A DNA stretch of 33,361 bases. Source: Conchiformibius sp. GTDB taxonomy: Bacteria; Pseudomonadota; Gammaproteobacteria; Burkholderiales; Neisseriaceae. How positions within the stretch are numbered: position 1 is the first letter of the stretch; each line of letters opens with the position of its first letter. A program made the position numbers and the translations under genes. The stretch covers positions 1 to 33,361 of the forward strand of contig JAUNOT010000006.1 of NCBI GenBank assembly GCA_030537065.1, written 5' to 3'. Under the pieces are notes generated by a model that did not search any database, was not told the DNA's origin, and saw nothing but the letters and a program-made list of their open reading frames with translations. This document shows positions 1-33,361 of the stretch, one piece after another.

Positions 1-47
1 CGGATAACAATAGGCGGGATTTTAACATTATTGCTTGGGCGGCGCGG

Positions 48-64
48 TTTCAGGCAGCCTGAAA
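48..64. repeat. DNA uptake sequence (palindromic form)
   Basis: A 17-bp palindrome, TTTCAGGCAGCCTGAAA, with a single central A. It contains AGGCAGCCTGAA on the top strand and AGGCTGCCTGAA on the bottom strand, so it carries both uptake-sequence dialects at once. It lies upstream of proS, beyond the hairpin pair at 152-182. Confidence 0.85.
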
Positions 65-151
65 AACGGCGGCTGCCCAAATGCACTATATTGGGTTGTC
101 ATTATAAAAACCGAAGGTTATTAATTTATCCTTGTCCCAAACCCCTATATA

Positions 152-182
152 TTCAGGCTGCCTGTATTTCAGGCAGCCTGAA
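152..182. terminator. Inverted DUS pair forming a hairpin upstream of proS
   Basis: TTCAGGCTGCCTG at 152-164 is the exact reverse complement of 170-182, with a five-base loop TATTT. This gives a 13-bp perfect stem. Paired DUS commonly act as terminators in Neisseriaceae, so this may end a gene lying left of the window. No clear T-tract follows on the top strand. The sequence from 183 to 239 would then hold the proS promoter; TAGAAT near 190 is a possible -10 box but no matching -35 is evident. Confidence 0.6.
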
Positions 183-239
183 ACCTTGTTAGAATCGCCG
201 TTTTACCTTTCTTAACTTTTTTGCCAAGGAATTTCCCCC

Positions 240-1955
240 ATGAAAGCCAGCCAATTTTTTATTTCTACCTTAAAAGAAGCGCCTGCCGAAGCCGCGCTGC
301 CCAGCCACAAACTGATGTTACGCGCAGGCTTGATTAAAGCCAATGCTTCGGGTTTATATACTTGGATGCCGATGGGTTTGCGCGTATTGCGTAAAGTGGA
401 AAACATTGTGCGCGAAGAAATGAACCGCGCAGGGGCGGTGGAACTGCTGATGCCCGTGGTACAGCCTGCCGAATTGTGGCAGGAAAGCGGGCGTTGGGAC
501 TTTTACGGCAAAGAACTGCTGCGGATAAAAGACCGCCACGAACGCGATTTCTGCTTGGGTCCGACTTGCGAAGAAGTGATTACCGATATTGTCCGCAAAG
601 AATTTAATTCTTACAAACAACTGCCGAAAAACTTTTACCACATCAACACCAAATTCCGTGATGAAGTGCGCCCCCGTTTCGGCGTGATGCGCGCGCGTGA
701 GTTTGTGATGAAAGATGCTTATTCCTTCCATGCCGATTACGAATCGCTGGTTAAAGACGGTTATCAGCCCATGTACGATGCTTATTGCCGTATTTTTGAC
801 CGCTTGGGCTTGGATTACCGTCCTGTGGCGGCGGATACGGGCAGCATCGGCGGCACGGGTTCGCATGAATTTCAAGTGATTGCCGAATCGGGCGAAGACG
901 TGATTGCCTACAGCGACGCTTCCGATTACGCCGCCAATGTGGAATTGGCGCAAACCCTGCCTTTAACGGGCGAACGCGCCGCGCCTGCCGCGCCTTTAAA
1001 CAAAGTTTCTACGCCTGATGTCAAAACCATTGCCCAACTGGTTGAATTTTTAAATATCCCTGTAGAAACCACCATGAAATCCATTGTGGTGGCAGGCGAA
1101 AACGAAGGCGAGCTGGTGTTGCTGCTGCTGCGCGGCGACCATGAATTTAACGACATCAAAGCGGAAAAACTGACGGGCGTGAAATCACCTTTGGAAATGG
1201 CGTCGCCCGAAGCGGTACGCGCCGCCTTTGGTGCGGACGGCGGTTCGCTGGGTCCTGTCGGTTTTGCGGGCAAAGTGTATGCCGATTACGCGCTGGAAAA
1301 AGGCGCGGATTGGGTGATTGGCGCAAATGAAAATGACTGCCACTACACGGGCTTTAACTTCGGGCGCGATGCCGCCGAACCCGAATTTGTGGATTTGCGT
1401 AATGTGGTGGCAGGCGACCCCAGCCCTTGCGGTACAGGCAGCCTGAAACTGGCACGCGGTATTGAAGTGGGACACGTTTTCCAGTTGCGCGACAAATATT
1501 CCGCTGCCATGAACGCCGTCTTCTTGGACAACAACGGCAAATCGCAAGTGATGGAAATGGGCTGTTACGGCATCGGCATTACCCGTATTGTCGCCGCCGC
1601 CATCGAGCAAAACCACGATGAACGCGGCATCATTTGGACAGACAGCATGGCACCGTTTACCGCCGTGATTGTGCCGATGAATTACAAAAAATCCGAAGCC
1701 GTACGCCAAGCCGCCGATGATTTGTACGCGCAACTGCTGGCAGCGGGCGTAGATGTGCTGCTGGACGACCGTGACGAACGCGCAGGCGTATTGCTGAACG
1801 ACAGCGAATTGTTGGGCATTCCGCACCGCATTGTCATTGGCGACCGCGGCTTGAAAGAAGGCGTGGTGGAATATGCCGCCCGTCAAAACGGCGAAGCGCA
1901 AAGCCTGCCCTTGGCCGATGCGGCGGCACGGTTGGTGCAAAGTCTGAATAAATAA
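240..1955 (+). CDS. proS: Prolyl-tRNA synthetase, bacterial type with editing insertion
   Basis: A cytoplasmic class II aminoacyl-tRNA synthetase that charges tRNA-Pro with proline. The 571 residues match the usual length of the bacterial-type enzyme. Class II motif 2 is seen around residue 137 ([12 protein letters not shown] followed by MRAREF) and motif 3 around residue 441 (GCYGIGITR). Between them, roughly residues 225-405, lies the YbaK-like insertion domain that clears mischarged Ala-tRNA-Pro. The C-terminal ~100 residues form the anticodon-binding domain. AAGGA sits nine bases before the ATG, supporting the start. An in-frame DUS at 1436-1447 encodes GSLK within the catalytic domain. 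A DUS hairpin follows the stop codon. Confidence 0.98.
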
Positions 1956-1966
1956 GTTGGAAAGCG

Positions 1967-2004
1967 CAGGCTGCCTGAAACGGAAAAATTTTTCAGGCAG
2001 CCTG
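1967..2004 (+). terminator. DUS-pair hairpin terminator after proS
   Basis: CAGGCTGCCTGAAA (1967-1980) pairs perfectly with 1991-2004, with a ten-base loop CGGAAAAATT. The stem starts 11 bases after the proS stop and ends 12 bases before the autotransporter ATG. It is followed by AAACAGGAAAG, which is the next gene's ribosome-binding region, and not by a T-tract, so its strength as a terminator is uncertain. Confidence 0.6.
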
Positions 2005-2016
2005 AAACAGGAAAGT

Positions 2017-4686
2017 ATGATGATTCAAAAGCAAAATCAAGTTCCATCTGCCTTAAAGCTGCTGGTGGTGCTGACTTCGGGCGCATTGGCGGCGCAGGCA
2101 CGGGCGGCCGAAACACAGGACGTGTTATGCGACCGGCCGACCGGTTGTTATTATGGTGCCAGCAATAAATATAACTCCGAAGCAAATGACCATCCGATTT
2201 GGATTGATTACGGCGACTACCGTACTTGGACAGATAGCCGTGATAACGCGAAGTTAAAGGATATTGAAGCGGAAAATATCCGTGTGCGCGTTAAGCCGCA
2301 ACACTATGAAAACCTGCCCGCCACCCATAGCGGCTACCGTGCTGACTTACCTGTTGAGGGGCAGCCGACACATTACAGTTTAAGCAGCAATCATATTATC
2401 AGTATGTCGGGCAGCAGAAAATCGCGCTCTGACAGTGAATTGATTGTGCCGTCCGGTACCAGCGTGACCCTGTCGGAAGATTATGAAGGCAGTAGTGCCG
2501 TGTATATCAGCGCTACCAAAGCCACTTTGGAAAAAGGTGTTACCCTAACCGTCAATCCAAGCTATGCGGAAAAGCATAATATTGATGTTAAACAGTTTGA
2601 TAAGTGGCGTGGTATTGATTCCGGCAATGCCTTGAGCGTTAATTCGTATGATGATGGCCAACCCGCTTATGTCAAAACGTCTGCCGATATGGTTTTAAAC
2701 GGCAAGGGCAGCGCCGGTATTGACGTACACGGCAAAAACAGTACGGTAGAAGTGAGTGATGCCCAAATTACCCTGAATGCAGGTAATAGTGTCGGTATCA
2801 ACAACGATAATAACGGTACTGTCCGCGCCCGAAACATCAATATTGTTTCCGGCCGCAGCTTGAGTGGTCCACCGACATGGGACAATGCTCATGTCGGTTT
2901 GACGGGAAGCAATTTTGTTTTAGAAAACAGCACGGTTAATTTATCGCCGCAGCATATGAGCTTAGGGGTACTTTTGTGGGATGAAGCCCCCGATACGACG
3001 GTGGAAATCCGTAATAGCAATATCAGCGCACGTTACGGCTTTGCCGTGATTGGCGATGAAGATGAAGTTTACGATAGCGTTGTTCATTTGGATAACAGCA
3101 CCATACGCGGTCATTCGGCCTTGTTGGTGGCCAATCCCAAAGAAATTTCCGAGCAGGATTTTGCTTATATTAACGGTAATCTAGAGGGCAATATCACCTT
3201 CAATGCCCGTAACAGCGAGCTTTACGGCAAAATCGAACTAAACCGCCAAAAAGCCGACGCGCCGCAATCGCGTAACCTTACCCTTAATCTGCGCGACAAC
3301 AGTACTTGGACGCTGAACGGCGACAGCGAGTTGGACAAGCTGAATGTGGCCGGTTCGCAGGTGGTGTTTGAAAAAGGCAACGCATTCAAAACCCTGACCC
3401 TGCATGGCGATTTGAGCGGTAACGGCACTTTTGCCCTGCATACCGATATTGCCGCTGGGCAAGGCGACAAATTGCAAGTCAAAGGCAAGGTTTCAGGCAG
3501 CCACGTTTTGCAGATTGAAGACAGCCAAAACGAACCGAAAAGCGAACAGCAAGCCTTAACCGTCGTGGAAAGCGGCGGCGGCGGCGGCACGTTCAAATTG
3601 AGCGGCGACTATGTTGATGCCGGTACTTTCCGCTACCGTTTAAGCAAACAGGGCGGCAACTGGGCATTGACCTATGCCACACGCCGCGAAAAACCGCAAG
3701 TTACCGACAGCAAAAATACCGGTACATCGCTGCCGGTCGGCAATGTGCCGGATACGGCCGCGCCGAATAATAACGGTACTGATGCACCGTCTGCGCCCGA
3801 GTCCGTCCTGCCTGAACCGCGCATTCTCAGCGCGTATGCCGGACAAAGTCTTGCCCATATTCAGGCAGCCGTGCAAAACCTTCAGCAGCAGCACGACACC
3901 CTAAACTTACGTTTAGCCGATTTACACAGCGCAGGCTACCTGAACGGCTTTTGGATGGAAGGCGAAAACGGCGAAACCCATACCCACGGCCGCGCTGTCG
4001 GCAACCATGCCCACAGCAGCAGCTTCAGGCAGGTACGCAACGCCTACCAAATCGGCTACGACCGCCGACTGGCCAACGGCTATCTCGGCGTATTGGCCGG
4101 ACGCAGCCGCAGTAATCTGCGTTACCGCGACGGCTCGTATGCCGACAGCAGCCTGAAAACCGACACCTTTGCCGTTTACGGCGGCGTATCGTCTGACGAC
4201 TGGTTTGCCGACGGTATTTGGCGGCACAACCGCCACAAAGCCAACGGCGCGGCCGGTATTGACCGCTTCCGCAGCGACAGCCTGACCGTGCAGGGCGGCC
4301 GCAATATTCCCTTGAGCGAACATTGGTATATCACGCCGCAGGCCACGCTGACCGCCGCTTATGTGTCGGGCGGGCGTTATGCCGATAAAAGCCTACTGCT
4401 GCAAAGCCGCGCCGGTGCCGACCTAAACGGCTGGTTTCCGGTCGGGCAGGGCGTGCTGAAGCCGTCTTTCGGCGTGCATTATGTTGGCGACCACCGCCGC
4501 GCCGGTATAACCTTTAACGGTAACAGTTTTAGCGTACCGCGTTCGGGCAGCCGCGTGGCAGTGCGCGGGGGACTGGCAATGGATTTCGGTACTTACAACA
4601 GCCTAAATATCAACCTGCAAACCGAATACGGCAAACATATGCGCCGCCCCTACACCATCGGCATTGGCTACCGCCGCACTTGGTAG
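2017..4686 (+). CDS. Pertactin-like type V autotransporter
   Basis: A secreted and outer-membrane autotransporter of 889 residues; the passenger's target is unknown. The chosen ATG (2017) follows AGGAAAG by a few bases; a longer TTG-started frame from 1957 would run through the DUS hairpin and is unlikely. Residues 1-33 form a signal peptide ending ARA, before AETQ. A C-x5-C pair follows (CDRPTGC). The passenger is Asn/Ser-rich with strand-like repeats, as in beta-helix proteins. About residues 440-550 match the pertactin autochaperone region (LSGNGTFALHTD, GDKLQVKG). A Pro/Asn/Thr-rich linker leads to a barrel from about residue 645 to the C terminus. The protein ends GYRRTW, with terminal Trp instead of the commoner Phe. 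A GGC run at 3574-3588 encodes five glycines. It lies between proS and kdsD, probably as an accessory insertion. Confidence 0.93.
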   Translation: MMIQKQNQVPSALKLLVVLTSGALAAQARAAETQDVLCDRPTGCYYGASNKYNSEANDHPIWIDYGDYRTWTDSRDNAKLKDIEAENIRVRVKPQHYENLPATHSGYRADLPVEGQPTHYSLSSNHIISMSGSRKSRSDSELIVPSGTSVTLSEDYEGSSAVYISATKATLEKGVTLTVNPSYAEKHNIDVKQFDKWRGIDSGNALSVNSYDDGQPAYVKTSADMVLNGKGSAGIDVHGKNSTVEVSDAQITLNAGNSVGINNDNNGTVRARNINIVSGRSLSGPPTWDNAHVGLTGSNFVLENSTVNLSPQHMSLGVLLWDEAPDTTVEIRNSNISARYGFAVIGDEDEVYDSVVHLDNSTIRGHSALLVANPKEISEQDFAYINGNLEGNITFNARNSELYGKIELNRQKADAPQSRNLTLNLRDNSTWTLNGDSELDKLNVAGSQVVFEKGNAFKTLTLHGDLSGNGTFALHTDIAAGQGDKLQVKGKVSGSHVLQIEDSQNEPKSEQQALTVVESGGGGGTFKLSGDYVDAGTFRYRLSKQGGNWALTYATRREKPQVTDSKNTGTSLPVGNVPDTAAPNNNGTDAPSAPESVLPEPRILSAYAGQSLAHIQAAVQNLQQQHDTLNLRLADLHSAGYLNGFWMEGENGETHTHGRAVGNHAHSSSFRQVRNAYQIGYDRRLANGYLGVLAGRSRSNLRYRDGSYADSSLKTDTFAVYGGVSSDDWFADGIWRHNRHKANGAAGIDRFRSDSLTVQGGRNIPLSEHWYITPQATLTAAYVSGGRYADKSLLLQSRAGADLNGWFPVGQGVLKPSFGVHYVGDHRRAGITFNGNSFSVPRSGSRVAVRGGLAMDFGTYNSLNINLQTEYGKHMRRPYTIGIGYRRTW

Positions 4687-4689
4687 GAT

Positions 4690-4701
4690 TTCAGGCAGCC
4701 T
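4690..4701 (-). repeat. DNA uptake sequence after the autotransporter gene
   Basis: TTCAGGCAGCCT, the reverse complement of AGGCTGCCTGAA, begins four bases after the autotransporter stop codon. It is followed by GCG and not GAA, so it is not palindromic. Confidence 0.75.
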
Positions 4702-4713
4702 GCGTGTTATTAA

Positions 4714-4782
4714 GGTCAATTGCCGTTTCGTTTACGGCGGTTTCCGTGTTAAACCATGCCATATACGAAACGGCAATTGACC
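4714..4782. repeat. 69-bp element with 18-bp perfect terminal inverted repeats
   Basis: GGTCAATTGCCGTTTCGT at 4714-4731 is exactly repeated in inverted orientation at 4765-4782, separated by 33 bases. It occupies the gap between the convergent autotransporter and kdsD genes, and its right end abuts the kdsD stop codon. It could be a small mobile element or a long bidirectional terminator hairpin. No T-tract flanks it and I found no second copy in the window. Confidence 0.8.
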
Positions 4783-5754
4783 CTACACAATCCCCGCTTT
4801 CAGCAAATCGTGCATATTTAATGCGCCAACCACTTTGCCATCAGCCGTGCAGACCGGCAGCGAATTGATGCGCTTGTGCTGCATCAGCTTTAAGGCTTCC
4901 GATGCCAGACGTTCGGGGGCGATGGCGGTGGCGGCGGTGGTCATCACATCGTTTACGCTTAAATCGGCAAAATGGTCGCGCCGTTCAAACAGGCGGCGCA
5001 AATCGCCGTCGGTCAGTACGCCTTTCAGGCAGCCTGCGCCGTCGGTTACCGCCAGCATACCCAAACCTTTTTCGCTCATGCGTACCAGCGCGGTTTTCAG
5101 CGGCGTGTGTTCGGCAACGGCAGGCAGGCTGTCACCGCCGTGCATAATATCGCCCACCGTCAGCAGCAAACGCCGCCCCAAACTGCCGGCCGGATGGCTT
5201 AAGGCAAAATCCTGCGGCGTAAACGAACGCGCTTTCAGCAGCACCACCGCCAAAGCATCGCCCAACGCCAGCACCGCTGTGGTGCTGGAAGTGGGCGCCA
5301 AACCAAGCGGACAGGCTTCCTGTGACACCGCCGCGGTAATATGAATATCGGCATGCCGAGCCATCGCCGACTGCGGCCGTGCGGTAATGCAAATCAAGGT
5401 AATATTTTTGCGTTTAAGTGCAGGAATAAGCGCGAGAATTTCATCGCTTTCGCCCGAATTGGACAAGGCCAGCACCACATCGCCGTCCACAATCATGCCC
5501 AAATCGCCGTGTGCGGCTTCGGCAGGGTGGACAAAAAAGGCAGGCGTGCCGGTGGAAGCGAAAGTGGCGGCGGTTTTACGGGCGATATGCCCCGATTTGC
5601 CCATGCCGGTAATAATCACGCGGCCGCGACAGTCCAGCAAAACTTCGGCGGCGCGTACAAAATTGCCGTCCAAGTCGGCCGCCACTTCGCGCACGGCTTC
5701 GGCTTCGGTGTGCATGGCTTCGCGCGCCCAGTCAAGATAAGGTTGTTTAGACAT
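4783..5754 (-). CDS. kdsD: D-arabinose-5-phosphate isomerase (KdsD/KpsF family)
   Basis: Interconverts D-ribulose 5-phosphate and D-arabinose 5-phosphate, the first step toward Kdo for lipooligosaccharide (or Kdo-containing capsule). The 323 residues are the normal length. A SIS sugar-phosphate domain occupies about residues 35-175, with the motifs GMGKSGHIARK, HPAEAAHGDLGM and SNSGESDE. The conserved ALSHPAGSLGRRLL carries the expected active-site His. Two CBS domains follow (VGDIMHGGDSLP and VNDVMTTAATAI start them). Transaldolase lies next to it, divergently, a neighbourhood I recall from Neisseria meningitidis. The phosphatase gene kdsC is not beside it; the autotransporter occupies the downstream side. 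A DUS at 5024-5035 lies inside the gene. Confidence 0.93.
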   Translation of the reverse strand: MSKQPYLDWAREAMHTEAEAVREVAADLDGNFVRAAEVLLDCRGRVIITGMGKSGHIARKTAATFASTGTPAFFVHPAEAAHGDLGMIVDGDVVLALSNSGESDEILALIPALKRKNITLICITARPQSAMARHADIHITAAVSQEACPLGLAPTSSTTAVLALGDALAVVLLKARSFTPQDFALSHPAGSLGRRLLLTVGDIMHGGDSLPAVAEHTPLKTALVRMSEKGLGMLAVTDGAGCLKGVLTDGDLRRLFERRDHFADLSVNDVMTTAATAIAPERLASEALKLMQHKRINSLPVCTADGKVVGALNMHDLLKAGIV

Positions 5755-5774
5755 TTTATTATTCCGTCTGATGC

Positions 5775-5786
5775 AGGCAGCCTGAA
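5775..5786 (+). repeat. DNA uptake sequence (AGGCAGCCTGAA)
   Basis: A single non-palindromic 12-mer, 21 bases upstream of the kdsD start codon, in the divergent kdsD/tal gap. Confidence 0.8.
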
Positions 5787-5825
5787 AACAAGCGGCTGAT
5801 GCTGTTCAAACCCCGCAAAACACGT

Positions 5826-5933
5826 TATAGTTAAAACGCTTTATTTCCCCTACGGCGTTGGCTTGCCTTGCCGTATTGTCCATACTGTCTGCGGCGTGCC
5901 GCCTAGTATGAAAAATAAATCGTTTCAACTTTT
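5826..5933. mobile_element. Correia-like miniature inverted-repeat element, copy 1
   Basis: Imperfect terminal inverted repeats: 5826-5846 (TATAGTTAAAACGCTTTATTT) against the reverse complement of 5913-5933, 17 of 21 positions identical. Inside are nested hairpins: TACGGC/GCCGTA (5851-5856, 5870-5875), CATACT/AGTATG (5881-5886, 5905-5910) and GCGGC/GCCGC (5891-5895, 5898-5902). No open reading frame is present. The internal TACTGTCTGCGGC and GGCGTTGGCTTGCC resemble, from memory, the core of neisserial Correia elements, but the termini differ from their TATAGTGGATTA ends. It ends 38 bases before the tal ATG, so it may influence tal transcription. A shorter relative lies at 9500-9558. Confidence 0.72.
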
Positions 5934-5971
5934 AGCATCTGCCCTTTTCAGCAAATTTTAAGGAAAACACC

Positions 5972-7027
5972 ATGACCATTTTAGCCGAAGTCAAAAAACT
6001 GGGACAACATATCTGGTTGGACAACCTGTCGCGCTCGCTGGTACGCGGCGGCGGTTTGGCCGATATGCTGGCGCAGGGCGTGTGCGGCGTGACCTCCAAC
6101 CCCGCCATTTTCCAAAAAGCCTTTGCCTCCGACCCGCTTTATCAAGACGACATCGCCGCTTTAAAAGCGAAAAACACCGATGCCAAAATCATTTACGAAA
6201 CCTTGGCCGTAGCCGACGTTCAGGCAGCCTGCGATGTGTGCCGCGCCGAATTTGACGCAGACAGCGGCAACAGCGGTTTTGTCAGCTTGGAAGTGTCGCC
6301 CGAATGGTCAAACGACGCAGCCGCCACCGTTGCCGAAGCCAAACGCCTGCACGCCGCCATCAACCGTCCGAATGTGATGATTAAAGTACCGGCCACCGAT
6401 GCCGGTTTGGACGCGCTGCGCGAGCTGGTGGCGGCCGGCATCAGCGTCAATCTGACCCTGCTGTTTTCACGCGAACAAACCCGCAAAGCCTATGCCGCCT
6501 ATTTTGACGGCATCCGCCAACGTTTGGCCGCAGGCGGCAGCGTAAACGGCATTCAAGTGGTGGCCAGCTTCTTTATTTCGCGCGTGGATGCCGCTTTGGA
6601 CGGCCAACTGCCCGAAGCCTTGCGCGGCAAAACCGCCATTGCCTTGGCCAAAGCCGCCTACCGTGATTGGCAGCAAGTGTTCGCCTCCCCTGAAGCAGCA
6701 GAATTAAGCGCACAGGGGATGAACCCCGTACGCCTGCTGTGGGCCTCTACCGGCGTGAAAAACCCTGACTATTCCGCCACTTTGTATGTGGACGAACTGA
6801 TTGGCGAAAACACCGTCAATACCGTTCCCGATGCCACTTTGGCGGCCTTTATCACCAGCGGCACCGCCCGCGCCACGCTGACGGAAAACGCCGATGCCAC
6901 CGAACAAGTGCTGCGCGATGTAGCGGCAGCCGGTGTGGACGTGGAAGCCTTGGCCGCGCGTTTGCAAAGCGAAGGGCTGAAACAGTTTGAAGAAGCCTTT
7001 GCCAAACTGCTTGCGCCTTTGGCCTAA
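5972..7027 (+). CDS. tal: Transaldolase
   Basis: A cytoplasmic enzyme of the non-oxidative pentose phosphate pathway; it transfers a dihydroxyacetone unit from sedoheptulose 7-phosphate to glyceraldehyde 3-phosphate. The 351 residues fit the longer bacterial transaldolase subfamily. The N terminus has the expected [14 protein letters not shown] and [13 protein letters not shown]. The Schiff-base lysine is Lys138 in [12 protein letters not shown]. Other family signatures are [21 protein letters not shown] and [16 protein letters not shown] lies about ten bases before the ATG. A DUS lies inside the gene at 6219-6230 in a surface-type segment. It is divergent from kdsD and its upstream region carries the Correia-like element. 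A DUS hairpin terminates it. Confidence 0.96.
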
Positions 7028-7037
7028 ACCGCACAAA

Positions 7038-7078
7038 CAGGCTGCCTGAAAACGGTTTTTCCGCTTTCAGGCAGCCTG
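7038..7078. terminator. DUS-pair bidirectional terminator between tal and the secreted-protein gene
   Basis: CAGGCTGCCTGAAAACGG (7038-7055) pairs with 7061-7078 around a TTTTT loop, with one mismatch. It sits between two convergent genes and can serve both. The downstream bases on the top strand are AT-rich (AATAATATAATTTATT). Confidence 0.75.
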
Positions 7079-7092
7079 AATAATATAATTTA

Positions 7093-7446
7093 TTAATAAC
7101 AACCAAATTGATTACATGTTCGGCTGAAATAGTTTCCATCAGAATCCGTACCGGTTGTGAAGCGGTAATTTCCAACACGTTGCGTGGTAGAGTTCCAGCT
7201 ATTACCATCCTTATCATAACCATTTGTATAAGTGGTATTACCAATTCTGTTAGATGTTTGAGACCAACTACTCCCTGTATTGGCGTTATAACCATTTACT
7301 GTAGTTATATTACCCAAGCGGTTGATTTGATAAGAATTTCCAGTATTATAGTCATAACAACTACGCACACTGCCACTTCCAATACATTGGGCAAATACGG
7401 CTCCGTTTAAAGATAAAAGAAATAGAGAAAAGACAAGTTTTTTCAT
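7093..7446 (-). CDS. Small secreted cysteine-containing repeat protein, function unknown
   Basis: 117 residues. Residues 1-19 form a clear signal peptide (MKKLVFSLFLLSLNGAVFA) and the mature chain starts at Gln20. The rest is made of about three tandem units of 23-24 residues, each beginning R-[LIV]-G-N and containing N-G-Y and G-[NS]-S-W: RLGNITTVNGY, RIGNTTYTNGY and RVGNYRFTTGT. Two cysteines precede the repeats (QCIGSG, RSCYDY) and two follow (RTCNQFGCY), so two disulfides are possible. It is rich in Asn, Thr, Ser, Gly and Tyr. AAGGAG lies seven bases before the ATG. Similar small proteins occur, as I recall, in Moraxella and Acinetobacter, without known function. The gene is AT-rich and divergent from an XRE-type regulator. 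Confidence 0.85.
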   Translation of the reverse strand: MKKLVFSLFLLSLNGAVFAQCIGSGSVRSCYDYNTGNSYQINRLGNITTVNGYNANTGSSWSQTSNRIGNTTYTNGYDKDGNSWNSTTQRVGNYRFTTGTDSDGNYFSRTCNQFGCY

Positions 7447-7551
7447 GGTAAACTCCTTATTGTGGGAAAATCACTATGAAATATTTTGCATAACCAAACC
7501 ACCTTGCACAAGAGCGTAAAAGTGCAGAAATTGTCAGAAAAGAGCAAAATA

Positions 7552-7959
7552 ATGGAAACTTACGAAAAAATCCGTTTAATTAGGGAACTAAATCAATGGT
7601 CTCAAGAATATATGGCTGAAAAATTAAAAATGTCGCCAAGCGGGTACGCCAAAATTGAACGGGGCGAAACCCGCTTAAATTTAGCTCGTTTAGAACAAAT
7701 TGCTACTGTACTCGGTATAGATATTTGGGAGTTAATGCAAAAAGAAAAACAAGGTTTAGTGGTACAAATCAATGACGGGGGATACCATAATGGTAGCGGA
7801 ACAATTACATTTTATGGTACAGAAAATACAGAAGAAATCGCCCGTTTACAATTAATTATTCAGCACAAGGATGAGCTACTCGAGCAAAAAAACCAAGAAA
7901 TTAAAGCTTTAAAGGAAGTATTGGATGTATTGAAAGCCCATTTGAGTCTAGATAAATAA
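7552..7959 (+). CDS. XRE-family helix-turn-helix regulator with C-terminal coiled coil
   Basis: 135 residues from the ATG at 7552; an extension from 7486 lacks a ribosome-binding site and precedes the conserved domain. Residues 4-57 form a Cro/C1-type domain (IRELNQWSQEYMAEKL, SPSGYAKIERGETRLNLARL, IATVLGID), so it should bind DNA as a dimer. The middle is Gly/Asn-rich. About residues 100-132 are heptad-like (ARLQLIIQHKDELLEQKNQE, then IKALKEVLDVLKAHL), a likely dimerising coiled coil. The upstream spacing of 105 bp is shared with the divergent secreted-protein gene, so it may regulate itself and that gene; this is inference. AT-rich composition suggests acquisition. Confidence 0.88.
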   Translation: METYEKIRLIRELNQWSQEYMAEKLKMSPSGYAKIERGETRLNLARLEQIATVLGIDIWELMQKEKQGLVVQINDGGYHNGSGTITFYGTENTEEIARLQLIIQHKDELLEQKNQEIKALKEVLDVLKAHLSLDK

Positions 7960-7965
7960 TTTTTT

Positions 7966-7977
7966 AGGCAGCCTGAA
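7966..7977 (+). repeat. DNA uptake sequence (AGGCAGCCTGAA) closing the AT-rich cassette
   Basis: It lies seven bases after the stop codon of the XRE regulator and is preceded by a T run (TTTTTT). Together with the DUS pair at 7038-7078 it brackets the AT-rich two-gene segment. Confidence 0.8.
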
Positions 7978-8005
7978 ACCATTGATTACCAACAAACTAT
8001 CAACC

Positions 8006-8434
8006 ATGAAACCCGCCCACAAACTCACCCTTGCCGTTTTACTGCTGCTGTTTGCCGCCGCCAAAGTTGCCCTGCTGCTGTGGTGGCAGCAAAGCCAACC
8101 GAATGCCGCCGAATTGGACTGCCGCCCCGAACAGGCCGCCTGCCCGTTTGACGGCACGGCGCGGCTGCAACTGCTGGGCGTGGGTGGTCACCGCACCCCG
8201 TTTACCGTCCGCATTGACGGGCTGCCTGCAAACGTGCGCCAAGTTTCCGCATCCTTTGAAATGCGCGATATGGATATGGGCTTTAACCGCTTTGATTTAA
8301 AAAAACAAAATAACGGCACTTGGCAGGCCGAACAGATACGTCTGCCCGTCTGCACCGCCGCGCGGCACGACTGGCGCGTGCGCTGGCGCGTGGACGGCCG
8401 CGAATACACCGCTCCGTTCCAAACCAGACCCTAA
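8006..8434 (+). CDS. Membrane-anchored protein of unknown function
   Basis: 142 residues from ATG 8006; a TTG start at 7982 would add eight residues and is less likely because the hydrophobic anchor begins directly after MKPAHK. Residues about 7-27 (LTLAVLLLLFAAAKVALLLWW) form one membrane span or uncleaved signal anchor, leaving a periplasmic domain of about 110 residues. That domain has a Cys pair near its start (DCRPEQAAC) and one later Cys (PVCTAARHDW). It is a predicted beta-rich domain with alternating polar/apolar stretches. I do not recognise the family. It lies 67 bp before gmk on the same strand, but gmk appears to have its own promoter. Confidence 0.8.
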   Translation: MKPAHKLTLAVLLLLFAAAKVALLLWWQQSQPNAAELDCRPEQAACPFDGTARLQLLGVGGHRTPFTVRIDGLPANVRQVSASFEMRDMDMGFNRFDLKKQNNGTWQAEQIRLPVCTAARHDWRVRWRVDGREYTAPFQTRP

Positions 8435-8448
8435 CCGTACGCCGCGCC

Positions 8449-8457
8449 TGCTATAAT
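8449..8457 (+). promoter_or_regulatory. Extended -10 promoter for gmk
   Basis: TGCTATAAT is a perfect extended -10 element (TG-N-TATAAT), 44 bases before the gmk ATG. No good -35 is visible, which is usual for extended -10 promoters. Confidence 0.55.
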
Positions 8458-8501
8458 CGCCATTTTTGCCGCTCAAACCGGCGGCACAAGAAAGGAACAT
8501 C

Positions 8502-9125
8502 ATGCCAACGCCCACCCCCGAACAGGGCAATATCTTCGTCGTTTCCGCCGCATCCGGCACCGGCAAAACCACCCTGCTCGCCCGCTTGACCCAACAACAC
8601 GCCGACATCCGCACCGCCGTTTCCCACACCACTCGCTCCCCGCGTGAAGGCGAACAGCACGGTAAACATTATTACTTTGTTTCCGAAGAAAAATTTATGC
8701 AAATGGTCGGCAACGGCGAGTTTTTGGAACACGCACAAGTGTTCGGCAATTTTTACGGCACCGGCATGGAAACCGTGCGCCGTCTGCAAGAACAGGGCGT
8801 GGATGTGATTTTAGAAATTGACGTGCAGGGCGCGGCGCAAATCCGCCAAGTGCTGCCCGAAGCGGTGGGCATTTTTATCCTGCCGCCCGATTTGGCCACG
8901 TTGGAAGCGCGGCTGCGTAACCGCCAAACCGACAGCGATGAAGTAATTGCGCGGCGGCTGGCCGAAGCCGAAGCCGAAATCGCCCAAGCCTTTGCCTTTG
9001 ATTATGTAGTGATTAACCGCGATTTGATTGAAGCTCAGGCCGAGCTGTTCCACATCATCCGCGCCCAGCGTGCGCGTCAAAAACAACGCCGCGCCAGTAT
9101 TGAAAAAGTTTTACAACATCAGTAA
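8502..9125 (+). CDS. gmk: Guanylate kinase
   Basis: Phosphorylates GMP to GDP with ATP in the cytoplasm, feeding GTP and (p)ppGpp synthesis. It has 207 residues, the normal bacterial length. The P-loop lies near residues 14-22 (SAASGTGKTTLL). The guanylate kinase signature for GMP binding is TTRSPREGEQHGKHYYFVS, followed by FLEHAQVFGNFYGT and ILEIDVQGAAQIR. The ATG at 8502 is preceded by AAAGGAA; an in-frame ATG at 8466 has no such site and would add 12 unconserved residues. rpoZ and spoT follow on the same strand, a neighbourhood conserved in many proteobacteria. Confidence 0.97.
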   Translation: MPTPTPEQGNIFVVSAASGTGKTTLLARLTQQHADIRTAVSHTTRSPREGEQHGKHYYFVSEEKFMQMVGNGEFLEHAQVFGNFYGTGMETVRRLQEQGVDVILEIDVQGAAQIRQVLPEAVGIFILPPDLATLEARLRNRQTDSDEVIARRLAEAEAEIAQAFAFDYVVINRDLIEAQAELFHIIRAQRARQKQRRASIEKVLQHQ

Positions 9126-9179
9126 AATCAAGCATTGATTTGTTTTATTGTGTATAAATAACAGAAAAAAGGTATTTTT

Positions 9180-9386
9180 ATGGCCCGTATCACCGTTGAA
9201 GACTGCATCGGTAAAATCCCCAACCATTTTGACCTGACCTTGGCCGCCGCACGCCGCGCCCGCCAGTTGGAAAACGGTTCGTCCCCCTTGGTGGACGACG
9301 TACGCCACAATAAAGCCACCGTTACCGCCCTGCGCGAAATCGCCGCCGGACAAATCGGCATGGAAATCCTGTCGCGCCAGAAGTAA
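9180..9386 (+). CDS. rpoZ: DNA-directed RNA polymerase omega subunit
   Basis: 68 residues; the omega subunit helps fold and hold the beta-prime subunit and forms part of a ppGpp site in proteobacterial RNA polymerase. Signatures are [29 protein letters not shown], and the ending RQK. AAAAAGG lies before the ATG. It sits 54 bp after gmk and 232 bp before spoT; the gap to spoT holds two DUS and a miniature inverted-repeat element, so spoT may be partly uncoupled from rpoZ. Confidence 0.97.
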
Positions 9387-9392
9387 TACGCA

Positions 9393-9407
9393 TTCAGGCT
9401 GCCTGAA
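9393..9407. repeat. DNA uptake sequence (palindromic, central T)
   Basis: TTCAGGCTGCCTGAA, six bases after the rpoZ stop codon. The central T makes the top strand the AGGCTGCCTGAA dialect and the bottom strand the AGGCAGCCTGAA dialect. Confidence 0.8.
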
Positions 9408-9499
9408 ACACAGGCACGGTCGGATAAGCGGCAAACGGTACGCTTAAAATCCGCCGTGCTTTTTGCGTATGCGGCAGACGGGCAAACCGCTTGCCGCCG

Positions 9500-9558
9500 A
9501 TAGTTAAAATGCTTTGTCGTCTATACCGAGCGTATGACAAACAAATCATTTTAACTTT
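9500..9558. mobile_element. Correia-like miniature inverted-repeat element, copy 2 (short)
   Basis: 9500-9517 (ATAGTTAAAATGCTTTGT) matches the reverse complement of 9541-9558 at 16 of 18 positions. These ends closely resemble those of the element at 5826-5933. The interior is shorter and contains ATAC/GTAT pairing (9523-9526 with 9532-9535), which corresponds to the CATACT/AGTATG stem of copy 1. It ends 60 bases before the spoT ATG, again directly upstream of a gene. Confidence 0.68.
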
Positions 9559-9570
9559 ATTTTTCAGTAT

Positions 9571-9587
9571 TTTCAGGCTGCCTGAAA
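9571..9587. repeat. DNA uptake sequence (palindromic, central T) upstream of spoT
   Basis: TTTCAGGCTGCCTGAAA, 31 bases before the spoT ATG and 12 bases after the miniature element. Confidence 0.8.
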
Positions 9588-9618
9588 ACCCATTCCGTTT
9601 CAAAAACAGGAGAACACC

Positions 9619-11742
9619 ATGACCACCGCCGCCCTGCCCAAACCGCGTGCCGACTACGACGAAGCCTACACCGCCCCCGTCCGTGCCAAACTGTTTGACG
9701 TTGCGTCCGCATACCTGAGCGCTGCCGAACTGGAAACCTTGGAACACGCCTGCGCCTACGCCTTTCACGCCCACGCCGGGCAAGACCGCAAAAGCGGCGA
9801 ACCGTATATCACCCACCCCATCTCCGTAACGACCGAGCTGGCCTTGTGGCATGCCGATATTGAAACCCTGTGTGCCGGCCTGATGCACGACGTGCTGGAA
9901 GACACGCCGATAGAATACGAACAAATGGCGGCACTATTCGGCACGGCGGTAACCGATTTGGTTAACGGCGTATCCAAACTGGACAAATTTGAGTTTTCCG
10001 ACAAAGCCCAACATCAGGCGGAAAGTTTCCGCAAACTGGTGATGGCCATGACCCAAGACGTACGCGTCATCATCATCAAACTGGCCGACCGCCTGCACAA
10101 TATGCGTACGCTCAAAGGCGTGAAAAAAGCCGAAAAACGCCGTAGCACCGCCGAAGAAACCCTGCAAATCCACGCACCGATTGCCCACCGCCTCGGTCTG
10201 AACCAAGTGTACCGCGAAATGCAGGATTTGGCGTTTGAACAGATTCATCCCGACCGCTACCGCGTACTGAAAAATGCCATGGCCAAGTTCCGTGAGCAAT
10301 ACGGCGACGTGATTCAGCACACGGTGGACACTTTCCAAAAAGGTTTGGCGGAAAACGGCATCGAGGCGACAATCAGCGGCCGCGAAAAACACCTGTACAG
10401 CATTCATGAAAAAATGTTGCGCCGCAAACACCGTTTTAAAGACATTTTGGATATGTACAGCTTCCGCGTGGTGGTGGGCAGCAAGCTGGAATGCTATACC
10501 GCGCTGGGCGTGCTGCATATGCTCTACCGTCCTGATTTAAAGCGGTTTAAAGACCATATCGCCATTCCGAAAAGCAACAGCTACCAAAGCCTGCACACTT
10601 CGCTGAAAGACCGCAAAGGACTGACGCTGGAAGTGCAAATCCGCACCCGCGATATGCACGCGGTGGCCGAAGGCGGCATTACCGCCATTTTGGAAGACAG
10701 CCGCAACGACAGCCGCCGTACGCAGGAATGGCTGCAAAACATCTTGAATTTGCAGGAACAAAGTGAAAATGCCGCCGAGTTTTTGGAAAGCGTGAAAACC
10801 GATTTGTTCCAGCAAGAAGTGTATGTGTACACGCCGAAAGGCAAAATTATCACCCTGCCGCGCGGCAGTACGCCGGTGGATTTTGCCTACTATATCCACA
10901 CCGACATCGGCCATCATTGCATCGGCGCGAAAGTCAATAAAGAAAATGTTGCGCTGCGGACGCCGCTGCGTAATGGCGACCAAGTGGAAATTTTTACGTC
11001 GGTATACGGCCGTCCCAGTCATGCTTGGTTGGATTTTGTCAAATCGGCGCGGGCCAAAAGTGCTTTGCGCCAGTATTTGAAACACAGCGACCGCAACGAT
11101 GCGATTTCTTTGGGCAAAAGCCTGTTGGACAAAACTTTGGAAAGCATGCTGCCTGAAAATGAAGCGGAAAAAACATCGGTACGCGACCGTTATACGGCGG
11201 CAGGGCGCAAGTTGGACGATTTGTATTACCGTATCGGCAACGGCGAGCTGACGCCGGTACAGGCGTTGGCCGAGCTGACGGACGGAACGGCGGGGCAGAC
11301 GGCGGCAGTCAGCATTGATGCGGGGGCAGGCGGCGTGCGTTTGGGCTTGTGCTGTCTGCCGGTGGCGGGCGACCGTGTGCGTGCGCTGATGGTAAAAGGG
11401 GAGGGGGTGACCATTCACCGCGAAGACTGCGGCGTTTTGCTGGCAGCCGACCCGGAACGGCAATGGGATGCGGGTTGGCAGGACTTTGTATCGGACGGGC
11501 GCGGCTACAATACTGCGCTGGTGGTATCCTGCCGCGACCGGCATGGTTTGCTGGCGCGTCTGACGGCGGCCATTTCTGATGCCGGTAACAACATCAACCG
11601 CGTGGAAACCCTGTCGCAGGCTGATGATTCGGGTTTTATTACCTTCCGTTTTGACATCAGGGTGAAAGATTTGAAACAACTGGAGCAAACGCGGCGCAGC
11701 CTGTTGCAAATTGATACGGTGCTGAAAGTACGCAGGGTATAA
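9619..11742 (+). CDS. spoT: Bifunctional (p)ppGpp synthetase/hydrolase, RelA/SpoT family
   Basis: Makes and degrades (p)ppGpp, the stringent-response alarmone; cytoplasmic, 707 residues. The N-terminal HD hydrolase domain retains its metal ligands (HAGQDRKSGEPYITHP near residue 52, and His90-Asp91 with Glu94-Asp95 in MHDVLEDTP). The synthetase domain lies at about residues 235-360, with KDHIAIPKSNSYQSLHTSL (around 320) and LEVQIRTRDMHAVAE. A TGS domain starts near residue 400 (EVYVYTPKGKIITLP) and a C-terminal ACT domain covers about 630-707. Intact HD residues argue for SpoT/Rel and not RelA. AGGAGAA precedes the ATG. It follows rpoZ, the usual position. Confidence 0.96.
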   Translation: MTTAALPKPRADYDEAYTAPVRAKLFDVASAYLSAAELETLEHACAYAFHAHAGQDRKSGEPYITHPISVTTELALWHADIETLCAGLMHDVLEDTPIEYEQMAALFGTAVTDLVNGVSKLDKFEFSDKAQHQAESFRKLVMAMTQDVRVIIIKLADRLHNMRTLKGVKKAEKRRSTAEETLQIHAPIAHRLGLNQVYREMQDLAFEQIHPDRYRVLKNAMAKFREQYGDVIQHTVDTFQKGLAENGIEATISGREKHLYSIHEKMLRRKHRFKDILDMYSFRVVVGSKLECYTALGVLHMLYRPDLKRFKDHIAIPKSNSYQSLHTSLKDRKGLTLEVQIRTRDMHAVAEGGITAILEDSRNDSRRTQEWLQNILNLQEQSENAAEFLESVKTDLFQQEVYVYTPKGKIITLPRGSTPVDFAYYIHTDIGHHCIGAKVNKENVALRTPLRNGDQVEIFTSVYGRPSHAWLDFVKSARAKSALRQYLKHSDRNDAISLGKSLLDKTLESMLPENEAEKTSVRDRYTAAGRKLDDLYYRIGNGELTPVQALAELTDGTAGQTAAVSIDAGAGGVRLGLCCLPVAGDRVRALMVKGEGVTIHREDCGVLLAADPERQWDAGWQDFVSDGRGYNTALVVSCRDRHGLLARLTAAISDAGNNINRVETLSQADDSGFITFRFDIRVKDLKQLEQTRRSLLQIDTVLKVRRV

Positions 11743-11787
11743 AAACAGTTATATTGACAGTGGCTTAATATTGTATGGATATTTTTT

Positions 11788-11825
11788 AGGCAGCCTGAAA
11801 CGGAATTTTCCGTTTCAGGCTGCCT
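11788..11825. terminator. DUS-pair bidirectional terminator between spoT and fbpA
   Basis: AGGCAGCCTGAAACGGAA (11788-11805) is perfectly complementary to 11808-11825. T-tracts flank both sides (TTTTTT on the left; GCTTTT on the right). It serves two convergent genes. Confidence 0.8.
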
Positions 11826-11839
11826 GCTTTTAGAACGGT

Positions 11840-12838
11840 TTATTTAAAACCGGCATGCTGCATCAGTTGGATGGCAGCGGCCTGATTGGCACCGGCAATG
11901 GAAACATTAATCAAATCATGTTTGAATTTGCCCCAAGCTGCCACTTTCGGATGCGGGGCGATTTTCGGGTTGGCCGGATATTCGCGGTTGTTGTCTGCAA
12001 ACAGGTTTTGCGCTTCGGCGCTGCTGAGCCATTCAATAAATTTTTGCGCTTCGGCAGGCTGTTTGCTGTATTTGGTCACACCCGCGCCGGACACGTTTAC
12101 ATGTGTACCGCGTGCTTTTTGGTCGGCAAAGAAGGGTTTGACTTTCAAATCGGGCATTTCATCCTGCAAACGGCCGTAGTAGTAGGTATTGACAATGCCC
12201 ACATCGCAGCGTCCGGCATGGATGGACTTCAAAACCTCGGTATCGTTGGGTAAGGGCGAGGTTGCCAGATTGGCCACCCAGCCTTTAAGGATGCGTAAAG
12301 TTTCGCCCCCGCCTTTGTTGGCCATCATCGCGCTGACCAGCGATTGGTTATAAACGTTTTTGCTGGTACGCAGACACAGCTTGCCTTTCCATTTCGGGTC
12401 GGCCAAGTCGGCATAGGTGGACAGTTGTGAGGGCTTGACTTTGGTGGGATTGTAGAAAATGGTGCGGGCGCGTACCGACAGGCCGAACCAGCGGTTGGCG
12501 GGGTCGCGCAAGTGGGCGGGGATATTGGCTTTCAGGACATTAGACTGAATCGGACGCAGCAGGTCTTTTTGGGTGGCCTGCCACAGGTTGCCGCCGTCTA
12601 CGGTAATCAGCACGTCGGCAGGGCTGTTGCTGCCTTCGGCTTTCAGGCGTTCCATCAGCGCGGCGGCATCTTTGTTGAAAAACAGCTTAACTTTATGACC
12701 GGTTTTTTGTTCGTATTTTTTTACAATCGGCTCAATCAGTTTATCACTGCGGGAGGTGTAAACGGTCAGCTCGGCGGCAAAGGCGGGAGCAGCCGCAAAC
12801 AGGGCGGCAGCGGATACGGCAAGAATTTTTTTCATCAT
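11840..12838 (-). CDS. fbpA: Ferric-iron ABC transporter periplasmic binding protein
   Basis: Periplasmic Fe(III)-binding component of an FbpABC/FutABC-type importer. 332 residues from the ATG at 12838 (a second ATG at 12835 is equally possible); the longer frame from 12973 runs through the promoter region. The signal peptide is [20 protein letters not shown] followed by A, with the mature chain beginning [20 protein letters not shown] holds the paired tyrosines expected as iron ligands, and [30 protein letters not shown] and NREYPANP are family hallmarks. By memory the sequence is closer to the FutA/Campylobacter-type proteins than to gonococcal FbpA (which begins DITVYNGQ). It is divergent from fbpBC. 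Confidence 0.93.
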
Positions 12839-12948
12839 CTCGGTCAATCCTAAAAATCGGGTGGAAAACGGTATGCTTTTCAGGCTGTCTGAAGCAGCCG
12901 CGTTGCACCACCGCAACATCAGCGGCGGCATAATGTGAAAGCATTGGT

Positions 12949-12977
12949 AGTTTAAAGTAAAATTTTGTTGCAAACAA
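12949..12977 (-). promoter_or_regulatory. Probable fbpA promoter
   Basis: On the bottom strand TTGTTT (12972-12977) and TAAACT (12949-12954) are separated by exactly 17 bases. The -10 box lies about 110 bases before the fbpA start. Confidence 0.5.
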
Positions 12978-12980
12978 GAG

Positions 12981-12997
12981 AAGTTATCATTATTTTT
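12981..12997. promoter_or_regulatory. Candidate Fur operator
   Basis: AAGTTATCATTATTTTT reads AAAAATAATGATAACTT on the bottom strand, which matches several hexamers of the Fur consensus (AATAAT, GATAAC). It lies just upstream of the fbpA -35 box and next to the fbpB -35 region, so one site could repress both units when iron is plentiful. Confidence 0.55.
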
Positions 12998-13018
12998 CGT
13001 AAACGGTCGGCTTTGGGC

Positions 13019-13024
13019 TATAAT
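13019..13024 (+). promoter_or_regulatory. Candidate fbpB -10 box
   Basis: TATAAT, a perfect -10 hexamer, 171 bases before the fbpB start. The -35 region 17 bases upstream (TTCGTA, 12996-13001) is weak and overlaps the candidate Fur site. The long leader contains the 13154-13169 hairpin. Confidence 0.45.
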
Positions 13025-13194
13025 CGCCGCTTTACTGTTTTTCAGGCAGCCCGAACTTATGTTTCAACGCACAGGGCGGCACATAAAGACAGCCCTATGT
13101 GTTGCCCTGATTCCGACGGGCTTACACCACGCCAGAATAAAAAAGCTGATTTACCGCCGTAAACGGCGGAGGTTCAAACCGAAAAGGAATCTTG

Positions 13195-14808
13195 ATGAAC
13201 GCTTCCGTTTTGCGCCTGTTGCCCGCCCGTTTGTGGCTGGCACTCTGTATTGCCCTGACCTTGATACCGCTTGCCGTCATTGTGGCGGCGCTGGGCGAGT
13301 TTGACGGCGAAATCTGGACGTTTCTGCTGGAGCATCAACTGGCGGAGCTGTTGAAAAACACACTGTTTCTGGCGGCGGGTGTCGGCGTGGGGGTTTTCGT
13401 GTTGGGTACGTCTTTGGCGTGGCTGACGGCGGTATACGATTTTCCCCTGCGCCGTTTTTATTTTTGGGCGTTGATGCTGCCGTTGGCGGTGCCGGCTTAT
13501 GTGCTGGCGTTTACCCAACTGGGCATCTTTGACTACACCGGCCCCATCAGCACTTGGCTGCGCGAAACGCACGGCTGGGAGCAAGGCCTGCCCGATGTGC
13601 GCAACGGCTGGGGTTTGACGGCGGTGATGAGCCTGACGTTTTATCCTTATGTGTATCTGCTGGCGCGTAACGCTTTTGCCAATATGGGACAGCGTGCCTT
13701 GGAAGCGGGCGCGTCTTTGGGGCTGTCGCCCGTGCGTGCGTTTTTTAAAGTGGCGTTGCCGATGGCGCGGCCTTGGCTGGCAGGCGGCACGGTGTTGGCG
13801 GTGATGGAAACGCTGGCAGATTTCGGCACGGTGTCGGTGTTCGGCTACGAAACGTTTACCACCGCTATTTATCAGATGTGGTTCGGGCTGTTTTCGCTGC
13901 AAACGGCCAAACAGTTGGCGGCGATTTTGATTAGCGGCGTGTTTGTGCTGCTGGCTTTGGAACAGCTCAGCCGTGGCGCTCGCCGTTTCCACCGCGCAGG
14001 TAAGGCACAGCAAAACCACCGCAAACGGCTTTCAGGCAGCCTGCGCTGGCTGGCGTGTGCGTATTGCGGTTTGGTGCTGCTGCTGGCGTTTGTGTCGCCT
14101 CTATTGCAACTGGCGGTGTGGGCGCATGAAACCTGGGAAGAAAGTTTTAATGCTGATTTGTGGACATTGGCTTGGCACTCTTTTGCCGGCGGTATGGGGG
14201 CGGCCGTGCTGACCGCCGCCACCGCCCTGCTGCTGGCTTTGGCCAAACGCACCGACCGCAGCCGTTTTGCGGCGGTGGCGGCACGGCTGGCCACTTTGGG
14301 TTATGCCGTGCCGGGGACGGTGTTGGCGGTGGGCGTGTTTGTGCCGGTGGCGTGGCTGGACAATGTATTGATTGCGTTTTTCAGGCTGCCTGAAGGCACG
14401 ACGGCGGTATTTAAAGGCACGGTGGCGGTCATGCTGCTGGCGTTTTTAATCCGCTTTCTGGCGGTGGCTTATGCTTCTATGGAAGCCGGTTTGGAACGCA
14501 TCGGCCCCAGTCAGGCGGAAGCGGCGCGTTCGCTCGGCTGCACCGGCGCGGGCGTGTTGCGGCGTGTGTATCTGCCGATGTTGAAAGGCACGACCGCCAC
14601 CGCCGTGCTGATGGTGTTTGTCGACATTATGAAGGAAATTCCGATTACGCTGATGATGCGTCCTTATGATTGGAACACCTTGGCCGCACGCATTTATTCG
14701 TTTACCAGCGAAGGCCTGTTTGCCCAAGCCGCGCTGCCTGCGCTGCTGATTGTGCTGACCGGCCTGCTGCCCGTTATCCTGTTTTCCCGTGCGGAGAAAA
14801 CCTCATGA
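13195..14808 (+). CDS. fbpB: Ferric-iron ABC transporter permease
   Basis: Inner-membrane permease of the iron importer, 537 residues from ATG 13195 (the TTG at 13192 is one codon further upstream; AAAGGAA lies before both). It is a fused double permease: two BPD-type halves, each with an EAA loop that contacts the ATPase (EAGASLGLSPVRAFFKVALP near residue 169, EAARSLGCTGAGVLRRVYLP near residue 442). About twelve hydrophobic spans are visible. An in-frame DUS at 14031-14042 encodes SGSL in the loop between the halves, and another at 14380-14394 encodes FRLPE. Its last four bases overlap fbpC (ATGA), implying translational coupling. Confidence 0.94.
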   Translation: MNASVLRLLPARLWLALCIALTLIPLAVIVAALGEFDGEIWTFLLEHQLAELLKNTLFLAAGVGVGVFVLGTSLAWLTAVYDFPLRRFYFWALMLPLAVPAYVLAFTQLGIFDYTGPISTWLRETHGWEQGLPDVRNGWGLTAVMSLTFYPYVYLLARNAFANMGQRALEAGASLGLSPVRAFFKVALPMARPWLAGGTVLAVMETLADFGTVSVFGYETFTTAIYQMWFGLFSLQTAKQLAAILISGVFVLLALEQLSRGARRFHRAGKAQQNHRKRLSGSLRWLACAYCGLVLLLAFVSPLLQLAVWAHETWEESFNADLWTLAWHSFAGGMGAAVLTAATALLLALAKRTDRSRFAAVAARLATLGYAVPGTVLAVGVFVPVAWLDNVLIAFFRLPEGTTAVFKGTVAVMLLAFLIRFLAVAYASMEAGLERIGPSQAEAARSLGCTGAGVLRRVYLPMLKGTTATAVLMVFVDIMKEIPITLMMRPYDWNTLAARIYSFTSEGLFAQAALPALLIVLTGLLPVILFSRAEKTS

Positions 14809-15836
14809 TTTTAAGCGTATCCGATCTTAACCTTTCTTTCGGCCGCCATGCCGTGCTGCAACAGTTCGGCTTTGATTTGGCCGACGGCGAAACCGCCTGC
14901 CTGCTCGGTTCGTCCGGCTGTGGCAAAACCACCGCCCTGCGCTGCATTGCCGGTTTTGAACATGCCCAACACGGCCGCATCGTCCTGAAAGGCCGCGAAC
15001 TGTTTTCAGGCAGCCTGAACGTGCCGCCGCATCAACGGCGCATCGGCATGGTGTTTCAGGACTACGCCCTGTTTCCGCATTTAAACGTGGCCGACAACAT
15101 CGCCTTCGGGCTGAACGGCCACGATGCCGCCGCCCGCCGCCGCCGCGTCGGCGAACTACTGGAACTGATTGGGCTGCCCGAGTGCGGCAAACGCTATCCG
15201 CACCAGCTTTCCGGCGGCCAACAGCAGCGTGTCGCCCTTGCGCGCGCCCTGGCGCCACGCCCCGACCTGATTTTGTTGGACGAGCCGTTTTCCAGCTTGG
15301 ATGCCGACTTACGCACCCGTCTGTCGCAGGAAGTACGCGCCCTGCTCAAACAAGAAAACACCAGCGCGGTATTGGTTACCCACGACCAGCACGAAGCCTT
15401 TGCCATGGCCGACCGCATCGGCATGATGGCGCAAGGCCGCCTGCAACAATGGGACAGTCCGCAAAACCTGTACCACCGCCCCGCCACACCCGAAGTGGCG
15501 GCCTTTGTCGGGCAAGGCGCGTGGCTGGACGGCACACTGAACGGCGCAGGCAGCACCGATACCGTGCTGGGCAGCGTTTCAGGCAGCCTGAAAGACGGCG
15601 CGGCAGGCAGCAAAGTGCGCGTATGGGTTCGCCCCGAACAACTGCGCTGCCAAACAGATGAAAACGGCAACGCACAGGTATTGGCGTGCGAGTTTAAAGG
15701 CAGCCACTGCTTCATCCGCCTGCAACTGGACAACGGCGAAACCTTAACCGCACAAACCACGCTGCCCTTAGCAGCAGGCGCACGGGTGGCGGTGTCGTGG
15801 GCAAACGGGGTAGAATGCGCGGTGTTTGCCGCATAG
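14805..15836 (+). CDS. fbpC: Ferric-iron ABC transporter ATP-binding protein
   Basis: ATPase that drives the iron importer, bound to FbpB on the cytoplasmic face; 343 residues. The start is the ATG overlapping the fbpB stop by ATGA. Walker A is at about residues 35-43 (GSSGCGKTT), the Q-loop in GMVFQDYALFPH, the ABC signature LSGGQQQRVALARAL, Walker B LILLDEPFSSLD and the H-loop VLVTHDQHEAF. The C-terminal third is a TOBE-type regulatory domain. Two in-frame DUS (15005-15019 and 15577-15593) encode SGSLN and SGSLK; both fall in loops, one before the Q-loop and one in the C-terminal domain. A strong terminator follows. Confidence 0.95.
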   Translation: MILSVSDLNLSFGRHAVLQQFGFDLADGETACLLGSSGCGKTTALRCIAGFEHAQHGRIVLKGRELFSGSLNVPPHQRRIGMVFQDYALFPHLNVADNIAFGLNGHDAAARRRRVGELLELIGLPECGKRYPHQLSGGQQQRVALARALAPRPDLILLDEPFSSLDADLRTRLSQEVRALLKQENTSAVLVTHDQHEAFAMADRIGMMAQGRLQQWDSPQNLYHRPATPEVAAFVGQGAWLDGTLNGAGSTDTVLGSVSGSLKDGAAGSKVRVWVRPEQLRCQTDENGNAQVLACEFKGSHCFIRLQLDNGETLTAQTTLPLAAGARVAVSWANGVECAVFAA

Positions 15837-15865
15837 GCTTGACCGATTGTTCAGGCAGCCTGAAC

Positions 15866-15900
15866 AACAAAGGGACGGATAAACCATCCGTCCCTTTGTT
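15866..15900. terminator. Bidirectional rho-independent terminator after fbpC
   Basis: AACAAAGGGACGGAT (15866-15880) is perfectly complementary to 15886-15900, with a five-base loop and a T-run on the top strand (TTGTTTTT). It separates fbpC from the convergent acyltransferase gene. A palindromic DUS at 15850-15864 lies directly before the stem. Confidence 0.88.
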
Positions 15901-15901
15901 T

Positions 15902-17584
15902 TTAAGCGCAAACGTAATCCAACAATGCCCGTCCGCCCTGTTGCACCGCCGCGATAAAGCGTTCCACTTCGTCCTGCTGTTCCGCCTGATGGCTGACGGT
16001 AAACAGCCAGCCCGCCGCCGTCAGCGTGTAGTTAATGCCCAAACCGCCTGCCGAAGTGGGCGCGAAGGCAAAATTCACCACCAAAGCATCATCGCCCAGG
16101 GTAGAAGTAGATAAAAAGTCGGTGGTAAACACGCGGTAGGCAGGGCTGTCAAACCATGTGCATTCAACGCCCTCGTCCAGTGCTTCCCGATGCAGGCCGA
16201 GCAAATGGCGGTTCGCGCCCAAACCCATTTTGGCGGCTTTAACACGGGCTTTATGTTCCGCCAGCGCGGCATCCAAAGCGACACGGTCAGGGCTGCCTGC
16301 CAGCAGTCCACGCACAAACGCCAGTGATTCCTGCGACACAGGGCGTACGCATTCGGTGCGTCCGCATTGGAAATGGCTTACGTCCACCGCTTCATAAGTA
16401 TTGCGTACCTGCCCGTAGGCCGCCAACTGCGCGTATTGCAGCACAAACTGCATCAGCGCGTCTTGGCTGATGCCTTTGGGTATGACCGCACCCTCAAACG
16501 GCACGGTGGTGCTGACCACGCGCATGGCAGCGGCACGGGCGGCATAGTGCTGTTGCCATTGCGGCCACTGTGCTTTCAGGCTGTCGTCCAAATGCCAGCC
16601 GAAACGTTGCGGCACATCGGGTTTTTCCGAAAAATTTTTTTCAGGCAGACTGCCTAATTTATCGGCAGCGCGGGTAACCACGGCTTTTAACGTGCCGCCG
16701 TCTTCCCAAGTGTGTTCGCAATGCAGATACAGACGGCCGGTGGCGGTGTTGTAGCGGAAAGTCATCGGTTTATAAAACCAAATGCCGCAATCGGGGGCAA
16801 AGGCGGCATAGGCCAAATCTTCATCGGCGTTTAAGGCATGGTCGTCCAAGCTGATGTGGAACAAATCCGCTTCCAAATCGTCCAACAACACGGCATTGGC
16901 CGGTTGGCGGCGCAATTCGGCATACAGCGCGGCACCGTCATCGCCGCCCACGCAGGCCGCGACACCCAAAGGATAGGGGTTGTCGTCGTTTTCCGCCAAA
17001 ATCTGTTCCAGTTGGGAACGGAATACGCAGACAGGCAGGACTTCGTCTGCCTTATCAAAGGCCGGCAAACGGTAATACCAACCACGGTACAACACGCCGA
17101 TGGTGCTGCTGTTGTCGGCAAAACGGTAATCGTCGCAGGCTGCCTGCGGAATCCGCGCCGCCCCCTGCACAATCCACCATTGGTTCATACACACCGGATT
17201 GCCCTGCGGCGACACCGGCGTTTCCACACGGCCGTGGCGGTAGTCGGCGCAGACGGCCGCCAATGCCGCCGCCCATTGCGCCAAATCCGCACCCTGCATC
17301 TGAATTTGAAAACCGACGTTGCTGGCCAAAGGCAAAGGCTCGCGGATACGCAGATAGCCGTCCAGCCAAGTATCAATCAGCCAACTGCGGTCGTGCAGAC
17401 GTTCGGCGCGGCGTTGCAGGGCTGCCTGAAGTATGGGCGCGGTGTCCTGTTGGAAAGCACGGGCGGCGGTTTCCGCTTCGGCATAATCTTCATCACTCAA
17501 TAAGGGGCGCACCTGCTGCAAAAAACGCTCAAGCGTGCCGTCCAGTTCGGGAACGGGCAGACGCGGCGGAGTCGGTCGGGTCAT
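15902..17584 (-). CDS. Choline/carnitine O-acyltransferase family enzyme
   Basis: 560 residues, close to animal and fungal carnitine acetyltransferases (about 600). The family transfers acyl groups between CoA and carnitine or choline. The N terminus has the hallmark LPRL-type start (RLPVPELDGTLERFLQQVRP). The catalytic His is His291 in CEHTWEDGG, the equivalent of EHSWGDG in eukaryotic enzymes. YEAVDVSHFQCGRTECVRP (about 398-416) matches the conserved YE..S...F..GRTE..R segment. No signal peptide or membrane segment is seen, so it should be cytoplasmic. It is the last gene of an operon with a BCCT transporter and a microprotein, 12 bp after the latter, which supports a quaternary-ammonium substrate. 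Which alcohol and acyl group it uses cannot be read from sequence. Confidence 0.9.
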   Translation of the reverse strand: MTRPTPPRLPVPELDGTLERFLQQVRPLLSDEDYAEAETAARAFQQDTAPILQAALQRRAERLHDRSWLIDTWLDGYLRIREPLPLASNVGFQIQMQGADLAQWAAALAAVCADYRHGRVETPVSPQGNPVCMNQWWIVQGAARIPQAACDDYRFADNSSTIGVLYRGWYYRLPAFDKADEVLPVCVFRSQLEQILAENDDNPYPLGVAACVGGDDGAALYAELRRQPANAVLLDDLEADLFHISLDDHALNADEDLAYAAFAPDCGIWFYKPMTFRYNTATGRLYLHCEHTWEDGGTLKAVVTRAADKLGSLPEKNFSEKPDVPQRFGWHLDDSLKAQWPQWQQHYAARAAAMRVVSTTVPFEGAVIPKGISQDALMQFVLQYAQLAAYGQVRNTYEAVDVSHFQCGRTECVRPVSQESLAFVRGLLAGSPDRVALDAALAEHKARVKAAKMGLGANRHLLGLHREALDEGVECTWFDSPAYRVFTTDFLSTSTLGDDALVVNFAFAPTSAGGLGINYTLTAAGWLFTVSHQAEQQDEVERFIAAVQQGGRALLDYVCA

Positions 17585-17596
17585 GATTACATCCTG

Positions 17597-17731
17597 TCAA
17601 TCGTCATGTTCAAAAAAAGCCAGCTTGACCACATAGGCCAAAAACAGCAAAGCCGCCAACAACATCAGCGTTTCCGTCAGATTGTCCTGCCAGCTTTGAT
17701 TCCAATACAAAGGGTTGGTTTTAGCGTCCAC
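17597..17731 (-). CDS. 44-residue single-span membrane microprotein
   Basis: The start is the GTG at 17731, seven bases after GGAGGA; the ATG at 17782 lies inside the BCCT gene and has a charged, unlikely N terminus. The protein begins VDAKTNPLYWNQSWQDNL and then has one strongly hydrophobic span (TLMLLAALLFLAYVVKLAFF) ending EHDD. Its first 11 bases overlap the 3' end of the BCCT gene in another frame, and the acyltransferase starts 12 bp after its stop. Overlap and a strong ribosome-binding site imply a translated, coupled gene. By analogy with small subunits of other transporters it may stabilise the BCCT protein; this is inference. Confidence 0.75.
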   Translation of the reverse strand: MDAKTNPLYWNQSWQDNLTETLMLLAALLFLAYVVKLAFFEHDD

Positions 17732-19271
17732 CGCCGTCCTCCGTGCGCGTATCGCGCCGCAACTGCCGCCACAACGCGGCAAACCATAAATACATTACAA
17801 ATACAAAGGGAAAGCCGGAAAACGAACCGACTGCCTTAATCCCCTCAATTTTACCGGTTACCACCACCGCATAAGCAATCAGCGTCATCAGCACGCCCCA
17901 CACCACCGCACGGGTTTTGCTTTCGCTGCGGCCGTCCCGTCCGGTCATCACGCCCAAAGAAATGGCCGCGCTGGTAACGGTGGTCACAATAAAGCCCAAA
18001 AACAGCACCACCGTCAGCGGCTTGGTCGCACCGTTTAGCGGCAGCATATTCAGCAAATGATAAAACGCGCCTTCATAATCGCCCTTTTCGGCAATTTCCG
18101 CCAGCTTGCCCGTGCCTTCCACCGTATCCAGCAGGCTGAATCCGGAAAACACCGCAAACCAAATTACAATAAAACCAGCGGGAACAAGCACCGATGCCAA
18201 AACAAACTCGCGCAACGTGCGGCCGCGCGAAATCTTCGCCAAAAACACGCCCACAAACGGCGCCCACGTTACCCACCACACCCAATACGCCATCGGATAC
18301 CACACCACCCAATCGCGTTTGTGAAACACATACAGCTCAAACGAATGATGCACTGTTTTAGTCAGAATATTGCCCACCGCCACCGTCATCGTACTCAAAA
18401 AATAATGGGTCGGCCCGACCAAAAAAATAAACACCAGCAGCAGTACCGACAAATAGACGGTCAAATTACCCAACAGGCGCATACCCTTTTCAATCGGCAA
18501 CACCGAACCGCCGATATACAGCGCGGCCAATACCGCCAACACCGCCGTTTTCCACAACATTCCCTCAAACGCTGTCGAACCGGTGATGATTTTCAAGCCC
18601 GATGCGATTTGCGCCGCCGCCATGGCGATGGAAGACGATACCGACATGGCAATCGACAGCACCGCCATGCCCGTTACCAAAATACCCAAGGGTTTCGCCC
18701 AGCGTTTGCGGCGGAACGCCGTTTGCAAAGGCGCGGCAGGCGTGCATTCCGTGCCGTGCTGATAAGTAAAATACGCCATCACCAAGCCCGCCACCATATA
18801 CAGCGACCATGCCGGAATCCCCCACACATGCAAGGCCAAACTCATGGCATTGGATACTTGTTCGTGGCGCGGCAAGTGGGCTGCCTGAACACCGATAGGC
18901 GAATGAAAATAGTGCCATAAGGCCTCAATCGGCCCGAAAAAAACAATGCCCACGCCGATACCGGCGGTAAACAGCATATTCATCCACGAAAAAAAGGAAA
19001 AATCCGGCTTGGCATCCGCGCCGCCCAAACGGATGTTGCCGAAACGGCCGGGCAAAGCCACCGCCAAGCCCACCAGCAAAGCCAAAAGCGGCAGCCACAT
19101 AATCAGCCAGTCAAATTCCAAATAGAAAAAGGCACTGACGGCGGTAACCGCACCCGTCAATGCCTGCGGGCGCAACACTGCCGTCAGCGCCATTGCGCCG
19201 ACCAATAAGGCCGTCCAGAGAAAATAGTTGGGACGTTTGCCGTCGGGCAAATCGGAAGGAGTGGGGGACAT
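17721..19271 (-). CDS. BCCT-family betaine/choline/carnitine transporter
   Basis: Inner-membrane secondary transporter, 516 residues, with about twelve hydrophobic spans. Family motifs: GIGVGIVFFG (the BCCT glycine motif), and WVWWVTWAPFVGVFLAKISR followed by GRTLREF (the BCCT tryptophan region plus ISRGRT). The ATG at 19271 is two codons inside a longer TTG frame; AGGG lies just upstream. The helix normally lining the substrate site is divergent here (SSSIAMAAAQIASGL), so the substrate cannot be named with confidence. It is the first gene of a three-gene operon with a microprotein and a carnitine/choline acyltransferase, which favours carnitine or choline. It could also be a plain osmoprotectant transporter. 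Confidence 0.92.
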   Translation of the reverse strand: MSPTPSDLPDGKRPNYFLWTALLVGAMALTAVLRPQALTGAVTAVSAFFYLEFDWLIMWLPLLALLVGLAVALPGRFGNIRLGGADAKPDFSFFSWMNMLFTAGIGVGIVFFGPIEALWHYFHSPIGVQAAHLPRHEQVSNAMSLALHVWGIPAWSLYMVAGLVMAYFTYQHGTECTPAAPLQTAFRRKRWAKPLGILVTGMAVLSIAMSVSSSIAMAAAQIASGLKIITGSTAFEGMLWKTAVLAVLAALYIGGSVLPIEKGMRLLGNLTVYLSVLLLVFIFLVGPTHYFLSTMTVAVGNILTKTVHHSFELYVFHKRDWVVWYPMAYWVWWVTWAPFVGVFLAKISRGRTLREFVLASVLVPAGFIVIWFAVFSGFSLLDTVEGTGKLAEIAEKGDYEGAFYHLLNMLPLNGATKPLTVVLFLGFIVTTVTSAAISLGVMTGRDGRSESKTRAVVWGVLMTLIAYAVVVTGKIEGIKAVGSFSGFPFVFVMYLWFAALWRQLRRDTRTEDGGGR

Positions 19272-19378
19272 ACGCAAACCCTGTTATGGTGGATAAAGGG
19301 GCGTGTGTGTGATGGGCTTTATAATTTTTATCAAACGTAAACGCTATGCTAACATTTTGCCGCCGTAAAGCCAAGCGC

Positions 19379-19390
19379 AGGCAGCCTGAA
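19379..19390 (+). repeat. DNA uptake sequence (AGGCAGCCTGAA)
   Basis: Non-palindromic copy in the divergent gap between the BCCT gene and the lipoprotein gene. A degenerate copy (TTTCAAGCAGCCGGAAA) follows it at about 19404. Apart from a weak TTTACA/GAAAAT pair near 19442-19470 I see nothing else in this gap. Confidence 0.75.
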
Positions 19391-19539
19391 AGCGGTTGTT
19401 TGGTTTCAAGCAGCCGGAAACGGAAAAGGCAGAATAATTTCTTTACAAACCAAAGTATTTAATAGAAAATCATAACTGTTGTCCCCTGTTGTCAGGTGCA
19501 GGCAGCCCTTTTTTCAACCTACCCCGAAAGAAGCAAATT

Positions 19540-20640
19540 ATGCGTACACTCTTAACCGCCCTTACCGCCGCACTGACACTCGGTGCGTGCAGCACACTGC
19601 CCACAGAACAGCCCGACCAAATGCTGCGTCAGGCAATGAAACGCCAATTCACCCACGACAACCAATACCGTTTTAACGGCGAAATGCGTTTTACCATGCC
19701 TAACCTCGGTCAAACAGAGGACGAATCTTGGGTAAAACATTTTATGGACTCCTTGTCGCTGCCGGTTAGCGGGGCGGTTGATTTACCCGCCGGCAAAGTG
19801 GAAATGACCGCAGAAATACGCTACCGCCACCCCAACGTACTGGCTTCGGTAAAACTGCCGATACTGCTGGATATGAAGCAGGCCGCACTGTATGCCGATG
19901 CCCGCGCCGTTACCACCATTACCGATTTATTGGATAAAAAATACATACCCAAAGTGGGCGACAAGATGCTGAAGCTGTCGCTGCCTGAAGAAGAACGCAA
20001 GCAATTTCCGCTTAAAACCTTGGCCAAAGCCCTGCCGGAAGCATTTGACCAAAGCTGGGCTTCTCTGCCCAAAGAGCGTTTCCAACTGCGCGAAATGGAT
20101 GAGTACGGCAAACAAAGCGGTGCCGCCTACCGTGTCGGCTACCGTGCCAATGGTAACGACAGTATGCGAATGGGGCAGGCTTTCGGCGACAGTTTGAGCA
20201 AGCAGCTGGAACAACAGGGCGGCGAAGAAGGCATCAGTGCCGAAAATTATCAAAAGGCTGTTGAGTTGCTGAAAAAAATCGGACAACTTTATCATCATCC
20301 TGCCAAATTGCTGTCGTCCGATATTCCTGCTGAAGAACAGGAAAAAATGCAGCAAACCATGCAAAAATCCATGCAGGAAATGGAAATGGACGATGATGTT
20401 TATTTGGACAGAAAAGGGCGCATGGTTGCCCGGAAAATGACTGTATTTTCCACGATTGATGACAGCGATAAGAAATTACACGCGACAATCATGTCGCGTC
20501 TCCAATACGGCAAACCGCAGTTTACCTTGCAGCCTGATGAAAATAATACGTTGAATGTGAATTGTATATTTGACAAATCACCTTGTCCGTGGGAATCTTC
20601 CGAGCGTGAGGGCGGTAAGGGGCAAACAGATAAACCGTAA
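19540..20640 (+). CDS. Putative lipoprotein of unknown function
   Basis: 366 residues from the ATG at 19540, preceded by GAAAGAAG; the frame upstream to 19489 has no signal and is excluded. MRTLLTALTAALTLGAC is a lipoprotein signal peptide with lipobox LGAC and lipidated Cys17, so it should be anchored in the inner or outer membrane, facing the periplasm. The rest is soluble, mixed alpha/beta, with a repeated-strand start (FNGEMRFTMP, KVEMTAEIRY), a Met/Glu/Gln-rich helical stretch near residues 265-290 (EEQEKMQQTMQKSMQEMEM), and two late Cys (NCIFDKSPC). I do not recognise the family. A good terminator follows. Confidence 0.82.
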   Translation: MRTLLTALTAALTLGACSTLPTEQPDQMLRQAMKRQFTHDNQYRFNGEMRFTMPNLGQTEDESWVKHFMDSLSLPVSGAVDLPAGKVEMTAEIRYRHPNVLASVKLPILLDMKQAALYADARAVTTITDLLDKKYIPKVGDKMLKLSLPEEERKQFPLKTLAKALPEAFDQSWASLPKERFQLREMDEYGKQSGAAYRVGYRANGNDSMRMGQAFGDSLSKQLEQQGGEEGISAENYQKAVELLKKIGQLYHHPAKLLSSDIPAEEQEKMQQTMQKSMQEMEMDDDVYLDRKGRMVARKMTVFSTIDDSDKKLHATIMSRLQYGKPQFTLQPDENNTLNVNCIFDKSPCPWESSEREGGKGQTDKP

Positions 20641-20670
20641 CGGTTTTAAATTGAATCGGCTGTAAATTGT

Positions 20671-20702
20671 CCCCCTGCGTTTTAAACGTAGGGGGATTTT
20701 TC
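20671..20702 (+). terminator. Rho-independent terminator after the lipoprotein gene
   Basis: CCCCCTGCGTTT (20671-20682) pairs with AAACGTAGGGGG (20684-20695), one G-T wobble, followed by ATTTTTCC. It lies 30 bases after the stop codon. The folded loop will open several base pairs at the tip. Confidence 0.88.
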
Positions 20703-20707
20703 CTGTT

Positions 20708-20724
20708 TTTCAGGCAGCCTGAAA
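20708..20724. repeat. DNA uptake sequence (palindromic, central A)
   Basis: TTTCAGGCAGCCTGAAA between the convergent lipoprotein and agmatinase genes, six bases from the agmatinase stop codon. Confidence 0.82.
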
Positions 20725-20730
20725 AGCGTG

Positions 20731-21702
20731 TTACAACTTGCCCGCCACTTTGCGGTTACGCAGCAAACACAGCATATCCGCCGCCACATGCGCCGCCGCA
20801 ATCGCAGTAATTTCGGCGTGGTCGTAGGCGGGGGCAACTTCCACCACGTCCATGCCGACAATATTTACATCACCCAGTTTACGCAAAATGCTCAAAGCGG
20901 TGTGCGAAGACAGGCCGCCGGGGACGGGCGTACCCGTACCGGGGGCGAATGCGGGGTCAAGCACGTCAATATCAAAAGTCAGGTAAACGGGATTATCGCC
21001 GACAATTTCGTAAATCCGTGCCACGGTGGCATCAATGCCGTTTTCATGCACCCACGGCGCAAACAGCATATTCATGCCCATAAAGTCGCTGTTCCAAGTG
21101 CGGATGCCCACCTGAACCGATGTTTTCGGGTCAATCAGGCCGTTTTTCACCGCTTTGTAAAACATGGTGCCGTGGTTGAGCGAATCTTCTTCATCGTCCG
21201 GCCAAGTGTCGCAATGCGCGTCAAAATGCAGCAGGGTTAAGGGTTTGCCGTATTTTTCCGCGTGCGCCTGCAACAGGGGGTAAGTGATGTAGTGGTCGCC
21301 GCCGAAGGTCAGCATTTTGGCATTGCTGTTCAAAATAATGTCGCGGGCGTGTTGGACAATGCTTTCGCGCACCGTCCACGGGCGGTGGGCGTCAAACCAG
21401 CAATCGCCGTAATCCACCACCGCCAAATCGTCAAACGGGTCAAAGCCCCACGGAAACAGGTTCAGTTCGGCCAGTTGCACGCTGGCGGCACGCACCGCCG
21501 CCGGCCCCAAACGCGCACCGGAACGGAAAGTGGTGGCCAAATCCAAAGGCACGCCCGACACGGCCACATCCACGCCGTCCAAATTGCGCGTGTAGTTGCG
21601 GCGCATAAACGATAATGCGCCGGCATAGGTGTTTTCAATGACGCTGCCCATCAGGCCTTGGCGGCGGAAAGCGGCATCGCCGATAATTTTTTCATTGCTC
21701 AC
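20731..21702 (-). CDS. speB: Agmatinase (ureohydrolase family)
   Basis: Hydrolyses agmatine to putrescine and urea, using a di-manganese centre; cytoplasmic, 323 residues. Metal ligands are visible in FGGDHYITYP, HFDAHCDTW and TFDIDVLDPAFAPGTGTP, with GTPVPGGL following. This is the ureohydrolase pattern, and the length and GTGTPVPGG fit agmatinase better than arginase, but a guanidinobutyrase or related enzyme is possible. The start is a GTG at 21702 with AAGGA about ten bases upstream. No arginine decarboxylase is in the window. It is monocistronic or follows lctP past a strong terminator. Confidence 0.9.
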   Translation of the reverse strand: MSNEKIIGDAAFRRQGLMGSVIENTYAGALSFMRRNYTRNLDGVDVAVSGVPLDLATTFRSGARLGPAAVRAASVQLAELNLFPWGFDPFDDLAVVDYGDCWFDAHRPWTVRESIVQHARDIILNSNAKMLTFGGDHYITYPLLQAHAEKYGKPLTLLHFDAHCDTWPDDEEDSLNHGTMFYKAVKNGLIDPKTSVQVGIRTWNSDFMGMNMLFAPWVHENGIDATVARIYEIVGDNPVYLTFDIDVLDPAFAPGTGTPVPGGLSSHTALSILRKLGDVNIVGMDVVEVAPAYDHAEITAIAAAHVAADMLCLLRNRKVAGKL

Positions 21703-21736
21703 GGTTGTGTGTCCTTATTTAACGGGGAAAATCGGT

Positions 21737-21753
21737 TTTCAGGCAGCCTGAAA
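21737..21753. repeat. DNA uptake sequence (palindromic, central A)
   Basis: TTTCAGGCAGCCTGAAA about 35 bases upstream of the agmatinase start. Confidence 0.82.
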
Positions 21754-21787
21754 GCCGTTCAGCCGCCCTTATATCACAAATTAAGCC

Positions 21788-21829
21788 AATCAAAAACCGC
21801 CCGCGGCAAAGCACGGGCGGTTTTTGATT
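21788..21829. terminator. Bidirectional rho-independent terminator downstream of lctP
   Basis: AATCAAAAACCGCCCG (21788-21803) is perfectly complementary to 21814-21829, with a ten-base loop and an A/T-tract at both ends of the stem. It lies about 13 bases after the lctP stop codon (bottom strand) and separates lctP from speB. Confidence 0.9.
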
Positions 21830-21841
21830 CAGGCAGCAGCC

Positions 21842-23488
21842 TTATTTAGTAAAGAAAATCAGCGTCCACGGGAACACATAAGCCTGCAGCAGGGTCAGAA
21901 TGCCGACAAACACACAGAAAATCAAACTGTGTTTGACGGTAAAGCGGAACAGATTGGATTCCTTACCTTCCAAGCCCACAGCCGCACAAGCCACCGCGAT
22001 GGATTGCGGCGAAATCATTTTGCCGGTTACCCCGCCGGTGGTATTGGCGGCCACCGTCAGCTCGGGTGCGATGCCCAACTGATTGGCGGTGCTGGCCTGC
22101 AATGAACCGAACAGCGCATTGGCGGAAGTGTCCGAACCGGTCAGGAACACGCCCAGCCAGCCCAAGAACGGCGAGAAGAAGGGGAACAGCGCGCCGGTGT
22201 TGGCCAACACCAAAGCCAGCGTGGAAGACAGGCCGGAATAGTTGGCCACAAAGGCAAAGCCCAATACCAAACCGATGGACAGAATGGAAAAACGCAATTC
22301 ATGCAAAGTTTCGCCAAAGGTTTTGACCGCATCGGCCGGTTTCATTTTCAACAGGATAATGCTGACCAAAGCCGACAGCAGAATGGCGGTGCCGACCGCG
22401 CTTAACAGGTTCAGTTTGAACACGGCCGCATAAGCGGTCGGTTCGCTGACAATCGGTGCGGCTTTCATCACCAGATTGTGCAGACCCGGCCATTCAATTT
22501 TGATTTGGCTGATGGCATCCAAGCCTTCTTTTAAAGGTTTGAGTGTCCACAGGCTGACAAAAACGGTCAGGATGCCGAAAGGCGACCAAGCTTTAACAAT
22601 TTGCGCGGTGGTGTAACCGGAATCTTTGCGGGCGGCCGGTTTTTTCATGCCGTCAAAGGTAAAGATTTCTTCAGGCTGCCATTTTTTCAAGAACAGCGAC
22701 AAGCAAATCAGGCTAACCAAAGCCGAAGTAACGTCCGGCAGCTCTGGGCCGATAAAGTTAGCAGTAATAAATTGGGTAATCGCAAAAGACACGCCTGCCA
22801 CCAAAATCGCCGGCCAAGTCTGACGGATGCCGCGCATACCGTCCATCATCGCCACCAGCCAGAACGGAACGATAATAGACAAAATCGGCAGTTGGCGTCC
22901 GGCTACCTGACCGATGTGGTAGGCATCCAAACCCGACACCTGTCCGGCCACAATAATCGGAATACCCATCGCACCGAAAGCCACCGGCGCGGTGTTGGCA
23001 ATCAGACACAAACCGGCGGCATAAAGCGGGTTAAAGCCCAAGCCCACCAGCAGGGCGGCGGTAATCGCCACCGGCGCACCGAAACCGGCCGCACCTTCCA
23101 AAAACGCACCGAATGAAAAACCAACCAGCAGCATTTGCAGGCGTTGGTCTTCGGTAATGGAAATGACAGACGAGCGGATAATGTCAAACTGTCCTGTTTT
23201 TACGGTGATTTTGTATAAAAATACCGCCGTAATAATAATCCATGCAATCGGCCACAAACCGTAGGCAAAGCCGTACAGCGCAGATGACACGGCCATGCCC
23301 GCCGGCATACCGAAACCGACAATGGCCACACCCAAGGCAATCAGCAGGGTAAACAAACCCGCCATATAGCCTTTCATTTTCAGTATGGTCAGCGCCACAA
23401 AAAAGAACACAATCGGCAGCAGTGCCACAGCCGCCGTCAAAAGCTGGCTGCCTCCTACCGCCGAATAATTTTGAACCCATGTTTCCAT
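21842..23488 (-). CDS. lctP: L-lactate permease
   Basis: Inner-membrane proton-coupled lactate (and glycolate) uptake protein of the LctP family, 548 residues, with twelve or more hydrophobic spans. It has the family segments [37 protein letters not shown] and [18 protein letters not shown]. The ATG at 23488 follows AGGAG by 11 bases; a GTG four codons upstream overlaps that site and is excluded. Lactate is a major carbon source for Neisseriaceae in the host. A near-consensus promoter lies about 130 bases upstream. A DUF3683-type oxidoreductase that could act on 2-hydroxyacids lies about 4 kb away but is a separate unit. Confidence 0.95.
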
Positions 23489-23619
23489 GATGTGATTCAC
23501 TCCTGATGAAGTATGATGATAAAAAAACCGTCCTGTGAAAACATCCTGCCGCCACCCGTCAGACGGTACGGCGGAAAGTCTGTCCCCAAGATGGTTTGCA
23601 TTTGCGAAAGCAATCCGAC

Positions 23620-23648
23620 ACTTTACAAAAACCTTACGTTTTAGTCAA
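23620..23648 (-). promoter_or_regulatory. lctP promoter
   Basis: On the bottom strand TTGACT (23643-23648), a 17-base spacer and TAAAGT (23620-23625). Transcription would start near 23612, leaving an untranslated leader of about 125 bases. The leader has a GACGGT/ACCGTC pair with a T-run (23520-23567) that might fold. Confidence 0.65.
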
Positions 23649-23711
23649 TTACCCCGTCTTTCATCAAGCGTGGGTTGTTTAAACAAAAAAGAATTTTTCT
23701 CATCCGGAATG

Positions 23712-23749
23712 TTTCAGGCAGCCTGAAAGCGGTTTCAGGCTGCCTGAAA
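23712..23749. terminator. Paired palindromic DUS downstream of parA
   Basis: TTTCAGGCAGCCTGAAA (23712-23728) and TTTCAGGCTGCCTGAAA (23733-23749) lie four bases apart and are exact inverted copies of each other. They could fold as one 17-bp hairpin. They lie just after the parA stop codon on the bottom strand. Confidence 0.72.
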
Positions 23750-23765
23750 TAGGGAAAAAACTCGT

Positions 23766-24575
23766 TTAAAACACCAGCATTTTTTTCAAATAACCCTGCA
23801 TGGCAGGCGGTTCTTTCATCGCCAGCAGTTCGTCGGCCAAATCTAAATAGGCCTGTGTGCCTTTGGCTTTTTCATCATAAGCCAGCGCGGGCATACCGTG
23901 GCTGGGGGCTTCCGCCAAACGCACATTGCGCGGAATGGTGGTATCCAAAACACGTTGGCCGAAATAATTGCGTAACTGGCTGCTTACTTCCAGCGACAGG
24001 CGGTTTTGGCTGGTAAACATCACAAACACCACACCGGCAATATCCAGCTTCGGATTGATGGTTTGGCGGATGCGGCGGATGGTGGTGAGCAGGTCGGAAA
24101 TGCCTTCTAAAGCGTAATATTCGCACAACATCGGAATCAATACGCTGTCGGCGGCCGCCAGCCCGTTCAGCATCAGCAGGGACAGGGTGGGCGGGCAGTC
24201 AATCAGAATATAGTCATAACGGTCGGCTATCGGTGCAATCGCGTTTTTCAGACACAGTTCGCGGGCAGGCTTGTCCATCAGGCGCACGTCCACACCGGTC
24301 AGGTCGCGGTTGGAGGCCAATACGTCGTAATGGCCGGTTGGGCTGGACAGTACTGCCTGTTCCATGGCGGTATCACCCAACAGAACGTGCAGCGTACCGT
24401 AGCGGAAGCTGTTTTTGTCAATGCCGCTGCCCATCGTAGCGTTGCCCTGCGGATCCAAATCAATCAGCAGCACCCGTTTGCCGCGGTGGGCAAACGAAGC
24501 CGCCAGATTAACGGCCGTTGTGGTTTTGCCGACACCGCCTTTTTGGTTGCAGACAGTCATAATTTTTGCACTCAT
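23766..24575 (-). CDS. parA: ParA/Soj chromosome-partitioning ATPase
   Basis: A Walker-type ATPase, 269 residues, that drives chromosome origin segregation with ParB. The deviant Walker A is KGGVGKTTTAVNLA near residues 12-25; other motifs are LLIDLDPQGNATMG and YDYILIDCPPTLSLL. It starts three bases after the rsmG stop codon, so the two are co-transcribed. In many bacteria parB follows directly; here a paired DUS hairpin and the lctP leader follow instead, and no parB is in the window. It most resembles chromosomal Soj; a plasmid-type ParA is unlikely next to rsmG. Confidence 0.95.
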   Translation of the reverse strand: MSAKIMTVCNQKGGVGKTTTAVNLAASFAHRGKRVLLIDLDPQGNATMGSGIDKNSFRYGTLHVLLGDTAMEQAVLSSPTGHYDVLASNRDLTGVDVRLMDKPARELCLKNAIAPIADRYDYILIDCPPTLSLLMLNGLAAADSVLIPMLCEYYALEGISDLLTTIRRIRQTINPKLDIAGVVFVMFTSQNRLSLEVSSQLRNYFGQRVLDTTIPRNVRLAEAPSHGMPALAYDEKAKGTQAYLDLADELLAMKEPPAMQGYLKKMLVF

Positions 24576-24578
24576 GGT

Positions 24579-25214
24579 TTACCCCTTTTTCGGCCGCATC
24601 AGCACCATATGCCGTTCGGCAGCCAGCATCGGTACTTCCAATTTATCCACCTGCACCACTTCCACCGTATCGGGTACGTGTTCCAGCTCTTCGTAAGGAT
24701 AAACGCCTTTCATGGCCGCCCAATAGCCGTTTTCATTGAGCAGGTGCTTGGTCAGGGCGATAAAGTCGTGCAACTCGGCAAAAGCACGGCTGGTGACCAC
24801 ATCTACTTTTTTATCGTGCATGGTTTCTACTCGTCCGGTTGCTACGGTAATATTGTTTAAACCCAATTCAATGGCTGCCTGCTGTAAAAAAGCGGTTTTT
24901 TTGGTATTGGCATCGAGCAGGGTAATCTGCAAATCGGGGCGGCAGATGGCGGTGGGAATACCCGGCATACCGCCGCCGGAACCGACGTCCATCAGCGTTT
25001 GTGCGTTTTGCACATAGGGCAGCAGGGTTAGGCTGTCCAGAATGTGATGGCTGAGCATGACCGGTTCGTCGTGCAGGGCGGTCAGATTATAGGTTTTATT
25101 CCATTTTTTCAGCAGGGCGGTATATTCCAGCAGCAGCAGTTGGCGGCTGATGCTCAAATCTATCTGCATTTGCGCCAAACCGTGTTGCAGGCGTTCTTTC
25201 AATTCGGCGGTCAT
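24579..25214 (-). CDS. rsmG: 16S rRNA m7G527 methyltransferase
   Basis: Methylates N7 of G527 in 16S rRNA using S-adenosylmethionine; loss causes low-level streptomycin resistance in many bacteria. 211 residues, normal length. The SAM-binding motif is LMDVGSGGGMPGIPTAI near residues 70-86, and TYNLTAL and VTSRAFAEL are family motifs. It is the first gene of an rsmG-parA unit, the conserved order next to many replication origins. Confidence 0.96.
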   Translation of the reverse strand: MTAELKERLQHGLAQMQIDLSISRQLLLLEYTALLKKWNKTYNLTALHDEPVMLSHHILDSLTLLPYVQNAQTLMDVGSGGGMPGIPTAICRPDLQITLLDANTKKTAFLQQAAIELGLNNITVATGRVETMHDKKVDVVTSRAFAELHDFIALTKHLLNENGYWAAMKGVYPYEELEHVPDTVEVVQVDKLEVPMLAAERHMVLMRPKKG

Positions 25215-25335
25215 ATTTTCCGTTCCTTAAATCAATTTAACGTTTCGGTGCGAATGCTAACGCAATTTGCGCCCAGCGTTAAGTGTCGGGGCGGATTTTT
25301 ACAGGCCTATCAACCGTGGTGTGGGATTTTTAGTG

Positions 25336-25352
25336 TTTCAGGCTGCCTGAAA
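25336..25352. repeat. DNA uptake sequence (palindromic, central T)
   Basis: TTTCAGGCTGCCTGAAA, nine bases from the stop codon of the first SEL1-like gene. Its counterpart in the duplicated copy lies at 26406-26422 with the central base changed to A. Confidence 0.82.
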
Positions 25353-25657
25353 AGCCTAAAATCAATGCTTTTTCACATATTCGCGCAAAGAACGCAGTAC
25401 TGCAGACGGCTGTGTCTCATCAGCAGGCATTTTATCGCTGGGTTTGGACAATACCAGCCATTCGGCCGCCAAACGTTCCGCTTCCGCCTGTTCCGCCGCC
25501 GACAAATCGTCTAACAGCCAAAAATATGGTTCGGGGCTGCCTGCTTCGCGCCCTGTCAGCCATGTGCTGCGGGCATATAGCCGCAATGCCTGTGCCGCTA
25601 CACGGTTTTGCGGAACGCCGATGCCGTGCTGGTAAGCTAGGCTTAAACGCCAAGCAT
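25336..25657. repeat. Near-identical 322-bp block shared with 26406-26727
   Basis: The 3' end of the first SEL1-like gene plus its DUS matches the 3' end of the second almost base for base, with a constant offset of 1070 and only scattered substitutions. Upstream of this block the two genes diverge sharply. Confidence 0.85.
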
Positions 25658-26366
25658 CATCATAAGCAATTAAATTGGGATTGTCTGTTTTCCAATTCGG
25701 AAAATTTATCATCATCCTATACCATGATGAGTATCTGTTACCATTTTTATCCGCGATGGGTGAACCACGCTGTTGCAGCCATTGCAATGTCCTGTCCCGC
25801 CACTCGGTTTTACCCGACGGGGCGACCGGACGGATATGTTCGGCATACATACGGCGCAAAGTATCAGGCAATTCCGCATAAGCCTGTGCATTACCCTGCA
25901 TCGCCAGTTTGCCGTGTATAAAAATACTGTTACGAAACTCGCCGGCTTCCTTCGCCGCTTGGCCATACACCAAATTTAATTTTTCATGTACCGGCAGATA
26001 ACGGATGCCGTAGGGGTCGGCATACGCACCCATCGCCGTTTTGGCACGATACAGCCAATCATACGCCTGCTTGGCATCTTTTTTGACACCTGTTCCCGAC
26101 AAATACATTTCACCCAAGCGCATAGCAAATAAGGGCATACTGGGATATTTTTCCGTGCCTTGGCGGTACAGTTTTAAGGTTTGTTTGTATTGTCCCTGCT
26201 GCGCCAAACGGTCGGCGCGTGCCAACAACGCCAGCGCGGCAGGGGCTTCGTGGCGGATTTCGGGGTCAATTCGATAGGAATACGTTTCGGCGGCAGGTGT
26301 GTCCGCCCATACGGAATTAAGGCACACCGCGCACAGCAGCGCGGTTAATATAGTTTTGATTTTCAT
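25362..26366 (-). CDS. Exported SEL1/TPR-like protein, paralogue A
   Basis: 334 residues with a signal peptide (MKIKTILTALLCAVCLNSVW followed by A), so it is probably periplasmic. Helical repeat segments resemble TPR/SEL1 units: ALLARADRLAQQGQYKQTLK, YRQGTEKYPSMPLFAMRLGE, MYLSGTGVKKDAKQAYDW, and near the C terminus WRLSLAYQHGIGVPQNRVAA. SEL1-like proteins usually mediate protein-protein contacts; no enzymatic motif is seen. A same-length paralogue lies directly upstream on the same strand. The C-terminal ~95 residues are nearly identical to it, whereas residues about 100-235 are much less similar. Confidence 0.85.
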   Translation of the reverse strand: MKIKTILTALLCAVCLNSVWADTPAAETYSYRIDPEIRHEAPAALALLARADRLAQQGQYKQTLKLYRQGTEKYPSMPLFAMRLGEMYLSGTGVKKDAKQAYDWLYRAKTAMGAYADPYGIRYLPVHEKLNLVYGQAAKEAGEFRNSIFIHGKLAMQGNAQAYAELPDTLRRMYAEHIRPVAPSGKTEWRDRTLQWLQQRGSPIADKNGNRYSSWYRMMINFPNWKTDNPNLIAYDDAWRLSLAYQHGIGVPQNRVAAQALRLYARSTWLTGREAGSPEPYFWLLDDLSAAEQAEAERLAAEWLVLSKPSDKMPADETQPSAVLRSLREYVKKH

Positions 26367-26405
26367 ATTTTGCTTTCAATAAAGTTTTGAGCTGTCGGAA
26401 ATGGT

Positions 26406-26422
26406 TTTCAGGCAGCCTGAAA
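26406..26422. repeat. DNA uptake sequence (palindromic, central A)
   Basis: TTTCAGGCAGCCTGAAA between the two SEL1-like genes, nine bases after the stop codon of paralogue B. It is the position-equivalent of the copy at 25336-25352. Confidence 0.82.
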
Positions 26423-26431
26423 GGCCTAAAA

Positions 26432-27436
26432 TCAATGCTTTTTCACATATTCGCGCAAAGAACGCATGACCGCAGACGGCTGTGTCTCATCAGCAGGCAT
26501 TTTATCGCTGGGTTTGGATAATGCCAGCCATTCGGCCGCCAAACGTTCCGCTTCCGCTTGTTCCGCCGCCGACAAATCGTCTAACAGCCAAAAATGCAGT
26601 TCGGGGCTGCCTTCTTCGCGCCCTGTCAGCCATGTGCTGCGGGCATACAGCCGCAATGCCTGTGCCGCTACACGGTTTTGCGGAACGCCGATGCCGTGCT
26701 GGTAAGCAAGGCTTAAACGCCAAGCATATTCAGGGGCTCGGCTTTGATTGTCCATTTCCCAATAAGGGGAATTTTCCATTATAGAATTCCATGATGAACG
26801 TCTGTTACCGTCTTCATCTGTTATTGGCAAACGGTGTTCCTGTAACCATTTTAACTTACTGTCGTGCCATTCTGCTTTGCCTGACGGGTCAAGCGGACGG
26901 ATATGCTCGGCATACATTCGGCGCAAATCATCAGGCAGCTCTGCATAGGCTTCGGCATCGCCCAATAGGGCAAATTTGTGTTTAATCGGCAAACCCTCCA
27001 TAAAACTCCCCGATTCCACCGCCGCTTTGCCAAGCAGAAACTCTATTTTAGGATAGACAGGCAAACGCGCGATGCCGTAGGCATCGCCGTAAACGGCTAC
27101 TGCAGCGTAGGACTGGCGCAGCCAATCATGCGCCTGCTTGGCATCTTTTTTGACCCCCATTCCTGACAAATACATTTCGCCCAAGCGCATAGCAAATAAG
27201 GGCATATCGGGATATTTTTTCGTGCCTTGGCGGTAGAGTGGCAAGGCTTGGTCGTATTGCCTCTGCTGTGCCAGATTGTCGGCGCGTTCCAGCAAGGCCA
27301 GTACGTCGGCAGGGATTTTGGCACGGACTTCAGACGCAATGTGATACAAAGGCATTTCGGCGGCGGACGCGCTGTCTGCCTGCGGAATGCAGCCTACTGC
27401 GCACAGCAGCGCGGCCAATACGGTTTTGATGTTCAT
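26432..27436 (-). CDS. Exported SEL1/TPR-like protein, paralogue B
   Basis: 334 residues, the same length as paralogue A. It begins MNIKTVLAALLCAVGCIPQA, a signal peptide; the Cys at 16 lies in VGC and might be a weak lipobox, but the following residue pattern does not settle this. Repeat-like segments are LLERADNLAQQRQYDQALPL, YRQGTKKYPDMPLFAMRLGE and MYLSGMGVKKDAKQAHDW. It probably arose with paralogue A by tandem duplication. The gap between them is 65 bp, so they may be co-transcribed. TTTGAAAGGAAAAT precedes the start. Function is unknown. Confidence 0.85.
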   Translation of the reverse strand: MNIKTVLAALLCAVGCIPQADSASAAEMPLYHIASEVRAKIPADVLALLERADNLAQQRQYDQALPLYRQGTKKYPDMPLFAMRLGEMYLSGMGVKKDAKQAHDWLRQSYAAVAVYGDAYGIARLPVYPKIEFLLGKAAVESGSFMEGLPIKHKFALLGDAEAYAELPDDLRRMYAEHIRPLDPSGKAEWHDSKLKWLQEHRLPITDEDGNRRSSWNSIMENSPYWEMDNQSRAPEYAWRLSLAYQHGIGVPQNRVAAQALRLYARSTWLTGREEGSPELHFWLLDDLSAAEQAEAERLAAEWLALSKPSDKMPADETQPSAVMRSLREYVKKH

Positions 27437-27506
27437 ATTTTCCTTTCAAAAAGGTTTGGCGGATACGCTTGATGCTGGGGCGAATCCGCCAAGTTTGAAA
27501 ACTGCT

Positions 27507-30500
27507 TTACAACAACACCCGTTCAATACCGCCGTTTTGGGTGTGGGCGACAAATTCGTCCTGCCAGTTTTCGCCCAAAATATATTTCGCCATTTCTACG
27601 ACAATATAATCGGCAGGCAGGTTGTTGTCGTCCGTATAGCGGCTCAAACCCTGCAAACAAGCGGGGCAGGAAGTCAGCATTTTCACATCGCCACGCTCGT
27701 TTTCAGGCAGCGCGGCAAGGTTTTTGGCGATTTCTTCCTGTTTGCGGAATTTGACTTGGCTGGCAATATCGGGGCGTTTAACGGCAAACATGCCGCTTTC
27801 GCCGCAGCAACGGTCGCTGGCAATCACGTTTTTGCCCATCAGCTCGCCTGCCAGTTGGGTCGCATCCATGGTTTTGATGGGGGAATGGCAGGGGTTGTGG
27901 TACAGGTATTGCCGTCCTTGTACGCCGTCCAGCTTAATGCCTTTTTCCAGCAAAAATTCGTGAATATCCACAATGCGGCAGTCGGGGAAAATGTCTTCAA
28001 AACGGTATTCCGCCAGCGAGTCGTAACACGTTCCGCAGCTGACGACCACGGTTTTAATATCCAGATAATTCAAAGTATTTGCCATGCGGTGAAACAAAAC
28101 GCGGTTGTCGGTAACGATTTGTTCGGCGCGGGCTTTGTCGCCGCCTGCGTTTTGCGGATAGCCGCAGCACAAATAGCCGGGGGGCAACACGGTTTGCACG
28201 CCTGCATGGTAGAGCATGGCTTGCGTTGCCAGCCCGACTTGGCTGAACAGCCGTTCCGAACCGCAACCAGGGAAGTAAAACACGGCTTCGGCATCTTCAG
28301 GCAGCGCGGGATTGCGGATAATCGGCACGGTTTTGGCGTCTTCAATATCCAGCAGGGCGCGCGCGGTTTTGATGGGAATATGGCGCGGCAAGGGGCGGTT
28401 GATAAAGTGGACGATTTGTTCGCGCACGGGGGTTTTGCGGGTGGTGGCTTTGGGGGCTTCTTTCTGTTTGTCTGCGCCGACAGGGAATTTTTGTCCCAAT
28501 TCGTAGGCAAAGTTTTGCAGTTTGAAACCGCCTTTGGCAACGGCTTGGCGCAACAGTTTGACGGCGCGGGGGTCTTTGGCATTGAGCAATGCCATGCCTG
28601 CGGCGGCGGCGGGGCTGAAACTTTGTTTGCCCGATTGTTTTAAAAAGTGGCGGATATCCACGGTTACATCGCCAAAGTCAATTTTGACGGGACAGGGTTT
28701 CACGCAGCGGTGGCATACGGTGCAGTGGTCGCCGATATTGCCCAATTCGTCAAAATGTTTCAGCGATACGCCGCGACGGGTTTGTTCTTCATACAAAAAC
28801 GCTTCCGCTAGCAAACCGACACCGAGGATTTTGTTGCGCGGGCTGTAGAGCAGGTTGGCGCGGGGGACGTGTGTGGAACACACAGGTTTGCATTTGCCGC
28901 AGCGCAGGCAGTCTTTGACGGCGTGGGTAATGCCGCCGAGCGCGGACTGTTCCATAATCAGCGATTCAAAACCCATCAGTTCAAAAGACGGGGTGTAGGC
29001 GTGGCGCAAATCCGAGCCTTTCATCAGCTTGTGGCGGTTAAAGCTGCCGTGCGGGTCAACCTTTTGTTTGTAATCCCAAAACGGCTGCATTTCTTCATCG
29101 CTTAAAAATTCCAGCTTGGTGATGCCGATGCCGTGTTCGCCCGAAATCACGCCGTTTAAGCTACGCGCCAAATCCATAATGCGGGCAACGGCACGGTGGG
29201 CGGTTTGCAGCATTTCATAGTCGTCTGAATTAACGGGGATATTGGTGTGGACATTGCCATCGCCCGCGTGCATGTGCAGGGCAACAAACACGCGCTGGCG
29301 CACCACGGCGGCGTGGATTTTGCCCAAACCCGCCATAATTTTGGCATCGGCGCTGCCGCTGAAAATTTCCGCCAAGGGTTTCATTACGTCTTCTTTGACC
29401 GATACGCGCAGGCGGAAATCGCGGAAGGCGGTAAAGCAGCTTTCGGCAGGATTGGCAGCGGGGTCGGCAAAGGCTTGTGCGCCGTAACGGTTTTGGTAAT
29501 CCGCCAAGGGCAAATCCATATTGTCCAACAGCCATTGCCAGCGTTCGCGCACGGTTTGGACGTGTGCCAAAGCGTGTTTGGCGCGGTCGCCCAGCAGTTC
29601 GCTTTTGGGTAAATCGGTGCCGAGCTGTTCAACGGGCAGGCTGCCTGAAAGGTAGGGAATCAGGGCATCGCACAGTTTGAGCTTGTTTTGAATGGACAAT
29701 TCAATATTGATGCGTTCAATGCCGTCTGAATAGCCGCCCAAGTTTTCCAAGGGAATCACCACGTCTTCATTGATTTTAAAGGCGTTGGTGTGGCGGGCGA
29801 TGGCGGCGGTGCGGCTGCGGTCCAGCCAAAAGGTTTTCCGCGCTTCGGGCGAAACGGCGATAAAGCCGTCGCCGTCACGCGCACGCGCCAGCTCGACAAT
29901 CTGTTCGGCGGCTGCCTGAACATCGGCTTCGTTGTCGGACACCACATCTGCCAGCAACACCATTTTCGGACGACCGCGCCCCGCCGCTTTGGTGGCATAA
30001 CCCACAGCGCGGACATAACGCCAGTCCAAATGTTCCAAACCCGCCAAACGCACAGACGGATGCCCCAAAATAAAATCGCGTACTTCCACAATAGACGGCG
30101 TGGCGTTGGCAACCGTGCCGAAAAATTCCATGCACACGGTGCGCGTGTGCGCGGGCATTTTGTGCAGCACAAACGCTGCGCTGGTAATAATGCCGTCCGT
30201 GCCTTCTTTCTGCACCCCCGGTAAACCGCTTAAAAATTTATCGGTTACGTCTTTGCCCAAGCCTTCTTTGCGGAAACGGCTGCCTGCGATTTCCAAACGC
30301 TCTGTTTTGGCAATGGTTTCGCCGTCTTCGCGCAGGGTGTGTACGTCAAATATGGCGGTTTCTTGGTCGTGGATTTTGCCGAAATTGTGGTTTACCCGTT
30401 CAATTTTCAGCCATTCGCCCTGCGGATTAACCATTTTCCACCACGCCAGATTGTCCAACGCCGTACCCCACAACACGGCTTTTTTGCCGCCTGCGTTCAT

Positions 30501-31340
30501 GGCGATATTGCCGCCCACGCAGCTGGCATCTGCCGAAGTCGGGTCCACCGCAAACACCAGCTTGGCGGCGTGTGCGGCTTCTTCCACACGCCGTGTCACC
30601 ACGCCCGCACCGCAGCGGATAATCGGGTGCGTACCTTCCAAACCCGCCAAGGCAACGTATTCCGCGCCGTGATGACGGTCTAATTTTTCGGTATTGATGA
30701 CCGCACTCATCGCGTCCAAAGGAATTGCGCCGCCTGTGTAACCCGTACCACCGCCGCGCGGGATAATGGTTAAATCCAATTCAATCAGGGCGCGTACCAA
30801 AGGGGCGATTTCGGCTTCGTTGTCGGGGTTAATCACCACAAAGGGATATTCCACGCGCCAGTCTGTCGCATCGGTAACGTGGCTTACCCGCGCCAAGCCG
30901 TCAAACATAATATTGTGTTTGGCGGTGATTTTGCTTAAACGGTTGAGGATTTGGCGGCGTTTGAGTTCGGTGGCGGCAAAGCCGTCTTCAAAACGGTTGA
31001 CCGCGCTTTCGGCTGCCTGAATCAGTTTTAACACTTCGCTGTTGTCGTCGCGGCGTTTGCGGATTTCGCCCAAACGGTGGCGCATTTCGCGCACCAGTGC
31101 GGCGCGGCGTTTGGGGTGTTCGAGCAAGTCGTCAATCAAATAGGGGTTGCGCTGTACCGCCCACATATCGCCCAACACTTCAAACAACATCCGCGCAGAA
31201 CGCCCCGTTTTGCGCTGCGAACGCAAACTTTGCAGGGTGTCCCACGCGGCATTGCCCAATAGGCGGCAGATGATTTCGCGGTCGGAATAAGAGGTGTAGT
31301 TATAGGGGATTTCGCGGATGCGGGTGGTGGTTGTGGTCAT
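27507..31340 (-). CDS. DUF3683-type FAD-linked oxidase fused to Fe-S and CCG domains
   Basis: 1277 residues from the ATG at 31340; the frame upstream to 31571 overlaps pyrG and a terminator and is excluded. Domains in order: DUF3683-like N terminus (about 5-185); FAD-binding domain with [12 protein letters not shown] near residue 195; FAD-oxidase C-terminal domain with [13 protein letters not shown] near 692 and GEHGIG; two 4Fe-4S clusters, [11 protein letters not shown] near 808 and [12 protein letters not shown] near 873; and two cysteine-rich CCG domains (CGYPQNAGG near 1058, RCCGESGMF near 1180). This is a GlcD/D-lactate dehydrogenase-type flavoprotein joined to a GlcF/heterodisulfide-reductase-like electron-transfer part. 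A 2-hydroxyacid, perhaps D-lactate, is the likely substrate, with electrons passed to quinone; that assignment is inference. A DUS at 29638-29649 lies inside the gene. Confidence 0.92.
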
Positions 31341-31416
31341 GATGTGTTCGTATATAAAGGGGGAAAACAGGCGGATTGTAAAAGATTTTGCCGTTTTAAA
31401 GCGTGAAAAATATAAA

Positions 31417-31455
31417 CAGGCAGCCTGAAACGGTTTTTCCGTTTCAGGCTGCCTG
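31417..31455. terminator. DUS-pair hairpin terminator downstream of pyrG
   Basis: CAGGCAGCCTGAAACGG (31417-31433) is perfectly complementary to 31439-31455 with a TTTTT loop. It lies 10 bases after the pyrG stop codon on the bottom strand and is followed there by TTTATATTTTTC. It separates pyrG from the FAD/Fe-S gene. Confidence 0.82.
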
Positions 31456-31465
31456 AAAAACAGAT

Positions 31466-33094
<1,629 letters not shown>

Positions 33095-33118
33095 TTAAAA
33101 CCCGAGTTGGAATGCGCG

Positions 33119-33146
33119 ATTTTAGCGCAAAAAGCCCGAAAGCAAA
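33119..33146 (-). promoter_or_regulatory. Candidate pyrG promoter
   Basis: On the bottom strand TTTGCT (33141-33146), a 16-base spacer and TAAAAT (33119-33124), about 28 bases before the ATG. The -35 box is weak. Confidence 0.4.
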
Positions 33147-33153
33147 AGGGCGC

Positions 33154-33165
33154 AGGCTGCCTGAA
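33154..33165 (+). repeat. DNA uptake sequence (AGGCTGCCTGAA)
   Basis: Non-palindromic copy of the Simonsiella-type dialect, in the divergent gap between pyrG and the last gene. Confidence 0.8.
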
Positions 33166-33240
33166 AGCTGCTACTAGGCAGGATAAAAAGGTTAAATAAT
33201 ATTAAAATAAATTTGCTGAATTTGACTTTATTTACAAAAC

Positions 33241-33269
33241 TTGGCATAAGCATTGGTTATGATTATAAT
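33241..33269 (+). promoter_or_regulatory. Strong promoter for the gene at the right edge
   Basis: TTGGCA (33241-33246), exactly 17 bases, TATAAT (33264-33269). The -10 box lies within GATTATAATC, a perfect 10-bp palindrome flanked by A/T bases, which could be an operator, for example a Fur-like site. Transcription would start near 33276, about 42 bases before the start codon. Confidence 0.65.
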
Positions 33270-33317
33270 CGTCTACGCAACATAATTTTTAAAACGGATA
33301 ATTTTTAAGGATTCGGT

Positions 33318-33361
33318 GTGAGTATCCATAACATCCTAAGCCGTTCTGTTTCGGGCATCCT
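33318..33361 (+). CDS. Start of an unidentified gene, cut by the window edge
   Basis: A GTG codon is preceded by TAAGGA (33306-33311) at good spacing and by a near-consensus promoter. Only 14 codons are visible, reading MSIHNILSRSVSGI. That is too little to assign a family; the first residues do not look like a signal peptide. Confidence 0.55.
   Translation, partial: MSIHNILSRSVSGI

Follow-up and report, generated by a model that had tools for sequence, protein, structure and literature searches.

Our analysis of a 33,361-nucleotide stretch of Conchiformibius sp. DNA (hereafter the window) identified a three-gene cassette encoding a BCCT-family transporter, a 44-residue membrane protein, and a carnitine/choline acyltransferase. 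On balance, we think that this cassette is probably a carnitine module, in which host carnitine or acetylcarnitine would be taken up or exchanged and acetyl groups would be transferred reversibly to coenzyme A (CoA). Both the enzyme and the transporter belong to known families; the open-licence literature searched contained no account of the two coupled in a conserved cassette together with a dedicated small membrane protein. Among the open-licence papers searched, none linked a bacterial carnitine acetyltransferase to a BCCT transporter or described any such enzyme in Neisseria. To our knowledge, carnitine acetyltransferases have been studied almost solely in animals and fungi. A rare clade of bacterial enzymes, tied to one particular transporter and to a small membrane protein that had no name before, would offer a concrete case in which the exchange of acetyl groups between host carnitine and bacterial CoA can be tested.

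Layout, distribution, and linkage of the cassette

The three genes lie on the minus strand. The transporter gene (positions 17721-19271) encodes 516 residues from an ATG at 19271, with an in-frame TTG upstream at 19277, and overlaps by 11 bp the 44-residue open reading frame, which begins with a GTG (17597-17731). After a gap of 12 bp follows the gene for the 560-residue acyltransferase (15902-17584), present as a single copy in the Conchiformibius sp. genome. The original prediction had described exactly this arrangement of same-strand genes, and we found the overlap and the gap as claimed. An inverted repeat on the minus strand (15860-15906; 21-nt arms, 90% complementary, 5-nt loop) is located directly 3′ of the acyltransferase stop codon and is a plausible terminator, shared with an ABC transporter gene that converges on it and has its end at 15836. 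A terminator-like site was also predicted at 15889-15873; such sites are common in the region.

The acyltransferase was found in 24 of 83 Neisseriaceae genomes, as a remnant in one of them (G021) and split across two frames in another (G050). In wider sampling, which covered Pseudomonadota and outside that phylum yielded one Clostridiales metagenome-assembled genome (MAG) only, it was present, own genome included, in 5/349 genomes of the order sample, 6/369 of the class sample, and 3/259 of the phylum sample. The expectation that enzymes of this fold are uncommon in bacteria is thus borne out by 0/14 control genomes and by five other carriers in the class sample and two others in the phylum sample. 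When the named genome collection was searched, a single-sequence query returned no relative and an alignment-based query returned relatives. Among the named carriers are Neisseria sicca, N. dentiae, N. iguanae, N. wadsworthii, N. weixii, and Lautropia MAGs; Psychrobacter phenylpyruvicus, Stenoxybacter, and one Clostridiales MAG have distant relatives of the enzyme. The patchy occurrence within Neisseria, together with the remnants in other species, suggests a trait gained and lost with niche, and the BCCT gene fragments that alone are left in one genome (G044) are a sign of gene loss.

Transporter and enzyme co-occur closely. Among the 83 Neisseriaceae genomes, 21 encode both, 3 the enzyme only (one of these being the remnant), and 59 neither, and an intact ortholog of this transporter was never found without the acyltransferase (Fisher p 8e-17, shared ancestry not corrected for). 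The predicted linkage to a BCCT gene is therefore upheld for this specific BCCT clade, in which 21/21 genomes encode the acyltransferase. The order transporter, small protein, acyltransferase is kept in most carriers and recurs in four Lautropia MAGs, where the flanking sequence is unrelated. It could be argued that the two genes are mere neighbors whose association stems from common descent within Neisseria, since the carriers come mostly from two related genera and phylogeny was not corrected for in the association test. We regard this as very improbable, because the pair persists where its genes lie 0.3-1.2 Mb apart, occurs in Lautropia in a different gene context, and leaves 0/83 genomes with an intact transporter and no enzyme. 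Nor is the Neisseria-Lautropia clade part of a broadly distributed bacterial family unrelated to BCCT genes; but the genes of the more distant bacterial members (Psychrobacter, Stenoxybacter, and those coded f132 and f199) do not adjoin a BCCT gene. As a counterpoint to the module, the enzyme also occurs in G046 and the divergent bacteria, which lack this transporter clade, and so it can work alone.

Fold, ancestry, and active site of the acyltransferase

The acyltransferase matches the Pfam family Carn_acyltransf (PF00755) with an E value of 2.6e-101 over profile positions 1-573 of 574. An AlphaFold model built from 16 aligned relatives (mean pLDDT 90.5) superimposes at full length on the solved structures of CPT2, CrAT, COT, and ChAT (Z 37.7-38.7, 20-23% identity), while the next fold relatives reach Z 13. 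According to this model, the protein has the carnitine/choline acyltransferase fold. The original prediction had called the enzyme eukaryote-type, a description that stands for the fold and fails for the tree. In an unrooted tree in which four mammalian proteins represent the eukaryotes, the enzymes of Neisseria, Lautropia, Stenoxybacter, Psychrobacter, and f199 form one fully supported group, a separate deep bacterial clade, and the mammalian enzymes, the Clostridiales protein, and the f132 proteins fall outside it. Since Neisseria and Lautropia share the cassette, its transfer between the two is likely. In the enzyme tree Lautropia branches from inside Neisseria, a hint that Neisseria was the donor; however, the AU test does not firmly exclude a single Neisseria clade (p 0.053), and the BCCT tree provided no resolution of the direction.

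To compare active sites, we aligned the window protein with mouse CrAT, human ChAT, mouse COT, and rat CPT2, using the sequences of the PDB matches. His291, within the predicted catalytic motif CEHTWEDGG, occupies the position of mouse CrAT His343, and Ser492-Thr493-Ser494 corresponds to the STS motif. The GRTE...RP segment noted earlier was recovered as GRTEC..R in the alignment. Tyr397, Thr410, and Arg459 align with CrAT Tyr452, Thr465, and Arg518, are invariant among the aligned sequences of the Neisseria-Lautropia clade, and match residues common to CrAT, COT, and CPT2. ChAT has Val at the CrAT 465 position and Asn at the 518 position, two sites known in this family to discriminate between carnitine and choline; the window enzyme thus lacks the ChAT-type pair. 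Phe505 lies at the position of CrAT Met564, which is Gly in COT and CPT2. Short acyl chains go with a bulky side chain at this position, and M564G mutants of CrAT are present in the PDB. Taking the bulky Phe505 together with the carnitine-type Tyr/Thr/Arg set, we infer a short-chain carnitine acyltransferase, a prediction in which the site residues are transferred at 22-24% identity.

Other positions depart from CrAT. The invariant Cys412 replaces Thr467, and Asp replaces Glu347, as it also does in ChAT, COT, and CPT2. The loop bearing CrAT Lys419 and Lys423 is shortened. Of the lysines that bind CoA in the mammalian enzymes, the aligned loop keeps no more than one, and the affinity for CoA may accordingly be different.

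The original prediction had left the substrate as carnitine or choline. A choline module, in which the transporter would import choline and the enzyme would make acetylcholine or another choline ester, draws on the same enzyme superfamily and the same transporter family, and the predicted fold is equally near to ChAT (Z 38.6). We nevertheless consider it highly improbable: Thr410 and Arg459 are of the carnitine-enzyme type, as opposed to the Val and Asn of ChAT, and the transporter has a Gly where a choline transporter has an Asp. Carnitine is hence the favored half of that alternative.

The BCCT transporter and its small neighbor

The transporter matches PF02028 (E 3.1e-115), and none of the NCBIfam transporter subtypes passed its cut-off against it. 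Its orthologs in 20 other Neisseriaceae genomes are 74-87% identical and the next-best matches about 30%; by sequence, it belongs to a distinct clade, with about 30% identity to the other BCCT proteins of Neisseriaceae. We aligned it and its orthologs with BetP, E. coli CaiT, the choline transporter 9vbn, and 8ybq, anchoring the BetP site numbering on the motif WAWWISW. The BetP aromatic residues Trp189, Trp194, Tyr197, Trp373, Trp374, and Trp377 are kept in the window protein and its orthologs (Trp149, Trp154, Tyr157, Trp331, Trp332, and Trp335, in a numbering that omits the initial Met and is one higher in the full protein). The BetP Na1 threonines Thr246 and Thr250 are replaced by Ile and Val, and the Na2 hydroxyls of Thr467 and Ser468 are represented by Thr-Thr across the clade and by Thr-Ser in two Lautropia sequences. 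DddT, a sodium-dependent carrier of DMSP, shows a similar pattern, with the BetP Na1 threonines missing and Thr-Thr at Na2 (PMC13270143), and the ion coupling of the window transporter is therefore not readable from its sequence. Its glycine motif is GIGVG, compared with GIGID in the choline transporter. Proton-coupled BCCT transporters of the choline type carry a charged residue in this motif (PMC6562126), and the Gly found here fits a zwitterion such as carnitine.

BetP Phe369 is replaced by a small residue (Ala, Thr, or Ser), conserved across the transporter clade. Together with the invariant Cys412 and the remodeled CoA loop of the enzyme, this replacement could point to another quaternary ammonium alcohol, imported by the transporter, or to a longer acyl chain as the enzyme's substrate. 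Such a departure seems unlikely to us, given that the main carnitine-contacting residues are all kept and that Phe505 stands at a position occupied by Gly in the medium- and long-chain enzymes.

BCCT transporters are often carriers for osmotic stress, and carnitine might accordingly enter the cell as a compatible solute, with acylation serving to adjust the osmolyte pool or keep it in store, a reading with which the carnitine-type site residues are compatible. We give it a low probability, as osmoprotection does not require acetylation and other BCCT paralogs (about 24-33% identity), which many cassette carriers have, the Conchiformibius sp. genome included, could do the job.

The 44-residue reading frame has no match in Pfam and forms a conserved alignment. 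Its homologs are 41-69 residues long, with a single hydrophobic helix (hydropathy peak), a YWNQ..DN..ET segment, and the consensus YWNQSxQDNxxETxMLxLxLxFLxYVVKLAFF. Among 11 aligned homologs, pN was lower than pS in 55/55 pairs (mean 0.28 versus 0.73), which establishes the reading frame as a real gene under purifying selection. Within the 83 Neisseriaceae genomes, it is present in exactly the 21 that have the BCCT ortholog. In six genomes in which the acyltransferase lies elsewhere (G018, G019, G028, G053, G009, and G035), the small reading frame still lies no more than about 60 bp from the BCCT gene; in four of these, enzyme and transporter genes are on one contig and 0.3-1.2 Mb apart. The small protein was not found in G046 or Stenoxybacter, which have the acyltransferase and no BCCT ortholog. 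Because it adjoins the transporter gene even where the acyltransferase has moved, and is absent without the transporter, the small protein is probably a partner of the BCCT transporter. Its place in the gene cluster, as originally predicted, holds, and its partnership can be refined to the transporter, not the enzyme. Outside Neisseriaceae, the order sample contained it only in G373, which also has the acyltransferase and a cassette region that matches locus L036 of Lautropia; no further genome of the class sample contained it. As far as we know, no companion protein of a BCCT transporter has been described before, and it would be the first.

Proposed function and comparison with known systems

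In the carnitine module that we favor, the BCCT transporter would import host-derived carnitine, short-chain acylcarnitine, or both, and the one-helix protein would act as its accessory subunit or regulator. The acyltransferase would transfer acetyl or other short acyl groups from carnitine to CoA and back. Either direction could be useful: acetyl-CoA would be obtained from imported acetylcarnitine, or surplus acetyl groups would be placed on carnitine and CoA freed. The presence of the cassette in some animal-associated Neisseria-like bacteria suggests such acetyl transfer between host carnitine and CoA.

We looked for carnitine catabolism in ten genomes, including that of the window (91% complete), using E. 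coli YeaW, CaiB, and FadB as queries. A YeaW-like protein was matched only in G046 (31%, partial) and in no case in the window's genome; CaiB-like proteins were matched in 0/10 genomes, in a search without a positive control; and FadB gave partial matches in five of the ten and none in the window's genus. With neither a YeaW-like nor a CaiB-like enzyme matched in the window's genome, use of carnitine as an acyl carrier is likelier than its breakdown by those two routes. A more specific version, which we put forward tentatively as a possibility of modest probability, is a bacterial counterpart of the mitochondrial shuttle. The transporter and its one-helix subunit would swap external acetylcarnitine for internal carnitine, and acetyl-CoA would be made without ATP. 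If true, this would amount to a direct harvest of host acetylcarnitine by animal-associated bacteria.

Pseudomonas uses short-chain acylcarnitines through a hydrolase encoded in its carnitine operon (PMC5806209). The caiX-cdhCAB-hocS genes of Pseudomonas (PMC5806209) and the aci01347 cluster of Acinetobacter (PMC6562126) resemble the cassette in tying carnitine import to an enzyme acting on short-chain acylcarnitine. In contrast, the enzyme in both clusters is an acylcarnitine hydrolase and carnitine is degraded, whereas here an acyltransferase takes the hydrolase's place. By analogy, this substitution would retain the acyl group as a thioester and save its bond energy.

Mammalian CrAT (PDB: 1ndb, 1nm8) shares with the window enzyme the full-length fold (Z ~38), the catalytic His, the STS motif, the Tyr/Thr/Arg set, and a bulky residue at the Met564 position. 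It differs in sequence (21-24% identity), in the Glu347 and Thr467 positions now held by Asp and Cys, in the unshortened CoA-lysine loop, and in its separate place in the tree. ChAT (PDB: 2fy2) is alike in fold and catalytic His, but has Val, Asn, and Asn at CrAT positions 465, 467, and 518, where the window enzyme has Thr, Cys, and Arg. As for the transporter, BetP is of the same family and has the same aromatic residues and hydroxyls at Na2, and differs in Asp470 and the neighboring motif (TSADSA, TTVTSA in the window protein) as well as in its Na1 threonines. The E. coli antiporter CaiT has, among the ion-site positions compared, a single feature in common with the window protein, the absence of the Na1 threonines, and its glycine motif differs from GIGVG. 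DddT corresponds to the window transporter in both the absence of the Na1 threonines and the Thr-Thr at Na2. What sets the window transporter apart from BetP, DddT, and CaiT alike is its probable dedicated companion, a protein of a single helix.

Distant bacterial acyltransferases

Outside the cassette's own relatives, PF00755 proteins of the carnitine/choline acyltransferase family were found in one gammaproteobacterial family (f132; loci L052:5896-7683, L053:5887-7830, and L054:160-1932), where a photolyase gene adjoins the PF00755 gene. On alignment, the position of the catalytic histidine is occupied by an arginine in these proteins, and the tyrosine, arginine, and Ser-Thr-Ser residues of the site are missing. 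Judging from their sequences, the f132 proteins may be noncatalytic or may serve a different function. Acyltransferase genes were also present in a second family, f199 (L051:5962-7671 and L055:5989-7758), lying directly after genes for gyrase/topoisomerase IV subunits. Alignment of the protein from the second f199 genome (L055) showed that the histidine is kept and the carnitine-site residues are gone.

Cassette remnants in other Neisseriaceae

Two Neisseriaceae genomes carry cassette remnants, namely an acyltransferase remnant in G021 (L064:5962-6468) and a BCCT transporter gene remnant in G044 (L072), and in both genomes the remainder of the cassette is absent. We regard these remnants as signs of gene decay.

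Neighboring genes and sequence composition

Upstream of the transporter gene and divergent from it lies a 383-residue ORF (window positions 19489-20640), whose N-terminal start resembles that of a lipoprotein; searches against Pfam and NCBIfam returned no matches for it. Two adjacent minus-strand ORFs of equal length (334 residues; 25362-26366 and 26432-27436) are possibly a tandem duplication. The G+C content drops to 0.37 at 7001-8000, compared to approximately 0.59 in the kilobases on either side.

Repeated short words

The window contains 25 copies of AGGCAGCCTGAA and 26 of AGGCTGCCTGAA, against an expectation of approximately zero for each, and a single copy of GCCGTCTGAA. The two repeated words look like a DNA uptake sequence dialect that differs from that of most Neisseria.
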